Assembly (NCBI GenBank): GCA_900019385.1
Contig: FIZJ01000006.1
Coordinates: forward strand, 30,593 to 94,592
DNA length: 64,000 nucleotides
Source of the DNA: an uncultured Clostridia bacterium
GTDB lineage: Bacteria > Bacillota > Limnochordia > Darwinibacteriales > DTU012
Reading direction: 5' to 3'
Position 1 is the stretch's first letter. Each line of letters begins with the position of its first letter. The notes beneath the pieces were generated by a model. That model was not told the DNA's origin and did not search any database. It saw nothing but the letters and a program-made list of their open reading frames with translations. This document shows, in pieces, positions 1-64,000 of this stretch. A program made the position numbers and the translations under genes.

Positions 1-543
1 CTTAAGGCAGAGGGATTGCGATACCTGAAAGAATTTGGTTTTGGTGACCGTCCAGGCAGTCTGCCAGCCCCTCCCCATGACGAACTGGGATGGGCTCAGA
101 TAGGGATCGGGCAGGGCGAGATCCTGGTCACGCCCCTCCAGATGGTTAGTGCTGTCGGCACCATCGCCAACCGTGGTATGCGCATGGGATTGTATTTGGT
201 CAAACCCGTTCCACCATATTGGTTGACCGGCATGTTTTTCGGACCCAGAGCCCTGGGCCAGGTTGTCACCCAGCGCACAGCAGCTCTGGTTCGAGCAGGA
301 ATGGTGGACGTAGTGGCGTATGGGACAGGCCGGGCCGCTCAAATTCCCGGTACGGCAGTTGCAGGTAAAACGGGGACTGCGGAGAATGCTCATGGTAGGG
401 ACCATGCCTGGTTTATAGGATTTGCCCCGGCAGAAAATCCTAGAATCGCTGTGGCAGTATTGGTTGAGCATGGAGGGTATGGAGGAGGCTCAGCCGCTCA
501 AATCGGCGGGCAAGTGCTTATGGAGGCGCTTGACAGGTTATAA
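1..543 (+). CDS. Class B penicillin-binding protein (PbpA-like), C-terminal part
   Basis: The gene enters from the left edge, so only the last 180 codons are visible; the frame is open from base 1. The fragment is the end of a penicillin-binding transpeptidase domain. It carries the conserved stretch around GQGEILVTPLQM and the KTGT box of the active site, followed by HAWFIGFAP. The SxxK and SxN motifs would lie upstream. Such enzymes cross-link peptidoglycan on the outer face of the membrane. Its place 15 bp ahead of a PASTA-domain kinase matches the common cluster of phosphatase, FtsW/RodA, PBP and PknB/PrkC, so an elongation or septation PBP of the PbpA type is likely. The exact subclass cannot be decided from the C-terminus. 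Confidence 0.85.
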   Translation, partial: LKAEGLRYLKEFGFGDRPGSLPAPPHDELGWAQIGIGQGEILVTPLQMVSAVGTIANRGMRMGLYLVKPVPPYWLTGMFFGPRALGQVVTQRTAALVRAGMVDVVAYGTGRAAQIPGTAVAGKTGTAENAHGRDHAWFIGFAPAENPRIAVAVLVEHGGYGGGSAAQIGGQVLMEALDRL

Positions 544-558
544 CGAGAGGTTGGTTTC

Positions 559-2496
559 ATGATCGGCAGCATTCTTTCGAACAGATATGAAATAGTGGAG
601 AAAATCGGCGACGGCGGCATGGCATTGGTCTACAGCGCCAAGGATACTCTGTTGAACCGGTTGGTTGCAGTGAAGATCCTGCGGGAGCAGTATGCCAACG
701 ATAATGAGTTTATCGGCCGATTCTACCGGGAAGCTCAAGCAGCCGCCAGCCTTTCCCATCCAAACGTTGTCACGGTTTATGATGTTGGGACGTACGGCAA
801 GACGCCCTTTATCGTCATGGAATATATTCACGGCAAAAACCTTAGCGAGGTCATCAAAACGGAGGGACGGCTCGCCGCAGCTCAGGCAGTGAAGATCGCC
901 ATCCAGATCTGCTCGGCGCTTGCCCATGCCCACCGCCATGGTATTGTTCACCGCGATATTAAACCCCACAATATATTGATCACCAATGACGGCCAGGTTA
1001 AGGTGACCGACTTTGGAATTGCCGCCGTATCGTCAACAAGTATCACACAAACAGGTGTGGTGCTTGGCTCTGTGCTCTATTTTTCTCCCGAACAGGCTCG
1101 AGGTAGTAAAATTGACCATTTGTCCGATCTCTATTCGCTGGGAGTGGTCATGTACGAGATGCTCTGCGGCACTGTGCCGTTTAAGGCTGAAACACCCATA
1201 TCAATCGCTTTGAAACACATTCAGGATCAACCGGTGCCGCTAACCAGCATCAATCCCGATGTCCCGCCTCATCTGGAAAAGATCGTCCTGAAGCTTTTGG
1301 CCAAACGGCCGGCGGATCGATATCAATCTGCCGCGGAACTGAGCGCCGCATTGGAGCGTCTTGATTTCAGCGCCGGAGTTGACATAGATCAAACCCAGAA
1401 GCTGACCGTGGATATGGTTGACATCAATGAGGAACAAATGCTGGAAGAGGAGGAAGCAGAATTGGCCGCGGTAAATAAGAGGACATCCGGTAAGAGCCGA
1501 AAGAAAACCAAGTCGCGGGCTCCGCTCGTTCTGTTTTCGCTGCTGCTGTTTGCCGGATTGATTTATGGACTTATGGTTTTCATTCCAGAATTCCTGTTTC
1601 CTGATGACGTCCCAGTTCCCAATGTCACGGGATTAAGCGTTGAAGAAGCCGAGCGTATCCTGGCCGAGAGCAGGTTGAGAATGGCAGTGGAGCTTGAAGT
1701 GTTCGACAACGAGGTTCCGGCTGGGCATATCATCAGCCAGGATCCGAAAGCCAACCGCATGAAAAAAGAGAACCAGGTTGTGTTTGTCAGAGTCAGCAAA
1801 GGGCCTGAGCATGTTTATATGCCGAGTGTGATCGGCTTGTCGCACCGGGAAGCGCAGCTGGCTTTGACCCAGGCCGGGTTCACGCTTGGTGAGGCAAAGT
1901 TCGTGCAAACGGGAGACCACCCTGTGAATACGGTGATCGACCAGGAACCAAAACCTGACGAATATGTGGCTTTGGGCTCGCCGGTTGTGCTTGTGGTCAG
2001 TCAAGGGCTGGATACGATTCCAATCGTGGTTCTGCCGAACTTCCGCGGCAAGGAATTGGAGACTGTGCGGCGGGAAATTGCTGAACTGGGTTTAAGGGAA
2101 GGGAAACTGATTCCGGAGTTCAGCACCACAATTCCCAAGAATCATGTAGTTGAACAGAATCCACCGCCTTTTGCAGAAGTAGAGATTGGCTGGGAGGTTG
2201 ACCTTGTTTATTCAGAAGGCTCTCCTGCCAGCGGCAAGTCCGATGCGGAAGGGATTCAGCGTTGGACCACCAACGGAGATTGGCATGTCAAGCAGGTTAG
2301 AATTGACGTTCCGGAAGGCAGGGATCAAGAAATCGCCATCATCGTTGTGGATGATTTCGGGGCAAGGGAGGTCTACCGCCAGGTGCACGCCGGAGGCACC
2401 AGTTTTGACTTTACCGCCCAGGGCAGAGGGGAACAAGCCCGCATACAAGTGTATATAGGAGGAAGATTGTTTATTGATCGTGATTTTGTCGAATGA
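559..2496 (+). CDS. prkC: PASTA-domain serine/threonine protein kinase PrkC
   Basis: This is a membrane eukaryotic-type kinase of 645 aa that senses peptidoglycan fragments or lipid II and phosphorylates cytosolic targets. The kinase domain (about 1-270) shows a glycine loop near 17-22, the ATP-binding Lys39, HRDIKPHN at 131-138, DFG at 151-153 and SPEQARG near 176. An acidic then basic juxtamembrane linker leads to one membrane segment (about 321-345). Three PASTA repeats follow, beginning VPNVTGL, MPSVIGL and LPNFRGK. About 90 residues of beta-rich sequence follow the last PASTA repeat, with no motif I can name. The start is the ATG behind GAGAGG. It follows a PBP gene and overlaps rsgA by 4 bp, the usual Firmicutes context. 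The partner PP2C phosphatase would be upstream of the window. Confidence 0.95.
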   Translation: MIGSILSNRYEIVEKIGDGGMALVYSAKDTLLNRLVAVKILREQYANDNEFIGRFYREAQAAASLSHPNVVTVYDVGTYGKTPFIVMEYIHGKNLSEVIKTEGRLAAAQAVKIAIQICSALAHAHRHGIVHRDIKPHNILITNDGQVKVTDFGIAAVSSTSITQTGVVLGSVLYFSPEQARGSKIDHLSDLYSLGVVMYEMLCGTVPFKAETPISIALKHIQDQPVPLTSINPDVPPHLEKIVLKLLAKRPADRYQSAAELSAALERLDFSAGVDIDQTQKLTVDMVDINEEQMLEEEEAELAAVNKRTSGKSRKKTKSRAPLVLFSLLLFAGLIYGLMVFIPEFLFPDDVPVPNVTGLSVEEAERILAESRLRMAVELEVFDNEVPAGHIISQDPKANRMKKENQVVFVRVSKGPEHVYMPSVIGLSHREAQLALTQAGFTLGEAKFVQTGDHPVNTVIDQEPKPDEYVALGSPVVLVVSQGLDTIPIVVLPNFRGKELETVRREIAELGLREGKLIPEFSTTIPKNHVVEQNPPPFAEVEIGWEVDLVYSEGSPASGKSDAEGIQRWTTNGDWHVKQVRIDVPEGRDQEIAIIVVDDFGAREVYRQVHAGGTSFDFTAQGRGEQARIQVYIGGRLFIDRDFVE

Positions 2497-3374
2497 GTCC
2501 GCTGATGAACCCGATTATTGTCCGCGGCATAGGTGGGTTTTATGATGTGCTAACACCAGACGGCCAGTTGATCCGCTGTCAGCTCAGGGGCAAACTGCGG
2601 CTCAGTCATGATAAAGTTTTAGTAGGCGACTGGGTTCAGCTGAGCATTCTTGAGTGCGGAACAGGAGTTATCGAGGGGGTGCTTCCGAGGAAAAACCAAC
2701 TGGTGCGCCCAGCCATCGCCAATATTGATCAGGCGGTAGTGGTCTTGGCTTTTTCCGACCCCAAGCCCGACTGGCTGTTCCTTGACCGGCTGCTGACGGT
2801 AATCGAAGCCAGCAGACTTCAGACAGTGATCTGCATCAATAAGCGGGACCTGCTTGAACATCCCGATCGGTTCCGCGAGATGATCGGGGTGTATGAGAGC
2901 ATTGGTTATCCTGTTGTGGTTACCAGTACCGTCGACAACCAGGGAATCGATGAACTGAGATTGCTGCTTAAGGACAAGGTAAGTACGTTCGCCGGACCTT
3001 CCGGTGTCGGCAAATCTTCGCTTTTGAACAGAATCGAATCAGGCCTGGATCTACCGGTAGGTTCCATCAGCCGAAAACTGAAACGGGGCAGGCACACCAC
3101 TAGACAGGTGGAGTTGGTCCGCCTCTCCGGCGGAGGTCTGGTCGCAGACACGCCAGGCTTTTCCCAACTGTCATTGTCAGGAGTAGGCAAAGAGAGTCTT
3201 CAGTCATTGTTCCCCGAAATGAAGACTGCAGCTTCCCTTTGCAGGTTCGGCGGATGCCTGCACCGATCAGAACCGGATTGCGAAGTCAGGAAGCTCGCTG
3301 ACTCGGGCCGGATCGCACCATCGCGGTATCAGAACTACTTGACACTCTTGGCGGAAATAGAGCGGATGAGGTGA
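2493..3374 (+). CDS. rsgA: Ribosome small subunit-dependent GTPase RsgA
   Basis: RsgA is a circularly permuted GTPase that acts as a checkpoint in late 30S maturation. An OB-fold N-terminus (about 1-70) is followed by the permuted G domain, with G4 NKRD at 116-119 preceding G1 GPSGVGKSS at 168-176 and G3 DTPGFS at about 219. The C-terminal zinc site has the family pattern of Cys, then CLH, then EPDC. The length of 293 aa is normal. The ATG overlaps the prkC stop (ATGA), indicating translational coupling. The prkC-rsgA-rpe order is the classical Firmicutes arrangement. Confidence 0.96.
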   Translation: MSPLMNPIIVRGIGGFYDVLTPDGQLIRCQLRGKLRLSHDKVLVGDWVQLSILECGTGVIEGVLPRKNQLVRPAIANIDQAVVVLAFSDPKPDWLFLDRLLTVIEASRLQTVICINKRDLLEHPDRFREMIGVYESIGYPVVVTSTVDNQGIDELRLLLKDKVSTFAGPSGVGKSSLLNRIESGLDLPVGSISRKLKRGRHTTRQVELVRLSGGGLVADTPGFSQLSLSGVGKESLQSLFPEMKTAASLCRFGGCLHRSEPDCEVRKLADSGRIAPSRYQNYLTLLAEIERMR

Positions 3375-3379
3375 AGGGA

Positions 3380-4048
3380 ATGGACAAGCTGTTAATATGC
3401 CCATCGATTTTAGCTGCGGATTTCAAGAATCTGGCTGCTGATTTGGGCAAGGTGGCGAACGCAGATTATATCCATGTCGATGTGATGGATGGCCATTTCG
3501 TGCCGAACATAAGCTTTGGGCCCATGATTGCCAAGGCAGTCCAGGAAGTGGTGGACATTCCTCTTGATGTTCATCTGATGGTCACGAACCCCGATGAGTG
3601 TATTGAGCGCTTTGTTCCGCTACGCCCAGGATTCATAACTGTCCATTACGAGGCGTGCACTCATCTGCAGAGGACTCTGGCGAGGATCAGAGAGGCAGGT
3701 GTCAGAGCGGGGGTGGCTTTGAACCCTCATACGCCTTTGACAGGGTTGGAGTATGTATTGGATGATTTGGATCTGATCCTCGTGATGACTGTCAATCCTG
3801 GGTACGGAGGTCAGGAGTTTATCCCCAGTATGGACCAAAAAATCAGAGCGGCGCGGCGGCTGATTGGCGATCGTCCGATCCGGCTGCAGGTGGACGGCGG
3901 GATCAGCCTCGATAACCTTGGCTACATCGTGGAGTGCGGTGCGGATACAATAGTGGCAGGTTCGGCTGTATTTCAGGCTCCAGATCCTGGTGATTATATC
4001 GACAAAATGCGTGCTGGACAGCGTTTGGATAACTTTTTGTCATATTAA
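3380..4048 (+). CDS. rpe: Ribulose-phosphate 3-epimerase
   Basis: Rpe interconverts ribulose 5-phosphate and xylulose 5-phosphate in the pentose phosphate pathway. It is a TIM barrel with the family signatures ICPSILAADF at the N-terminus, HVDVMDGHFVPN, DVHLMV, MTVNPGYGGQ and the phosphate-binding QVDGGI, then AGSAVF. I chose the ATG at 3380, which sits 6 nt behind GAGGTG; the ORF track's GTG at 3371 lies inside that ribosome-binding site and overlaps the rsgA stop. The protein is 222 aa, normal for the family. It is the last gene of the prkC-rsgA-rpe unit. Confidence 0.95.
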   Translation: MDKLLICPSILAADFKNLAADLGKVANADYIHVDVMDGHFVPNISFGPMIAKAVQEVVDIPLDVHLMVTNPDECIERFVPLRPGFITVHYEACTHLQRTLARIREAGVRAGVALNPHTPLTGLEYVLDDLDLILVMTVNPGYGGQEFIPSMDQKIRAARRLIGDRPIRLQVDGGISLDNLGYIVECGADTIVAGSAVFQAPDPGDYIDKMRAGQRLDNFLSY

Positions 4049-4071
4049 TTGGGAAATTTTCATTTTAACTA

Positions 4072-4100
4072 TTGACATATCTGAAAATTGGAGCTATAAT
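4072..4100 (+). promoter_or_regulatory. Perfect-consensus sigma-A promoter
   Basis: TTGACA (4072-4077), a 17-bp spacer and TATAAT (4095-4100) match the vegetative consensus exactly. Transcription would start near 4107, about 430 bp upstream of the TPP aptamer. No protein gene follows at once, so it drives either a non-coding RNA or a very long thiT leader. Confidence 0.8.
4075..4089 (+). promoter_or_regulatory. Possible CodY box in the promoter spacer
   Basis: ACATATCTGAAAATT matches 12 of 15 positions of the known CodY box AATTTTCWGAAAATT. It overlaps the -35 element and spacer of the strong promoter. A further AATTTTC half-site lies at 4055-4061. CodY is encoded in this window. The match is AT-rich and could be chance. 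Confidence 0.25.
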
Positions 4101-4106
4101 TAAACC

Positions 4107-4420
4107 AAACGATGCACTCCCACAGTCATCAAAAGGGGTTGTGACTGGAAAGAGGGTGATAGATGCGAAAAATTGACAGAACAGAAGAGAAACCAAAATA
4201 AAATTACAAAGGATTATCACATAAATAAACCGTCTCCCTTGGGTACTTTTAGATACTGCATAGGGCAGGAGTGAACGATAGATTCGGCTTAGGCAAGACA
4301 TCGTCTTGGGTTTCGCAAAAGGTAAACCAATGGTTCCACCTCAAGCAAAAAGCAAAATCGTCTCCCTTAGGATAAGATAGACGGCGATTCCTGAGGATGG
4401 AAAAGGGTATCGGCAAGGCA
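4107..4420 (+). ncRNA. Unidentified structured transcript or leader
   Basis: This 300-nt stretch downstream of a perfect promoter has no convincing gene. It contains several short hairpins: CAGTCA/TGACTG (4123-4147), CAAGAC/GTCTTG (4294-4308), GGTTT/AAACC near 4310-4330, AACC/GGTT just after, and CGTCT/AGACG near 4360-4385. A direct repeat CGTCTCCCTT occurs twice, near 4231 and 4361. I could not match it to 6S RNA, a T-box, SRP RNA or a riboswitch class that I know. No intrinsic terminator closes it, so it may be the distal leader of thiT rather than a free RNA. One tiny ORF (MRKIDRTEEKPK, 4163-4201) has a ribosome-binding site but is otherwise unsupported. Confidence 0.4.
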
Positions 4421-4540
4421 AATTCCAACTTCCTTCCGGACGCTAGTCTGAGAATACTTAAGTCACAATCTCTTTTGATGGATATAAAAGGAATTTCTCA
4501 CTTCACGGCGAATATATTATCAACAACACAAAATCATAAT

Positions 4541-4627
4541 CCGCTGGGGGAGCCTGGTAAAAGGCTGAGATCAGTGCAGACTGAAACCCTTGGAACCTGT
4601 CAAGGTAATGCTTGCGGAGGGAAGCGG
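4541..4627 (+). promoter_or_regulatory. TPP riboswitch (THI element)
   Basis: The aptamer is closed by a P1 helix of CCGCT (4541-4545) and AGCGG (4623-4627). Between them are the invariant pieces of the class: GGGGGAGCC, GGCTGAGA, ACCCTTGGAACCTG, GGTAATG and GCGGAGGGAAGC. It precedes a terminator and then the thiamine transporter gene, so thiamine pyrophosphate should switch the thiT-thiN unit off. Confidence 0.93.
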
Positions 4628-4660
4628 TGATGCTTGGGGATAATATGTCGCCTTGATAAA

Positions 4661-4687
4661 CTGTGGCTTCCGCGCCACAGTATTTTT
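4661..4687 (+). terminator. Riboswitch expression-platform terminator
   Basis: CTGTGGC and GCCACAG form a 7-bp stem with a TTCCGC loop, followed by TATTTTT. It lies 33 nt after the TPP aptamer and 46 nt before the thiT start, as expected for a transcription-attenuating OFF switch. Confidence 0.85.
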
Positions 4688-4733
4688 ATGCATTATGAGC
4701 TATGTTGAAAAATTGGCGAAGGAGGTATTTGCC

Positions 4734-5282
4734 TTGAAGCGCTTTAATCTGTATGCTCAAGTGGAGGTTGCAGTCGCTGTCGCTTTGGCGGTGGCGTTGT
4801 CATTCTGGAAGGTTCTTACAATGCCGCAAGGAGGCTCGGTGTCTTTAGACATGATTCCACTGCTCTTGCTTGCGGCGCGGAGGGGGACCCCCGTAGGGCT
4901 TTTGGGAGGGTTGCTGTTTGGATTGATCAAGCTTCTTTTGGGGGCGTATATTGTGCATCCTATCCAAGCCATTCTCGACTATCCGCTGGCTTTTACCGTC
5001 CTGGGGTTTGCCGGGCTGTGGGTGAGATACGGAACAACGTACAATGATTATCTGCGCAATGGTTTTTCCCTTGCATTCGCCCTGATGCTTAGGTTCGTCA
5101 GCCATTTCATCTCCGGCATGGTCTTTTTCGGTGAGTACGCTCCGGAAGGGACACCAGTATGGCTGTATTCTCTGACGTACAATGCCAATTATTATATACC
5201 GGAAATGATCGTGGCGTTGGTAGTAGTTCTGATACTGTTGGCTCGAAAGGAGATCGCCCAAGTTGGCCAATCCGCAGCCTAA
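4734..5282 (+). CDS. thiT: Thiamine ECF transporter substrate-binding subunit ThiT
   Basis: ThiT is the integral-membrane S-component that binds thiamine for the shared ECF energy-coupling module. The 182-aa protein has about six hydrophobic segments and the ThiT-type stretch YIVHPIQAILDYPLAFT, with a conserved NANYYIPE near the end. I chose the TTG at 4734, 7 nt behind a full AAGGAGGT. The ORF track's start at 4653 falls before the riboswitch terminator and would add a non-family N-terminus. A TPP riboswitch directly upstream supports the substrate. The ECF ATPases and T-component are not in the window. Confidence 0.93.
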   Translation: MKRFNLYAQVEVAVAVALAVALSFWKVLTMPQGGSVSLDMIPLLLLAARRGTPVGLLGGLLFGLIKLLLGAYIVHPIQAILDYPLAFTVLGFAGLWVRYGTTYNDYLRNGFSLAFALMLRFVSHFISGMVFFGEYAPEGTPVWLYSLTYNANYYIPEMIVALVVVLILLARKEIAQVGQSAA

Positions 5283-5919
5283 ATGGGATCGATGCCTGAT
5301 TATTGGCCATGGTGAGGATGTTCCTGACAATCCCCCTAAGGTTGACGGCAGCACCTTGATTATTGCCGCCGACGGCGGCTTGATCCGCGCCCGGCAGTGG
5401 GGGCTGGTTCCTCACTGGCTGCTTGGAGATTTTGATTCGCTGGACCCAGGTTCCAGCTGCGAACTGCCGGCCGATAGGATCATCGCTTACCCCGCAGAGA
5501 AAGATCAAACCGATCTTGAGCTGGCGGTGGACTTCGCTCTCGGGCTTGGCGTGAGAGAGATTGTGATGACGGGGGTATGGGGCGGGCGGATCGATCACAG
5601 TCTGGGGAACATCGAAATACTGTGCAAACTGGCTGGTAAACATGTTAAAGCGCAAATGATCACCAGCAGCGCCGACTTGTATCTCGTTGATCGGTCGCTG
5701 AGGCTTGAGCTTCCGATTGGTACCACCGTCTCACTGCTTCCTTTGACGTCCAAGGTAACCGGCGTTACCACCAGCGGGTTATACTATGCTTTGCAAAACG
5801 CTGTGATTAAAAAAGGCAGCACCAAGACAATCAGCAACTATACCGTGTCATCGTGCATGGAGTTGAGGTGTGAAACTGGTGTGCTGCTGGCGATAGTGTT
5901 AAAAAAAGACCCCAGGTAG
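5263..5919 (+). CDS. thiN: Thiamine pyrophosphokinase
   Basis: ThiN transfers pyrophosphate from ATP to thiamine, making TPP from salvaged vitamin. The 218-aa protein shows the family motifs AADGGL, LLGDFDSL, DQTDLELA and GGRIDHSLGNI, which form the catalytic and thiamine-binding sites. The TTG start overlaps thiT by 20 bp and has AAGGAG 10 nt upstream, so the two are co-translated. Uptake by ThiT and phosphorylation by ThiN form one salvage path, whose product feeds back on the riboswitch. The stop codon lies inside a hairpin shared with rpmB on the other strand. Confidence 0.95.
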   Translation: MANPQPKWDRCLIIGHGEDVPDNPPKVDGSTLIIAADGGLIRARQWGLVPHWLLGDFDSLDPGSSCELPADRIIAYPAEKDQTDLELAVDFALGLGVREIVMTGVWGGRIDHSLGNIEILCKLAGKHVKAQMITSSADLYLVDRSLRLELPIGTTVSLLPLTSKVTGVTTSGLYYALQNAVIKKGSTKTISNYTVSSCMELRCETGVLLAIVLKKDPR

Positions 5920-5931
5920 GATTACCTGGGG
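5901..5931 (-). terminator. Terminator of rpmB (shared hairpin with thiN)
   Basis: CCCCAGGTA (5910-5918) and TACCTGGGG (5923-5931) form a perfect 9-bp stem. On the minus strand it is followed by TCTTTTTTT, a strong intrinsic terminator for rpmB. On the plus strand the tail is only CTTGTTGTC, so it is probably weaker for thiN. The stem includes the thiN stop codon. Confidence 0.88.
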
Positions 5932-5957
5932 CTTGTTGTCAAAGGTCAGGGGTTATG

Positions 5958-6149
5958 TTAAACGACTCGCTCGATTTTATTGCTTTTAAGGCATCTCGTA
6001 CAGACATAAGCCCGTTGCGGAACTCCGTCGATTCTGACGCGAACGCGCTGCAGGTTGGGCTTCCAGGTACGGCGAGATTTATTCATGGCGTGACTTCTGG
6101 TGTTGCCGAACACGGTACCTTTGTCACAAACAATGCACCTTCTAGCCAT
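5958..6149 (-). CDS. rpmB: 50S ribosomal protein L28
   Basis: L28 is a small structural protein of the large ribosomal subunit. The 63-aa sequence begins MARRCIVCDKG, then NTRSHAMNKSRRTWKPNLQ, and has a paired CTRC near the C-terminus, giving the four-cysteine zinc-binding form. It is transcribed against its neighbours, as is also seen in Bacillus between yloS/thiN and yloU. It has its own promoter in the divergent region and its own terminator. Confidence 0.97.
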   Translation of the reverse strand: MARRCIVCDKGTVFGNTRSHAMNKSRRTWKPNLQRVRVRIDGVPQRAYVCTRCLKSNKIERVV

Positions 6150-6183
6150 TTAGCTAACCCCCTTTGATTCATCATCGAACATC

Positions 6184-6212
6184 ATTCTAACACACCGCAA
6201 GGGAGTTTGCAA
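6184..6212 (-). promoter_or_regulatory. Sigma-A promoter of rpmB
   Basis: On the minus strand TTGCAA (plus 6207-6212), a 17-bp spacer and TAGAAT (plus 6184-6189) precede rpmB by about 35 bp. It lies back to back with the asp23 promoter. Confidence 0.6.
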
Positions 6213-6223
6213 GCCAAAAATGC

Positions 6224-6252
6224 TTTACATTTCAACGGTAAACAGATAAAAT
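6224..6252 (+). promoter_or_regulatory. Sigma-A promoter of asp23-fakA-degV
   Basis: TTTACA (6224-6229), a 17-bp spacer and TAAAAT (6247-6252) precede the asp23 start by 45 bp. One mismatch to consensus in each box. Confidence 0.6.
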
Positions 6253-6297
6253 GTAGCTGTGGTTAAAAAGCATTGGCAAATATAGGGGGGATAGTTT

Positions 6298-6669
6298 TTG
6301 ACCCAGAAGCTTCAGACTGAACTTGGCAGCATTAATATAAGCGAAGATGTCATCGCGGTCATCTGCGGCGTAGCGGCCATGGAATGCTATGGCCTAGTAG
6401 GAATGGCCTCCCGCAACGTCCAGGATGGGATTAGCGATTTGCTGCGCAAAGACTATTATGAACGTGGTGTCGATGTTCAATATATAGATGATCATAAAGT
6501 CAGTGTCACCCTCTACATTATCGTTGAATACGGAGTAAGAATCTCGGAGGTTGCCCGGAACATCCAGGAACGAGTCAAATACGCTATTGAAAACACAGTT
6601 GGCCTGGAAGTGGAAAGCATTGACATCCGCGTCCAGGGAGTCAGAGTGACTGATGCGAAACGCAAGTGA
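6298..6669 (+). CDS. Asp23/Gls24 family envelope stress protein
   Basis: This 123-aa protein of the Asp23/Gls24 (YloU) family has the typical opening ISEDVIAVICGVAAMECYGLVGM and the closing VESIDIRVQGV. Family members are small cytosolic or membrane-associated proteins linked to envelope homeostasis; the biochemical function is not settled. The TTG start has a GGGGGG ribosome-binding tract about 8 nt upstream. It overlaps the ORF-track version of fakA, and the two are almost always adjacent in Firmicutes. Confidence 0.9.
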   Translation: MTQKLQTELGSINISEDVIAVICGVAAMECYGLVGMASRNVQDGISDLLRKDYYERGVDVQYIDDHKVSVTLYIIVEYGVRISEVARNIQERVKYAIENTVGLEVESIDIRVQGVRVTDAKRK

Positions 6670-6685
6670 GCAGGAGGATACCAAA

Positions 6686-8347
6686 GTGGACGTAATAAAC
6701 GGCGTAGAATTCAGAAGGATTATCACCGCGGCAGCCCAGGTTTTGGCAGAATCCAAAGAGCAAATCAACGCCCTTAACGTATTTCCTGTTCCCGATGGTG
6801 ACACGGGAACCAATATGGCACTGACCCTTCAGTCGGCCTTGAGAGAGCTTGACAATATGGAAACAGACAGTATCTCCAAAGTGGCGCAGGCTATCGCCAG
6901 AGGGTCCTTGATGGGCGCGAGAGGCAACAGCGGAGTAATCCTTTCCCAGTATTTCCGCGGCTTCAGCGATGGATTGGGCAAGTTGAAGGCCGCGAACGGC
7001 CGCCAGCTTGCCAAAGCTTTTGATCAGGCATCGAAAAGAACATACAAGGCAGTTATGAAGCCGGTGGAAGGTACGATGCTCACCGTCGGCAGGGCAATCG
7101 CCGAGGCTTGTACCAACGCTTGTGAAAACGAAGCTCTGTCGCCAGTCGAAGTGTGGAAGGTAGCCATCGAGGCAGGCACCAAAGCGTTGGAAAACACTCC
7201 CAACATCCTACCGGTCCTGAAACAAGCGGGCGTTGTCGATGCTGGAGGCAAAGGACTGATTGTGGCGCTTGAAGGAGCGTACAAAGCACTTGTGGGTGAG
7301 ATTGAGGTTTCGGGCAAACCTGTACTGGTGCCGAAACAGACGCAGGAAGCAATCACCCGTATTGAAGGTGTCCTTGTCAACAAATACTGCACTGAGTTTT
7401 TTATCAAGGGCGAAAACCTGGATGTGGACCAAATCCGTTCGGCTTTGGAGCCAAAAGGCGAATCGCTGCTCGTTGTCGGGGATCAAAAGGTAGTCAAGAT
7501 CCATATCCACACCGATCATCCAGGTCAAGTATTGGAGTACTGCATCGGCTTAGGCGATTTGGCGGATATTAAAATAGACAATATGCAGTTTCAAAATGAG
7601 ATGGCAGCTGAAGAACTGGAAAAACAAAGCGGCAACGGGCTGCCTTCCTCGAACAACACAATTATTTCCCGCAATTCGTCCAAGGAGAAGAAGGCAATCG
7701 GTGTCGTGGCAGTTGTCCCCGGTAACGGTTTGGCTGAGATCTTCACAAGTTTGGGAGTGGATGTTGCCCTTTACGGAGGCCAGACCATGAATCCCAGCAC
7801 CGAAGAGCTTGTGCAAGCCGTGGAGGAAGTCAGCGCCGACGCTGTGATCATCTTGCCGAACAACAAAAATGTCGTTTTCTCAGCCGAGCAGGTTAAGGAG
7901 TTTGTCGACAAGCGGGTTGAGGTAGTCGCCACCACGACAGTTCCGCAGGGGATTGCCGCTATGGTCGGATTTGCCGAACACATGGACCTTGAGGCCAATT
8001 TGCAGGCCATGCAGGAAGAATTGGCGCACGTCCGGTCCGGTGAAATCACCTTTGCGGTCCGCTCCACAAAAACCGGCGAACTGAACATCGAAGAGCAGGA
8101 CTACATCGGGCTTGCCGACGGCAAAATCGTTGCAGCCGGACCATCTTTGACCGAGGTGGGGATTGCGCTTCTGGAAGACCTGGTGGATGACGGCTCTTCA
8201 CTGATCAGTATCTACTACGGCAGCGATGTTGATCAAGAAACGGCCGAATCTTTTAAGGAAGAGGTGGAAGGGCGGTACGGCCAGTGTGAAGTAGAGCTGT
8301 ACCACGGCGGCCAACCACTGTATTTCTACATTATCTCTGTGGAATAA
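6686..8347 (+). CDS. fakA: Fatty acid kinase catalytic subunit FakA (DAK2 domain)
   Basis: FakA phosphorylates fatty acids held by a FakB (DegV) protein, giving acyl-phosphate for PlsX/PlsY. The N-terminal DAK2 kinase domain has NVFPVPDGDTGTNM (about 32-44) and GARGNSGVILSQ (about 77-88). The middle and C-terminal DegV-like region carries CTEFFI, KIHIHTDHPGQV and a run around VATTTVPQG. I prefer the GTG at 6686, 8 nt behind AGGAGG, over the track start at 6653, which overlaps asp23. That gives 553 aa, the normal size. degV/fakB follows 21 bp later, so enzyme and carrier are co-expressed. Confidence 0.93.
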   Translation: MDVINGVEFRRIITAAAQVLAESKEQINALNVFPVPDGDTGTNMALTLQSALRELDNMETDSISKVAQAIARGSLMGARGNSGVILSQYFRGFSDGLGKLKAANGRQLAKAFDQASKRTYKAVMKPVEGTMLTVGRAIAEACTNACENEALSPVEVWKVAIEAGTKALENTPNILPVLKQAGVVDAGGKGLIVALEGAYKALVGEIEVSGKPVLVPKQTQEAITRIEGVLVNKYCTEFFIKGENLDVDQIRSALEPKGESLLVVGDQKVVKIHIHTDHPGQVLEYCIGLGDLADIKIDNMQFQNEMAAEELEKQSGNGLPSSNNTIISRNSSKEKKAIGVVAVVPGNGLAEIFTSLGVDVALYGGQTMNPSTEELVQAVEEVSADAVIILPNNKNVVFSAEQVKEFVDKRVEVVATTTVPQGIAAMVGFAEHMDLEANLQAMQEELAHVRSGEITFAVRSTKTGELNIEEQDYIGLADGKIVAAGPSLTEVGIALLEDLVDDGSSLISIYYGSDVDQETAESFKEEVEGRYGQCEVELYHGGQPLYFYIISVE

Positions 8348-8368
8348 TCAAAAAAGAGGTGCAATACC

Positions 8369-9220
8369 ATGCCTAGAGTTCATGTTGTTACCGATACCGG
8401 AAGCGATCTGCCGGCTTCTGTCAGAACCAAATATAACATTCACCTGGTTCCGCTCAGCATCCAATTCGGTGAAGAGATCTACCTGGACACCTTTGAACTG
8501 AGTTCGGAACAGTTCTACCATCACTTGGCGGAATCCAGTGCGCTGCCGAGTACCTGTCAGCCGTCACCAGCAGACTTTGTCAAATGCTACGAGCAGATTT
8601 CCCAGCCGGGAGATCACATTGTCTCGGTCCATCTGAGCAGCAAGCTGAGCGGGACTTATCAATCAGCGGTGCTGGCATCGACGATGGTGGAAAAACGGAG
8701 CATTCATATCATAGACACCAAATCTGCTTCGATAGGCATTGGAATGGTGGCAGTGGCTGTCGCCGAGGCTCTGGAGAACGGTGCTTCTGTGGAAGAAGCA
8801 TTGGCGGTAGGTGAGAGGGTGATGGAAGAACTGCAGGTGTATTTTGTAGTTGACACCCTCGAGTACTTGCGCCGCAATGGACGCATTGGGGCAGCCGCCG
8901 CCATGGTCGGGTCTCTTTTGAATATCAAGCCTGTGCTGACCTTGGCCAACGGAATAGTCACACCCTTCGACAAAGTGCGGGGCAAGGCAAGAGCCATCAA
9001 TCGGATTTGTGATCTGTTCGCTGAATATGTCAAGGCGCGCCCAAACCAGAAAATCAGAGCCGCACTCGTCCATGCTAACTGTCAGGATGAAGCGGAGCAG
9101 ATTGCAGAAAAGTTAAAAGCCGAATTTGGCATCGAGGATATGCTGTTTGGACTGATCGGCCCTACCGTTGGGGTGCATGTTGGGCCCGGCACGATTGCCC
9201 TGCTCTGGCATCCGATATAA
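8369..9220 (+). CDS. fakB: DegV family fatty acid-binding protein (FakB)
   Basis: DegV/FakB proteins bind a fatty acid and present it to FakA. The 283-aa sequence has the family features TDTGSDLP at the start, the STCQPSPADF segment, SSKLSGTYQSA and RNGRIGAAAAMVGSLLNIKP. It lies next to fakA in one operon, which strengthens the assignment. Fatty acid specificity cannot be read from the sequence. The start ATG is 8 nt behind AGAGGTG. Confidence 0.92.
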   Translation: MPRVHVVTDTGSDLPASVRTKYNIHLVPLSIQFGEEIYLDTFELSSEQFYHHLAESSALPSTCQPSPADFVKCYEQISQPGDHIVSVHLSSKLSGTYQSAVLASTMVEKRSIHIIDTKSASIGIGMVAVAVAEALENGASVEEALAVGERVMEELQVYFVVDTLEYLRRNGRIGAAAAMVGSLLNIKPVLTLANGIVTPFDKVRGKARAINRICDLFAEYVKARPNQKIRAALVHANCQDEAEQIAEKLKAEFGIEDMLFGLIGPTVGVHVGPGTIALLWHPI

Positions 9221-9226
9221 ACTCTT

Positions 9227-9250
9227 GCCCCTGGGGAAACCCGGGGGTTT
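9227..9250 (+). terminator. Hairpin terminator after fakB
   Basis: CCCCTGGG and CCCGGGGG pair around a GAAA loop and are followed by TTTTGGTTGT. recG starts only 22 bp later, leaving no room for a promoter, so some read-through is likely. Confidence 0.7.
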
Positions 9251-9271
9251 TGGTTGTAACGGAGGTGCGGT

Positions 9272-11281
9272 ATGTTAGAACAACCTATCACCGTCATTCC
9301 GCGCGTCGGAACACGAAAGGCGCAGTTGGCGGCGAAGTTGGAACTGCACACCCTGCGTGATGTCTTGTTTTCCTTCCCCAGAGCATACAAGGACTTCACT
9401 GCCGCCTTAAGTCCGGATCAGGCAGAAATCGGTGCGGAAGCCTTATTTCACGGTCAAATAGCCGATCTGATCGAGCGTGAACTCTCCCGCAACCGGCGCT
9501 TGATTCAGGCAAGGCTTCTGGGAAACAGGCGTGTGTTGAACCTCAGCTGGTTTACCGCTTCCTACCGCCGCGGCTTCAGCTACCAATACATGCAGCTGTC
9601 AAGAGTGGACGAGCTCTGGGTTTACGGAACGGTGAAACCAGGCCTTTATGGCCCTGAAATCGTTGGCGGAGAGTTCTACACAAGCAAGCCAAAATACAGC
9701 TGTTTTGTGCCGGTCTATCCTTTAGCGGCGGGGATCACCAACCGGATGCGCCTAGATTGGATCGAGTTTGCCCTGAAGCATCTTGATCAAATTCAAGAAT
9801 GTCTGCCCGAGCATCTATCGAGCCGCTTCCTCGGACGCCGAGAAGCTCTGCGTGCGATTCATTTTCCTCGCAGCGAGGCAGAACTTGCTGAAGCAAGGAA
9901 ACGGCTGATCTTCGAAGAGTTTTTTCTTTTTCAGGCAAGTCTCGGCGCGGCTGTGGCCAAGCGGCGGGAATCGGTTAAGCACCAACCGGACGGGACAGTG
10001 ACCAAACGGTTTCTGGAACGGCTTCCGTTCAGGCTTACAAACGGTCAGGTCAGTGCCATCGATGATGTCCGCAGGGATATGGAATCACAGCAGCAAATGC
10101 GGCGCCTAATCCAAGGCGATGTTGGATCCGGCAAAACCGTTGTTGCTGAATATGCCTGCCTGAAAGCAGTTGATTCAGGTGGGCAGGTGGCGGTGATGGT
10201 GCCGACAGAGATTTTGGCTAGGCAGATGTACGATCGGTTTACGGCCGATTTCGCCCCGCTGGGGGTATCCACGGGCTTTTTGGTCGGCAGAACTTCTTCA
10301 AAACGGCGGAAAGAAATCCTTCGTAAGGCGGCGGAACGCGACATATCAGTATTGATCGGCACTCATGCATTGATTTCGGATCATGTCCAATTCGATAATT
10401 TGACTCTTGCCGTAATCGATGAACAGCACCGCTTCGGGGTACGGCAAAGGCTGGCCTTAAGCGACAAAAGCAACGCCGATTTGCTGGTGATGTCTGCCAC
10501 ACCCATACCACGGTCATTGGCGCTGACCTTGTATGGAGACCTGAACATATCGATCATCCCCGAGCTGCCTGCAGGCCGCAAACCAATTGACACCAGGCTG
10601 ATCCACCCCAGGCAGAGGGATGATGTCTACCGGTTTGTGGTGCAGCGGGTGAAACAGGGTGAACAGGCTTTTGTCGTGTTCCCCCTGGTGGAAGAGTCGG
10701 AAAAACTTGATGCCAGGGCGGCGATCCAGGAGATGGAAAGCCTGTCAATACAGCAGTTGGCAGAGGTTCGGGTCGGGCTTGTCCACGGTCAGATGGGAAA
10801 GGAAAAAGATCAGGTTATGCAAGATTTCTACGACGGTAAACTCGATGTGCTGATCACGACGACCGTGGTAGAAGTTGGCATGAATGTATTGAAAGCCACA
10901 GTGATGGTGATCGAGAACGCCGATCGGTTTGGCCTGGCACAGCTGCATCAGCTCCGCGGCAGAGTGGGGCGGGCGGAAAAGCAAGCATATTGTTTCTTGA
11001 TCGCTGAACCCAAAACGGAGCTGGCCAGGCAGAGATTGGACATAATCAGGCATACTAATGACGGATTGAAGATCGCGGAAGAGGACCTGAAACTGCGGGG
11101 CCCAGGAGACCTGCTCGGTACCCGTCAGTCTGGTGATCCGTGGTTTAAACTTGCGGACCTGATCCGAGATCAGGCGCTGTTGGAGCAAGCTGCTCGTGAG
11201 GTGCAAAAACTTATCCGGGACGACCCTGAGTTGGAACGGCATCCTGAATTGCGCGCTGAAATAAAAAGACAGCAGCCGTAA
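9272..11281 (+). CDS. recG: ATP-dependent DNA helicase RecG
   Basis: RecG remodels stalled replication forks and branch-migrates recombination intermediates. The N-terminal wedge/OB part spans about 1-230. The helicase core has Walker A GDVGSGKT (about 283-290), DEQHRFG (about 382), the SATPIPRS motif and the motif VI region QLHQLRGRVGR (about 556). The C-terminal GDLLGTRQSG box is also present. The length of 669 aa is typical. The ATG follows GGAGGTG at 7 nt. Confidence 0.97.
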   Translation: MLEQPITVIPRVGTRKAQLAAKLELHTLRDVLFSFPRAYKDFTAALSPDQAEIGAEALFHGQIADLIERELSRNRRLIQARLLGNRRVLNLSWFTASYRRGFSYQYMQLSRVDELWVYGTVKPGLYGPEIVGGEFYTSKPKYSCFVPVYPLAAGITNRMRLDWIEFALKHLDQIQECLPEHLSSRFLGRREALRAIHFPRSEAELAEARKRLIFEEFFLFQASLGAAVAKRRESVKHQPDGTVTKRFLERLPFRLTNGQVSAIDDVRRDMESQQQMRRLIQGDVGSGKTVVAEYACLKAVDSGGQVAVMVPTEILARQMYDRFTADFAPLGVSTGFLVGRTSSKRRKEILRKAAERDISVLIGTHALISDHVQFDNLTLAVIDEQHRFGVRQRLALSDKSNADLLVMSATPIPRSLALTLYGDLNISIIPELPAGRKPIDTRLIHPRQRDDVYRFVVQRVKQGEQAFVVFPLVEESEKLDARAAIQEMESLSIQQLAEVRVGLVHGQMGKEKDQVMQDFYDGKLDVLITTTVVEVGMNVLKATVMVIENADRFGLAQLHQLRGRVGRAEKQAYCFLIAEPKTELARQRLDIIRHTNDGLKIAEEDLKLRGPGDLLGTRQSGDPWFKLADLIRDQALLEQAAREVQKLIRDDPELERHPELRAEIKRQQP

Positions 11282-11460
11282 CCAGCTGCCGTCTCTGGGA
11301 GAGGAGAAACCGGAGGAAGAATAGAACCAAATTATTGGTCGCACTTCCTGTGCCTTTTGGGGAGGGTCAATCTCTTCATTGCTATTATGTGGCAGCAGCC
11401 CCATGGAATATACAAGGGTGGTGGCGGTATTTTTTTCCAATAGGTCAGGGAGGAGTAACT
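11282..11460 (+). other. Intergenic region between recG and rsmD
   Basis: These 179 bp hold no supported gene. GACAGCAGC/GCTGCCGTC at 11268-11293 can form a hairpin across the recG stop. Near 11391-11440 a GC-rich imperfect stem precedes ATTTTTTT and may be a weak terminator. I see no good promoter. The ORF-track N-terminal extension of rsmD through here lacks family similarity. Confidence 0.4.
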
Positions 11461-12051
11461 GTGCGAGTGATCGCGGGACATGCCCGGGGCAGACGGTTGA
11501 AAAGCGTGCGGGGCAGCCGCACGCGGCCGACTACAGATCGGGTCAAAGAGAACTTGTTTAACATTATCGGCAATCAGATTGTCCAAGCCAAAGTCTTGGA
11601 TCTGTTCGCCGGCAGCGGCGGAATCGGAATCGAAGCACTGAGCCGCGGTGCCGAAAGGGCGGTATTTGTCGATAAAGAACGCCTATGCACAGAAATCATC
11701 CGCTGCAACCTTTCGGCAACAGGTTTGTCCGAACGGGCGGAAGTCTACACCAACGACGTGTTCCGGGCTATAAAGACACTTGGACATAAACAAAGGCGGT
11801 TTGATTTCATTTATCTTGATCCACCTTATACAAGTGGTTTGGCTGACAAGGCTCTGGCAGAGATAGCACAGGGCAATCTGCTCGCCGACGGGGGAATCGC
11901 TGTTGTGGAACACAGCAGTAAAGAGGATATTGCTCAGTCCACGTTGAACTTAATTCGCATAAGACAAGCACGGTATGGAGATACGGTCCTTTCATTCTAC
12001 CGCGTTGAGGGGGATAACCTTGAAAATCTGCATATGTCCAGGCAGCTTTGA
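11461..12051 (+). CDS. rsmD: 16S rRNA (guanine966-N2)-methyltransferase RsmD
   Basis: RsmD methylates G966 of 16S rRNA using S-adenosylmethionine. The 196-aa protein opens with [11 protein letters not shown] and [14 protein letters not shown]. It has the SAM-binding [14 protein letters not shown] (about 47-60) and the catalytic DPPY (about 119-122). The GTG at 11461, behind GGGAGGAG, is chosen because the sequence matches the family from this point; the track start at 11335 adds unrelated residues. It overlaps coaD, the usual partner in Clostridia. Confidence 0.95.
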
Positions 12052-12520
12052 TCCGGTCACATACGGTCACATCGATATCATTCAGAGAGCCGCCGAACTT
12101 TTTGATCACGTTTATGTGGCAGTACTGAAAAATCCGGAGAAGCAGTCGTTTTTTACCATAGACGAGCGCCTGGAAATGCTGCACGTTTCCGTCAAAGCTA
12201 TGGCCAACGTGTCAGTGGAGAGTTTTGACGGTTTGGTGGTGGAATACGCTAGGAAAAAAGGTGCGCTGGCAATAGTCCGCGGGCTCAGGGCTGTCAGCGA
12301 TTTTGAATATGAGTTCAAACTGGCGGCCATGAATCGCAATCTCGCTCCGGACATTGAAACGGTTTTCATGATGACCAGCAGTCAGTTTTCATTCTTGAGT
12401 TCTTCTGCTGTCAAGGAGGTCGCAAGTTTCGGCGGCGATGTGTCACAGTGGGTATCGCCGGAGGTTGCGCAGCGTTTGTATGCAAAGTATCAAATCAACG
12501 AAAGGGGTAGGCGGGATTGA
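12020..12520 (+). CDS. coaD: Phosphopantetheine adenylyltransferase
   Basis: CoaD makes dephospho-CoA from ATP and 4'-phosphopantetheine, the penultimate step of CoA synthesis. The nucleotidyltransferase signature [10 protein letters not shown] is at about 8-17. The C-terminal [16 protein letters not shown] matches the family's second motif. The TTG at 12020 lies 7 nt behind GAGGGG and gives [11 protein letters not shown], the normal N-terminus, 166 aa in all. It overlaps the end of rsmD by 32 bp in another frame. Confidence 0.96.
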
Positions 12521-13002
12521 ACAGGATCAACTTGATCATGCTGCTCGACAAATTGGAAGAAATCATCGACAAAGCACCAGAGATTCCTTTGACCGGACGC
12601 ATCCTGGTCGATTCGGACGAGCTGTTGGAGTTGATTGAAAAGATTCGCAACGCTGTTCCTGAGGAAGTGAAAAGAGCGGAAATCGTTTCAACGGAAAAAG
12701 ATCGCCTGATTCTCGAAGGTCAGCAGCGGGCTGAAAGAATTATCGCCCAGGCCAAAGAACAGGCGGCAAGGATGTTGAAAGAAAGCGAAATCTACCGTCA
12801 GGCCCAGCAGGAAGCTAAGCAGATTTTGGCCGAGGCTCATCAGAGGGCGCAGGAATTGATCAAGGGTTCCGAAGAATATGCCTTTGGTGTCCTTTCCCAG
12901 CTGGAGGAAACCTTGAACAAGACTCTGAAAGTGGTAAGCCGCGGGCAGGAAGAGTTGAAGAAGGATAAAGGCGGCAGCGCAGCCGCTGCCGGCAGCCAGT
13001 AG
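12517..13002 (+). CDS. Coiled-coil protein encoded next to coaD, function unknown
   Basis: This 161-aa protein starts at a TTG overlapping the coaD stop (TTGA). After about 50 residues with the pattern [22 protein letters not shown] comes a long charged helix rich in Ala, Gln and Glu (about 55-140). It resembles the stalk of V-type ATPase subunit H or a DivIVA-like coiled coil. Similar proteins beside coaD in clostridial genomes are often labelled ATPase, without evidence of ATP binding; I see no Walker motif. Cytosolic, no membrane segment. A role in division or envelope scaffolding is only a guess. Confidence 0.75.
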
Positions 13003-13004
13003 CG

Positions 13005-14207
13005 TCACTTTATCCGGAAGATGACGATCCGATTGACAATCACTGCAAAAAGTGCCAGAAGAACTATGACAGCCGTCGTCAGGCCGGCCGCCGCGAGGGA
13101 CACAAAAAGAACGGTGGGGATGGAAACACAGGCCTGACCAAGGCCAGCGATTGCTGGGATCGTGTGGCTCAAGCTTTCCCAGAGATATCCCGCAGGACGG
13201 TACAGCAGCGCCGCTGCTGTGCCTGCGCAGACAGCATGAATGATCCGTCCAACTATATATGGTTTAATGCTGATATCAGTTCCTTGGAGCATGGCCGCCA
13301 CCTGCGCATGAACCGACAAACCACTCCACCCGATAACGGCACTGACAGCCACCAGTTGTTGGATTGGCGTAGCGTTTGCCATGCTGATGGCTTGGATGCC
13401 AATGTCGATTTCCAAGATACCGGCTATCGCGGCGCCTGCCAGTTCTGCATTTATACCCAAAACACCAAACACCGATGCGGTAAGGCGAGCCAACAGGGGG
13501 ATGATCCCTACAACGCTCAGTGTCCGGGCCAAGACAGAAAAAAACGTTATGCAGCCGCCGATAAAGATCAGTGATTTGAAGCTGTTTAGGACCACTTCGT
13601 AAAAAATTGAACCGAAGCTGTCAACTTTCGCCCTGGTGTTGAACAGGGCATTTGTTTTGTTATGAGGCTTGTGTTTCTGTTCAAAAGAACCATGAAAACG
13701 CATGCAAATCCCGACTGCCAAGGTGGCGGCATATTGGGCTGCCAGCAAGGCCAGAGCCGTTTCCGGACGCCCCAACATGCCAACAGCAACCGCCCCGGCG
13801 ATAAACAAAGGGCTTGCTGTGTTTGCGAAGCTTACCAACCGTTCAGCCTCAACACGGCTGATCAGTTGATTTCGGCGCAAATCGGCGGTGACTTTCGCCC
13901 CTAAAGGAAACCCCGATGCCAAGCCCATGGCCAAAGCCGCGGCGCCAGCGCCGGGAATGCGGAAAAGTGGGTACATCACTGGCTCCAAAAGAGTGCCCAA
14001 CCAGTGGATTACTCCGAACCTGATTAACAATTCTGCAGTGACTAAAAACGGAAAGAGCGCCGGGAGGATCACATCGAACCAGAGCTTAACACCTTCCAGT
14101 GAAGCTTGGAATGTGTTTTTGGGGAACACTACGAGAGCAAAGGCAAACAACACGCCCACCGCAGCCGTGGTGTATCTTCGGATCCGCAAGCGGAGTCCGG
14201 CTTTCAT
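13005..14207 (-). CDS. ylbJ: Sporulation integral membrane protein YlbJ (SpoVV)
   Basis: YlbJ, renamed SpoVV in B. subtilis, is needed to move dipicolinic acid through the outer forespore membrane during sporulation. The 400-aa protein is very hydrophobic, with about 8-10 membrane segments and two nucleoside-recognition (Gate) domains. Recognisable stretches are LWFDVILPALFPFLVTAELL, GLASGFPLGAKVTADL and WSGLSVHAQV. I chose the ATG at 14207, 6 nt behind GAGGTG; the track start adds 16 residues. It is convergent with the coiled-coil gene, separated by 2 bp. A GGTATAA / CATATC pair upstream could be a mother-cell sigma site but is not convincing. Confidence 0.9.
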   Translation of the reverse strand: MKAGLRLRIRRYTTAAVGVLFAFALVVFPKNTFQASLEGVKLWFDVILPALFPFLVTAELLIRFGVIHWLGTLLEPVMYPLFRIPGAGAAALAMGLASGFPLGAKVTADLRRNQLISRVEAERLVSFANTASPLFIAGAVAVGMLGRPETALALLAAQYAATLAVGICMRFHGSFEQKHKPHNKTNALFNTRAKVDSFGSIFYEVVLNSFKSLIFIGGCITFFSVLARTLSVVGIIPLLARLTASVFGVLGINAELAGAAIAGILEIDIGIQAISMANATPIQQLVAVSAVIGWSGLSVHAQVAAMLQGTDISIKPYIVGRIIHAVCAGTAAALLYRPAGYLWESLSHTIPAIAGLGQACVSIPTVLFVSLAAAGLTTAVIVLLALFAVIVNRIVIFRIK

Positions 14208-14294
14208 CACAAACACCTCGGTTCTTTGTCTCTGAATTATAGATATGGAAGCCATACACCCTTTTATACCTTGCTGGAACAGAACAGGTATTGC

Positions 14295-14323
14295 TTGACA
14301 GGATCAGGCATGGTATGTATAAT
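14295..14323 (+). promoter_or_regulatory. Perfect-consensus sigma-A promoter of DUF177-rpmF
   Basis: TTGACA (14295-14300), a 17-bp spacer and TATAAT (14318-14323). The start point would fall near 14330, only about 10 nt before the ATG, so the ribosome-binding site AAGGTG lies at the very 5' end of the mRNA. Confidence 0.85.
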
Positions 14324-14339
14324 TTATAAGGTGATTTCT

Positions 14340-14858
14340 ATGCGGATCAGAGTCTCGGCTCTTGGAAAAATAGGCAGTGTGCTGGATTTCGAGGAAGTCG
14401 CCGCCGCCAGCCAGTTCCCCGAGTTGACCAAAATCGGCTTGTCCCAGTCACCGCTCGAGCTTAATGGCACGGTGCTGAAGACAGAACTCGGTTTTTTGGT
14501 ATCCGGAACGGTATCGATGAGCTTGACACTGACTTGTTCCCGGTGCCTGACCGCCTTTGAATATCCGGTAAAAGCCGAATTCAGCGAGGAATTTGTACCG
14601 GGTGGGAAAGGGGATCACAGCGAAGCTGACGAACTAGGCGATGCGGCCCCTACATTCCAAGGTGATTGCATTGACGTTTCGGGCCTTGTCGCAGAGGCAA
14701 TAATCGTAGAGATACCCATGAAAGCGGTTTGCCGTGAGGACTGCAGGGGGCTTTGCCCGGAATGCGGCCAAGTGTTAAACGACAATCAGTGCAAATGCAA
14801 GGTAGTTCAGCCGGATCCTCGCTTGGCGGTATTGGCTGACTTGTTGAAGAATCAATGA
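14340..14858 (+). CDS. YceD/DUF177 family protein
   Basis: DUF177 proteins are almost always encoded just before rpmF and are linked to rRNA accumulation; the biochemical role is not settled. This 172-aa protein has the CSRCL motif of the family near the middle, and a C-terminal zinc-type CREDCRGLCPECGQ with further cysteines. The ATG at 14340 follows AAGGTG at 6-7 nt and the perfect promoter just upstream. The track ORF beginning at 14106 runs antisense through ylbJ and would start upstream of that promoter, so I reject that extension. Confidence 0.92.
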   Translation: MRIRVSALGKIGSVLDFEEVAAASQFPELTKIGLSQSPLELNGTVLKTELGFLVSGTVSMSLTLTCSRCLTAFEYPVKAEFSEEFVPGGKGDHSEADELGDAAPTFQGDCIDVSGLVAEAIIVEIPMKAVCREDCRGLCPECGQVLNDNQCKCKVVQPDPRLAVLADLLKNQ

Positions 14859-14892
14859 CGACTATTGTTTGCAAGAGAGGGGGATTAAGTAA

Positions 14893-15078
14893 ATGGCGGT
14901 ACCAAAGCGAAAAGTATCAAAAGCAAAAGGACGGAGTCGGCGTACTCACTGGACGCTCAAGGCTGTAAACGCTGTTGAATGTCCTCAGTGCCACAAGCCC
15001 AAAATGCCGCATCGGATCTGTTCCAACTGCGGTTATTACAAAGGGCGTCAGGTTGTGGAAGTGAAAAAAGCAGAATAG
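14893..15078 (+). CDS. rpmF: 50S ribosomal protein L32
   Basis: L32 is a small zinc-binding protein of the large subunit. The 61-aa sequence opens MAVPKRKVSKAKGRSRR and has the zinc ribbon CPQC...CSNCGYYKGR. It follows DUF177 by 34 bp and is closed by a strong terminator, forming a two-gene unit just before the fatty acid operon. Confidence 0.98.
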   Translation: MAVPKRKVSKAKGRSRRTHWTLKAVNAVECPQCHKPKMPHRICSNCGYYKGRQVVEVKKAE

Positions 15079-15104
15079 CCAGTTTTGTTGATTGGCAGCG
15101 AAGG

Positions 15105-15137
15105 ATGATAGGGAGCGACTCTCTATCATTTTTTTTT
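15105..15137 (+). terminator. Terminator of DUF177-rpmF
   Basis: ATGATAGGGAG and CTCTCTATCAT form an 11-bp stem (one G-U pair) with a CGA loop, followed by eight T residues. Strong intrinsic terminator. Confidence 0.95.
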
Positions 15138-15139
15138 GC

Positions 15140-15168
15140 TTTACAACGCCGGCATATTTGGTTATACT
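15140..15168 (+). promoter_or_regulatory. Promoter of the fapR-fab operon
   Basis: TTTACA (15140-15145), 17-bp spacer, TATACT (15163-15168). Start of transcription expected near 15175, at the edge of the FapR operator. The -35 box abuts the T-tract of the preceding terminator. Confidence 0.8.
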
Positions 15169-15175
15169 GAGATTG

Positions 15176-15193
15176 ATTAGTACCAGGTATTAA
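15176..15193 (+). promoter_or_regulatory. FapR operator
   Basis: ATTAGTACCAGGTATTAA is an inverted repeat matching the known FapR box (TTAGTACC-centre-GGTACTAA) with one substitution. It sits at the transcription start of fapR, giving autoregulation. In the known system malonyl-CoA releases FapR and derepresses the operon. Confidence 0.85.
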
Positions 15194-15208
15194 CAGGAGG
15201 TCAAAAGT

Positions 15209-15781
15209 ATGGTATCCAGGCGCCAACGGCGGCGCAGCGGACTTCAGGCACTCCTCGAGAAAGAGCCGTTCCTTACCGACAGGCAGATTGCCGAATTGCT
15301 CGAAGTCAGCGTGGCAACTGTACGGTTGGACCGAATGGCGTTGGGTATCCCTGAGCTAAGGGAACGCATCAAGGCTGTCGCCGAGGAAAACTACGCCAAG
15401 CTGCGGGCATTAGAAGGCCATGAAGTAATCGGTGAACTGATCGATCTCAGTATTGGGCGGGAAGCGCTTTCAGTATTGACGACGACTCCAGACATGACCT
15501 TTAAACGCGCTGATATTTTAAGAGGCCACTATCTGTTCGCCCAGGCCAATTCCCTTGCAGTCGCCCTTGTGGATGCCGAAATCGCTTTGACAGCCTCAGC
15601 CCGGATCCGGTTCCTGCATCCTGTGGCCGGCGGCAGGCGGGTGGTTGCTAAAGCGAAGCTGGAAAAAAAGGTCGGGTCAAGACACACAATCAAGGTGGAG
15701 AGCCGTGTCGAGCAGCAGAAAGTTTTTGAAGGCGACTTCGTCGTCGTTGCACTGGAGAAAAAGGAGAGTGATACCCATTAA
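15209..15781 (+). CDS. fapR: Fatty acid and phospholipid biosynthesis repressor FapR
   Basis: FapR represses fatty acid and phospholipid genes and is released by malonyl-CoA. The 190-aa protein has an N-terminal helix-turn-helix (about 20-50, LTDRQIAELLEVSVATVRLDR) and a C-terminal hotdog-fold ligand domain with FKRADILRGHYLFAQANSLAVAL. The ATG follows AGGAGG at 9 nt. It is the first gene of the fab operon and has its own operator just upstream. The stop overlaps the probable ATT start of plsX. Confidence 0.96.
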   Translation: MVSRRQRRRSGLQALLEKEPFLTDRQIAELLEVSVATVRLDRMALGIPELRERIKAVAEENYAKLRALEGHEVIGELIDLSIGREALSVLTTTPDMTFKRADILRGHYLFAQANSLAVALVDAEIALTASARIRFLHPVAGGRRVVAKAKLEKKVGSRHTIKVESRVEQQKVFEGDFVVVALEKKESDTH

Positions 15782-16772
15782 AATCGCGGTTGACGGTTTT
15801 GGAGGAGATTACGCCCCCGAGCAGGTGGTTGCCGGATGCCTGCAGGCGGCGAGTGAGGATCGCATCCCGATTCTGCTTACCGGGGATCAGGCGGTGCTGG
15901 CTCCGTTGATCGCCGGAAGACCGGGAAGTGAATTGATCGAGATAGTCCATGCTTCGGAACAGATCGGCATGGACGAAGCTCCTGTTGAAGCGGTACGGGC
16001 GAAAAAAGACGCTTCGTTGACTGTGGCTGCCCGCTTGGTGAAGGACAAGGAAGCTGCAGGCTTGGTCAGCGCGGGCAACACAGGCGCATGCATGGCAGCG
16101 GCGCTGTTTATCATAGGAAGGATTAAAGGGATTGAGCGCCCGGCGATTACCTCCTTGATGCCTACCGTCAAAGGGATATGCCTAATGGTCGATGTGGGTG
16201 CCAATGTCGACTGCCGGCCGAGCCATCTGGCTCAGTTCGCCCAAATGGGGGCAATCTATGCTCAGAGGGTTTTGGGACGGCCTAATCCCAGAGTCGGATT
16301 GTTGAACATCGGCGAAGAACCTTCGAAAGGCAACGACGCAGCCCAAAAGGCCTATCAGCTTTTGAGCTGCGCTGATATCAACTTCATCGGCAACATCGAA
16401 GGCCGGGACATTCCCGGTGGAGAAGCTGATGTTGTAGTCTGTGACGGTTTTGTAGGCAATATCGTGCTGAAGTTTGCCGAAGGATTGGGGTTGGGAATGT
16501 TTTCCATGCTCAAGGAAGAACTGACCGCCTCCCTGCCCCGGAAGCTGGCTGCAGCAGTGCTGCGCCCGGGATTAGCCAAAATCAAAAAGAAGATGGATTA
16601 TGCTGAGTACGGTGGAGCTCCGCTTTTGGGTGTGAAAGGGACCGTGATCATTGCCCACGGCAGTTCCAATGCCAAGGCCATACGAAATGCAATCCGTGTT
16701 GCGAAGGAAGCGGCCTCAAACGGAGTGGTGGATGCTATAGCACAATTGATGGCAGGTGGAATTAGTGAGTAG
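15768..16772 (+). CDS. plsX: Phosphate acyltransferase PlsX
   Basis: PlsX interconverts acyl-ACP and acyl-phosphate, the donor for PlsY in phosphatidic acid synthesis. It begins IKIAVDGFGGDYAPE, the family N-terminus, and has LVSAGNTGACMAAAL, DVGANVDC and VVCDGFVGNIVLK. The coordinate given uses the GTG at 15768 (334 aa), which has only GGAG 10 nt upstream. The residue aligning with the usual Met1 is coded by ATT at 15777, 10 nt behind AAGGAG and overlapping the fapR stop as ATTAA, so a non-canonical ATT start is quite possible (331 aa). The track start at 15645 is an out-of-frame overlap with fapR. Confidence 0.95.
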   Translation: MIPIKIAVDGFGGDYAPEQVVAGCLQAASEDRIPILLTGDQAVLAPLIAGRPGSELIEIVHASEQIGMDEAPVEAVRAKKDASLTVAARLVKDKEAAGLVSAGNTGACMAAALFIIGRIKGIERPAITSLMPTVKGICLMVDVGANVDCRPSHLAQFAQMGAIYAQRVLGRPNPRVGLLNIGEEPSKGNDAAQKAYQLLSCADINFIGNIEGRDIPGGEADVVVCDGFVGNIVLKFAEGLGLGMFSMLKEELTASLPRKLAAAVLRPGLAKIKKKMDYAEYGGAPLLGVKGTVIIAHGSSNAKAIRNAIRVAKEAASNGVVDAIAQLMAGGISE

Positions 16773-17760
16773 TGGTGTTGGGATCCTCGGCCTAGGAAAA
16801 GCAGTGCCGGAGAAGGTGTTGACTAACCAAGACCTGGAAGCGATGGTAGATACCAGCGATGAATGGATTACAACCAGAACCGGCATCAAACAGCGGCACA
16901 TCGCCGATCCGGACACAGCAGCGTCCGATTTGGGGTACGCAGCGGCTGTGGAGGCATTGGCCAACGCTCATGCTGACGCAGGTCACATTGATTTGATCAT
17001 CGCCGCGACAACCACACCTGACATGCCTTTTCCTGCTACGGCCTGCCTTATCCAGGACAGGCTGAAAGCAAGGCATGCGGCGGCGTTTGATGTGGCGGCT
17101 GCCTGCTCAGGGTTCATGTACGGAGTTGAAGTTGGCAAAGCCATGATGGCGGCGGGTTACCAAAAAGTGCTGGTGATCGGTGTGGATGTGATCAGCAGGC
17201 TGATTGACTACAAGGACCGCTCCACCTGCGTTTTGTTCGGTGATGGAGCCGGGGCGGCTGTATTGGGCGCTGTCAGACCAGGCTATGGCATTCTGGCATC
17301 AGAAATCGGAGCTGACGGATCCGGGGCAATGCTCTTGCACGTTCCGGCGGGAGGATCTCGGATTCCCCCGCAGATTCAAAGCATAGAGGCTGGCCAGCAC
17401 TATGTGAAAATGTGCGGCCGGGAAGTCTACAAGTTTGCAGTGCAGATTATCTGTGAGTCAACGGAGAGAGTGTTGGAAAAGGCAGGAGTGTCGGTTGACC
17501 AAATCCGCTGGTTCGTGCCGCACCAGGCGAACGTGCGGATCATTCAAGCGGCGGCGGAAAGACTAAAGCTTGATGCTGATCGGGTTTATGTCAATGTCGA
17601 TCGCTACGGCAACACCTCCGCCGCCAGTGTACCTATCGCCTTGGCGGAATTGGTGGAGAGTAGGAAGCTTAGCGAAGGAGACTTGATTCTGATGGTAGGG
17701 TTCGGCGCAGGGTTGACCTGGGGTTCGGCAGTATTGCGCTGGGGAGGCTTCGAACTATGA
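16765..17760 (+). CDS. fabH: Beta-ketoacyl-ACP synthase III
   Basis: FabH condenses acyl-CoA with malonyl-ACP to start fatty acid synthesis. The 331-aa thiolase-fold enzyme has the catalytic Cys at about 114 in AAACSGFMYG, the His in VPHQANVRII (about 253) and the Asn in YGNTSAAS (about 282). The DEWITTRTGI segment near the N-terminus is typical. The GTG at 16765 is preferred because AGGTGG lies 5 nt upstream; GTG at 16756 is the alternative. It overlaps plsX by 8 bp and fabD by 4 bp. Confidence 0.97.
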   Translation: MSSGVGILGLGKAVPEKVLTNQDLEAMVDTSDEWITTRTGIKQRHIADPDTAASDLGYAAAVEALANAHADAGHIDLIIAATTTPDMPFPATACLIQDRLKARHAAAFDVAAACSGFMYGVEVGKAMMAAGYQKVLVIGVDVISRLIDYKDRSTCVLFGDGAGAAVLGAVRPGYGILASEIGADGSGAMLLHVPAGGSRIPPQIQSIEAGQHYVKMCGREVYKFAVQIICESTERVLEKAGVSVDQIRWFVPHQANVRIIQAAAERLKLDADRVYVNVDRYGNTSAASVPIALAELVESRKLSEGDLILMVGFGAGLTWGSAVLRWGGFEL

Positions 17761-18626
17761 TTGCAGTCGCTTTTCCAGGCCAGGGTGCGCAGTATGTGGG
17801 AATGGCCGGAGAGCTGGACCAGATGCGCTTAGAGTATTTCGCCCGGGCAAGCGATTTATTGGGCTATGATTTGCTGGAGCTGTGCCAAAAAGGCCCAATC
17901 GAACAACTCTCCAACACCCGTTACGCTCAGCCGGCGATCATGGTGGCTTGTATCAGCCATTGGGCAGCTTTAACCCAGAATGTAAGGCCCGATGTGCTGC
18001 TTGGGCACAGTCTTGGCGAACTAACCGCATTGGTTGCCGCCGGCGCTGTTGGTTTCGACGATGGAGTACTGATTGCCGCCAAGCGGGGGGAGTTGATGGA
18101 CGTGTACGGCGGCGAAGGCCGGATGGCCGCTGTCCTAGGTCTGGATTTGGACGCTGTGGAAGCGATTGTGGAACAAGCTTCCGGGCATGGAACGATTGTC
18201 GTAGCCAATTACAACAGTCCAAGCCAATTTGTGCTGGCAGGCACGGATCAAGCGGTTGAACAAGCGGAAAAACTCGCTTTGGAGCGAGGAGCCAAGCGGG
18301 TAGTCAAGCTTAGAGTAAGCGGCCCGTTTCATTCGCCGCTGATGCAGGAGGCGGCAGAACAGTTTGCATGTTATCTCCAGAGCATCGTGTTCGCAGATCC
18401 CATGATTCCAGTGATCAGCAACGTCAACAGTGGCTTGATTACTCGTGGAGATCAGGTTAAAATGGAACTGGTCAACCAAATCGCCAGCCCGGTGCGGTGG
18501 ATCGACAACATAAAGGCTGCTGAACGGATGGGCGTCCGAAGATTGATCGAAGTCGGCCCAGGAAATGTCTTAATCAACCTTGCCAAGCGGATAACCAAAG
18601 ACATGGAGCTTGTCTCCTTTCCATGA
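17757..18626 (+). CDS. fabD: Malonyl-CoA:ACP transacylase
   Basis: FabD loads malonyl groups onto ACP. The nucleophile Ser85 lies in GHSLGELTAL, with the catalytic His near 192 in GPFHSPLM. The N-terminal AFPGQGAQYVGM and C-terminal EVGPGNVL are family signatures. The protein is 289 aa. The ATG overlaps the fabH stop (ATGA). Confidence 0.97.
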   Translation: MIAVAFPGQGAQYVGMAGELDQMRLEYFARASDLLGYDLLELCQKGPIEQLSNTRYAQPAIMVACISHWAALTQNVRPDVLLGHSLGELTALVAAGAVGFDDGVLIAAKRGELMDVYGGEGRMAAVLGLDLDAVEAIVEQASGHGTIVVANYNSPSQFVLAGTDQAVEQAEKLALERGAKRVVKLRVSGPFHSPLMQEAAEQFACYLQSIVFADPMIPVISNVNSGLITRGDQVKMELVNQIASPVRWIDNIKAAERMGVRRLIEVGPGNVLINLAKRITKDMELVSFP

Positions 18627-18651
18627 AGAATCCAGGGAAGAGGTGGACAAA

Positions 18652-19374
18652 GTGAATGAGTTTGCTAGAGCAGCGATCGTTACCGGGGCATCCCGCGGCA
18701 TCGGCAGGGCTATTGCTTTAAGGTTGGCTGAAGCAGGAATGCGCGTTGCGGTGTGTGCCCGCAGCGCTGCGATTATGTCAGCATTTGACGATCCCCGTAT
18801 CATGCCATTTCAGGCTGATGTGGGAGACGCCGGGCAGGTTGAGGCGCTTGTCAACCGAGTCTTGGAGCGATACGGCCGAATCGATGCGGTAGTCAACAAT
18901 GCCGGCATCACGAGAGACGGTTTGCTGATGCGCATGAACGACGTTGACTGGGAGCAAGTCCTTAAGGTCAACCTAACCGGCACGTTTAATGTGTGCCGGG
19001 CAGTGATCCGGCAAATGTTAAAACAGCGTTCAGGCCGAATTGTCAACATAACTTCGATCGTCGGGGTGGCCGGGAATGCGGGACAAACCAATTACGCAGC
19101 CGCCAAAGCCGGGATAATCGGGTTTACAAAATCGCTGGCCAAAGAAGTCGCTTCGCGGCAAGTGTTAGTAAATGCAGTGGCTCCAGGGTATATTGATACC
19201 GAAATGACTCAGGTATTGAACAGCCAGCAAAAAGAGGCCATCGTGAACATGATCCCTCTCGGGCGGGTAGGCCGGGTGGAGGATGTGGCAGAATTAGTGA
19301 ATTTCCTGGTATCCGATGCCAATCAGTATATTACAGGCCAAGTCATTCATGTCGACGGCGGCCTGGCAATATAA
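18652..19374 (+). CDS. fabG: 3-oxoacyl-ACP reductase FabG
   Basis: FabG reduces 3-oxoacyl-ACP with NADPH. This is a classical short-chain dehydrogenase: TGASRGIG at 11-18, NNAG near 82, catalytic Ser135, Tyr148 and Lys152 (YAAAK), and a PG motif after the active site. The protein is 240 aa. I chose the GTG at 18652, 5 nt behind AGGTGG; the track start overlaps fabD and adds 14 residues. Confidence 0.97.
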   Translation: MNEFARAAIVTGASRGIGRAIALRLAEAGMRVAVCARSAAIMSAFDDPRIMPFQADVGDAGQVEALVNRVLERYGRIDAVVNNAGITRDGLLMRMNDVDWEQVLKVNLTGTFNVCRAVIRQMLKQRSGRIVNITSIVGVAGNAGQTNYAAAKAGIIGFTKSLAKEVASRQVLVNAVAPGYIDTEMTQVLNSQQKEAIVNMIPLGRVGRVEDVAELVNFLVSDANQYITGQVIHVDGGLAI

Positions 19375-19401
19375 TCAGTTGGAGCAAGGAGGTGACATTG
19401 G

Positions 19402-19635
19402 ATGGAGTTTTTGGACCGCATCAGAGATATTTTAGTTGAGCAATTAGGGGTGAAACCTGAGGATGTGACTTTGGAAGCATCATTTCAGGATGATTTGGGC
19501 GCTGACTCCTTGGATGTTGTGGAGTTGGTGATGGCCTTTGAAGAGGAATTTGACATAAAGATTCCGGACGAAGATGCTGAAAAGATCAGCACAGTGGGAG
19601 ACGCTGTTGAATACATCAAAAACCACACGAGTTAA
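19402..19635 (+). CDS. acpP: Acyl carrier protein
   Basis: ACP carries growing acyl chains on a 4'-phosphopantetheine arm. The 77-aa acidic protein has the attachment site DSLD with Ser36, followed by [29 protein letters not shown] lies close upstream. A terminator-like hairpin follows immediately, suggesting acpP is made in excess over fabF. Confidence 0.98.
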
Positions 19636-19642
19636 TGCCGAT

Positions 19643-19675
19643 TGAGACCCCTAGGTAAGCTAGGGTCTCATTTTT
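19643..19675 (+). terminator. Terminator or attenuator between acpP and fabF
   Basis: TGAGACCCCTAG and CTAGGGTCTCA form a long stem with a short loop, then TTTTT. fabF begins 21 bp later without space for a promoter, so this acts as a partial attenuator rather than a full stop. Confidence 0.85.
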
Positions 19676-19696
19676 AGTATGCAAAGAGGTGGAATC

Positions 19697-20932
19697 ATGG
19701 AACGGAGAGTTGTTGTGACTGGAATCGGAGTTGTCTCACCTTTGGGCAATAAGAGTCAATTGTGGGAAAATCTGCTGAAAGGTGTGAGCGGCATAGGAAA
19801 AGTCACACATTTTGACGCATCTGAGTATCCCGTCCGGATCGCCGCCGAAGTGAAGGATTTCAATCCTACTGAATACCTGGAACCTAAAGAAATGCGGAGG
19901 ATGGATTTGTTCTGTCAGTACGCCGTGTGCGCAGCCGTCCAGAGTCTGTCCGACGCTGGCCTTACTATTACAGACGCAAACGCGCACCGCGTTGGTGTGC
20001 TGATTGGTTCCGGCATAGGCGGTGTCAGCACCATCGAAAAACAGACTCAGATACTGCGAGAGAAAGGTGTGGACAAAGTCAGTCCATTTTTGGTGCCGAT
20101 GCTGATTCCAGACATGGCCAGCGGGCAAACAGCAATCCTCACAGGCGCCAAGGGGCCCAATTCCTGCACTGTCACCGCCTGCGCCTCAGGTACTCACTCC
20201 ATTGGCGATGCCTATCGGATTATCGCCCGAGGCAATGCAGACGTAATGCTGGCAGGAGGGTCTGAAGCCGGAATAACACCCTTGTCCATGGCCGGTTTTA
20301 TCGCCGCCAGGGCATTGTCGACTCGCAACGATGCTCCGGAACGAGCCAGCCGGCCTTTTGACCGGGAACGGGATGGATTCGTTATGGGTGAGGGAGCATG
20401 TGTGCTGGTGCTGGAAGAGTTGACCCATGCCCAAGACCGTGGTGCGGAAATATACTGCGAATTAATTGGCTATGGCGCCAGCGGCGACGCTTATCATATC
20501 ACATCGCCGGCGCCGGAACACGAAGGCGCGCAGCGGGCTATGAAAGAGGCGATGGCCGACGCAGGCATCACTCCCGACGATGTCGGCTACATCAACGCCC
20601 ACGGAACCAGCACAAAATACAATGATTACTTTGAAACCTTAGCCATTAAAAAAGTATTCGGCGAACGTGCCTATCAGATACCTGTCAGCAGCACCAAATC
20701 CTTGACAGGCCATCTATTAGGAGCGTCAGGCGCTTTGGAGGCGGGAATATGCGCCCTGGCCTTAAAGAACCAGGTTATTCCCGGCACGTATAATTATGAG
20801 CATCCCGACCCAGACTGTGATCTCGATTACGTTCCAAACCAGACACGCCGCCTGGATTTCGAAGTGGCCCTCAATAATTCATTCGGCTTTGGGGGGCATA
20901 ACGCGGTTTTGGTTATGAGGCGCTGGAGTTGA
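19697..20932 (+). CDS. fabF: Beta-ketoacyl-ACP synthase II
   Basis: FabF elongates acyl-ACP by condensation with malonyl-ACP. The catalytic Cys162 is in [10 protein letters not shown], with His in NAHGTST (about 302) and [10 protein letters not shown] (about 338). The protein is 411 aa, the usual size. The ATG at 19697 has AGAGGTGG 5 nt upstream; the track start at 19679 is upstream of that site. rnc follows 4 bp later. Confidence 0.97.
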
Positions 20933-20936
20933 TGCT

Positions 20937-21638
20937 ATGCATATCGATGACAGTTTGCTCAGGCTTCAGGCAAGCCTTGATTACAGATTCAACAATATTA
21001 CTCTTTTGGAACAAGCCCTTACACACCGTTCATGCCGCCCGGGAGATCCGGACGGCAACAATGAGCGGCTGGAGTTTCTTGGAGACGCTGTCCTGCAAAT
21101 AGTGGTCAGTGATTATCTATATCACCAGTACCCAAAACTAGGCGAAGGCAGGCTGACTAAGATCAGGGCATATCTGGTCAGCCAGCCCACTCTAGCCGGC
21201 CATGCCCGCAAACTTGGGCTGGAGCAATACATGAAAGTCGGCAGGAATGAAGCCATCAGGCGTGCGTACGAACTAGATTCGCTGCTTTGTGATGTGTACG
21301 AAGCTGTGATCGGCGCTGTCTATCTTGATTCTGATCTTGACACGGTTAAACCAATCATTTTAGAGCATGTAACCTGGGCCGACAAGGAGCACCTGGAAAA
21401 ACAGCTGTCGATCATTGATGCCAAGAGCACGCTTCAAGAACGGTTTCAGCAATTGGGGAGGGAACTGCCCACATATTATCTCGTTCAGGAACAAGGGCCT
21501 GATCATGCCAAGGAATTTGTGATGGAAGTAATCTTTGACGGTAAGGTGTTGGGAAAAGGTGTGGGAAGGTCAAAAAAAGAGGCTGCGCAAAACGCAGCCC
21601 GAGAAGCGCTTGCCAACCTTGACAATAATCACGATTGA
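20937..21638 (+). CDS. rnc: Ribonuclease III
   Basis: RNase III cuts double-stranded RNA in rRNA precursors and other structured transcripts. The catalytic domain has the signature NNERLEFLGDAVL (about 41-53) and a second acidic site near CDVYEAVIGAVYLD. A double-stranded RNA-binding domain occupies about 160-230, ending KKEAAQNAAREAL. The protein is 233 aa. Its end overlaps the end of the minus-strand S24-like gene by 10 bp. In most Firmicutes smc would follow directly; here two regulatory genes intervene. Confidence 0.97.
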   Translation: MHIDDSLLRLQASLDYRFNNITLLEQALTHRSCRPGDPDGNNERLEFLGDAVLQIVVSDYLYHQYPKLGEGRLTKIRAYLVSQPTLAGHARKLGLEQYMKVGRNEAIRRAYELDSLLCDVYEAVIGAVYLDSDLDTVKPIILEHVTWADKEHLEKQLSIIDAKSTLQERFQQLGRELPTYYLVQEQGPDHAKEFVMEVIFDGKVLGKGVGRSKKEAAQNAAREALANLDNNHD

Positions 21639-22384
21639 GGCCAAGAGCGCCACAGCTGAATGATACTTCCCACTTCAGCAAGACCGGCGCGGGAAATGGG
21701 AGCGAGTGTGTTCGCATTAAGAATCCTGTGATTGGCCTCGCGCCGGCCGATCAAATATGAACGGCCTTTCTTCAGCAGGACCCAACAGGAGTTGTTTTTA
21801 CCAATAGTGGTGTTCACAATGATCAAATCGCCGTGAATGAACCAAGGTGCGAACTCATTTGTTTCAACGCTCATCGCGAACAATCCTTCCGGGTTGGGAG
21901 CGTGGTAAAACAGGTAAACCCAGTTTTGCGGCATATCGTTTTTCCGTTGACTCCACGACCTGACCGGTACTTTCACCAAGAACCTGCTCTCACCGTTTTG
22001 GATTACAGAGAAGCCTTCCAAGCTGTCGGCATGTTCTTTCAAAACAGCTCGTTTGAACTCACCTATGCCGTGGTAGTTGCCCTTGCTCAACCAATAATAA
22101 ACCGACTTGTTGTCGGCAAATTTCAGGTGGTTGGCGATTTCCCGCACGGTTATGTTCGGGTTTTCCCTGATTAGGGCCGCCATATATGCCAGGGTTTCGT
22201 TCAGCTGCAAAGGTCTTCCCACCCATCTTCGCGCAATGTTCCAAGGTTGCTGTAGAATAATTATCATCTGAGGGCGGAAAACCTTTACATGAAACATGGA
22301 TATATTGGCCGTCGGCTGCGGATTAGCGACGATATTTCCATGATTTATGGAAAGTTCAGCTGAGCACTCGGGAAAAGTGAGCAT
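21629..22384 (-). CDS. HTH protein with degenerate S24/LexA-like C-terminal domain
   Basis: I do not recognise this 251-aa protein as a named family. Residues about 60-115 look like a DNA-binding helix-turn-helix (ITVREIANHLKFADNKSVYYWLSKG). The C-terminal 90 residues follow the LexA/S24 pattern: LFAMSVETNEFAPWFIHGDLIIV matches the SGxSM...DGDLL region, and YLIGRREANHRILNANTLAPI matches the TVKRL...L.P.N...PI region. The catalytic Ser is replaced by Glu and the catalytic Lys by Gly, so self-cleavage is not expected. The ATG has GAGGAGAAAC upstream at slightly long spacing. It is divergent from a SigH-like sigma factor, with identical Shine-Dalgarno blocks forming an inverted repeat. A repressor or sigma-control role is inference. 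Confidence 0.7.
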   Translation of the reverse strand: MLTFPECSAELSINHGNIVANPQPTANISMFHVKVFRPQMIIILQQPWNIARRWVGRPLQLNETLAYMAALIRENPNITVREIANHLKFADNKSVYYWLSKGNYHGIGEFKRAVLKEHADSLEGFSVIQNGESRFLVKVPVRSWSQRKNDMPQNWVYLFYHAPNPEGLFAMSVETNEFAPWFIHGDLIIVNTTIGKNNSCWVLLKKGRSYLIGRREANHRILNANTLAPISRAGLAEVGSIIQLWRSWPQS

Positions 22385-22391
22385 AACCAGA

Positions 22392-22452
22392 GTTTCTCCT
22401 CAATATAGATAATACGGAAAGACATGCTGTGGACACTCCGAGGAGGAGAAAC
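22392..22452. repeat. Perfect 10-bp inverted repeat in the divergent region
   Basis: GTTTCTCCTC (22392-22401) and GAGGAGAAAC (22443-22452) are exact reverse complements 41 bp apart. Each includes the ribosome-binding site of one divergent gene. It may simply reflect two similar Shine-Dalgarno sequences, or a shared operator or RNA-level control site. Confidence 0.6.
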
Positions 22453-22453
22453 A

Positions 22454-23158
22454 ATGGGAAAGACAAATGGCATTGTTGATTCCAATCAACAATGGGATTA
22501 CAGCTTGATCACCAGAATCCGCCTAGGTGATGAAGAAGCAAAGGAAACGCTTGTCCTTAAGTACATCCCAATGGTCAAACATATTGTCCGCAATTATTAC
22601 GCCAGTTTCCTCGATTTTGACGATCTGCTGCAGGAGGGGATCATCGGGCTTCTGCACGCAATAGACGAGTACCGGCCCGATCTGTACGATGTCAAATTCA
22701 GTTCGTTCGCCTATATCTGTATCATCCGGAAAATCTACAACGTAATCAAACACACTTCCGGCAACAAACACAAAGCGCTGAACGACGCTATGTCGCTTCA
22801 GTCGCAGCTGGGCGGTGATGATTCTCGGACCGTCCTGGATCTAATCAGCGACGATAATTCTCTGGTGGATCCAGAACAGATGATTGAAGAAGAGTTTGTC
22901 TTTCAATACCTCGACCGGCTGCTTGCCAATCATCTGTCTCTGCTGGAGTATACGGTGATGAAGATGCTTCTGAGCGGCTATTCCTGCGGTGAAATCGAGG
23001 CTGTTGTCGGAGTGGGAGCGAAAGTGGTGGACAATGCCCGGACCAGAGTGAAAACAAAACTGCGCAAACTGATCGAAGAATACGGTTCGCTGCTTAACCC
23101 ACAGCTCCCTTTGACGGTGCGAAAACGAAAGGATCTGTACTTGAAACTGGGGGGATGA
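22454..23158 (+). CDS. RNA polymerase sigma factor, SigH (Spo0H)-like
   Basis: This 234-aa sigma-70 family protein has region 2 with LVLKYIPMVKHIVRNYY, DFDDLLQEGIIGLLHAIDEY and the SigH-like FSSFAYICIIRKIYNVIKHTS. Region 4 contains GYSCGEIEAVVGVGAKVVDNARTRVKTKLRKL, very like the SigH recognition helix region. SigH is the early-stationary and sporulation sigma factor, usually encoded near rpmG-secE-nusG; this site between rnc and smc suggests a paralogue or a moved gene. The ATG at 22454 follows AGGAGGAG; the track start is upstream. A hairpin terminator overlaps its stop. Confidence 0.85.
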   Translation: MGKTNGIVDSNQQWDYSLITRIRLGDEEAKETLVLKYIPMVKHIVRNYYASFLDFDDLLQEGIIGLLHAIDEYRPDLYDVKFSSFAYICIIRKIYNVIKHTSGNKHKALNDAMSLQSQLGGDDSRTVLDLISDDNSLVDPEQMIEEEFVFQYLDRLLANHLSLLEYTVMKMLLSGYSCGEIEAVVGVGAKVVDNARTRVKTKLRKLIEEYGSLLNPQLPLTVRKRKDLYLKLGG

Positions 23159-23172
23159 TCCTCCAGTTTTTA
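23144..23172 (+). terminator. Terminator of the SigH-like gene
   Basis: AAACTGGGGGGAT pairs with ATCCTCCAGTTT with one bulge, followed by TTTTAT. The stem covers the last codons and the TGA of the sigma gene. Confidence 0.75.
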
Positions 23173-23191
23173 TCAAATATTGAACAATTTG

Positions 23192-23200
23192 TGGTACAAT
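23192..23200 (+). promoter_or_regulatory. Possible extended -10 promoter of smc
   Basis: TGGTACAAT has the TGn extension and a TACAAT box, 35 bp before the smc ATG. No good -35 is present at 17 bp. It is the only promoter candidate between the sigma terminator and smc. Confidence 0.4.
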
Positions 23201-23235
23201 ATGTAAGGTGATCATTTTCATCCGTGGAGGTTATC

Positions 23236-26200
23236 ATGCGCTTAAAACGGCTGGAGTTGGTTGGTTTCAAGTCATTCGCAAACCGTGTTGCACTTGACTT
23301 TGGAGATGGAATCACGGCAATAGTGGGCCCAAATGGTTCGGGAAAGAGCAATATTTCCGACGCCATCCGGTGGGTTTTGGGCGAGCAGAGCATTAAAAGT
23401 ATCCGCGGCTCCAAACTTGAGGATGTGATCTTCGCGGGCAGCGACGGAAAGAAACCTTTGGGAATGGCCGAAGTTCAGCTGACCTTGGACAACAGTGACG
23501 GTTTTCTTCCGATCGAATTCAGTGAAGTGACCATTACCAGGCGGGTGTACCGTTCAGGCGAGAGTGAGTTCTTGATCAACCGCCAACCATGCCGCTTGCG
23601 CGATATTCAGGATTTGTTCACAGACACAGGCTTGGGGCGCGAAGGGTACGCCATCATCGGACAAGGGCAGGTTGATGCCATATTAAGCGTTAATCCGCTT
23701 GATCGGCGCTTTGTTCTGGAAGAGACTGCCGGGATCATCAAGTACCGGCACCGCAAGGAACAGGCTCAGAAGAAATTGGCTCAGACCGAATACGATCTTG
23801 TGCGTGTGTCGGACATTCTATCGGAACTAAAGGATCAGCTGGCGTCATTGGAAATCCAAGCCAAGAAAGCCAGAGAATACCAAAACCTGTCTGGTCAGCT
23901 CGAGCAGGTGATTTTGGACAGAATTGCCTTGAAACTGCGAGACCTTACTGAGCAAAAAACACGCCGCTCTGAGGCACTCGAGTCCTGCCGCGGCGACGCT
24001 GAAAAGCTCAGTGCCGAGCATGAGGCTCTGGAACAGGTTTTACTGGCCGATCAGGAGCAGTTGTTTGTCATCGAGCGTATGCTTGATGAAAGACAGCAAG
24101 AACTCGACCGTTTGAATGAACAGCTCAACCAGGTGATTCAGGCGATCGGGTTGATCGACGAACGTCTGGCTCACAATCAGCTCAATCAAGAGCAGCGCCT
24201 TAAAGCAAAAGACAGCCACTTGGCGCAAAATGAACAACTTAGGCTCAGGTTGAAAGAGATCAACCAAGAATTGGCTGAAAAACAAGAACAGTACAGCTCC
24301 TTGGAACAAGGTGTGTCAGAAGCCGACCAGGCACTGAATCGGAAACGGGAGCTTCTGCAGCAGCAAAGGCAGCAGTTGGAGACAGAGAAAAGCGCCTTTA
24401 TTGAGTTTGTCAGTGAATTGGCGGCCGCGCGGAATTCCGGGCAGAATTACCAGCAGCAGATCCAGCAGTTCAAACAGCAGATCCAGTTCATAGTCCAAGA
24501 ATCCCATGAACTGGAAAAGGAATTGGAAACTCAGCGCCACTATCATCAAGAGCTTTTACAAAAGCACAGCCAACTGATCAGGCAAGATCAAAACCAGGAA
24601 CAGCAGCTGGCCAAATTGCACGAAGAGTGTCAAAGAGCTGAGGAAAAACTGGTACAGGCAGTCTCCGAAGAGACGAAGTGCGTTGACATATATCAGCAAG
24701 TCAGATCGCGCCTTCAGGCCTTAAGAGATTTTGAACGGGAATACGAAGGCTACAGCAACAGTGTCCGCCGCCTGATGCAGGCAAAGCAGGCAGATTTCAA
24801 GGTGTTGGGCACGGTGGCAGAGGTGATCAGTGTTGCTCCTGGATTGGAGACAGCGATCGAGGTTGCCCTGGGTCAGGGCTTGCAGTACTTGATCACCCCT
24901 GACGAATCCGACGCCAAAAAGGCGATTGCCTGGTTGAAGAAACACCAGGCAGGGCGATGCACATTCCTGCCCTTGAATACAGTCAGCGGAAGAACATTTC
25001 CCAAGGAGCACCAGGGGTTTTGGCAGGATGAAGACTGTTTGGGGCCGGCGATGGACTTGATTCAGTTCGATCCAAAGTATACACCAGCGTTGTCCGCGTT
25101 ATTGGGCCGAGTTGTGGTGGTAAAAGACTTGGATGCAGCTCTGCGCCTGCAGCGTAAGATCAAGGATTTCAGCCGGATTGTGACTGTAAGCGGAGAAGTT
25201 GTGATGCCAAACGGTTCTCTGACTGGAGGGAGTATCAGTCAGAGATCTTCCGGGTTGTTGGCACGCAAGAATGAAATCACCGGGTTGGAACGGGAACTGG
25301 AAAAGCACGAAGCCGAACTGGAACGCTTGGCGTGCGTGAAAGCCAGTTTGGAGGCTGAACTTGCTGCCAATAAAGAACAGCAGGAGCAGATCAGGGACAT
25401 GCTTTACCGGATCAAACTGGACATTCAAGCGGCAGAAGCGGAAATCAGCAAACTTGTGGGGGAGCAGCAGCGGCTTTCGCAGCTTATAGACGCCAGAGCG
25501 AAACAGATCAATGACTATCAGCTCATCATGCAGGAGTTGGAGGAGCAGGCCGCCGCGGCAGGAGACACCATTTTGACGATGGTGCGGGAAGAAGCCATAA
25601 AGAGAGACAAGATCCATCAACTTGAGGCTGGAATCGCCGAACTGGATCAAGAACTGCAGCAAGCATCGGCGGGGTTTGCGGACCAAAGAGTTGCCTTGAC
25701 CACGGCTGCCGCCGAGATTAAGCGGATTGAGGAGCAGAAGCGGGTGGTTACCTCCCAGATCAGCGCCAACGAAACTGCTGTTGCCGAAATCGAAAAGGAC
25801 GTCGAGGAACTTGAGTCTCAGCGCAGGCAGCTTAGACAAGAGCAGGCGGCTTGTCGTGAACGGGAAGGGCAGCTGCGCGGCGAGAGGGAAAAACTGATGA
25901 AACAAATCACCGCTGGCAAAAACACTCGTTTGGAGCTTCAGGAAAAGGTAAAGCAGTACAACCAACAGCTGAAATCCCTCCAGTCACGCATCGGCCGGAT
26001 CGACAGGAACATATACAACCACCGTCTAGAACTTGATCGAATCGACTTGGAATTGAGAAGGCTCGATGAGGATCTTGCGGAACGGGAACTCTCTCGCATC
26101 GATGTTGAGGGCAGAGGGGTCTCTCAGGACCTAGATCAGCTGTTGGAGAAGGAGAACAGCTTGAAAAACGCCATTCGGGATCTGGGCCTGGTAAACTTGG

Positions 26201-26775
26201 CTGCGCTTCAGGATTACGAAGCGGTCAAGGAAAGGGTGTTCTTCCTGCAAAACCAGTATGATGATCTGGTCAAGGCTAAAGAAACACTGTATGAGACAAT
26301 AGCGGAAATAAACACCACTAGCGCGGAACGGCTGGCCGAGACATACAAAACGCTGAGGCAGGAGTTTCAAACGATGTTCAAGCTGTTGTTCAAAGGTGGA
26401 CAGGCGGACTTGCAGTTGACAGATCCTGAAAAGATATTGGAGAGCGGGATTGAAATCGTGGCGCAGCCACCTGGGAAAAAACCGCAGAATCTATTGCTGC
26501 TGTCAGGGGGAGAAAGGGCTCTTACGGCTATTGCACTGCTTTTGGCTATCAGAAAAGTAAAGCCGACCCCGTTTGTTGTCCTGGATGAAATCGATGCCAG
26601 TCTGGACGAGATTAATCTTAGACGCTTCACTGAACAGATGCGGTTTTTGGCAGAAGCCACCCAGTTTTTGGTGATCACTCACCGGCCAGGGACCATGGAA
26701 GTGGCGGACCGCCTCTATGGGGTCACCATGGGCGACGACGCCACGAGTCAGTTGATATCGGTGCAGCTATCATAG
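23236..26775 (+). CDS. smc: Chromosome segregation protein SMC
   Basis: SMC is the condensin ATPase that compacts and segregates the chromosome, acting with ScpA and ScpB. The 1179-aa protein has Walker A GPNGSGKSN at 31-39, a first coiled coil, a hinge at about 505-660 and a second coiled coil. The C-terminal head has the signature LSGGERALTAI (about 1089) and Walker B VVLDEIDASLDE (about 1113). The ATG at 23236 is 5 nt behind GGAGGT; the track adds four residues. ftsY follows, the normal order. Confidence 0.97.
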   Translation: MRLKRLELVGFKSFANRVALDFGDGITAIVGPNGSGKSNISDAIRWVLGEQSIKSIRGSKLEDVIFAGSDGKKPLGMAEVQLTLDNSDGFLPIEFSEVTITRRVYRSGESEFLINRQPCRLRDIQDLFTDTGLGREGYAIIGQGQVDAILSVNPLDRRFVLEETAGIIKYRHRKEQAQKKLAQTEYDLVRVSDILSELKDQLASLEIQAKKAREYQNLSGQLEQVILDRIALKLRDLTEQKTRRSEALESCRGDAEKLSAEHEALEQVLLADQEQLFVIERMLDERQQELDRLNEQLNQVIQAIGLIDERLAHNQLNQEQRLKAKDSHLAQNEQLRLRLKEINQELAEKQEQYSSLEQGVSEADQALNRKRELLQQQRQQLETEKSAFIEFVSELAAARNSGQNYQQQIQQFKQQIQFIVQESHELEKELETQRHYHQELLQKHSQLIRQDQNQEQQLAKLHEECQRAEEKLVQAVSEETKCVDIYQQVRSRLQALRDFEREYEGYSNSVRRLMQAKQADFKVLGTVAEVISVAPGLETAIEVALGQGLQYLITPDESDAKKAIAWLKKHQAGRCTFLPLNTVSGRTFPKEHQGFWQDEDCLGPAMDLIQFDPKYTPALSALLGRVVVVKDLDAALRLQRKIKDFSRIVTVSGEVVMPNGSLTGGSISQRSSGLLARKNEITGLERELEKHEAELERLACVKASLEAELAANKEQQEQIRDMLYRIKLDIQAAEAEISKLVGEQQRLSQLIDARAKQINDYQLIMQELEEQAAAAGDTILTMVREEAIKRDKIHQLEAGIAELDQELQQASAGFADQRVALTTAAAEIKRIEEQKRVVTSQISANETAVAEIEKDVEELESQRRQLRQEQAACREREGQLRGEREKLMKQITAGKNTRLELQEKVKQYNQQLKSLQSRIGRIDRNIYNHRLELDRIDLELRRLDEDLAERELSRIDVEGRGVSQDLDQLLEKENSLKNAIRDLGLVNLAALQDYEAVKERVFFLQNQYDDLVKAKETLYETIAEINTTSAERLAETYKTLRQEFQTMFKLLFKGGQADLQLTDPEKILESGIEIVAQPPGKKPQNLLLLSGGERALTAIALLLAIRKVKPTPFVVLDEIDASLDEINLRRFTEQMRFLAEATQFLVITHRPGTMEVADRLYGVTMGDDATSQLISVQLS

Positions 26776-26794
26776 GAACAGGAGTCGATTGTGG

Positions 26795-27823
26795 ATGCTT
26801 AAGAAACTGTTTTCAAAATCTAGCAAAAAAGACGATCAAGCAGAAGCGAAATTGGCTGAGGAGCATACAGATAAAAGCCAAGGGCTTGAGGACAATGTCG
26901 AAAAAGAGACACCGGCGGGATTGTTTGCCCGGTTAAGGCAGGGATTGGCAAAAACCAGAGCGGGATTTGTGGATCGCATCGGGCAGGTGTTGTCCGGGCG
27001 CAGCATAGACGACCAACTATTTGATGAGTTGGAAGAGATCCTGATTCAAGCCGATGTGGGCGTGACCACGACTCTGGAATTAGTCGAAAGAATCAGGCGG
27101 CGGGTAGAAGCGGAAAGAATCACAGAAGGCGGGGTGATCAAGGAACTGCTTAAAACCGAGATCACTGAATTGCTGTCCAGGGATCACCAGCCACTTCGTC
27201 TGCCTGAACACACTCCAGCCGCATTTATGGTAGTGGGTGTCAATGGGGTTGGTAAAACAACAACCATTGGCAAACTGGCTTATCGGTTCAGGCAAAATCA
27301 GGCGAAAGTGGTTCTGGGGGCGGCCGACACATTTCGGGCGGCAGCAGTGGATCAGTTGAGGGTATGGGCGAACCGGACCGGAGCCGACCTCATCGCGCAT
27401 CAAGAGGGAGCGGATCCAAGCGCTGTCGCGTTTGATTCTGTGGCAGCGGCGAAAGCGCGGAAGGCGGAGGTCTTGATCATTGATACTGCCGGGCGGCTGC
27501 ACACCAAAACCAACCTCATGGCCGAACTTGGAAAAGTATACCGTGTGGCGGCCAAGGAACTCGGGCGCGAGCTTGATGAAGTGCTGCTTGTCGTTGATGC
27601 AACCACCGGTCAGAACGCCTTGTCCCAAGCCAAGCTGTTCAGCGCATCGGTCCCATTGACCGGTATTGTCCTCACCAAGCTCGACGGTACTGCCAAGGGC
27701 GGCATAATTTTGGCTTTGGCTAACGAACTGAAGCTTCCGGTGAAGCTGATTGGTGTTGGTGAACAGCTGTGGGATCTGCAGGATTTTGATCCCGCCAGTT
27801 TTACTAACGCTCTGTTCACATAG
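26795..27823 (+). CDS. ftsY: Signal recognition particle receptor FtsY
   Basis: FtsY docks SRP-ribosome complexes at the membrane. After an acidic A region (about 1-45) comes the NG GTPase domain: GVNGVGKTTTIGKLA (about 148), DTFRAAA, DTAGRLHT (about 230) and TKLDGTAKGG (about 294). The protein is 342 aa. The ATG at 26795 is 10 nt behind AGGAG; the track's TTG at 26789 would be too close. It forms a unit with smc. Confidence 0.96.
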   Translation: MLKKLFSKSSKKDDQAEAKLAEEHTDKSQGLEDNVEKETPAGLFARLRQGLAKTRAGFVDRIGQVLSGRSIDDQLFDELEEILIQADVGVTTTLELVERIRRRVEAERITEGGVIKELLKTEITELLSRDHQPLRLPEHTPAAFMVVGVNGVGKTTTIGKLAYRFRQNQAKVVLGAADTFRAAAVDQLRVWANRTGADLIAHQEGADPSAVAFDSVAAAKARKAEVLIIDTAGRLHTKTNLMAELGKVYRVAAKELGRELDEVLLVVDATTGQNALSQAKLFSASVPLTGIVLTKLDGTAKGGIILALANELKLPVKLIGVGEQLWDLQDFDPASFTNALFT

Positions 27824-27840
27824 CTGGCAAGGAAAAAAAC

Positions 27841-27869
27841 TTGACAGATCCGCCACACTTCGATATACT
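27841..27869 (+). promoter_or_regulatory. Sigma-A promoter of the ylxM-ffh operon
   Basis: TTGACA (27841-27846), a 17-bp spacer and TATACT (27864-27869), 38 bp upstream of ylxM. Starts the long unit ylxM to rplS. Confidence 0.8.
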
Positions 27870-27907
27870 ACCTCTGTAAAGTTAATATACTTAACAGGGG
27901 TATTATT

Positions 27908-28273
27908 ATGGAAGATGCAGTGCGAAAAGCCTTGATGTATGATTTCTATGGCCCGCTGTTGACCCCTCGGCAGCAGGACATTTATGAAATGTACTATGGG
28001 CAGGATATGAGCCTGGGAGAGATTGCCGAACAGCTGGATATCTCCCGCCAGGCAGTCTGGGATATAGTGAAGCGCTCTGCTGTGATCCTTGAAGAGTACG
28101 AGCAGAAACTCGGTCTGATCGCCAGACATATGGAGCAGCAAGAACATCTGGCCCAGGTTGAGAGTTGCCTAAAAAAGCTTAGGCGGCTGATTGAGAACCA
28201 GGAAAGAGCAGCTTCCATCGGAGCACTCGCAGAAATAGAACAGCTGATTCACCGAATCCGGTTTGAGGCCTAG
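27908..28273 (+). CDS. ylxM: SRP-associated protein YlxM
   Basis: YlxM is a small helix-turn-helix protein encoded with ffh and shown in streptococci to associate with SRP. The 121-aa protein has LLTPRQQDIYEMYYGQDMSL and GEIAEQLDISRQAVWDIVKR, a sigma-70 region-4-like HTH (about 20-62), then a charged helix. It lies 13 bp ahead of ffh. Confidence 0.93.
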   Translation: MEDAVRKALMYDFYGPLLTPRQQDIYEMYYGQDMSLGEIAEQLDISRQAVWDIVKRSAVILEEYEQKLGLIARHMEQQEHLAQVESCLKKLRRLIENQERAASIGALAEIEQLIHRIRFEA

Positions 28274-28286
28274 GAGGGCGAGTCTG

Positions 28287-29621
28287 ATGCCGTTTAGCAA
28301 CTTAACCAATCGTTTGCAGGATACATTCCGCAAACTGAGGGCCAGAGGTAAACTGACAGAAAAAGATGTCGACGCCGCACTGCGGGAAGTCCGTTTGGCT
28401 TTGTTGGAAGCAGATGTCAATTACCTGGTGGTAAAGGATTTTATTGCGAAGGTCAAGGAACGGGCGGTCGGGCATCAAGTTTTGGAAAGCCTCTCTCCAG
28501 GGCAGCAGGTGATCAAAATAGTCCATGAGGAATTGACCAGCCTGATGGGGGGGACGCAGAGCAAGATCAACCTGGCCTCAAAACCGCCGACAGTCATCAT
28601 GATGGTTGGACTCCAAGGTTCAGGTAAAACCACCACCAGCGGCAAACTCGCGCTGCATTTCAAGAGCAGGGGCCACAGGCCGCTGCTGGTTGCGGCGGAC
28701 ATCTATCGGCCTGCAGCTATCAAACAGCTGATGGTTGTCGGTGAGCAGGTCAAGGTACCGGTATTCAGCATGGGTGAAACCAATCCGGTGGATATTGCCA
28801 AAGCAGCTGCTGCACATGCCAGGGCACACGGAAACGACATTGTGATCATCGACACTGCCGGCAGGCTCCATATCGACGCCGAGTTGATGCAAGAGCTCGC
28901 AGAGATCAAAAACACCGTCAACCCTCATGAAATCCTGTTGATTGTCGATTCCATGACCGGGCAGGAGGCTGTCAATGTTGCATCCAGCTTTGATCAACAG
29001 CTTGGTGTCGATGGTGTGATTCTCACCAAGCTTGACGGCGACGCCCGAGGCGGCGCAGCGCTGTCCATCAAGTCTGTGACAGGCAAACCCATCAAGTTTG
29101 CTGCCATGAGTGAGAAGATGGATGGGTTGGAAGTGTTTTATCCAGACCGGATGGCATCCAGGATCTTGGGGATGGGCGATGTTCTAAGCCTGATTGAGAA
29201 AGCGGAAGCCGCCTTTGATGAACAAAAGGCTAGAGAACTGACGGAAAAGATGCGGCGTGACGAGTTCACCCTTGAGGATTTCCGGGAGCAGCTGGCTCAG
29301 ATTAAGAAAATGGGGCCTCTGGATCAATTGTTGGGCATGATTCCCGGAATGGGCAGGCTTAATCAGATGCGCGACTTGGCCGTTGACGACTCCCATTTAA
29401 AACGTATCGAAGCAATCATCAATTCCATGACTGGCGAAGAGCGGCGCAATCCTGACATCATCGGGGGTTCGCGCAAACGCAGGATTGCCGCAGGCTCAGG
29501 AACAAGCGTGCAGGATGTGAACCGGCTGCTCAAACAGTTCAACCAGACCCGGCAGATGATGAGACAGTTTTCAGAGCTTGAAAAACGCGGCCGTAAAGGC
29601 AAGTTCAATTTATTCCGCTGA
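28287..29621 (+). CDS. ffh: Signal recognition particle protein Ffh
   Basis: Ffh is the protein of the bacterial SRP, binding signal peptides and SRP RNA. The NG domain (about 1-295) has GLQGSGKTTT (about 109), DTAGRLHID and TKLDGDARGG. The methionine-rich M domain (about 320-444) contains GMIPGMGRLNQM and the RNA-binding IINSMTGEERRNP...GSRKRRIAAGSG. The protein is 444 aa. The ATG at 28287 is 8 nt behind AGGAGGG; the track start is upstream of it. Confidence 0.97.
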   Translation: MPFSNLTNRLQDTFRKLRARGKLTEKDVDAALREVRLALLEADVNYLVVKDFIAKVKERAVGHQVLESLSPGQQVIKIVHEELTSLMGGTQSKINLASKPPTVIMMVGLQGSGKTTTSGKLALHFKSRGHRPLLVAADIYRPAAIKQLMVVGEQVKVPVFSMGETNPVDIAKAAAAHARAHGNDIVIIDTAGRLHIDAELMQELAEIKNTVNPHEILLIVDSMTGQEAVNVASSFDQQLGVDGVILTKLDGDARGGAALSIKSVTGKPIKFAAMSEKMDGLEVFYPDRMASRILGMGDVLSLIEKAEAAFDEQKARELTEKMRRDEFTLEDFREQLAQIKKMGPLDQLLGMIPGMGRLNQMRDLAVDDSHLKRIEAIINSMTGEERRNPDIIGGSRKRRIAAGSGTSVQDVNRLLKQFNQTRQMMRQFSELEKRGRKGKFNLFR

Positions 29622-29675
29622 TCATCTCTCTTTGAGAGTGACATAGAAGCTTGAAGCAGCAGAGGAGGTGACAAA

Positions 29676-29918
29676 ATGGCAGTCAGAATCAGGCTGAAAA
29701 GGATGGGGGCAAAGAAACGTCCATTTTACCGGTTGGTAGTTGCTGACTCAAGAGCGGCACGGGATGGTAGATTTATTGACACCCTCGGGTACTACAACCC
29801 GATCACCGAACCCGCTCAGATTGAGATCGACAAAGAAAAGGCATTAAGCTGGCTCAAGAAAGGCGCACAGCCCTCGGATACGGCGAGAGCGCTCCTGAAG
29901 AAAAGTGGTGTGTTGTAA
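29676..29918 (+). CDS. rpsP: 30S ribosomal protein S16
   Basis: S16 is a small protein of the 30S subunit needed for assembly. The 80-aa sequence begins [26 protein letters not shown] and contains [24 protein letters not shown] lies 6 nt before the ATG. The ffh-rpsP-khpA-rimM-trmD-rplS order is standard. Confidence 0.98.
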
Positions 29919-29954
29919 ATCAAGCCCTAAACTTAGACGATAGGAGGCAGTACT

Positions 29955-30185
29955 TTGAAGGAATTACTCGAATTCATGGCTAAGTCATTGGTGGAAAAAG
30001 CGGATGAAGTAACAGTTTCGGAAGTCGAATCCGACGGTGAGACAGTATATCAAATCCAAACCGCGGAAAGCGATATAGGCAGAGTAATCGGTAAACAAGG
30101 AAGAATCATCAAGGCGATCCGCACTGTCGCCAAAGCTGCGGCCGTCAAGGAAGGAATCAAGATTCGGGTTGATGTTGTGGAATAA
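29955..30185 (+). CDS. khpA: KH-domain RNA-binding protein KhpA (YlqC)
   Basis: KhpA is a 76-aa single KH-domain protein that, with KhpB/Jag, binds many RNAs and affects cell elongation. The KH signature is IGRVIGKQGRIIKAIRTV with the GKQG loop. The TTG start follows AGGAGG. Its stop overlaps the rimM start (TAATG). Confidence 0.94.
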   Translation: MKELLEFMAKSLVEKADEVTVSEVESDGETVYQIQTAESDIGRVIGKQGRIIKAIRTVAKAAAVKEGIKIRVDVVE

Positions 30186-30718
30186 TGGAGCCGCGATGGA
30201 TTCTCATTGGTGAAATTGCCGCTGCACACAGCAGCAAAGGCGAAGTCCGGGTCATCCCCCACACCGAGTTCCCCGAAAGATTCCTCAACATGGAACGCGT
30301 GCAGTTGTTTAAAGAATCGGACGCGGAACCGGCACTCAGCTTCACAGTGGAAAGAGCGCGGCTGCACAAGCAGTTCGTTCTGCTGAAACTGGCGGGAGTC
30401 GACAACATCGGACAGGCACAAACTCTCAAGGGAATGCTGATCAAGGTGGATAGCCGCGATGTGGTGCCTTTGCCACCAGGCCGGCACTATATTTTTCAAC
30501 TGATTGGGTTGAAAGTAATAACCACCGAAGGCTTGGAGTTGGGTGTAATCACCGATGTGCTTCAAACCGGCGCCAATGATGTTTATGTGATCGATCCCAA
30601 TCCCGGTGTCACCAAGCAGCGGGAAATCTTGATTCCCGTGATTGAGCCGGTGGTGTTGGATGTAAACCTGGAAACCGGAGTCGTTTTAGTGAATCTCCTT
30701 GATGGACTGCTAGATTGA
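30185..30718 (+). CDS. rimM: 16S rRNA processing protein RimM
   Basis: RimM assists maturation of the 30S head and binds S19. The 177-aa protein opens with WILIGEIAAAHSSKGEVRV, the RimM N-terminal beta barrel, and ends in a PRC-barrel domain with LGVITDVLQTGANDVYVI and ILIPVIEPVVLDVNLE. It is coupled to khpA by TAATG and precedes trmD by 11 bp. Confidence 0.96.
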   Translation: MEPRWILIGEIAAAHSSKGEVRVIPHTEFPERFLNMERVQLFKESDAEPALSFTVERARLHKQFVLLKLAGVDNIGQAQTLKGMLIKVDSRDVVPLPPGRHYIFQLIGLKVITTEGLELGVITDVLQTGANDVYVIDPNPGVTKQREILIPVIEPVVLDVNLETGVVLVNLLDGLLD

Positions 30719-30729
30719 GGATTGAGACT

Positions 30730-31473
30730 ATGCGCATAGATATCCTGACGCTGTTTCCTGAAATGTTTGATGGAGTCTTGGGCACCAGTATTCTCGGCAG
30801 GGCGCAGTCTGCAGGCTTGCTCACTGTTCAAGCCTGGAATATTCGAGATTTCGCATTTGACAAACACCGCACCGTCGATGATGTACCCTACGGTGGTGGG
30901 GCTGGGATGGTGCTGAAACCGGATGTGGTCACCGCTTGCCTTGAGCATGTCAAAGCGGTCAATCCGGGAAAAGTCGTCTATCTGACACCACAAGGCTCTG
31001 TGTTCGATCAGGTTAAAGCGGAAAGCCTGGCGCAGGAAGCCAGCCTGATTCTCCTCTGCGGCCATTATGAAGGCATTGATCAGCGCATCCGCGACGGATG
31101 GGTTGACGAGGAGATTTCGATCGGAGATTATGTACTGACTGGCGGTGAACTTCCTGCCATGGTGGTGATCGACGCTGTAGCCCGCTTGATTCCTGGAGTG
31201 CTTGGAGACGAAGCTTCAGCCCGGGAAGACTCTTTTGTCAATGGATTGTTGGAGTACCCACATTACACACGGCCTGCCGAGTTCCGCGGCCGTCAAGTCC
31301 CGCCGGTGCTGTTGAGCGGGAACCATGAAATGATCCGTAAGTGGCGTCTTAAGGAGGCTTTACGCCTAACTCTCAAAAGGCGCCCGGATTTGATCGAGAG
31401 GCGCCTGCTCTCCGACGAAGAGCGGCAGCTTTTACGGGAAGTATTGAAAGAGGAATGCAACGAAGGGAGGTAA
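30730..31473 (+). CDS. trmD: tRNA (guanine37-N1)-methyltransferase TrmD
   Basis: TrmD methylates G37 of tRNAs next to the anticodon, preventing frameshifts. The 247-aa SPOUT enzyme has [24 protein letters not shown] and [20 protein letters not shown], which form the trefoil knot and active site. The ATG at 30730 is 9 nt behind GAGG; the track TTG at 30715 lies at the rimM stop. rplS follows within 6 bp. Confidence 0.97.
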
Positions 31474-31478
31474 TTGCC

Positions 31479-31826
31479 GTGAATGTGATCGAGGCCATCG
31501 AAAGAGAACAGTTGAAGCAGGATCTGCCTGATTTCCGGGTAGGAGATACCGTACGGGTTCATGTCAAAGTTGTCGAAGGCTCCAATGAGCGGATTCAGAT
31601 TTTCGAAGGCGCGGTGCTGCGCCGGATGGGGTCAGGAATCAATGAGATGTTCACTGTGCGGAAAGTGACTCAAGGAGTGGGCGTCGAAAGAACTTTCCCG
31701 CTGCACTCACCACGGGTGGCAAAGATTGATGTGGTTCGCCGCGGCAAAGTACGCCGTGCCAGGCTGTATTATCTGCGGGAGCGCTCCGGTAAGGCTGCCC
31801 GCATCAAGGATCAAAGATTTTACTAG
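31479..31826 (+). CDS. rplS: 50S ribosomal protein L19
   Basis: L19 sits at the 30S-50S interface. The 115-aa sequence has [29 protein letters not shown] and the typical end [20 protein letters not shown] chose the GTG at 31479, 8 nt behind GGGAGG; the track start at 31455 lies in trmD and adds eight non-family residues. A terminator follows. Confidence 0.97.
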
Positions 31827-31866
31827 GATATTGGGGAGTGAATCCGGGCACTCCCTATCCTTTTTT
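31825..31866 (+). terminator. Terminator after rplS
   Basis: AGGATA plus GGGAGTG pairs with CACTCCC plus TATCCT, with a small bulge and an 8-nt loop, followed by TTTTTT. lepB begins 32 bp later with no clear promoter, so read-through may supply the downstream genes. Confidence 0.85.
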
Positions 31867-31898
31867 GCTTCTTGATTTTGGCGAGATGGGGTGCGCTG

Positions 31899-32453
31899 AT
31901 GAGCAGAAGTGAGATCCGGGAATATGTCGAGGCGTTTGTCATTGCTGTACTGCTGGCCTTATTTATTATTACCTTCATTGCCCAATCGTTCCGGGTGGAA
32001 GGTTCCTCGATGGAACCGACATTACACGACGGGCAGCGGTTGATCGTGGATAAATTGTCATATCGCTTCAGCACTCCCAAGGTGGGTGATGTCGTAGTCT
32101 TCCGTTATCCGACGGATGTGACCCGGATGTTTATCAAAAGGGTGATCGGCATTCCCGGTGATGAGATTCTCATCGAAGACGGGATTGTTTACCGCAATGG
32201 GCGGCCGCTGGTGGAAAATTACATTAATGGTCCCACACATGGAGCCTTTACCCGCAACTATGGCCCGGTCATTGTTCCGCCTGAAAGCTATTTTGTACTG
32301 GGCGACAACCGGCTTAACAGCGATGACAGCCGTTATCCTGACGTTGGCTTTGTCCCCAAGGCTCTCTTGGTTGGGCGCGCTGTTTTTGCCTACTGGCCGC
32401 TGAACACAGTGGGAACTATAAGAGTCCCTGATTCTTTGAAACAGGAAAGGTGA
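31899..32453 (+). CDS. lepB: Signal peptidase I
   Basis: Type I signal peptidase removes signal peptides from exported proteins. The 184-aa protein has one N-terminal membrane segment (about 10-30), the catalytic Ser37 in GSSMEPTL and the general base Lys80 in FIKRVIGIPGD. The GDNRLNSDDSRY box is also present. It is a short Bacillus-type (SipS) form with a single anchor. The ATG at 31899 is chosen over the track TTG at 31872. Confidence 0.95.
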   Translation: MSRSEIREYVEAFVIAVLLALFIITFIAQSFRVEGSSMEPTLHDGQRLIVDKLSYRFSTPKVGDVVVFRYPTDVTRMFIKRVIGIPGDEILIEDGIVYRNGRPLVENYINGPTHGAFTRNYGPVIVPPESYFVLGDNRLNSDDSRYPDVGFVPKALLVGRAVFAYWPLNTVGTIRVPDSLKQER

Positions 32454-32468
32454 ATCTGGAGGATATTT

Positions 32469-33302
32469 ATGAGCATTCAATGGTATCCCGGACATATGGC
32501 CAAAGCACGGCGTGAAATCCTGGAAAACCTGAAACATATCGATGTCGTGGTCGAGCTTACTGATGCCCGGATTCCAGCCAGTGCCCGGAATCCAGATATT
32601 CCTGAAATTCACCGCAAACCCCATATACTTGCTGTCGCCAAATGCGATCTTGCCGATCCAGCCTGCACTGAAATCTGGTGCCAGTATTGGCGCCAGCAGC
32701 GCGAAAAAGTTGTTTTGCTTGATTTGATAAATGGAAAAGGTATTAATGTTTTGCGCAAAGAAATAACAAAATATCTGACAAAACAGAAACGTGAACCGAG
32801 AGTCTTGGTTGTGGGGATACCCAATGTAGGCAAGTCCACCTTGATTAATCGTCTGGCCGGGCGCAGCAGCGCCAAGGTCGGAGCGAGGCCCGGTATTACC
32901 AGGGGAAAGCAGTGGATTAACGCCGGTGGCTTTAGGCTTCTGGACACTCCCGGGCTTTTGTGGCCTAAGCTCGAAGATCAGGAGGCTGCAAAGAGGCTTG
33001 CTGTTGTGGCGGCGATCAAAGATGAGCTTTTTGACGCAGAAGAGATTACATATTGGCTGCTGGAATTCCTTCAGGAGAACTATCCAAAACTTCTAGCGAA
33101 ACGATACGGCCTGGAGGATCCGGCCGTTGAAACCGGAGAGGTTTTTGCCAGCATTGGTTACCGCCGCGGGTGTTTGGCAGCGGGAGGCGACATTGATCGG
33201 CTGCAGACCGCACAAGTGATTCTCAAGGATTTTCGTCAAGGACTGATCGGACCAATCACACTTGAATTGCCGCAAAGGAATGAACAGAATGAGGGATCTT
33301 GA
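32469..33302 (+). CDS. rbgA: Ribosome biogenesis GTPase RbgA (YlqF)
   Basis: RbgA is a circularly permuted GTPase needed for late 50S assembly. The 277-aa protein starts with the family-specific WYPGHMAKA. G1 is GIPNVGKST (about 116), G3 DTPGLLWPK, and GARPGIT is the G2 region. G4, normally NKxD, reads AKCD at 57-60, an unusual loss of the Asn. The C-terminal ANTAR-like RNA-binding helices are present. It precedes rnhB with an overlap. Confidence 0.95.
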   Translation: MSIQWYPGHMAKARREILENLKHIDVVVELTDARIPASARNPDIPEIHRKPHILAVAKCDLADPACTEIWCQYWRQQREKVVLLDLINGKGINVLRKEITKYLTKQKREPRVLVVGIPNVGKSTLINRLAGRSSAKVGARPGITRGKQWINAGGFRLLDTPGLLWPKLEDQEAAKRLAVVAAIKDELFDAEEITYWLLEFLQENYPKLLAKRYGLEDPAVETGEVFASIGYRRGCLAAGGDIDRLQTAQVILKDFRQGLIGPITLELPQRNEQNEGS

Positions 33303-33897
33303 AAAAGAACTCTTGGGCAAAGGTTACTGTCACATCGCGGGAATTGACGAGGCAGGGCGAGGGCCGCTGGCCGGCCCGGTTGTGGCTGCGGCAGTAATTT
33401 TGCCTTCAGGCAGTGAACTGACAGATGTCAAGGATTCAAAGCAGTTGAGCGTCAAGCGCCGTGTTAGGGTTTACCAGGAGATAATGGAAATCGGAACAGT
33501 CGGCATTGGTGTCGCATCCTCCGCAGAGATTGATCAAGTCAACATTCTGCAGGCTACCTTCCTTGCTATGCGGCGGGCAGTGGCCGAGCTTTCCGGACAA
33601 GTCAAGGTGGATTATTGTATTGTTGACGGCAACCAGCCCATTCCAGACTTGGAAATTGCCCAATCGGCGGTTGTCAAAGCAGACGCCCGCTGTTACCTGG
33701 TGGCGGCGGCGAGCATTGTCGCCAAGGTCTACAGAGACAAGCTGATGGAAGAATACGACAGGCAGTATCCCCAATATGGGTTTGCCATACATAAGGGCTA
33801 TCCCACCAAAAGCCACATCCAAGCGTTGAACAGATACGGCCCATCACCAATCCACAGGCATTCTTTCGACCGGGTCAAAGGAGGCCTGATTTCATGA
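33289..33897 (+). CDS. rnhB: Ribonuclease HII
   Basis: RNase HII cuts RNA in RNA-DNA hybrids and misincorporated ribonucleotides. The 202-aa protein has GIDEAGRGPLAGPVVAAAV with catalytic Asp20 and Glu21, the KDSKQLS motif, VDG and KADA acidic positions, and the C-terminal YGFAIHKGYPTKSH. The ATG at 33289 is 9 nt behind AAAGGA and overlaps the rbgA stop. Confidence 0.96.
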   Translation: MRDLEKELLGKGYCHIAGIDEAGRGPLAGPVVAAAVILPSGSELTDVKDSKQLSVKRRVRVYQEIMEIGTVGIGVASSAEIDQVNILQATFLAMRRAVAELSGQVKVDYCIVDGNQPIPDLEIAQSAVVKADARCYLVAAASIVAKVYRDKLMEEYDRQYPQYGFAIHKGYPTKSHIQALNRYGPSPIHRHSFDRVKGGLIS

Positions 33898-34952
33898 AAT
33901 ATGTGTCGTGCAAGGATCTGCAGCCTGGTATGTGCATCGCACGTCCAATATACGGTGACGACGGCCAAGTACTCCTTAACAGCGGCGTTATTCTCAACGA
34001 AAACCATATTGCCCGCATGTACGGCAACGGTATCCCCGGTGCGTTTATACTGACAGATCACGACGAGGATGTGGCAGTTCCGGAAGTCGTGACCCAGCGG
34101 ACTCGCCAGAATGTGATCAGCCATGTCAAGCAGGTGTTTGAATCCATCGAACTTGGGAAAACTTTTGACATGCAAGAGCTCAGCGCAAGTGTGACTGCCA
34201 TCATCGATGAAATTACCGCCAATCCCAATGTCTTGATTAATCTGACTGATATCCGGACTTTTGATGGGAATATCTTCGCCCATTGTGTCAATGTGTGCAT
34301 CTTGTCGATTATAATTGGGGTCAAGTTTAACTTGAACGAGCTGGAACTGCGCGAATTGGCGATCGGCGCTATTTTGCACGATATAGGCAAGATCAGCATA
34401 CCGACGCAGGTTTTGCAGAAGCGCGGACCATTGACCCGGAGCGAGTTCGATTTGGTGAAGCGGCACACGGTCAATGGTTGGCACATTCTGCGGAATAATC
34501 ACGGGATTCCTCTGTTGAGCGCCCATATAGCGTATCAGCATCACGAACAACCTAATGGGAAAGGCTATCCACGAGAGCTGCTCGATGAACAGATCTATCT
34601 GTACGCCAAAATCGTGGCAGTGGCGGATGCGTACGATGCCATGACTTCTGCAAGGGTATACCGCCAGGGGATGATGCCCTTCCAAGCTCTGCGGGTGATC
34701 AGACAACTGCGGGAGATTCAATTCAACGCAGCGGCGGCTGATTACTTGCTCAGCACAGTGGCGCCATATCCAATAGGCTCCAGGGTCCTGCTCAGCAACG
34801 CTGAGATTGGTGTGGTGGTGGACGTCAATACGGTTGATCGGGAACGGCCGGTTGTACGGCTGTTGTTCCGCGCTGATGGCAGCAAGTACCAATACCCCAG
34901 GGAGATTGACTTGATGCAAGAAACCTCCCTGAAAATAGTCAGGAGCATATAA
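33894..34952 (+). CDS. HD-GYP domain protein, probable cyclic-di-GMP phosphodiesterase
   Basis: HD-GYP proteins hydrolyse cyclic-di-GMP. The 352-aa protein has an N-terminal region without a recognised sensor (about 1-110). The HD-GYP domain follows, with HDIGK (about 162), a following KRHTVNGWHIL, QHHEQPNGKGYP (about 214) and VADAYDAMTS. The key metal-binding residues are present, so it should be active. There is no membrane segment. It overlaps rnhB (ATGA) and abuts yraN, an unusual insertion in the rnhB-yraN neighbourhood. A link to motility is plausible but inferred. Confidence 0.88.
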   Translation: MKYVSCKDLQPGMCIARPIYGDDGQVLLNSGVILNENHIARMYGNGIPGAFILTDHDEDVAVPEVVTQRTRQNVISHVKQVFESIELGKTFDMQELSASVTAIIDEITANPNVLINLTDIRTFDGNIFAHCVNVCILSIIIGVKFNLNELELRELAIGAILHDIGKISIPTQVLQKRGPLTRSEFDLVKRHTVNGWHILRNNHGIPLLSAHIAYQHHEQPNGKGYPRELLDEQIYLYAKIVAVADAYDAMTSARVYRQGMMPFQALRVIRQLREIQFNAAAADYLLSTVAPYPIGSRVLLSNAEIGVVVDVNTVDRERPVVRLLFRADGSKYQYPREIDLMQETSLKIVRSI

Positions 34953-35288
34953 GTGGCGAAAACCAAAGGGGTGTTGGGAGAAGAGCTTGCCCGTACCTAT
35001 CTGGAATCGCGAGGGCTGGCCACCAGAGAACGGAACTATCGGACCGAATATGGTGAAATCGATCTAATCATGCAGGACCAAGACGTCTTGGTCTTTGTTG
35101 AAGTGAAATACCGCGCCTCCGACCGCTACGGTAATCCTTTGGAAGCGGTGAGCCCCCGCAAGCAGGCAAAGCTCAAGCAAATAGCCCGGCGGTACATTGC
35201 CCAACTAGGTTACGAACCGGTTTGCCGTTTTGATGTCATAGGGATCTTGGGAACGGAAATCTACTGGGTGAAGGGAGCATTTGAATGA
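34953..35288 (+). CDS. YraN family (UPF0102) endonuclease-like protein
   Basis: YraN proteins have a restriction-endonuclease-like fold and unknown function. The 111-aa sequence shows GEELARTYLESRG, the core EYGEIDLIMQDQDVLVFVEVKYR with the D...EVK nuclease pattern, and AVSPRKQAKL. The GTG starts right after the HD-GYP stop and has AGGAG upstream. It often lies next to rnhB and dprA or comM, as here. Confidence 0.92.
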   Translation: MAKTKGVLGEELARTYLESRGLATRERNYRTEYGEIDLIMQDQDVLVFVEVKYRASDRYGNPLEAVSPRKQAKLKQIARRYIAQLGYEPVCRFDVIGILGTEIYWVKGAFE

Positions 35289-36430
35289 GATCCAGATTCG
35301 TAACACTATTGATTGCTGTTTTTTTGTCCATCGGCTGTTTCAGCCCGGTGCTCGCGCAAAACTTTGCTGTGGATGCGGAAATCGGGCTTTTATATGATTT
35401 CGACTCCGAACAGGTGTTGTTTGCCCAAGATGCGGACAAACCTTGGACACCTGCAAGTTTGGTTAAAGTAATGACCTTGTTTGTGGCGTTTGACCGCATT
35501 AAGTCAGAAAACATCGACTTGAACAGCCAAGTCACGGTGAGCGAACGGGCATGGCAAATGGGTGGTTCCCAGATGTTTCTGGAAGTGGGCGACAAGGTTA
35601 CATTTGACGACCTCTTGCGGGGAATAGCTGTCGTTTCAGGCAATGATGCCTGTGTGGCCATCGCCGAAGCTCTGGCCGGTACGGAAGAACTGTATGTCCA
35701 GTGGATGAACAGCAAAGCGGAGGAGCTTGGGCTCAACTTGCATTTTGTAGACGTCCACGGATTGTCGGATGCCAATCAGATCACAGCACTTGACTTCGCA
35801 AAGCTGGTGAAGGCTTATCTCACAGATCATCCTCAGGCTTTGGAGTATCACAGCCAGCTTTCTTTTTCCTATCAGCCTCGGTCGAGTAGAAATCCTATTG
35901 TCCAAGCGAACCGCAATGGTTTGCTGAAAAGTTATGAAGGGGCGGACGGGCTGAAGACGGGCCATCTGAGCAGCGCCGGGTATAATCTTGTGGCAACCGC
36001 CGAGAGAGATGGCAGAAGGCTTGTGGCAGTGATCCTGGGCGCCACAAGCGAGGCGAAACGGGAGCAGGAAGCTGCCAAAGCGTTGGACTATGGTTTTAGA
36101 AGTTTCGAATCGGTGAGTGTTGATCAACTGCTCCCTCAAACGCAGGCCCGGGTTTATAAAGGCCGCAGCGACTATGTGGCACTTACCACCGACGGAGCTC
36201 GAGTCACTGTCCTGAAAGGCAGCCGCGACAAATTGAGCGTGGATGCAAAGATAGAAGTTCTACAGGCTCCGATAGCCATCGGAGAAAAGGTTGGAACATT
36301 GACTGTCTATCTAAACGGTGAGGTGCTGAAAGAAGCGCCGTTGTTTGCTGCCGGGTCTGTCGAGCGGGGCAATTGGTTTACTATTCTCGTCGACTCAATT
36401 GTTCTGTTCTTCAAAAAGCTGTTTAGTTAG
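35285..36430 (+). CDS. dacF: D-alanyl-D-alanine carboxypeptidase (DacF/PBP5 type)
   Basis: This exported low-molecular-weight PBP trims the terminal D-Ala of peptidoglycan stem peptides. A signal peptide (about 1-24, ending PVLA) precedes the active site SLVK with Ser58 and Lys61, the SGN motif at about 118 and KTG in GLKTGHLSSAG (about 224). The PBP5 C-terminal domain and a final amphipathic anchor (WFTILVDSIVLFFKKLF) complete 381 aa. It may be the sporulation DacF or vegetative DacA; the sequence alone does not decide. Overlaps yraN by 4 bp. Confidence 0.92.
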   Translation: MRSRFVTLLIAVFLSIGCFSPVLAQNFAVDAEIGLLYDFDSEQVLFAQDADKPWTPASLVKVMTLFVAFDRIKSENIDLNSQVTVSERAWQMGGSQMFLEVGDKVTFDDLLRGIAVVSGNDACVAIAEALAGTEELYVQWMNSKAEELGLNLHFVDVHGLSDANQITALDFAKLVKAYLTDHPQALEYHSQLSFSYQPRSSRNPIVQANRNGLLKSYEGADGLKTGHLSSAGYNLVATAERDGRRLVAVILGATSEAKREQEAAKALDYGFRSFESVSVDQLLPQTQARVYKGRSDYVALTTDGARVTVLKGSRDKLSVDAKIEVLQAPIAIGEKVGTLTVYLNGEVLKEAPLFAAGSVERGNWFTILVDSIVLFFKKLFS

Positions 36431-36436
36431 GCTGAA

Positions 36437-36465
36437 GAAGGACCTGCGACGCGGTCCTTCTTTTC
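36437..36465 (+). terminator. Terminator of dacF
   Basis: GAAGGACC and GGTCCTTC form an 8-bp stem with a GC-containing loop, followed by TTTTCTT. It separates dacF from the convergent cwlJ-like gene. Confidence 0.88.
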
Positions 36466-36828
36466 TTACAGACAGAAAACATGGTCGCCGATGAGATACA
36501 CGATATCCCTGGTCCGGATCCAGTTTGTAGGACTCACCTTATCGGGGTTGTAAAAAAAGAGTGCTCCCCCGGTCGGATCGGCGCCGGCCATGGCCATTTC
36601 AGCCGCCTTGACGCTGTCGGGATGCACATCGGTGATCTGGAACAGCCTACCGTCGCTTACTGGAGAAAATTGCTGCGGCTGGTAGATGATTTCTTTAATG
36701 GAATTAGGGAACCGCGGGTCTTTGAGGCGGTTCATGACCACTGCTCCGACCGCCACTTTGCCTATGAAAGGCTCACCTTCGGCTTCAGCGTGAATCAACC
36801 TCGCCAACAGTGTGAGGTCATCGTTCAT
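36466..36828 (-). CDS. CwlJ/SleB-type cell wall hydrolase
   Basis: Hydrolase_2 family enzymes depolymerise spore cortex peptidoglycan during germination. The 120-aa protein is just the catalytic domain: RLIHAEAEGEPFIGKVAVGAVVMNRL with the catalytic Glu at about 15, then FPNSIKEIIYQPQQFSPV and the closing DIVYLIGDHVFC. It has no signal peptide or peptidoglycan-binding domain, so it resembles CwlJ rather than SleB. I chose the ATG at 36828, behind GGAGGTG; the 57 extra residues of the track lack similarity. No gerQ or ypeB is adjacent. Confidence 0.88.
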   Translation of the reverse strand: MNDDLTLLARLIHAEAEGEPFIGKVAVGAVVMNRLKDPRFPNSIKEIIYQPQQFSPVSDGRLFQITDVHPDSVKAAEMAMAGADPTGGALFFYNPDKVSPTNWIRTRDIVYLIGDHVFCL

Positions 36829-36915
36829 TTTATTCACCTCCAGTATACAATACTCGCCTGGATTTTTATTGCCACGCCCATTTCTTCTGACAGGGATACT
36901 ACGATTTTCGTCGAA

Positions 36916-36944
36916 TTGAATATGAAGAATGACAAATTTAGGAT
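36916..36944 (+). promoter_or_regulatory. Candidate promoter of the Lrp/AsnC pair
   Basis: TTGAAT (36916-36921), a 17-bp spacer and TAGGAT (36939-36944), ending 29 bp before the start of the first regulator. Moderate match only. Confidence 0.45.
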
Positions 36945-36973
36945 TGTCCGTGCCGGCAAGGGAGGGAATACGC

Positions 36974-37465
36974 ATGCAGATTGACGATTTGGATCGCAAA
37001 ATTCTGCAGCATCTGCGGGACGACGGTAGGGTGAGCTATGTTGCGCTGGCAAGTAAGTTCAACGTATCTGAAGGAACAATTCGCAAAAGGGTCCGGAAAC
37101 TTGAGGAAAACAAGATCCTGCAAATAGTGGGTGTAACTGATCCCTTCAAAGTGGGATTGGATACAGTTGCCTTCATATGGTTGAAAGTTGAGCGCAGTAA
37201 ACTGGAAACCGTGATCAATGAATTGAAAACAATTGACGACATCCGGTACCTAGTCATCACTACCGGCTCATATGACATTGTCGCCATGGCTGTGCTCCCA
37301 AACAGAGAACGCCTGATTCAGCTTTTGAACAAACAGCTGGGGCAAATACCGGGTGTGCAGAGCACCGAAACATCGATTGTACTCGAGATTCACAAGCAAA
37401 TCTATCACTGGAGTCCCTTTGATCAAGCTTTGAAGCCAGGGGGTGAAGCCGATGCCGAGAGTTGA
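36974..37465 (+). CDS. Lrp/AsnC family transcriptional regulator (first of pair)
   Basis: This 163-aa protein has the AsnC HTH (DDLDRKILQHLRDDGRVSYVALASKF, then VSEGTIRKRVRKLEE) and a C-terminal RAM effector domain with the ITTGSYDIVAMAVLP segment. Such proteins bind an amino acid or other small ligand and form dimers or octamers on DNA. The ATG at 36974 is 8 nt behind GGGAGG. It overlaps a paralogue by 14 bp. The regulon cannot be read from the locus. Confidence 0.9.
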   Translation: MQIDDLDRKILQHLRDDGRVSYVALASKFNVSEGTIRKRVRKLEENKILQIVGVTDPFKVGLDTVAFIWLKVERSKLETVINELKTIDDIRYLVITTGSYDIVAMAVLPNRERLIQLLNKQLGQIPGVQSTETSIVLEIHKQIYHWSPFDQALKPGGEADAES

Positions 37466-37913
37466 GATCGATGAAATCGACCGCAAGATAATTCAAATGC
37501 TCCAAAACGATGGAAGAGTACCGTTTCTGACCATCGCCAACCAGTTGGGCCTGGCCGAAGGCACGATCCGCCGCAGAGTGGCCCGCCTGCTTGATGAGAG
37601 AATATTGGAAATCGTCGGGGTGACGGATCCGCAGAAAGTGGGAATGCACACAGTAGCTATTGTCGGTTTGAACGTAGAGAGGCGGCGGATCGAAGACACC
37701 ATCGAGCGTTTGAGGCAAATGCCAGAAGTCCGTTACATAGCCGTTGCCACTGGGATGTATGATATCATCACCGAAATAGTCGTGCCGAGCAACGATGCGC
37801 TGCTGGAGTTCTTGATTGCCAAATTGAACGAGATACCGTGGATTATGAATACCGGGACATCGCTTGTCTTGAAAATCGCCAAACAGGATTTCGCCTGGAA
37901 CCCTCACGACTAA
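37452..37913 (+). CDS. Lrp/AsnC family transcriptional regulator (second of pair)
   Basis: The 153-aa paralogue has the same layout: HTH (IDEIDRKIIQMLQNDGRVP, LAEGTIRRRVARLLDE) and RAM domain with VATGMYDIITEIVVP. Both copies share the phrase IVGVTDP after the HTH. The ATG at 37452 follows GGGGGTG at 6 nt. Overlapping reading frames imply equal synthesis, which would suit a hetero-oligomer. They lack the hallmarks I know for AhbA/AhbB sirohaem decarboxylases, but that alternative is not fully excluded. The end overlaps comM tail-to-tail by 4 bp. Confidence 0.9.
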   Translation: MPRVEIDEIDRKIIQMLQNDGRVPFLTIANQLGLAEGTIRRRVARLLDERILEIVGVTDPQKVGMHTVAIVGLNVERRRIEDTIERLRQMPEVRYIAVATGMYDIITEIVVPSNDALLEFLIAKLNEIPWIMNTGTSLVLKIAKQDFAWNPHD

Positions 37914-39367
37914 CTGAAAATATTCACGGCTTCCCAACGGTACCGCAGCGCCTCCGCCACATGCCGAGGTTCGATCCTGGGCGCTCCGTCCAGTTCGGCA
38001 ATGGTTTTGGCGATCCTGATTGTCTTGTAGTAACCTCGGCCTGACAGTTTCAGGCTATGCAGGGCTTTTTCCAGCAAAGCCTGTACCTCAGGCGACAATC
38101 TGATTGCTTGTGTCTGCTCATCAGAGAGCAGCCCGTTGCGATGGCAATTTCGTGCAGGAACTGGAATTGACCCCTGTTGCAGCCGCAAATCCTCGGCGGT
38201 GACTGGCTCCAGGAATGTGAACAAGTCGATCCTGTCCAAAAGGGGGCCGAATAGTTTCTTCTGATACCGGCGAATCTCAAGCCAAGTGCAGCGGCATTGG
38301 CGGTTAGGGTCTCCGAGGTAACCACAGGGACAGGCGTTTGTCGTAGCGATCAGTAAGAACTTGGTCGGATAGGTGACCCTTTCATTGGCTCTAACTACCG
38401 TAATTTGCCTGTTCTCAAGCGGCTCCCGCAGCCCCTGCAAGACATCGTTGTCAAACTCCAAGAGCTCGTCCAGTATCAAAACGCCGTTGTTGGCGAGAGA
38501 CACTTCACCCGGTTTAATCGGGCTGCCCCCACCTAGCAACCCCGCTTTGGAGATGTTGTGGTGCGGCATGCGGACCGGCCGCGAGGTGATCAAGCCTGAC
38601 CGGGGAGGAAGCAGGCCGGCGCAGCTCAGCACTTTAGTAGTCTCTAGTGATTCCTGCCGGGACATGGGCGGCAGCAAAGCGTGAACGGACTGAGCCAGCA
38701 GTGTCTTGCCTGTCCCGGGCGGGCCAATCAGCAGGGCATGGTGATGGCCTGCTGCGGCAATGGTCAGCATACGTTTGGCAGTGATTTGGCCTTTGATGAG
38801 AGTGTTAAAACGGGGCGGCGCCGCTGTCGGTTCAAAATCTGGTTGCTTAAAAGGCAGAAAATTGGTATTATTAGATAAGACAGAGCAAGCTTGGCTCAAA
38901 TTCTGCACAGTATAGGCTTGTCCGGTTACCGCTGCTGCTTCAGGCCCGTTTTCAGCTGGCACTAGAAGTTTTTTGCCCTGCTGCTCCGCTAGTTCGGCTA
39001 TGCTGATCATTCCGGAGACACTCCTGAGTTCTCCATTCAATGAAAGTTCGCCAACGATGATATACCGCTGCAGCTGTTCCACAGGCATGCGGCCCATACC
39101 GGCTATGATGCCCAGCGCGATGGGGAGATCGTAAAGTGTGCCGTTTTTTCTGATGTTTGCCGGCGCAAGGTTTACGACAATCCTCTGCAGCGGATAGCTG
39201 AAACCGCTGTTTTTCAAAGCAGAACGGATCCTTTCCCTGCTTTCTTTCACAGCTTGGCCCGCCAATCCGACGATCTCAAACGCTGGCAGCCCCGGGCGGA
39301 TGTCGATTTCAACCTGGATAGCGACAGCTTCTATGCCGACAATGGCTGCGCTTGTTACTGCAATCAT
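37910..39367 (-). CDS. comM: ComM/YifB family Mg chelatase-like AAA ATPase
   Basis: ComM is a hexameric helicase promoting branch migration during natural transformation; YifB is its general name. The 485-aa protein has an N-terminal Lon-protease-like domain (about 1-170, with GLPAFEIVGLAGQAVKESRERIRSA), Walker A GPPGTGKT (about 215), Walker B ILDELLEF, and the zinc-type CPCGYLGDPNRQCRC before the lid. The start is the second ATG (39367), 7 nt from AGGAGG; the track adds 62 residues. dprA lies close by on the opposite strand, in keeping with DNA uptake or recombination. Confidence 0.93.
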   Translation of the reverse strand: MIAVTSAAIVGIEAVAIQVEIDIRPGLPAFEIVGLAGQAVKESRERIRSALKNSGFSYPLQRIVVNLAPANIRKNGTLYDLPIALGIIAGMGRMPVEQLQRYIIVGELSLNGELRSVSGMISIAELAEQQGKKLLVPAENGPEAAAVTGQAYTVQNLSQACSVLSNNTNFLPFKQPDFEPTAAPPRFNTLIKGQITAKRMLTIAAAGHHHALLIGPPGTGKTLLAQSVHALLPPMSRQESLETTKVLSCAGLLPPRSGLITSRPVRMPHHNISKAGLLGGGSPIKPGEVSLANNGVLILDELLEFDNDVLQGLREPLENRQITVVRANERVTYPTKFLLIATTNACPCGYLGDPNRQCRCTWLEIRRYQKKLFGPLLDRIDLFTFLEPVTAEDLRLQQGSIPVPARNCHRNGLLSDEQTQAIRLSPEVQALLEKALHSLKLSGRGYYKTIRIAKTIAELDGAPRIEPRHVAEALRYRWEAVNIFS

Positions 39368-39492
39368 CTTCATGCCTCCTATTGTGCTGTTAAAATTATG
39401 AATTCTCCGAATGTGAGAAAATTCCTGCAGAATCATAGAAGTGCTGGGAAGATGGAATGCTAACACAAAGATGACACGGGAAGGAGTCCAGA

Positions 39493-39729
39493 ATGGATTT
39501 TGAGATTGGCAGCACACGGATTTTCCACTGCCCCGTTTGCGGTGTGGACACACCCCACACCATTCGTGCCCATAAGGACGTCAATTACGGAATCGTCTGC
39601 ACCAACTGCTCAAGCGGTGCGATCGTGCACGAGCTTGATCTGCGGATATATCAGCTGAAATGGGAAGAGGAACTGCGGGAAATACTGGACAATCTTGTAG
39701 AACAGTCATTCGGCAAGGACGATGATTGA
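39493..39729 (+). CDS. Small zinc-ribbon protein, function unknown
   Basis: This 78-aa protein has a four-cysteine ribbon, CPVCGVD near the start and CTNCSSG about 25 residues on, then an amphipathic acidic tail. It has a good ribosome-binding site (AAGGAG, 8 nt before ATG) and its own frame between comM and dprA. I do not recognise the family. A role as a nucleic-acid or protein adaptor is possible but unproven. Confidence 0.7.
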   Translation: MDFEIGSTRIFHCPVCGVDTPHTIRAHKDVNYGIVCTNCSSGAIVHELDLRIYQLKWEEELREILDNLVEQSFGKDDD

Positions 39730-39756
39730 GCAAAGAGTTCGGGGGAGGAGATAGCC

Positions 39757-40812
39757 TTGCGGTGGAGTGAAAGAGACTATGTCATAGCCTTCAACATGCT
39801 TGATGGCGTAGGCCCAAAAAGGCTTTCGGCATTGGTTAAGTTCTTCGGCAGCCTCGAACAAGCCTGGCATGCCGATTGCCGCGATCTGATCCGAGTACCG
39901 GGCTTTGGAGAGGTGCTGGCGCGCCACATTGCGGACCAGCGGCGAGAGATCGACCCTAATGATGAAAAAGGGTGGGCAGCATCCCATGGGGCGAGAATAA
40001 TAACTCTCCTTGACAGTCAAGAGTACCCTCCATGCCTGAAACATTTGCCCAACCCTCCTCTTGCTCTCTACATCCGCGGACAGCTGCCGGATCGGCTGGG
40101 GATTGCCATCGTTGGTTCCCGGAAGGCTACTCAGACAGGAAAAAAACAAGCGTATAATTTCGCCTACAGGCTGGCTGACTGTGGTATTCCCATCATCAGT
40201 GGCCTGGCGGTAGGAATCGATACCCAAGCTCATTTGGGAGCACTTGCCGCCCAGGGATTCACCGCGGCGGTGATGGCCACTCCCATCAATGTCATTTATC
40301 CGGCGCACAACCGCAGGCTGGCACAAAGCATTGCCGATTCGGGCTGCATAGTTACTGAGTTTTCCAGCCGCACCGGTACCAAGCCGGGCAATTTCCCCCT
40401 GCGCAACCGTCTGATCGCCGCTTTCTCCCAAGCGATTCTAGTTGTAGAAGCAGGTCAAAAATCAGGGACCCTCTCCACAGTAGATGCCGGGTTGGATCTC
40501 GGGCGGGACATCTGGGCTGTCCCAGGCGATATCGGCCATCCTCTTAGAAAAGGCACCCATGCTTTGATCAAACAGGGCGCCGGGCTTGCGGACTCGCCCG
40601 ACGATTTGCTTGCCGCTTTCCCCCAAAACTCCATAAATTTGGAGGAAAACCTTGACCGTGATCATGAAATTGTGCTTAAATATTACCTGCAAGGGTACTC
40701 GCCGGACAAAATCGTTGCGTTGACAGGTATTCCGATTCACGAGGTGCAGAATGCTATCACAATGATCGAGCTTGACGGTTTGTCGAATTCAGGTAGAGAA
40801 CATAGATTATAG
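39757..40812 (+). CDS. dprA: DNA processing protein DprA
   Basis: DprA binds incoming single-stranded DNA and loads RecA during transformation. The 351-aa protein has an N-terminal SAM/HhH-like part (MLDGVGPKRLSALVKFFG, RVPGFGEVLA), the Rossmann-like core with IAIVGSRKAT, ISGLAVGIDTQAHLGAL and FPLRNRLIAAFSQAILVVEAG, and a C-terminal winged helix. Within the core, the usual GSGLD reads ATPIN. The TTG start follows GGAGGAG. It precedes topA, the standard order. Confidence 0.95.
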   Translation: MRWSERDYVIAFNMLDGVGPKRLSALVKFFGSLEQAWHADCRDLIRVPGFGEVLARHIADQRREIDPNDEKGWAASHGARIITLLDSQEYPPCLKHLPNPPLALYIRGQLPDRLGIAIVGSRKATQTGKKQAYNFAYRLADCGIPIISGLAVGIDTQAHLGALAAQGFTAAVMATPINVIYPAHNRRLAQSIADSGCIVTEFSSRTGTKPGNFPLRNRLIAAFSQAILVVEAGQKSGTLSTVDAGLDLGRDIWAVPGDIGHPLRKGTHALIKQGAGLADSPDDLLAAFPQNSINLEENLDRDHEIVLKYYLQGYSPDKIVALTGIPIHEVQNAITMIELDGLSNSGREHRL

Positions 40813-40831
40813 ATTATTGCCTAAGGAATGT

Positions 40832-40860
40832 TTGCATTATCCTGCCAAAACCACTACAAT
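40832..40860 (+). promoter_or_regulatory. Candidate sigma-A promoter of topA
   Basis: TTGCAT (40832-40837), a 17-bp spacer and TACAAT (40855-40860), about 50 bp before the topA start. One mismatch in the -10 and two in the -35. Confidence 0.55.
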
Positions 40861-40910
40861 AAGAAAGAATGATCTATCCATGGGCAATGAGTCAAGTGGG
40901 AGGTGAAGAC

Positions 40911-42974
40911 GTGGCAACATCTCTAGTCATAGTTGAATCACCAGCCAAGGCAAGGACCATCAAGAAATTTTTAGGAAGCAGATACACTGTCAAAGCGACC
41001 ATGGGACATTTGAAAGATCTGCCCCGCAGTCAGTTCGGAGTAGATGTGGACAATGATTACCAGCCTAAATACATTACCATCCGAGGTAAAGGGAGCATTC
41101 TACAGGAGCTGAAAAAGGCGGCCAAGAAAAGCGACCGGGTCTTCCTGGCAACAGACCCGGATCGGGAAGGGGAAGCCATCGCCTGGCATGTGGCGCAGGA
41201 ACTGAATCTGGATGGTGAAAAATGCCGGATCGAGTTTAGAGAAATCACCAAGAACGCGGTGACCAACGCCATCAAAAATCCACGGTATATATCTGACAAT
41301 TTGGTGGCGGCACAGCAGGGACGGCGGATCTTGGACCGGATCGTCGGCTACAAACTTTCGCCGCTTCTGTGGGCTAAAGTCAGGAAGGGTCTAAGTGCAG
41401 GACGGGTACAATCAGTCGCCGTCCGCTTGATCTGTGATCGGGAAGCTGAAATTGAAAACTTTGTGCCGGAGGAATACTGGTCGGTGGTGGGGATACTGGA
41501 GAACGCTGCCGGCAGCCAGTTTGAGGCGAGACTGATCCAGCGCCGCAATGAAAAAATCGAGCTCAAAAACGAAGCAGAAGCCGTGCAGGTAAGGGACGAG
41601 ATCCAGGGTTTGCCCTGGATTGTATCGTCAGTCACCCGCAAAGACCGAAAGCGTCATCCAGCGCCACCTTTCACTACAAGCACACTGCAGCAGGAGGCTG
41701 CCCGCAAGCTCAATTTCGCTCCCGCGAAAACGATGAGCATCGCTCAGCAGCTGTATGAGGGGCTCGATCTGGGGGAAGAGGGCAGTGTCGGTTTGATCAC
41801 CTACATGCGCACGGACGCTGTCAGAGTGGCCGAGGAAGCTGTGCAAGAAGTGAGGCAGCTTATCGAGCATTCGTTCGGGAAACCTTTCGTGCCTCCCAAA
41901 CCCAACTATTACAAGTCAAAGTCCCAAGCTCAGGATGCTCATGAAGCGATCAGGCCCACAGACGTGTGGAGGACGCCCGACAATGTCAAAGCATATCTCA
42001 GTCGGGATCAGCTCCGTTTGTACCGCTTGATTTGGGAACGTTTCGTCGCGAGCCAAATGGAATCGGCGGTCATCGACAGTGTCTCGGTGGATATCGCTGT
42101 GGGCGGTTATACCTTTAGAGCTACAGGTTCTTCTATCAAATTCCCCGGATTCATAAAAATCTATGTGGAGGCCAGCGATGAGCAGGAAGAACAATCGGCA
42201 ATGCTTCCTGAGTTGACTGTGAATGAGACGCTTGGATGTAAGGAACTGCAGCTGAATCAGCATTTCACCCAACCGCCGCCCCGGTACACCGAGGCAATGC
42301 TGGTCAAAGCCTTGGAGGAAAAGGGTATCGGCCGGCCGAGTACATTCGCCCCAACTATCGACACAATCCTGAAACGTGGATATGTCGTACTGCGGGATAA
42401 ACGGTTCGTGCCGACCGAATTGGGCAGAATCGTTGTGGACATTCTCAAAGAGAATTTCACCGAACTGATCGACGTTGATTTCACTGCTTCGATGGAGCAA
42501 AAACTAGATGAGATCGAAGCTGGACGGGCAAAATGGATTGACGTTATCGACGAATTCTATAATGAGTTTGCACAGCTTGTGGATCGAGCCAGTCACGAGT
42601 TGGAGAAGGTGGAACTGCAGGAGGAAGTCTCCGACGAGCAATGTGACAAATGCGGCGCATACATGGTTGTCAAGCATGGTAGATTCGGCCGTTTCCTGGC
42701 TTGTCCCAACTATCCAGAGTGCAAGAACACAAAACCACTGCTGAAAAAGATCGGTGTGCCTTGCTCTTTCTGCGAAGACGGTGAAATTGTGGAGCGCAGA
42801 ACTAAAAAGGGCAGGTTGTTTTATGGATGCTCAAACTATCCGGCATGCGAGTTTACCAGTTGGTACAAACCTGTCAAGGAAAAATGTCCGCACTGCGGGT
42901 CCAATCTGGTGATGAAGGCTCGCCAGTCCAAGCCGGTATGCGGCAACAAGGAGTGTCCGGGGAAAAATCGGTAA
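40911..42974 (+). CDS. topA: DNA topoisomerase I
   Basis: TopA relaxes negative supercoils by a type IA strand-passage mechanism. The 687-aa enzyme has the TOPRIM domain starting SLVIVESPAKA, with ATDPDREGEAIAWH, and the active Tyr at about 298 in GLITYMRTDA; the residue after Asp is Ala where Ser is usual. Three C-terminal zinc modules follow (CDKCGAYM, CSFCEDGE, CPHCGSNL), the last divergent. The GTG at 40911 is 7-8 nt behind GGGAGG. trmFO, often found next, is missing here. Confidence 0.97.
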   Translation: MATSLVIVESPAKARTIKKFLGSRYTVKATMGHLKDLPRSQFGVDVDNDYQPKYITIRGKGSILQELKKAAKKSDRVFLATDPDREGEAIAWHVAQELNLDGEKCRIEFREITKNAVTNAIKNPRYISDNLVAAQQGRRILDRIVGYKLSPLLWAKVRKGLSAGRVQSVAVRLICDREAEIENFVPEEYWSVVGILENAAGSQFEARLIQRRNEKIELKNEAEAVQVRDEIQGLPWIVSSVTRKDRKRHPAPPFTTSTLQQEAARKLNFAPAKTMSIAQQLYEGLDLGEEGSVGLITYMRTDAVRVAEEAVQEVRQLIEHSFGKPFVPPKPNYYKSKSQAQDAHEAIRPTDVWRTPDNVKAYLSRDQLRLYRLIWERFVASQMESAVIDSVSVDIAVGGYTFRATGSSIKFPGFIKIYVEASDEQEEQSAMLPELTVNETLGCKELQLNQHFTQPPPRYTEAMLVKALEEKGIGRPSTFAPTIDTILKRGYVVLRDKRFVPTELGRIVVDILKENFTELIDVDFTASMEQKLDEIEAGRAKWIDVIDEFYNEFAQLVDRASHELEKVELQEEVSDEQCDKCGAYMVVKHGRFGRFLACPNYPECKNTKPLLKKIGVPCSFCEDGEIVERRTKKGRLFYGCSNYPACEFTSWYKPVKEKCPHCGSNLVMKARQSKPVCGNKECPGKNR

Positions 42975-43013
42975 ACAACTGGCCATGCCAAAACCGAAGG
43001 TGTGAAGTCCAGC

Positions 43014-43898
43014 ATGGAAAAACTCGTGGATCGTTACCTTCAGTATCTCCGCGTTCAGCGAAACTTGTCAGAGAATACACTCAAGGCGTATCAGCGGGAT
43101 CTGGCTGCCTTTTCAGACTTTGTACGCCAGTACTGGGAAAGGCAGCTGACGGAAGTTGACCGCCACCTAATCCGCGATTATTTGGCAGTGCTGCACAGAA
43201 AAGGATGTAAAGCTGCCAGTATTGCACAGAATTTAGCGGCACTGCGCAGTTTCTACGGTTATTTAAAAAGATTCGGCCATATCGAGACGGATCCCACCCA
43301 AGCGGTGCGCATCCCCAAGCAGGGCAAGCACTTGCCGCAAATCCTGTCCGTGGATGAGGCCGATCTGCTCCTGTCCAGCATTGACACATCAACGCACTTA
43401 GGCATGAGGGACCGGGCGATATTTGAACTGCTGTATGCCACAGGAATCCGCCTCAGTGAACTGGTTGGCCTGGACGTGGACGGAGTCGACTTGGATATGG
43501 GGTTCGTTCGTGTTTATGGCAAAGGGCGCAAAGAACGCATTGTTCCTATTGGCGAGTATGCCGCGGACGCTCTGCGAATCTATCTTGCCCAAGCCAGGCC
43601 AAGACTCTGTAAACCCGATGAAACTGCCTTGTTTGTCAATCACCGGGGCGAACGTCTGAGCCAGAGAGGTGTCCAATACCTGCTTGACAAACGCATACAA
43701 CAGTGTGCGATTGCCAAACAGGTTTCGCCTCACAGCCTACGGCACAGCTTTGCTACGCACCTGCTTGATGCGGGAGCCGATTTGCGGGTGGTGCAGGAGT
43801 TGTTAGGCCACGTCAACTTGTCTACCACTCAAATCTATACAAGAATCAGCCAAAGCAAACTGAAATCGGTGTACAACCGGGCTCATCCCCGGGCGTGA
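43014..43898 (+). CDS. xerC: Tyrosine recombinase XerC
   Basis: XerC resolves chromosome dimers at dif together with XerD. The 294-aa protein has an N-terminal SAM-like core-binding domain (about 1-90) and a catalytic domain with Arg146 in [21 protein letters not shown] (about 240-251), [12 protein letters not shown] with the second His and the nucleophilic Tyr near 275. The ATG at 43014 is preferred to the track GTG at 43002. The position between topA and hslV is canonical for XerC. Confidence 0.95.
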
Positions 43899-43923
43899 TC
43901 AAGCGCAGCAAAGGAGGGGAAAC

Positions 43924-44499
43924 ATGGGTCAGTTCAGAGGGACAACGATTATAGCCGTGCGCCGAGATGGCCAGATTGCCATGGCCGGTGACGGTCAGGT
44001 CACATTCGGAGAAAACACGATAATTAAACATGGGGCCAGGAAAATCCGAAAACTGTACAACAACTCTGTCCTGGTCGGTTTCGCCGGAGCCGCCGGCGAC
44101 GCTTTTGCTTTGTTCGAACGATTTGAAGGTAAACTGGAAGAATTCCACGGCCATTTGGATAGAGCCGCGGTAGAGTTGGTCAAAGAGTGGCGCACCGATA
44201 GGGCCATCCGCAATCTTGACGCTTTGATCATTGCTGCGGATGCTGAGAAAATGCTGCTGATTTCCGGCTCGGGAGATGTGATTGAGCCGGACGACGATGT
44301 GATTGCTATCGGCTCCGGGGGGCCTTACGCCTTGGCTGCCGCCAAGGCGCTGATCAACCATTCCAATATGTCAGCGGGAGAAATCGCCCGGCAGGCGTTG
44401 GAAGTTGCTGCCAGCATCTGTGTTTACACAAATAATCAGATCTATGTTGTGGAGCTGACAAAAACAAAGGAGGCATCCGGCAGTGGAGTTGACTCCTAA
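43924..44499 (+). CDS. hslV: ATP-dependent protease subunit HslV (ClpQ)
   Basis: HslV is the peptidase ring of the HslUV protease. The 191-aa protein aligns with B. subtilis ClpQ from [13 protein letters not shown], with [11 protein letters not shown] and [14 protein letters not shown]. The N-terminal nucleophile would be Thr in GTTI after processing; the second residue is Gly, so the N-terminal Ser reported for B. subtilis ClpQ is not available. It overlaps hslU by 17 bp. Confidence 0.96.
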
Positions 44500-45877
44500 A
44501 GAAATTGTGGAGCATCTCGACAAATACATAGTAGGGCAGGAAGAAGCCAAACGGGCAGTGGCTGTGGCACTGCGCAACCGCTACCGCCGGAGCCTGCTTC
44601 CCGAGGAACTGCGGGATGAAATCATGCCGAAAAATATTTTGATGATCGGTCCTACCGGCGTCGGCAAAACAGAGATAGCAAGACGTTTGGCCAAATTGGC
44701 CAACGCTCCGTTCATCAAAGTGGAGGCCACCAAGTTTACCGAGGTAGGCTATGTAGGCCGAGATGTGGAGTCGATCATCAGGGATTTGGTGGAATCGGCA
44801 ATCCGGATGGTGAAGGCTGAGAAGTTCAAGGAAGTTGAGGACCGGGCAAGGACAGCCGCCCAGGAAAGAATCCTCAACATCTTGGTGCCCATGCCTGGAA
44901 GTGAAAAACGAGCCAACCCATTTGGATTGATGTTTGGCATGGGCCAGCGCCAGTATTCCACTCCAGAACCCGAGACAAGCGATGAAAAAGCGCAGGAAAT
45001 CAGAGAAGAGCGGCATCGTTACCGCCGGCTTCTAGAACTTGGAGAATTGGACAATACTATGATTGAAATTGAGGTGGAAGACCAAAGCAATCAATTCTAT
45101 GAGGTTTTCTCCAGTATGGGCATGGAAGATCTCAGTGTCAATATCCAGGATGCTCTCGGAGGTATTCTGCCTCGACGTAAGCGTAAACGCAGGACAACCG
45201 TCAGGGAAGCCCTGAAAATCCTCACGCAAGAGGAAGCGGACAAGCTGATTGACATGGATGCGATCGCAGCCGAAGCCGTCAACCGCTGCGAACAGACAGG
45301 GATTGTTTTCATCGACGAAATCGACAAAATTGCGGGCAAATCAAACCAAACCGGTCCGGATGTTTCCAGGGAGGGGGTGCAGCGCGACATCCTGCCGATT
45401 GTTGAAGGTGGAACAGTGATGACCAAATACGGCCCGGTAAAAACCGACCATATCCTTTTTATTGCCGCGGGAGCGTTTCATATTGCCAAACCGTCGGACT
45501 TGATACCGGAACTGCAGGGGCGGTTTCCAATCCGAGTTGAATTGTCAAGCTTGAAGCGGGATGACTTAAGACGCATCCTGACTGAACCGATGAATGCATT
45601 AATCAAGCAGTATTCCGCATTACTAAAAACCGAGAATGTGAAACTGGAGTTCACCTCCGACGGTATTGACGCCATAGCCCAATTCGCGGAAGAAGTGAAT
45701 CAGAACACAGAAGACATAGGTGCCCGCAGATTGCATACGATCATGGAACGCTTGCTTGAGCGCTTGATGTTTGAAACTGATCAAGCCTCGCAAAAGGTAG
45801 TGATTGATCGAGCATATGTGCAGAGAGAACTTGGCCCGATCGTGGCCGACAGAGACTTAAGCAGGTACATTCTGTAG
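44483..45877 (+). CDS. hslU: ATP-dependent protease ATPase subunit HslU (ClpY)
   Basis: HslU unfolds substrates and feeds them to HslV. The 464-aa AAA+ protein has [21 protein letters not shown], Walker [10 protein letters not shown] (about 56), the pore region [11 protein letters not shown], a variable I domain (about 110-235), Walker [13 protein letters not shown] (about 274) and the closing DLSRYIL that docks on HslV. The GTG follows GGAGG at 9 nt. hslVU-codY is the Bacillus-type order. Confidence 0.97.
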
Positions 45878-45912
45878 AACAACATGAATCTGAGATTGGA
45901 GGTTATTTGCAG

Positions 45913-46695
45913 ATGAGCGATTTATTGGAGAAAACGAGAAAGATCAGCAAGTCGATTCAGCATTCGGCAGGTTACGAGGTAGACCTGAATCAAATATCCG
46001 AAGTGCTTTCTGATGTCATAGGCGCCAGTGTCTATATCTTCAGCCGGAGAGGCAAGCTTTTGGGATCAGCGGTCTATGAGCCATTCGGAACGAGTGTCAT
46101 GGAAGATGAGGTGCTGGCTGCCGGAGCGCTGGCATCCGATTTTAACCAAGAACTGTTGAAAATAGACATGACAAGCGCCAATCAAAAAGGGCAGGGCCAG
46201 GTAGTTTACAATCCTGATGTCTCCAGCCCCTTTGCCGACAAAACCATCACCATCGTCCCTCTTGCCGGAGGCGGTGAACGGCTGGGGACATTGGTTTTAG
46301 CCAAAGTGGACAGCGAGTTCACCGATGATGACCTGATTCTAGCTGAATACGGCGCGACGGTTACCGCGATGGAAATCGTAAGAGCCAGATCCGATCAAAT
46401 TGAGGACGAAGTTCGAAAAAAGGCGGCCTGCCAAATTGCCATCGGCACACTTTCTTTCTCGGAACAGGAGGCGGTGGAACACATTTTCGACGAATTGGAC
46501 GGTGAAGAAGGCCTCCTGGTCGCCAGTAAAATCGCGGACAACGTGGGGATCACCCGCTCTGTGATTGTCAATGCCTTGCGTAAGCTGGAAAGCGCTGGAG
46601 TGATCGAATCACGCTCTTTGGGAATGAAAGGCACATACATCCGTGTCCTTAACGAGTATTTCCTGGATGAGTTGTCAAAACACCGTACACGGTAA
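45913..46695 (+). CDS. codY: GTP-sensing transcriptional repressor CodY
   Basis: CodY senses branched-chain amino acids and GTP and represses stationary-phase genes. The 260-aa protein has an N-terminal GAF domain (about 1-155) and a C-terminal winged helix with the hallmark VGITRSVIVNALRKLESAGVI followed by ESRSLGMKGTYIRVLN. The ATG at 45913 is preferred to the track TTG at 45907. A strong terminator separates it from the flagellar operon, whereas in Bacillus the two are partly co-transcribed. Confidence 0.98.
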   Translation: MSDLLEKTRKISKSIQHSAGYEVDLNQISEVLSDVIGASVYIFSRRGKLLGSAVYEPFGTSVMEDEVLAAGALASDFNQELLKIDMTSANQKGQGQVVYNPDVSSPFADKTITIVPLAGGGERLGTLVLAKVDSEFTDDDLILAEYGATVTAMEIVRARSDQIEDEVRKKAACQIAIGTLSFSEQEAVEHIFDELDGEEGLLVASKIADNVGITRSVIVNALRKLESAGVIESRSLGMKGTYIRVLNEYFLDELSKHRTR

Positions 46696-46719
46696 AGGTT
46701 TTCGGTATGCGGTTTGATC

Positions 46720-46752
46720 AGAGCAGTTCTATTTGGAGCTGCTCTTTTTTTA
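46720..46752 (+). terminator. Terminator after codY
   Basis: AGAGCAG and CTGCTCT form a stem extended by TC/GA around a short loop, followed by TTTTTTT. It ends the hslVU-codY unit. Confidence 0.9.
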
Positions 46753-46847
46753 GTCTGTAATAATAATTGTTCGTGTTTTAAAGGATTCTTAATCGAAACT
46801 GTAGAATTTTATGCCATAAATATCCATTTAGTCGGAGGATGAAGGTT
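46753..46847 (+). promoter_or_regulatory. Upstream region of the flagellar operon, no clear promoter
   Basis: Since a terminator precedes it, the flgB operon must start here. The 95 bp are AT-rich. I found no 17-bp-spaced sigma-A pair and no good sigma-D pair (TAAA then GCCGATAT); TAGAAT at 46802-46807 is the best -10 candidate. Confidence 0.35.
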
Positions 46848-47228
46848 ATGTTCAGATTGGTCGATTTGGTCACCCAAGGTTTGGATGCTGCAAGTTTGCG
46901 CCACAAGATCCTGAGCAACAATCTTGCCAATGTCAACACACCTGGATTTCGCCGCAGCGATGTGGATTTTTCCGATCTCTTCGAACAATCCGCCTCCATG
47001 CCCATTCGGACCACCCATCCTCAGCATGTCGCCAGCAGCCGCAGGCAAGGTTCTGGAATCCGCATTGTGCAGGACAAGGCTACTTCAATCAGGAATGACG
47101 GCAACAATGTTGACGCCGATCGGGAAATGATCCTGCTGCTGGAGAACCAATTGCATTATCAGGCTATGGCTGATGTGATAACCAGAAACCTGGGAGTTTT
47201 AAGGCTTGTAATTGGAGAAGGGAGATGA
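46848..47228 (+). CDS. flgB: Flagellar basal-body rod protein FlgB
   Basis: FlgB is a proximal rod subunit exported by the flagellar secretion system. The 126-aa protein has the rod/hook N-terminal motif LRHKILSNNLANVNTPGF and a C-terminal helix. I prefer the ATG at 46848; the track ATG at 46839 immediately follows GGAGG. First gene of the flagellar operon; flgC overlaps its stop. Confidence 0.96.
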   Translation: MFRLVDLVTQGLDAASLRHKILSNNLANVNTPGFRRSDVDFSDLFEQSASMPIRTTHPQHVASSRRQGSGIRIVQDKATSIRNDGNNVDADREMILLLENQLHYQAMADVITRNLGVLRLVIGEGR

Positions 47229-47653
47229 CAATTGTGGGTCTGTTAGATTCGTTAAGGATCAGCGGCTCCGGCTTGACCGCCGAACGGGTGCGTATGGACA
47301 CTATTGCGAACAATCTGGCAAACGCCAACACCACTAGGACCGAGCAGGGAGGGCCGTACCGCAGGCAAATGGTGCTTTTCTCCGCAGTGGAGTCCGATCG
47401 CCGGCAGAAATTCAGAGTCGGCGGCGGAGTCCGGGTTTTAGGGATTGTGGAGGATCCCACCGCGCCAAGGCTGGTGTACGATCCGCAGCATCCAGATGCC
47501 GACAGTGAAGGATATGTCCAGATGCCCAATGTCAATGTCATCACCGAAATGGTTGATCTGATCAGTGCCACGAGGGCTTACGAAGCCAATATCACTGCCA
47601 TCAACGCCGCAAAAGCGATGGCCATGAAAGCTCTGGATATAGGGCGAGGGTAG
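47225..47653 (+). CDS. flgC: Flagellar basal-body rod protein FlgC
   Basis: FlgC is a second proximal rod protein. The 142-aa sequence has MDTIANNLANANTTRTEQGGPYRRQ and the C-terminal NVNVITEMVDLISATRAYEANITAINAAK typical of the family. Overlaps flgB by ATGA. Confidence 0.97.
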   Translation: MTIVGLLDSLRISGSGLTAERVRMDTIANNLANANTTRTEQGGPYRRQMVLFSAVESDRRQKFRVGGGVRVLGIVEDPTAPRLVYDPQHPDADSEGYVQMPNVNVITEMVDLISATRAYEANITAINAAKAMAMKALDIGRG

Positions 47654-47665
47654 GAGGGGTGAACG

Positions 47666-47950
47666 GTGAGAATTGAAAGCGAGATAAGCCGTATCAGTCT
47701 GATGACCAGGCAGACAGCTCGTCAAGTAGAAGAGCCTGGTTTTGGAGAGCTTGTCAAATCGGCTCTGTCCACGGTTAACAGTCAGCTGAGCAAGGCTGAA
47801 CAGGCCGGCCTCCTTTTGGCAAAGGGAGAAATTGACGTTCACAATGCCGTAATCATGGCAGAAAAGGCAAATCTGGCTCTGCAGCTTACAATTGCGATCA
47901 GGAACAAAATTATTGAGGCCTATCAGGAAATCATGCGGATGCAAGTATGA
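47666..47950 (+). CDS. fliE: Flagellar hook-basal body complex protein FliE
   Basis: FliE joins the rod to the MS ring. The 94-aa protein ends in the family signature ANLALQLTIAIRNKIIEAYQEIMRMQV. GTG start behind GGAGGGGTG. Lies between flgC and fliF, as usual. Confidence 0.95.
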   Translation: MRIESEISRISLMTRQTARQVEEPGFGELVKSALSTVNSQLSKAEQAGLLLAKGEIDVHNAVIMAEKANLALQLTIAIRNKIIEAYQEIMRMQV

Positions 47951-47986
47951 TAAAGCCTAAAGACAATTGAGCTTAAGGGGAGCACC

Positions 47987-49477
47987 ATGGAGACGTTAAT
48001 TACTTCATTAAAGGAAACCTGGAACAAGTTGTCTGTGCGGACACGGATTGCCGGTGGTGTCATCGCCGCTGTTGTCTTCATCTCGCTGCTGCTGATCGCT
48101 GTCTTTTCCGGCACTGATTACCAACCGCTTTACACCAATCTCGATTTAAGCGATGCCGGAGCAATCATCAACGTATTGAATGAAAACAACATTCCTTACC
48201 GATTGGCGGACAACGGCAGTTCGGTTCTGGTGCCGGCCGAAAGCGTCTACCAGACCCGTCTTACCTTGGCGGCGCAAGGTTTGCCCGCAGGAGGCGTAGT
48301 AGGCTTTGAGACATTCAACACCACCAGGCTTGGGGAAACGGAAGCAGACCGTCAACTGCGTTACCGTATTGCCCTGGAAGGTGAATTGACCCGGACAATC
48401 AGAGCGTTGGACGAGGTAGAAGACGCCAGGGTTCATTTGGTGATTCCTCCGAGCAGCCTGTTTATCAGGGAAACACAGCCTTCGACAGCGTCGGTGTTGT
48501 TAAGGTTGAAACCAGGTGCCGCTCTTTCGCAGCAGCAGGTACGGGGGATAACGCATCTATTGGCTACAAGTGTCGAACGCTTGTCACCTGAGAACATCAC
48601 CATCGTCGACACCGGAGGGAATATCCTGAATGATTTCACCAGCACAAACGGATTAAACGGTAGTGCAGTCAGTCAGCGGCTGGAATTGACCGCGTTATAT
48701 GAGCAGCGGTTGTCTGCCAACCTGCGGGCAATGCTTGAACGGGTATACGGTTTCGGTAAAGTCGTCTGCTTGGTCAGCGTCGAGCTCGATTTCGACACCG
48801 TCGAGCAGTACCAGGAGATTTTTTCAGCGCCCACCCGGGATGGGGGCCTCATCCGCAGCCAGCAGAGCTTTGTCGAGTACTATGCGAACGACTCAGCCGC
48901 TGGTGTGCCCGGTGTCACTTCCAATATTCCTGGCTATGTAGAGCTGGACCCTGAAGAGTTCGGCGCATTTCGTCAGGAATCGACCATCAACTATGAACTG
49001 AACCGCACCGAGATTCACCAGATGACACCGCCCGGCGCTATCAAACAGTTAAGCGTGTCGATCTGGATAGACGGTGAACTGACTCAAGCGGAACTGGATA
49101 CTGTACGTGCATCGGTTGTAGGGGCTCTGGGTATCAACCTTGAGCGGGGTGACACTGTTGCCATATCAGCCATTCCGTTCCAGACTGATTTTGCTTTTGC
49201 TCCCAGTGAAGAGCTTTTACCGACCGCTTTCCCGCAGATGTGGGTTTACCTGCTTGCGGCGGGCTTGTTAATCGCAGCAGCGGTGGCGCTGGTACTTTGG
49301 CGCCGTACCAGACGGCGGACCGCGCTTGACGAACTTGTTGAGATCGCAGTCAGCACCGAGGAAGAGACGGTGGAAGACAAGGCGAAACTTGATGTAATCC
49401 AGCGTTTGAAGCGCTATACCGCGGAACGCCCGAAAGATTTCGCCCAAATGATCAGAAGTTGGCTATTAGAAGAGTGA
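47987..49477 (+). CDS. fliF: Flagellar M-ring protein FliF
   Basis: FliF forms the MS ring in the cytoplasmic membrane. The 496-aa protein has an N-terminal membrane segment (about 20-43), the periplasmic ring-building motifs with ALEGELTRTIRALDEVEDARVHLVIP split over two modules, a second membrane segment (about 411-434) and a short cytosolic tail that binds FliG. The ATG has AAGGGGAG upstream. Confidence 0.97.
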   Translation: METLITSLKETWNKLSVRTRIAGGVIAAVVFISLLLIAVFSGTDYQPLYTNLDLSDAGAIINVLNENNIPYRLADNGSSVLVPAESVYQTRLTLAAQGLPAGGVVGFETFNTTRLGETEADRQLRYRIALEGELTRTIRALDEVEDARVHLVIPPSSLFIRETQPSTASVLLRLKPGAALSQQQVRGITHLLATSVERLSPENITIVDTGGNILNDFTSTNGLNGSAVSQRLELTALYEQRLSANLRAMLERVYGFGKVVCLVSVELDFDTVEQYQEIFSAPTRDGGLIRSQQSFVEYYANDSAAGVPGVTSNIPGYVELDPEEFGAFRQESTINYELNRTEIHQMTPPGAIKQLSVSIWIDGELTQAELDTVRASVVGALGINLERGDTVAISAIPFQTDFAFAPSEELLPTAFPQMWVYLLAAGLLIAAAVALVLWRRTRRRTALDELVEIAVSTEEETVEDKAKLDVIQRLKRYTAERPKDFAQMIRSWLLEE

Positions 49478-49492
49478 GGAGATGGGGCCAAA

Positions 49493-50497
49493 TTGAAAGG
49501 TAAGTTAACAGGCAAAGAGAAAGCTGCCATCCTACTGATTTCACTAGGGCCTGAAGCCTCTGCTCAAGTTTTCAAGCATTTGTCTGATGAAGAAATCGAG
49601 GAACTGACTCTGCAAATTGCAAGTCTCCGCAAGATCGAGCCGGAAATCCGGGAAAGAGTGCTCAACGAATTTGACGGCATGATGCAGGCTCAGGAATACA
49701 TAGAGCAAGGCGGAATCTCCTATGCCCGAGAAGTGTTGGAGGCTGCTTTAGGTAAGGAAAGAGCGCGGGTCATAATGGAAAGGCTAACGGCTACGCTCCA
49801 GGTAAGGCCGTTTGATTTCGCGCGCAAAACCGAACCCACCCAGATTTTGAACTTCATCCAAAATGAGCACCCCCAGACTATCGCATTGGTACTGGCCTAC
49901 CTGAAGCCTGAACAAGCGAGCTTGATCTTGTCGGCCTTGCCTCCTGAGCGGCAGGTGGATGTGGCTAAACGGTTGGCCACACTAGACCGGACCACGCCAG
50001 AGGTGCTGGAGGATATCGAAAGTACACTCGAACAGCGTTTATCCGCATATGAAGTGCATGATTACACTGTAGCCGGTGGAATCGACGCGGCCGTAGAGAT
50101 CCTCAATCATGTAGACCGGGCCACCGAAAAGACGATTATGGAGGCATTGGAAGAGGACGATCCTGAATTGGCTGAGGAAATCCGGAAGCGGATGTTTGTC
50201 TTTGAAGACATCGTAAATCTTGATGACCGCGCAATCCAGCTGATCATCCGGGAAGTGGAGTCTAGAGACTTGGCGTTGGCCTTGAAGATTGCTTCTGAGG
50301 AGGTGTCCGACCGGATTTACCGCAACATGTCCAAACGGGCGGCAAGTCTCTTAAAAGAAGACATTGATTACATGGGGCCAGTTCGCCTGCGGGATATCGA
50401 AGAAGCCCAATCCCGCATTGTCGCCGTTGTGAGACGGCTTGAGGAAGCGGGTGATTTGGTGATTTCACGCGGTGGGGAGGATGAGCTGATTGTCTAA
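49493..50497 (+). CDS. fliG: Flagellar motor switch protein FliG
   Basis: FliG carries torque from the stators and sets rotation direction. The 334-aa protein has the N-terminal LTGKEKAAILLISLG, middle EHPQTIALVLAYL (the EHPQ motif) and the C-terminal torque helix with the charged residues of DDRAIQLIIREVESRDLALALK. TTG start. Overlaps fliH by 8 bp. Confidence 0.97.
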   Translation: MKGKLTGKEKAAILLISLGPEASAQVFKHLSDEEIEELTLQIASLRKIEPEIRERVLNEFDGMMQAQEYIEQGGISYAREVLEAALGKERARVIMERLTATLQVRPFDFARKTEPTQILNFIQNEHPQTIALVLAYLKPEQASLILSALPPERQVDVAKRLATLDRTTPEVLEDIESTLEQRLSAYEVHDYTVAGGIDAAVEILNHVDRATEKTIMEALEEDDPELAEEIRKRMFVFEDIVNLDDRAIQLIIREVESRDLALALKIASEEVSDRIYRNMSKRAASLLKEDIDYMGPVRLRDIEEAQSRIVAVVRRLEEAGDLVISRGGEDELIV

Positions 50498-51272
50498 GAT
50501 CATCAAAGCTGCACAACTGCAGATTTTGGTTCCAAGCAGCCAGGATCTGATCTTTCGGCCTGAAGCGGAAGCTGAACAAACCACCGTCAATGGTTCTGAA
50601 CAGGTTGAAGGCACCATTTTGCAAGCGACACAATTAATAGAAGAGGCAAATGAAAGAGCCGCAGAGATTATTGAGGCTGCTCAGCGCCAGGCAGCTGAAA
50701 TAATTCATCAGGCAGAAGCAGATAAGGTTAAAATCGAACAAGAATTGGACGCAGTCATCGCCCAAGCGCGTCAAGAAGGCTATGCGGCCGGTTATCAAGA
50801 TGGGCTGGAAAGCGGATATCAAGAGGTTCGGGTGAAGGCGGCGGAATTTGTTGCAAGCTTGACAGAAATCGTCGAGAGCGCGGCTAAGCAGCGCAGTGCG
50901 GCCTTGGGCAGGTTGGAGGAAGATTTCCTAAAGCTCAGCCTGCATATTGCCGAAAAAATAATCAAGAGGGAAGTTGAATCAGTTCCTCGTGTACTTCTGC
51001 CGAGCATCAAAGCCGGATTAGAGCGGCTGGGCAGCTGTGAGCAGGTCATCATCCGTGTCAGCCCCAAGAATTATCAAGCGCTCAAAGATGCGTCATCGTT
51101 TGCGGATGTCTTTAACGGCAGGATTCTTTGGGAAAGCGATCCTGCCTTACGCGACGGGGATTGCGTGCTGGAAACGGAGTACGGTGCGATCGACGCCGGA
51201 TTTGAGCAGCGCTTCGCCAAACTAAGCACAGCACTGCAGGAGCAGATCTATGTTGAACAGCAGTCGTCTTGA
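50490..51272 (+). CDS. fliH: Flagellar assembly protein FliH
   Basis: FliH regulates the export ATPase FliI and brings it to the gate. The 260-aa protein has a long Ala/Glu-rich coiled coil (about 50-110) and a C-terminal domain with LSLHIAEKIIKREVE and DGDCVLETEYGAIDAGFEQRFAKL. TTG start, 9 nt behind GGGAGG. Overlaps fliI. Confidence 0.93.
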   Translation: MSKIIKAAQLQILVPSSQDLIFRPEAEAEQTTVNGSEQVEGTILQATQLIEEANERAAEIIEAAQRQAAEIIHQAEADKVKIEQELDAVIAQARQEGYAAGYQDGLESGYQEVRVKAAEFVASLTEIVESAAKQRSAALGRLEEDFLKLSLHIAEKIIKREVESVPRVLLPSIKAGLERLGSCEQVIIRVSPKNYQALKDASSFADVFNGRILWESDPALRDGDCVLETEYGAIDAGFEQRFAKLSTALQEQIYVEQQSS

Positions 51273-52563
51273 ACACTATTGCAGAGTGATCGGGAGTCAC
51301 AATGACCTGGAGGTTACGGGCAAAGTCGTCAAAGTGGTGGGGTTGACTATCGAGGCGAACGGGCCTGCTGCCAACATAGGCGATGTTTGTGTCATAGCGG
51401 CTCAAGATGGCGCTCAGGTGTATGCGGAAGTTGTCGGGTTCCACGAACGCTCCATCGTCTTGCTTCCACTTTCGGACATGACGGGGGTTGGCCCCGGATG
51501 TTATGTCAGCAGTCTGGGGCATCCACTGCGGGTTGGGGTAGGGCCCAAACTCCTAGGCAGAGTCCTTGATGCCTTCGGCAATCCGATAGACGGGAAAGGG
51601 CCCATTGAGGCGGAAGAATACCGCCCGCTGCACAACACCACAATCCAGCCACTGCACCGCCAGATGATCCGCGAACCGCTCTCGGTGGGAGTCAGAGCAA
51701 TTGATGGTCTCTTGACCTGCGGCAAAGGCCAAAGATTGGGAATCTTTTCCGGAAGCGGCGTGGGAAAAAGCACTCTTTTGGGAATGATGGCCCGGCACAC
51801 TTCGGCCGAGATCAACGTAATCGGATTGATCGGCGAACGGGGGCGGGAAGTCCGGGAGTTTATCGAAACAGATTTGGGGCCTGAAGGATTGGCTAGGTCT
51901 GTGGTTGTAGTCGCCACTTCAGACCAACTGGCCATGATTCGTTTGAAAGGTGCGCTGACAGCAACCACCATTGCCGAGTATTTCCGCGACTGCGGCAAGG
52001 ATGTGCTGTTCATGATGGATTCGGTGACCAGATTCGCCTATGCACAGCGGGAAGTCGGTTTGGCATCTGGTGAACCGCCGGCGACACGGGGCTATCCTCC
52101 TTCGGTTTTTGCACTTCTTCCCAAACTAATGGAGCGGACCGGCCCGGGTGACAAAGGGACAATAACGGCGTTTTATACAGTGTTGGTGGACGGCGATGAC
52201 TTCAATGAGCCAATTGCCGATACGGTTCGCAGTATCTTGGACGGGCACATAGTCCTCTCGCGGAAACTGGCCCAAGCTCAACATTACCCGGCTATCGACA
52301 TCTTGGCCAGTGTCAGCAGGGTCATGCCGGATGTGATCGATGAGCGCCACAATCAGCTGGCGGCTAAGTTTAAAGCCAGGCTGGCCACATACCGCGAAGC
52401 GGAGGACTTAATCAATATCGGGGCTTATGTCAGCGGTGCGAATCCAAAAATCGACGATGCAATCCGGTATATTGACGCCATGAACGGCTATTTGCTGCAG
52501 CCGGCTGATCAAGGCTCCACTTGGGCGGAAGCTCTAGAGCTTTTGGAGCAGATCATGGATTAG
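51250..52563 (+). CDS. fliI: Flagellum-specific ATPase FliI
   Basis: FliI is the F1-beta-like ATPase of the flagellar export system. The 437-aa protein has Walker A SGSGVGKST (about 167), VIGLIGERGREVREF, the SVTRFAYAQREV segment and the conserved GEPPATRGYPPSVFALLP. Overlaps fliH by 23 bp; fliJ follows. Confidence 0.97.
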   Translation: MLNSSRLEHYCRVIGSHNDLEVTGKVVKVVGLTIEANGPAANIGDVCVIAAQDGAQVYAEVVGFHERSIVLLPLSDMTGVGPGCYVSSLGHPLRVGVGPKLLGRVLDAFGNPIDGKGPIEAEEYRPLHNTTIQPLHRQMIREPLSVGVRAIDGLLTCGKGQRLGIFSGSGVGKSTLLGMMARHTSAEINVIGLIGERGREVREFIETDLGPEGLARSVVVVATSDQLAMIRLKGALTATTIAEYFRDCGKDVLFMMDSVTRFAYAQREVGLASGEPPATRGYPPSVFALLPKLMERTGPGDKGTITAFYTVLVDGDDFNEPIADTVRSILDGHIVLSRKLAQAQHYPAIDILASVSRVMPDVIDERHNQLAAKFKARLATYREAEDLINIGAYVSGANPKIDDAIRYIDAMNGYLLQPADQGSTWAEALELLEQIMD

Positions 52564-52579
52564 TGAGGCGAGGCAAGAT

Positions 52580-53002
52580 ATGGCCAGGTTCGTGTTTCGG
52601 TTGCAAAGAGTAAAACAGGTCCGCACCATTCAGGAGGCTATAAAAAAACAGCAGTGGGCGGAAGCGAACAGGGTTCTGCTCATGGCTCAGCAGAAGCTGG
52701 CTGACTTAAAACAGGAAAAAACCGATGTGCTCGCCTATTGCAATCGCCAGGCGGATGCGAGTGTCCGGCCATTGGCCTATCTGTATATAGCCAAGCTTGA
52801 GCGCATGATCTCCCGGCAGATCGAGCGGGTTCAAGAGGCGGCGATAGCCGAGGCAGCGGCGCGCAGGGAATGGCTTTGGGCCAGAACAGAAAAAGAAAAG
52901 TTGGAACGTCTTGAAGCGAAGCACTATGAGGAGTTTTCGTATGAGCAGCTTCGCAAAGAACAGCGCATTCTGGATGATATGAAAAACCATCTGCGGGTGT
53001 GA
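52580..53002 (+). CDS. fliJ: Flagellar export protein FliJ
   Basis: FliJ is the coiled-coil stalk of the FliI ATPase. The 140-aa protein is almost entirely helical and charged (VFRLQRVKQVRTIQEAIKK at the start, KEKLERLEAKHYEEF near the end). Low sequence conservation; assigned largely by size and position directly after fliI. Confidence 0.9.
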   Translation: MARFVFRLQRVKQVRTIQEAIKKQQWAEANRVLLMAQQKLADLKQEKTDVLAYCNRQADASVRPLAYLYIAKLERMISRQIERVQEAAIAEAAARREWLWARTEKEKLERLEAKHYEEFSYEQLRKEQRILDDMKNHLRV

Positions 53003-53013
53003 GGAGGATCTCC

Positions 53014-53541
53014 GTGGTTCGGTGGCTGGCTGCAATTTATACATTAATAACATCACTGATCATCGCATTTGTGTTGTTGACAATTACCGGTTTGATCCAT
53101 CCGCAGGATAAGCTGATCGAATATAGCAAAGCGATTCCAGCCTTTGCCCCGTATATTGAGACATATTACATCGGTGCCCAATGGCAGGACTGGCATGCAG
53201 AAAAGCAAGCTGAGCTTGGGATCCTGCAGCGGGAAATCGAAGAGCAGCGCACATACCTGCAGGCCAAAGAAGAGCAGCTGCAGAATCTAAGCCAAAGCTT
53301 GGCCCGGCAAGAGCAAGCGCTGAATGAACAACGGGCCAAAAGCCTGTCTGCTGCCAATCTGGCCAAACTGTATTCCCAAATGCGACCCGAAGAAGCTGTG
53401 GCGATCATGGAACTAATGGACCAGCAGCTTGTCCTTGATGTGCTTTTGGCGATGGATCAAGACACCGCAGCTTCCATTTTGGCTGCCTTGCCCCCGAGCA
53501 TGGCAGCTCAGTTAAGCATGAGATTTCAGGAAGGGAGGTGA
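53014..53541 (+). CDS. MotE/YlxF-like flagellar protein with MgtE N-domain
   Basis: The 175-aa protein has an N-terminal membrane anchor (about 8-30), a coiled coil (about 65-115) and a C-terminal MgtE-N-like helical domain with YSQMRPEEAVAIMELMDQQLVLDVLLAMDQ. Members of this group (MotE; YlxF in Bacillus) sit between fliJ and fliK and act in motor or stator assembly. The GTG at 53014 lies 6 nt behind AGGAGG and is preferred to the track GTG at 52999. Confidence 0.85.
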   Translation: MVRWLAAIYTLITSLIIAFVLLTITGLIHPQDKLIEYSKAIPAFAPYIETYYIGAQWQDWHAEKQAELGILQREIEEQRTYLQAKEEQLQNLSQSLARQEQALNEQRAKSLSAANLAKLYSQMRPEEAVAIMELMDQQLVLDVLLAMDQDTAASILAALPPSMAAQLSMRFQEGR

Positions 53542-55343
53542 GAAGTATCAAAATCGGATTTGAGAGCCTAAATCCGGTTCCATCCAGTTTCGGCGCGCAT
53601 TCCAACACGAATGCTGAAGGCAGTGGTTTTCAGATCATGCTGGATAGGCTGCTGTCACAATCACCTGAAACGTCCGGCATATCTGGACATGCAAGGAAAG
53701 AAAACTCAAGTGTTAAAGAGCTGCTTTCAGCCCTCTCGGCCTTGGAATCGGAACCTGCCGAACTCGACGGACCAACAGCGACCGACGCTGACCTGCTCTT
53801 GCAGCTGGCGTTGATGCTGGCTCTCAATGGTAGTTCTGAGCTGGGAGTGATTTCCCGTGAATCAGCCAGTGACCCACAAGCGTTAAGCAGTACGGTTGAA
53901 GCTGTTGAACCCGGAGCGACACCTCTCGGCATACCGACGGCAGACGAAGTCGCAAACATGGTGCAGCCGATACATGATCTAGAAGACGAAAAGACCGAAG
54001 CCATCGGCTTTTCTGAGAAAGAAGCAAGTTTTGACGCTGAGAAAGCGGTTAAACCTGAAGATGGCATGGCAAGTCAGCCTCCATCCAAAATGGCTGCTCA
54101 TCCCGAAAACAGTCTGGAAACAACCCAAAACGGCCTTCAACCTGCCGCCGCAGGCGCTGGAGAACCCGCCGGTGGGGCGATGCAGCCTGGCTATAGTCTA
54201 AACCAGCCCATAATCCAGGCGCCGGTGCAGCATCAGACTGCAGAATCTAAACTGCCGGTAATCGTGGATTCAGCACCCAACCAGGAAGCGGCTTACCTCG
54301 AACAACCACCGCCTGGCCGCGTAACCGCGGATGACAATGCAACGAGATCAAGTATCGACATAGACACAGGGGTCATCACCGATCAGAGGCTGGCTTTAGA
54401 AGGACCGCAGCTCAAAGCCCAAGCTGTTTCAGCACCGGAACAGAAACCAGAGGCAAGTGCCGCAGCAGCCGAGGCTGTATTGGAGTCATCGGAGGAAGCG
54501 GCGGAACCGTCTCAGTATGACACGGATGTCGCTGTGGACGAAAATACGGAGAGGTCCGACACAGCAGGCAGCGTTGTGCCAGAAGAGATACCAATTGACT
54601 TTGATAACCAACAGACAATCCAGGCTGCCGCAGACGAACCTCGAAACGACAAAGCCCGGGATCATGTCAGTACCGACGATGACTCGCCAATAAGCCCGGA
54701 AGAAGAGTGGGAGGCCATCGAGTCGGTAAACCGCGAGGCGAGAGCCGCCCAGGCTGAAAGCGACAGAGTGGATGCCGGAAGCGGCCGGGAACACAATTTG
54801 GTAAGGTATCACAGCGTGTCCAAAGTAGAGACTACCACTGACGCTTCAGACTTAAACACAAACATGACATTGGCCGGGAAAGAAGCTGGGCACGTGTCTG
54901 AACCCAGCCAGTCAGCAAGCGGTACAAGCTTCGCGCATCAGATGCGGGAAACAATCATGGTTCAAATCGTGGAACACATGCGGGTGCAGCTTGGCGGCGA
55001 AGAGCAGCAGGTACACATTCAGCTCAAGCCAGAGTATCTCGGCGATGTGCGGATTACGTTAACGGTAAAGCACGGGCAGGTCAGTGCCGAGATCACAGCT
55101 CAGAACCCACTAACCAGCGAGATCATTCAGGCAGCAATCCCAGAACTGCGCTTTAACCTGCAGCAGTTGGGTGTGGATTTAGGCGATGTCAATGTTGGCA
55201 GTAGTTTTCAAGACAACCAGCAGGGATTCACCGGTGAAAGGCGGCATTCTTTCAACAGACAGAGCCGCTTCGAAGCTAAGCTCGACCAGTTCCATCTCGG
55301 GGTGGATCACGACAGTCTTCTGCAGGTGAACTTACGAGTCTAG
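53538..55343 (+). CDS. fliK: Flagellar hook-length control protein FliK
   Basis: FliK measures hook length and switches export from hook to filament proteins. The 601-aa protein has a long, low-complexity, Glu/Ala/Pro-rich middle (about 50-460) and a C-terminal Flg_hook domain with VHIQLKPEYLGDVRITLTVKHGQVSAEI and AIPELRFNLQQLGVDLGDVNV. The coordinate uses the GTG at 53538, but that codon lies inside the AAGGGAGGTGA ribosome-binding site of the codon ATC at 53547 (8 nt spacing), so the real start may be ATC giving (M)KIGFESLNP. Confidence 0.93.
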   Translation: MRSIKIGFESLNPVPSSFGAHSNTNAEGSGFQIMLDRLLSQSPETSGISGHARKENSSVKELLSALSALESEPAELDGPTATDADLLLQLALMLALNGSSELGVISRESASDPQALSSTVEAVEPGATPLGIPTADEVANMVQPIHDLEDEKTEAIGFSEKEASFDAEKAVKPEDGMASQPPSKMAAHPENSLETTQNGLQPAAAGAGEPAGGAMQPGYSLNQPIIQAPVQHQTAESKLPVIVDSAPNQEAAYLEQPPPGRVTADDNATRSSIDIDTGVITDQRLALEGPQLKAQAVSAPEQKPEASAAAAEAVLESSEEAAEPSQYDTDVAVDENTERSDTAGSVVPEEIPIDFDNQQTIQAAADEPRNDKARDHVSTDDDSPISPEEEWEAIESVNREARAAQAESDRVDAGSGREHNLVRYHSVSKVETTTDASDLNTNMTLAGKEAGHVSEPSQSASGTSFAHQMRETIMVQIVEHMRVQLGGEEQQVHIQLKPEYLGDVRITLTVKHGQVSAEITAQNPLTSEIIQAAIPELRFNLQQLGVDLGDVNVGSSFQDNQQGFTGERRHSFNRQSRFEAKLDQFHLGVDHDSLLQVNLRV

Positions 55344-55357
55344 AGGGAGGTGAAGAA

Positions 55358-55801
55358 GTGCAGGTAAACGCGACAGGCTATTCGTATCGAACCGCCGGCT
55401 CACAAGAAAATCAAACCAAGAACACGCAGACCTTAGGCAAAGACGATTTCTTGAAGCTCCTGATTACACAGCTGCGTTATCAGGATCCGACAAGCCCGGT
55501 GGATGATAAAGAGTTCATAGCTCAGTTGGCCCAGTTCAGCAGCTTGGAACAGATTCAGAGTCTCAACCAGAATCTTCAGCTGATGATGGAATCACAGCAG
55601 AAACTGACAGCGCTGGCACAAGCGACGGCTATGATCGGCAAGGTGGTAGAAATCTTCTCCTATGAGGGTGAAAGCTTGTTCGGAAAAGTAACCGGCGTCC
55701 AGTTCAAGAACGGATGGCCTGAACTGATCGTCGACGGCAGGCTTTTCAGCTTTGCGGAAATTGTCTCCATCATGGAGGAGGGGACGAACGTTGGAAACTA
55801 G
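55358..55801 (+). CDS. flgD: Flagellar hook assembly protein FlgD
   Basis: FlgD caps the growing hook. The 147-aa short form has LGKDDFLKLLITQLRYQDPTSPVDDKEFIAQLAQFSSLEQI and a C-terminal module FGKVTGVQFKNGWPELIVDGR. It lacks the larger Ig/tudor domains of proteobacterial FlgD, as in Bacillus. GTG start. Confidence 0.95.
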   Translation: MQVNATGYSYRTAGSQENQTKNTQTLGKDDFLKLLITQLRYQDPTSPVDDKEFIAQLAQFSSLEQIQSLNQNLQLMMESQQKLTALAQATAMIGKVVEIFSYEGESLFGKVTGVQFKNGWPELIVDGRLFSFAEIVSIMEEGTNVGN

Positions 55802-56180
55802 ATTTCAAATACCAAACACAAACCCTGTAAGCCCTGTAAGCAAACCAACGCCTCCACAGTCCAGGCAGGCGTCCAGCGCGGCTGCCGGCAGTTTCCATGA
55901 GGTCTTGCAGCAAAAACTGGAGCAGTCTTCGCTCAAGTTCTCCGCCCATGCCCAAAAGCGGATGGTGGCAAGCGGCATCCGGCTTAGCGAACACGACATA
56001 GCGCGCTTAAGCGACGCGGTGGACAAGGTGGAAGCAAAAGGGGGCAGGGAATCGCTGATCCTCCTTGGCGACCTGGCCTTTGTGGTCAGCATCAGAAACA
56101 GGACAGTGATCACAGCTATCAGCCATGAGCGGCTGAGAGAAAACATTTTCACCAATATTGACAGTGCGGTGATATCATAG
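55791..56180 (+). CDS. Flagellar operon protein (TIGR02530 family)
   Basis: This 129-aa protein belongs to the small family found between flgD and flgE in Firmicutes; its function is not established. The conserved part is LKFSAHAQKRMVASGIRLSEHDIARLSDAVDKVEAKGG followed by ILLGDLAFVVSIRNRTVITAI. I chose the TTG at 55791, 7 nt behind GGAGGAGGGG, rather than the track start inside flgD. Confidence 0.9.
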   Translation: METRFQIPNTNPVSPVSKPTPPQSRQASSAAAGSFHEVLQQKLEQSSLKFSAHAQKRMVASGIRLSEHDIARLSDAVDKVEAKGGRESLILLGDLAFVVSIRNRTVITAISHERLRENIFTNIDSAVIS

Positions 56181-56206
56181 GGCTGGACCTGCAAAGGGAG
56201 CCCTTA

Positions 56207-56230
56207 CCTTACTAACCGACTGCAGTAAGG
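56207..56230 (+). other. Hairpin upstream of flgE
   Basis: CCTTACT and AGTAAGG form a 7-bp stem with a 10-nt loop, in the 72-bp gap before flgE. No T-tract follows, so it is not an intrinsic terminator. It shares the string GCCCTTACC nearby with the larger hairpin after flgE. Confidence 0.55.
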
Positions 56231-56252
56231 AACAAAGGGAGGTAAGTTCAAT

Positions 56253-57497
56253 ATGATGCGTTCGCTGTTTGCAGGTGTTTCCGGACTGCAGAACCATCAA
56301 GTCAGGATGGACGTGATCGGAAACAACATTGCAAACGTCAATACAGTTGGCTTTAAGTACTCGCGGGCAACATTCAAGGAGGCACTCAGCCAGACCTTGG
56401 CCGCCGCCAGCGCGCCGCAAGGCAACCGCGGCGGTGTCAATGCCCAACAAGTTGGCCTGGGATCAAGGTTAGGTTCGATCGATGTGATTCACACCCAGGG
56501 CGGGACCCAATCTTCCAGCAGCGAAACCGACCTGGCGATCGAAGGCAACGGATTCTTCATCCTTGTCGACGGTGACAAGCGTTACTACACCAGAGCCGGG
56601 ATGTTTGAATTTGATGGAACCGGGACCTTGACGTCCAAGCTCAACGGACTGCCGGTGCTTGGATACCTGCCTGACGCGACTGGCAATATTTCCAGCAACA
56701 CCACACAGCTGAAGAAAATCCAGATCACCGAAGATGTCCGCTCCATCACCCCTCAAGCCACCACTGAAGTGGTTCTAAGCGGCAACATCTCCTCAGCCCT
56801 GAATGATGGCGAGTCCGTTGTCCGGATTGCCACAGTCTACGACGCGAATGGCGACACTCACCGGGTGCTCATTACGTTCACCAAGACTGGCCTCAACAAC
56901 TGGAGCTGGACCGCCAGACTCGAGACGGATGACCCTAGCGAGTCGCGGGGAGACGGGACAATTGAGTTTAACGACAACGGCACCATCAGTGCTGGACACA
57001 CAGGGACTGTGACAATACCCGCAGGGGCGCTGCCGTTGGTGGAAAGCACTGATCTCGTGTTTACACTGGACTTCAACGGGGTCAGGCAGTTTGCCGACGA
57101 AACCAGTGTGGCCGTCCTGAGGCAGGATGGCCTTCCTAAGGGTGAATTGGACGGCATTTCCATTGACAGATCCGGCACCTTGATCGGCAGCTACTCCAAC
57201 GGGCTTATCAAAGAACTTGGGCGCATTGCGTTGGCCCGGTTCGAAAACCCACCGGGGCTGCTAAAGGTTGGCGACACAATGTTCGCCGAGTCTGTCAACT
57301 CAGGGGATGCGGTGATTGGAATGGCCAACACCAGCGGGCTTGGTGCGATCATGTCCAATTCGCTGGAGATGTCGAATGTGGATCTGAGCAATGAATTCAC
57401 AGAGATGATCATCACACAGAGAGGCTTCCAAGCCAATTCAAGAATCATCACTTCCGCTGACGAAATGCTTCAGGAGCTGGTAAACCTCAAGCGGTAA
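56253..57497 (+). CDS. flgE: Flagellar hook protein FlgE
   Basis: FlgE builds the hook. The 414-aa protein has the N-terminal GVSGLQNHQVRMDVIGNNIANVNTVGFK, the FlgE-D2 region around SSSSETDLAIEGNGFFIL and the C-terminal ITQRGFQANSRIITSADEMLQELVNLKR. GGGAGG precedes the ATG pair. The gene is bracketed by two hairpins, which may raise its mRNA stability. Confidence 0.96.
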   Translation: MMRSLFAGVSGLQNHQVRMDVIGNNIANVNTVGFKYSRATFKEALSQTLAAASAPQGNRGGVNAQQVGLGSRLGSIDVIHTQGGTQSSSSETDLAIEGNGFFILVDGDKRYYTRAGMFEFDGTGTLTSKLNGLPVLGYLPDATGNISSNTTQLKKIQITEDVRSITPQATTEVVLSGNISSALNDGESVVRIATVYDANGDTHRVLITFTKTGLNNWSWTARLETDDPSESRGDGTIEFNDNGTISAGHTGTVTIPAGALPLVESTDLVFTLDFNGVRQFADETSVAVLRQDGLPKGELDGISIDRSGTLIGSYSNGLIKELGRIALARFENPPGLLKVGDTMFAESVNSGDAVIGMANTSGLGAIMSNSLEMSNVDLSNEFTEMIITQRGFQANSRIITSADEMLQELVNLKR

Positions 57498-57511
57498 ACA
57501 ACGGTACTACA

Positions 57512-57543
57512 CATGGTAAGGGGCACCTAAGCCCCTTACCATG
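57512..57543 (+). other. Perfect 13-bp hairpin between flgE and motA
   Basis: CATGGTAAGGGGC (57512-57524) and GCCCCTTACCATG (57531-57543) are exact complements around a 6-nt loop, ACCTAA. It is not followed by T residues. Candidates are a 3'-end stabiliser, an RNase III site or a protein-binding element. Confidence 0.8.
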
Positions 57544-57562
57544 AAGGAAATGGGGTCGGAAA

Positions 57563-58372
57563 ATGGATCTTTCACTGCTTCTAGGCGTAGTTTTGGGCTT
57601 TGGCCTAATTGGGGTCTCGATCGCCATCAGCGGTCATCTTGGTGCCTATTGGGACTTCGAGAGTGTCTTGATCACTTTGGGTGGTTCGATGGCCGCGACC
57701 ATGGTCAACTTCTCCATTAAGGAACTGGCCAGTGTCTGGCACGTTATGAAGGTGGCGATCACCAGCAAAGAGACAAATCCTAATGAGATCATTGCCACGA
57801 TCGTGCGTTTTGCCGAGATTTCCCGGCGGGAAGGCCTCTTGGCGCTAGAAGAGCGGGCGCAGGAACTCGACGAGCCCTTCCTCCAGAAAGGCATCCAACT
57901 GGTAGTTGACGGAACAGATCCTGAATTGGTCCGGGGAATTCTCGAAATAGAACTGAACTACATGGAGGAACGCCATTCCATCGGCCAGAGAATCTTTGAG
58001 CGGATGGGAGGGTACTGCCCGGCGTTCGGCATGATTGGGACACTAATCGGTCTAATCATGATGCTGCAGCAAGCTGATGATGCCGGAAACCTGGTCAAAG
58101 GGATGGGTGTAGCATTGATCACCACTTTGTACGGTGTAATCCTGGCCAATCTGGTCTTCTTACCGATTGCCGACAGGCTGCGTCTAAAGAACGACAAGGA
58201 AGTCTTGGTTAAAGAAATCATGATCGAAGGGATCCTTTCCATCCGCGCCGGCGAAAACCCCCGCATTGTCGAAGAAAAGCTGAACGCGTTCTTGCCCAGA
58301 TATCGCAAGATCAGCCGGGGAGAAGCGGTCGAACCAATTGCAGAGGAAGTGAGAACCGGTGCGCAGGCGTAA
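57563..58372 (+). CDS. motA: Flagellar motor stator protein MotA
   Basis: MotA forms the ion channel stator with MotB. The 269-aa protein has four membrane segments, the conserved VLITLGGSMAATMVNF and CPAFGMIGTLIGLIMML, and a large cytosolic loop that meets FliG. Whether protons or sodium drive it cannot be told. flbD, often found between flgE and motA, is absent. Overlaps motB by 14 bp. Confidence 0.95.
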   Translation: MDLSLLLGVVLGFGLIGVSIAISGHLGAYWDFESVLITLGGSMAATMVNFSIKELASVWHVMKVAITSKETNPNEIIATIVRFAEISRREGLLALEERAQELDEPFLQKGIQLVVDGTDPELVRGILEIELNYMEERHSIGQRIFERMGGYCPAFGMIGTLIGLIMMLQQADDAGNLVKGMGVALITTLYGVILANLVFLPIADRLRLKNDKEVLVKEIMIEGILSIRAGENPRIVEEKLNAFLPRYRKISRGEAVEPIAEEVRTGAQA

Positions 58373-59090
58373 GAAATCAGGAGATTCGGATCAAGCCAGT
58401 TCTCCTCTGTGGATGACCACTTATTCCGATATGGTCACACTGCTCTTGTCTTTGTTTGTGCTGCTTCACGGCATATCAAACGTTGACGAAGGCAAGTTTC
58501 AAGGTCTGATGCAGTCGATCCGTGCCGGGTTTGGCATCTTCGACGGAGGGTTGGCAATCGACCCGGAGGCAGGCATCATGGGTTCCAGCCAGTTTAGCGT
58601 GGAGCAGCAGTTGGTGGAGCTGAAAGACACGCTTGGCGAACTGATGGAAGTGGAGGGCTTAAGCACCGCAGTCACAGTTCAGCATGAGGAACGGGGGTTG
58701 GTTGTCCGCTTCGCAGATCAGGTGTTTTTCGATCTCGGCAAGGCTGACCTGAAACCGGAGGCCTTGGCGATTCTCAACAGAATAGGGCCGATCCTGAAGG
58801 ATATCCCTAATCCGATCCGAATCGAGGGGCACACTGACAACTTGCCGATCAAAACCGCTCAATTCCCTTCCAACTGGGAGTTGTCTGTACACCGGGCAAC
58901 CAGCGTGATTCGCTATATGGTCGAAGAATTGGATTTCGATCCCACGAAACTGTCAGCGGCAGGTTACGGTGAATACCGCCCCGTAAGGCCAAATGATTCG
59001 GCAGAAAACCGAGCCATGAACCGGCGGGTTGATATAGTTATCATGCGGATGGATCTTTGGGCTGAAGAGCCACAATCTGAGATGGAGTGA
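58359..59090 (+). CDS. motB: Flagellar motor stator protein MotB
   Basis: MotB anchors the stator to peptidoglycan. The 243-aa protein has an N-terminal membrane segment with the ion-binding Asp24 (TYSDMVTLLLSLFVLL), a linker and an OmpA-type domain with IRIEGHTDNLPIKTAQFPSN and WELSVHRATSVI. GTG start overlapping motA. Confidence 0.95.
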   Translation: MRRRKKSGDSDQASSPLWMTTYSDMVTLLLSLFVLLHGISNVDEGKFQGLMQSIRAGFGIFDGGLAIDPEAGIMGSSQFSVEQQLVELKDTLGELMEVEGLSTAVTVQHEERGLVVRFADQVFFDLGKADLKPEALAILNRIGPILKDIPNPIRIEGHTDNLPIKTAQFPSNWELSVHRATSVIRYMVEELDFDPTKLSAAGYGEYRPVRPNDSAENRAMNRRVDIVIMRMDLWAEEPQSEME

Positions 59091-59096
59091 TGGACT

Positions 59097-59555
59097 TTGA
59101 GCAGAAAGGTCGAAGTTGATATCAGGTTCTTGATTGTCGCGCTGGCATTGGTGATCGTCGCCTCAGTCGGGAGTGCGTTCACCGCGTATTTGATGCTGTC
59201 CCGCAACAATTCTGCAGCTGGTGCCGAGAAGGCAAACAGCAGCGGGCGGGGCATCGGGCCTACATACGAAATCGGTGAGTTCACCGTCAACTTGGCCGGA
59301 ACTAGTTCCATCAGGTTTATCCGAACAGGTATGGTCTTGGAATTAGAAAAAGAAAACGATGTGCGGGAAGCGGAACGCAGGCAGCCCCAAATTCGGGATC
59401 GGGTCATCACTGTGCTTAGAACGTGCACATTGGCTGATTTGAGCGCGCCAGAAGGCCTGCAGAATCTAAAGGCAAAACTGACTGCGTCAATCAATGAGCT
59501 TTTTGGGGCGGAGAAGGTTATAGACATTTTCTTTGTCGATCTGGTATACCAGTAA
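59097..59555 (+). CDS. fliL: Flagellar basal body-associated protein FliL
   Basis: FliL is a single-pass membrane protein that surrounds and supports the stator. The 152-aa protein has a membrane segment (about 10-33) and the conserved EIGEFTVNLAGTSSIRFIRTGMVLEL. TTG start. In most Firmicutes fliM comes next; here it does not. Confidence 0.93.
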   Translation: MSRKVEVDIRFLIVALALVIVASVGSAFTAYLMLSRNNSAAGAEKANSSGRGIGPTYEIGEFTVNLAGTSSIRFIRTGMVLELEKENDVREAERRQPQIRDRVITVLRTCTLADLSAPEGLQNLKAKLTASINELFGAEKVIDIFFVDLVYQ

Positions 59556-59567
59556 GGGGTATGTATT

Positions 59568-60518
59568 ATGAATGAATATCAATTCACTCAGGCAGAAATG
59601 AACGCACTATCGGCTCAGAACCGCCAATTTGATTCGCTCTTCGATCAAGAGCTAACCGAGATGCTCCAGGGAGCGAATTATCTTTTGGAGAAGCATTTGG
59701 TGCAGTTTTTTGCAGCACCCATATGCATCGACGGCTTCTATGCCGAAAAGACACTAGGCCGTCTCGGGCGGCACTATATTGATGCAGATGAGCTTTACAT
59801 TTTTCCTGTCACTTTCCAATTCGGCAACACTCTGGTCATGATTCACGCCAAAGATGCCGAACAGATGGCTGGTTTCCTCAATGTTACCGTGATACGGGCA
59901 ATCGAGCTGTTGGTGGAGGAGTTTGTCAATACGGTCTCGGAGTTTCTTACCGAGCTTACGGGTTATTGGCATTACGGCAGCATTTTGCCTGTAAAAAAGC
60001 TGGCAGCCGCCGAAATCGGTGCATTGACTCAAATCCCCAGCCACATTGTTCACTACAATATTGGTTTCAACTCATCAAGTGTTGAATTGTTTTGGCTGCT
60101 TCCGGGAGACAAGCTTAGTGAAAAAACTCGGTTTAGGGATGCGGTTCCAACTGTTGAAAAACAAGTTAGGAGCCAGAGAGTCATGAACGTTAAACAATCA
60201 AAGGTTTTTCAAGTAGAGATATATCAATTTGACACGCTTGCGGTTGACCACCCAGAGAATGTAAAACACCCCTTGGATATTGTATCTGATGTCACCATTC
60301 CCGTCATTGCCGAACTAGGTATGACCACCATGCGCCTGGAAGACATTATGAAGTTGAAGGTAGGAGAAGTGATCACCCTGAAGAAAGCCGCGGGTGATCC
60401 AGCTGATGTCTACATTTTCGATAAGAATGTCGCCAAGGCGGAAATCATGGTTGTCGACGAACACCTTGGCCTGCGCATCCTTGAGATCGACAGCGGAATC
60501 GATAGGATAAAATCATAA
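59568..60518 (+). CDS. FliN/FliY-like flagellar motor switch protein
   Basis: The 316-aa protein occupies the place where fliM and fliY usually lie. The C-terminus (about 236-310) is a clear FliN/SpoA domain: DIVSDVTIPVIAELGMTTMRLEDIMKLKVGEVI. The first residues YQFTQAEMNALSAQ resemble the FliM/FliY N-terminal helix (consensus LSQxEIDALL), which in other species binds CheY-P. The middle (about 20-185) may be a divergent CheC-like or FliM-middle-like domain, but I see no clear catalytic CheC signature. It could combine FliM and FliN roles, or FliM may be encoded elsewhere. Confidence 0.85.
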   Translation: MNEYQFTQAEMNALSAQNRQFDSLFDQELTEMLQGANYLLEKHLVQFFAAPICIDGFYAEKTLGRLGRHYIDADELYIFPVTFQFGNTLVMIHAKDAEQMAGFLNVTVIRAIELLVEEFVNTVSEFLTELTGYWHYGSILPVKKLAAAEIGALTQIPSHIVHYNIGFNSSSVELFWLLPGDKLSEKTRFRDAVPTVEKQVRSQRVMNVKQSKVFQVEIYQFDTLAVDHPENVKHPLDIVSDVTIPVIAELGMTTMRLEDIMKLKVGEVITLKKAAGDPADVYIFDKNVAKAEIMVVDEHLGLRILEIDSGIDRIKS

Positions 60519-60596
60519 CCTATGCAGGAAAAACCTGACAAAAATCGAATTTCTCACAATAGATAGGAAGAAGTGGCGGCCGGCGAGGTGGGACAG

Positions 60597-60902
60597 GTGA
60601 GTTTTCTTGATGCGGAAATGGTGTTAGGTTTACTCAAAGTGGCGGTCGTCCTAGCCTGCTTGGCCCCGTTCGTCTATTACACAGCCCGATGGTATGCCAG
60701 AGTGCACACCGCCAACAGTACTGTGAGCGTGAGAGAACGGATTCCGCTGGGAGCCAACCGTTTTCTGTATGTGGTCGAATGGGCGGGGAACAGATATCTC
60801 GTCGCTGTAACCAATCAGCAGGTCGCAGTAATTGACAGGCACAGCGCAGCAACTGCCTCGACGCAAGGGGAAGGTGGTGAGCAGCCATCATTTCAGAATT
60901 AG
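60597..60902 (+). CDS. fliO: Flagellar biosynthetic protein FliO
   Basis: FliO/FliZ assists assembly of the FliP export gate. The 101-aa protein has one membrane segment (about 8-28) followed by a short cytosolic domain with TVSVRERIPLGANRFLYVVEWAGNRYLVAVTNQQV, typical of FliO. I chose the GTG at 60597, 6 nt behind GAGGTG; the track GTG at 60573 has a poorer site. Confidence 0.85.
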   Translation: MSFLDAEMVLGLLKVAVVLACLAPFVYYTARWYARVHTANSTVSVRERIPLGANRFLYVVEWAGNRYLVAVTNQQVAVIDRHSAATASTQGEGGEQPSFQN

Positions 60903-61555
60903 GCCTCAACATTCTAGAGAATCCAGGGGAATTAACGGCTGCCCTGCAGATCCTAATCGCATTGACAGTCTTGACACTGGCCCCGGCGATTCTCATTTTA
61001 ATGACTTCTTTTACCCGGATTGTAGTTTCCTTGTCGTTTATCCGCAACGCTATCGCAACCAATCAGATGCCCCCCAACCAGGTTATTATCGGGCTCTCGC
61101 TGTTTTTGACTTTTTTTATTATGGCCCCGGTGTTCAGCGACGCCTATACCAATGGGGTCGCACCTTATCTGGCCGGGGAGGTCGACTTCGAGAATGCGCT
61201 GAACCTTACCCTGGAACCAATTCGGGAATTCATGTTCAAGCATACTCGAGAAAAAGACTTGGCCATCTTCCTGGAGGCCAGAGGAGAGCCACAGCCTGAA
61301 ATCAAGGAAGATGTCAGCTTTTTGGCCCTGGTTCCCGCATTTGTCATATCTGAGTTGAAAACTGCGTTTCAGATAGGCTTCATGATTTTCATCCCGTTTT
61401 TGGTAATCGATATGATCGTTTCCAGCATTCTCATGGCCATGGGAATGATGATGCTGCCGCCCGTGATGATCTCGCTGCCTTTCAAGATTCTGCTGTTTGT
61501 ACTGGTAGATGGGTGGAATCTGGTGGTTCGTTCTTTGTTGGTCAGCTTTTATTAG
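60887..61555 (+). CDS. fliP: Flagellar biosynthetic protein FliP
   Basis: FliP is the main pore subunit of the flagellar export gate. The core has LMTSFTRIVVSLSFIRNAIATNQMPPNQV and the hallmark MMMLPPVMISLPFKILLFVLVDGW. The track begins at an internal TTG (60962), which would cut into the first membrane segment. The frame is open upstream to 60881 without ATG, GTG or TTG, and the family-like NILENPGELTAALQILIALTVL lies there. The best start is ATC at 60887, 9 nt behind GGTGG in AAGGTGGTGA (or ATT at 60890), giving 222 aa, the B. subtilis length. It overlaps fliO by 16 bp. Confidence 0.92.
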   Translation: MISELGLNILENPGELTAALQILIALTVLTLAPAILILMTSFTRIVVSLSFIRNAIATNQMPPNQVIIGLSLFLTFFIMAPVFSDAYTNGVAPYLAGEVDFENALNLTLEPIREFMFKHTREKDLAIFLEARGEPQPEIKEDVSFLALVPAFVISELKTAFQIGFMIFIPFLVIDMIVSSILMAMGMMMLPPVMISLPFKILLFVLVDGWNLVVRSLLVSFY

Positions 61556-61568
61556 GAGATGAACACGC

Positions 61569-61838
61569 ATGAGCGATGTTGAGATCATCGCAGTCGCCAA
61601 ACAAGCGCTGACAACTGTATTGCTAGTCGCAGGGCCTGCATTGGGGTTTGGCCTGCTTGTCGGCCTGATCATAGGCATTTTTCAAGCGACAACCCAAATT
61701 CATGAGCAAACTCTTACGTTTGTCCCAAAGATCATCGCGGTTTTGGTGTCTATCTTACTGTTTGGCACATGGATGCTGCGAATACTGGTAAACTTTGGCA
61801 GGCAGATTCTGGAAAACCTGCATAAGTTTGTCGTCTAA
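61569..61838 (+). CDS. fliQ: Flagellar biosynthetic protein FliQ
   Basis: FliQ is a small export-gate subunit. The 89-aa protein has two membrane segments and the conserved ALGFGLLVGLIIGIFQATTQIHEQTLTFVPK. Placed between fliP and fliR, as usual. Confidence 0.96.
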   Translation: MSDVEIIAVAKQALTTVLLVAGPALGFGLLVGLIIGIFQATTQIHEQTLTFVPKIIAVLVSILLFGTWMLRILVNFGRQILENLHKFVV

Positions 61839-61852
61839 ACGAGGTTTGGGCC

Positions 61853-62608
61853 ATGCTCGGCTTTGATGGGTACTTGCTAGCTTTCATCCGTATATCAACA
61901 TTCCTCTTCGCCGCACCGCCGTTTCGGCAAAGAGGCATTCCCCCGCAGGTGAAAATCGGGCTTGCAGGGCTGATGGCGATCCTTGTAGCGCCGTCGATCG
62001 CGTTTGATGGTGAGTTTACACGGCACTGGATTGCTTTGGTTGTTCAAGAAGTTGGAGTTGGGATGCTGCTGGCGTTCATAGTTTCTTTGGTCTTTGCCGC
62101 TATTCATTTTTCCGGCCAGTTGACAGATTTCCCAATCGGGTTTGGTTTGGCCACAGTTTTCGACCCGCAATCTGGGATGCAGCTGCCGGTGTTTTCTCAG
62201 TTTTATAATGTGCTGGCAACCATTATCTTTTTTGCCGTCGACGCCCATTTGTGGATTCTCAGAGCCTTAAGCCAAAGTTTCCACTATTTGCCTTTCAACA
62301 GCTTTTTCTCGCTGGAATTCACGATGGAAGCTTTCGCGGCATTGGGCAAGAATTTATTTGTGATTGGATTTCAAATCGCCGCCCCGGTGATGGGTACAAT
62401 CGTGCTCGTGGATGTGGCGTTGGGAGTCATCACAAGGGTCGTACCGCAGCTTAATGTCTTTGTGATGGGTTTTCCAATCAAGAACTTATTGGGAATGTTC
62501 GTCATTATTCTGGCCATACCAGCTTATGTTGCCTTGGCAGCGAAACTGTTCGCCTATGACGGTATTCTGATGCAAATAATCTGGGGACTGATTCGCTCAA
62601 TAAGCTAG
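61853..62608 (+). CDS. fliR: Flagellar biosynthetic protein FliR
   Basis: FliR completes the FliPQR gate. The 251-aa protein has about six membrane segments and typical stretches RISTFLFAAPPFRQRGIPPQVKIGLAGL and VPQLNVFVMGFPIKNLLGM. ATG start; flhB follows 9 bp later. Confidence 0.95.
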   Translation: MLGFDGYLLAFIRISTFLFAAPPFRQRGIPPQVKIGLAGLMAILVAPSIAFDGEFTRHWIALVVQEVGVGMLLAFIVSLVFAAIHFSGQLTDFPIGFGLATVFDPQSGMQLPVFSQFYNVLATIIFFAVDAHLWILRALSQSFHYLPFNSFFSLEFTMEAFAALGKNLFVIGFQIAAPVMGTIVLVDVALGVITRVVPQLNVFVMGFPIKNLLGMFVIILAIPAYVALAAKLFAYDGILMQIIWGLIRSIS

Positions 62609-62617
62609 GAGTGCGTT

Positions 62618-63721
62618 ATGAGAGATTGGATTGAACTTGACCATTTCAAAATCAATCTGCAGCTCTTTGCCGAGGAGAAAACAGAGAGTGCCACTCCTCA
62701 CAAAAGAGAAGAAGTGCGCAAAAAGGGCCAGGTCCCTAGAAGCGGCGAGGTTGGGCCGGCATTGATAATCCTGACCGGGTTTTATGTGCTGAAAACAGCC
62801 ATTGGTTATGGATTGGAACGAATCCACGCACTGATCATTTATTTCCTGGCCAATGCCACCAGCTGGAACGGCAGTGAAGACACGGCGTTCAGCTTCTTCC
62901 TGACGGCTGCCAAAGAAGCAGCTATCATATTGCTGCCGGTTTTCGGCGCTTTGCTTTTGGTTGGTTACGCTGCCCAAGCTGTCCAGGTTGGTTTGATGTT
63001 CAACATGTCCCTTATTCAGCCTCAGCTAAGCCGGATCAATCCTTTCGAGGGTTTTAAACGCCTGTTTTCCAAACGGGCCATAGTGGAATTTCTTAAGTCA
63101 GTTCTCAAGATCGGCATTGTGGGATGGCTGGCCTTTGCACAAGTAAGGCAGCGTCTGCCGTGGCTTACCAATTTGGCTTCACTGCAGATTTTTGACAGCT
63201 CCCTTTTGGTGGGCACCTCGATTGTGGCACTTGCCCAGGGATTGGGGCTTACTCTTTTGGTTTTGGCTTTGGCAGACTATTACTACCAGCGGTGGGAATT
63301 TGAAAAGAACATCCGCATGACCAAACATGAAGTAAAAGAAGAATTCAAGCAAACAGAAGGCGACCCATTGATTCGCTCCCGTATCCGGCAAAAACAGCGC
63401 GAGTTGGCCACAAGACGCATGATGCAGGCCGTTCCGACAGCGGATGTTGTAATCACTAACCCCACCCATATTGCCGTAGCCTTGCTTTACCAGGCAGACA
63501 AGATGGCCGCGCCGGAGGTAGTGGCTAAAGGCGCAGGCGTAGTAGCTGAAAAGATTCGTGACCTTGCCAAAACGCACGGTGTCCCGCTCGTGGAGAATCC
63601 ACCTTTGGCCAGAGCCTTATTCCGTTCTGTCGATATTGGGCAGCAAATACCTGCCGAACTGTACGCGGCCGTCGCCGAAGTGCTGGCGTTCATCTACCGC
63701 CTGAGGAACCGGGCGTTGTAA
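62618..63721 (+). CDS. flhB: Flagellar biosynthetic protein FlhB
   Basis: FlhB sets export specificity and cleaves itself. The 367-aa protein has FAEEKTESATPHKREEVRKKGQVPRS at the start, four membrane segments and the autocleavage site NPTH (about 280) in ITNPTHIAVALLY. The C-terminal ENPPLARALFRSVDIGQQIP is also conserved. Confidence 0.97.
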   Translation: MRDWIELDHFKINLQLFAEEKTESATPHKREEVRKKGQVPRSGEVGPALIILTGFYVLKTAIGYGLERIHALIIYFLANATSWNGSEDTAFSFFLTAAKEAAIILLPVFGALLLVGYAAQAVQVGLMFNMSLIQPQLSRINPFEGFKRLFSKRAIVEFLKSVLKIGIVGWLAFAQVRQRLPWLTNLASLQIFDSSLLVGTSIVALAQGLGLTLLVLALADYYYQRWEFEKNIRMTKHEVKEEFKQTEGDPLIRSRIRQKQRELATRRMMQAVPTADVVITNPTHIAVALLYQADKMAAPEVVAKGAGVVAEKIRDLAKTHGVPLVENPPLARALFRSVDIGQQIPAELYAAVAEVLAFIYRLRNRAL

Positions 63722-63743
63722 CTCGTGGGTTGGAGGGTATATC

Positions 63744-64000
63744 GTGATTAATGGTACCGCGCCCCTGCACAAATTAAGCCAATACCGGGACATCTATGTC
63801 ATAGTAGCAGTACTTCTGGTTGTTATCATGATGGTGCTGCCGCTTCCCCCATTTATGCTGGACATCCTTTTGGCATGCAACATCAGCTTGTCTCTGCTTG
63901 TACTGCTTTTGTCGATGAATATCCGTGAACCGCTGGAAATGTCCGTATTTCCTACTTTGCTATTGTTGTTGACGCTGCTTAGGCTGTCGCTCAGCATATC
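63744..64000 (+). CDS. flhA: Flagellar biosynthesis protein FlhA, N-terminal part
   Basis: Only the first 85 codons are inside the window, so it is not in the ORF track. The GTG at 63744 is 6 nt behind GGAGGG. The visible part has two membrane segments and the family stretch DILLACNISLSLLVLLLSMNIREPLEMSVFPTLLL, followed by RLSLS. FlhA forms the export-apparatus ring that receives substrates. Follows flhB, as usual. Confidence 0.95.
   Translation, partial: MINGTAPLHKLSQYRDIYVIVAVLLVVIMMVLPLPPFMLDILLACNISLSLLVLLLSMNIREPLEMSVFPTLLLLLTLLRLSLSI

Follow-up and report, generated by a model that had tools for sequence, protein, structure and literature searches.

Between rnc and smc, the window (the whole stretch of 64,000 nt analysed here, part of a 2.17-Mb draft genome) carries two divergent genes which, at a probability that we put at roughly 0.6, constitute a conserved module: a CI-like autoregulator predicted to be non-cleavable (S24L) and a sporulation-type sigma factor, with two operators, O1 and O2, and a SigH-type promoter in the region that they share. 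The order of genes is fabD-fabG-acp-fabF-rnc, S24L on the minus strand, the sigma gene on the plus strand and smc-ftsY-ylxM-ffh; the 3′ ends of S24L and rnc overlap by 10 bp. S24L is present as a single copy per genome. Both genes, picked out in a sequence-only reading as a minus-strand regulator and a plus-strand sigma factor, are real and conserved in relatives, and both had been started too early there. Homologues of the 251-aa minus-strand frame (start at 22384) begin at a codon aligned with the GTG at 22222, leaving 197 aa, and the sigma gene begins at the ATG at 22454, preceded by the strong ribosome-binding site GAGGAGGAG. The divergent region between these starts therefore comprises 231 bp (22223–22453; Table 1).

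Table 1. Features of the S24L-sigma locus, in positions of the window.
Feature	Position	Strand	Evidence
S24L, HTH plus degenerate LexA/S24-fold regulator, 197 aa, GTG start	21629..22222	-	Homologue comparison, predicted structure
S24-fold core of S24L, about residues 112-192	21647..21889	-	UmuD alignment, predicted structure
N-terminal helical HTH region of S24L, residues 7-66	22025..22204	-	Alignment, predicted secondary structure
-10 element of the S24L promoter, TAAT (GAAT in many relatives)	22260..22263	-	Conserved spacing
-35 element of the S24L promoter, SigH type, TGTAAAGGTTTT	22278..22289	-	37/39 loci
O1, operator-like palindrome ACAT-N5-ATGG, abutting the S24L -35	22287..22299		Palindrome count, spacing
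O2, operator-like palindrome CCATGATTTATGG, 51 bp from O1	22338..22350		Palindrome count, spacing
Candidate sigma promoter GAGCATA ... TATAGA, low confidence	22379..22409	+	Conserved block in alignments
Ribosome-binding site of the sigma gene, GAGGAGGAG	22440..22448	+	Sequence; kept in alignment of relatives
Sigma factor, SigH-type, separate family, 234 aa, regions 2 and 4	22454..23158	+	Profiles, tree
Conserved C-terminal tail EYGSLLxPxxPxxVRKRxDLYLKL of the sigma family	23078..23155	+	Extends past the SigH models

The sigma factor passes the cut-offs of general sigma-70 models (PF04542, 4.5e-14; TIGR02937, 66.7 against a cut-off of 42.9) and stays below those of the SigH equivalogs (124.6 vs 208 for NF006148 and 119.6 vs 294.8 for TIGR02859). 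A true SigH, scoring 409.3 bits, is encoded at C7:119127 in its usual place, cysS-mrnC-rlmB, which rules out a misplaced sigH at rnc-smc and answers the question, raised in the sequence-only reading, of whether the genome holds a second such gene. The label "SigH-like" given there is apt, SigH being the nearest relative, yet the protein belongs to a family of its own. It shares regions 2 and 4 with Sigma-H (Spo0H), is 34–35% identical to the SigH of the same genome, and ends its region 4 with DNAxxRVKxKL, which we take to resemble the corresponding end of B. subtilis SigH; a SigH-type promoter beside the gene and a SpoVS neighbour in distant members are further likenesses. It differs from Sigma-H in its score (125 bits vs 208), its extra C-terminal tail and its location at rnc-smc instead of rlmB. 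In a tree of 94 sequences (midpoint root, with some long branches unsure), a long, fully supported branch parts the rnc-smc sigmas from both other SigH-type sigmas. The rnc-smc sigma probably acts when cells enter sporulation or stationary phase. Additionally, a third SigH-type gene lies at G000:C6:164804-165358 (L097:4706-5365), adjoining mgtC and surE; with 241 bits it exceeds some SigH cut-offs, and most relatives contain more than one further SigH-type match.

S24L combines an N-terminal HTH region with a C-terminal S24-type beta domain, as do LexA, lambda CI and UmuD. An AF2 model built from 38 homologues (pLDDT 87.6, pTM 0.63) matched LexA (3k2z, E 1.9e-5), the C-terminal domain of lambda CI and UmuD in the PDB, and also phage CI repressors. 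Whole-chain TM-scores were low (about 0.4), which would be expected from a different orientation of the two domains, and C-terminal fragments of LexA, CI and UmuD reached about 0.6 by target length. Searches of the PDB with the sequence gave chance or marginal matches, the window's S24L stayed under the Pfam S24 cut-off, and its HTH was assigned to no Pfam family at cut-off; one homologue (L160) passed the S24 model (6.5e-7, 29.5 bits vs 23.3). The S24-type C-terminus noted earlier is supported by the predicted structure, the check that had been proposed for this protein. The HTH region is conserved as PxITVREIAxxLxFAxxKSVYYWLxK, with S40, Y42, Y43, W44, L45 and K47 invariant. The protease dyad appears to be lost. 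The position of the nucleophile is E123 in S24L and mostly E, D, R or Q among the 38 homologues, with Ser in two; the position aligned with the catalytic Lys of UmuD, as presumed from a weak alignment and from what is known of UmuD, is G159, occupied by Gly, Arg or Ala in the homologues and by Lys in none of the 38. Lacking a Ser-Lys dyad, S24L would not be expected to undergo RecA-type self-cleavage. In this, and in not being phage-borne, it is unlike LexA, lambda CI and UmuD.

The S24L promoter, on the strand of S24L itself, consists of TGTAAAGGTTTT and, downstream at a distance typical of SigH promoters, (G/T)AAT. The pattern AAAGGTTTT-N12-xxTGAATxx was found in 37 of the 39 S24L loci, and four S24L loci from outside the class have it as well if one variant is counted; the published SigH consensus is RNAGGAWWW / RNNGAATWW (PMC8510167). 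The same block was also weighed as a possible sigma-gene promoter and discarded, as its -35/-10 order reads towards S24L. The candidate sigma promoter further along has a TATA-like -10 and is present in sigma-only genomes too; we assign it tentatively. The exact 12-mer TGTAAAGGTTTT occurs once in the window's genome. Allowing one mismatch, TGTAAAGGTWTT matched there at 17 sites vs 20 in a reversed control, and a -10 at the right distance was present at the S24L site alone; consequently, no regulon can be defined from the motif. Within the module we infer that the neighbouring sigma, not canonical SigH, reads the S24L promoter. A possible but less likely arrangement would make S24L an ordinary target of canonical SigH that regulates the neighbouring sigma, with the latter serving a separate regulon and having no action on S24L. 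The genome does encode a bona fide SigH (409 bits) whose consensus the S24L promoter fits, and SigH could read it equally well, given that the spoVS promoter (AAAAGGATTTT ... CTAATA) of the same genomes is close to it. Against this stands the failure to find S24L without the neighbouring sigma in any of 61 genomes, as well as a small, not decisive difference between the two promoters, S24L having a -35 of AAAGGT with 12-bp spacing and spoVS AAAGGA with 11. The spoVS promoter itself is strongly conserved in relatives (L209-L234), with TAAT instead of GAAT as its -10.

The divergent region of relatives contains two palindromes CCAT-N5-ATGG, mostly with at most one mismatch. Compared with mononucleotide shuffles of loci from related genomes, S24L loci held 51 palindromes vs 5.5 expected, and loci without S24L held 4 vs 7.7. 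O1 and O2 are 50–53 bp apart in 29 of 31 genomes, whereas the distance from O2 to the sigma gene varies between 86 and 171 bp; in one exception (L114) the measurement was anchored on a wrong -35, and the separation of its two palindromes is 52 bp. With a transcription start about 9 bp downstream of the -10, the centre of O1 would lie at about -42. Lambda CI bound at OR2, in a similar position, activates PRM. Judged from sequence, the paired palindromes stand in helical phase beside the promoter of S24L itself, as do the operators of cooperatively binding CI. We infer that dimers of S24L bind them. Only two families (f1 and f3) have the palindromes, and at more distant S24L loci the promoter motif is kept while the palindromes are absent. 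This would be accounted for if another regulator bound the palindromes and S24L acted elsewhere or contacted the sigma protein, a reading that we consider improbable: the enrichment is found where S24L is present and not at sigma-only loci, the palindromes are rare in the window's genome (three sites, no more than in a reversed control, so that they point to no wider regulon), and a spacing of five helical turns suits mutually contacting dimers. Dimers of S24-fold repressors do contact each other.

Among 61 relatives, mostly mutually related MAGs whose counts are therefore not independent, the sigma gene was detected in 53 (E < 1e-60). S24L was present in 40, in each of them divergent from a sigma gene, and in none of the eight genomes without sigma. 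Sigma without S24L occurred in 13 genomes of several families, so the sigma factor need not be accompanied by S24L. The C-terminal tail of the sigma factor alone retrieved the family from 36 of 200 genomes of the phylum, the majority of which lie outside the class. Loci outside the class included, smc directly follows sigma in 93 of 101 (eight contigs having been fetched twice); in three the contig ends too soon, and the remaining five represent three genomes with a relocated sigma (L154, L157 = L248 and L177 = L235), which corrects the statement that the gene is always found at rnc-smc. This position before smc marks the sigma gene as an ancient resident of the junction, and the earlier description of the two genes as "inserted" there is misleading. 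The divergent pairing had been proposed from this one genome, together with a check for co-occurrence; the two genes are indeed neighbours at rnc-smc in relatives, and in L154 they have left it jointly, still divergent. The L154 pair (L154:5193-6693) is followed by an apparent permease and a purine-nucleoside phosphorylase-type gene, and in L177 sigma precedes the same apparent genes. On the sigma tree, the distribution of S24L calls for about five gains or losses, with at least two of these events forced by well-supported branches; as S24L is nearly always in one slot, repeated loss would be the simpler reading. L109, of the same family as the window's genome, has sigma without S24L and retains a CCAT-N4-ATGG palindrome in a 353-bp gap, possibly reflecting a recent loss. 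Since rnc, smc, ftsY and ffh are strongly syntenic across the loci, and sigma stands alone at that place in 13 of 61 genomes, one could regard S24L and sigma as unrelated neighbours held together merely by conserved gene order. The conserved elements in their shared divergent region, the joint relocation in L154 and the failure to find S24L without sigma make this very unlikely. That the pair is a remnant of a prophage or mobile element captured at rnc-smc can be given hardly any credence, for all the resemblance of S24L to phage CI repressors and the PHROG sigma-factor match of sigma, as relatives are absent from the viral contigs and phage records searched, the same site is occupied across several classes and the junction holds no other phage genes. 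Nor was a defence system indicated, PADLOC giving no match for S24L and a weak region-2 match for sigma.

The surroundings of the sigma gene in relatives fall into several layouts: rnc / S24L (antiparallel) / sigma / smc, rnc / sigma / smc, rnc / (220-aa protein) / spoVS / sigma / smc, and others with S24L ahead of the 220-aa gene or of spoVS. SpoVS, an early sporulation protein, was identified by Pfam (5.7e-39) directly upstream of sigma in distant members; the window's genome differs in having spoVS elsewhere (C6:223196). In B. thuringiensis, SpoVS is SigH-dependent (PMC8510167). The window's genome encodes SigE, SigG, SigK and a SigF/SigG-type sigma and is thus genetically equipped as a spore former. 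Of the stress or developmental role first suggested for the pair, the developmental one is made likely by this sigma set and by the SpoVS neighbour, and a link of sigma and S24L to sporulation is likely. Two side observations concern the slot upstream of sigma. The conserved protein that distant relatives encode between rnc and spoVS (210–290 aa; L127:4926-5561, L158:4866-5528, L164:4608-5297 and similar) carries the motif EIHVLAxxxRxPKQxxRDIESxLxxxxGIxIDHRxISVAQ and has marginal LeuA_dimer or DUF matches and no clear family. In L162 and L246 (one contig), a radical-SAM gene, Elp3-like by eye, occupies the space between rnc and sigma.

For the module as proposed here, a SigH-type sigma, possibly the neighbouring one, would switch S24L on. 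Dimers of S24L may then bind O1 and O2 jointly on the same face of the helix, five helical turns apart. Since O1 lies beside the -35 of S24L and O2 nearer the sigma promoter, S24L would regulate itself and probably the sigma gene too: bound at O1 it would control its own promoter, by activation or repression, and from O2 it may control the sigma gene. S24L and sigma would thereby close a feedback loop as development begins. In pairs of sigma and anti-sigma factors, the partner binds the sigma protein and usually shares its operon. S24L is divergent, contains an HTH and is served by a promoter of its own. The evenly spaced operator-like sites suggest a small regulatory switch. More speculatively, and with distinctly less confidence, an undescribed sporulation-type sigma family and a cleavage-dead CI-like regulator acting through cooperative operators could work, much as in lambda, as a bistable switch or timer by which cells enter development, encoded beside smc, a gene for chromosome segregation.

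In the open-licence papers searched, we found no description of the sigma-S24L system. Well-studied spore formers rely on one SigH for entry into sporulation. The family described here is a second, ancient SigH-type family located beside smc in many uncultured Bacillota, with SpoVS or a LexA-fold regulator adjoining; its carriers are a large group of bacteria, mostly uncultured, that have sporulation genes, and in them it often faces a DNA-binding protein with the fold of LexA and phage repressors. Self-cleavage normally ties the CI/LexA fold to DNA damage, and in S24L this fold would be used without self-cleavage. The cis-regulatory layout, a SigH-type promoter with two phased operator-like sites, is directly testable.
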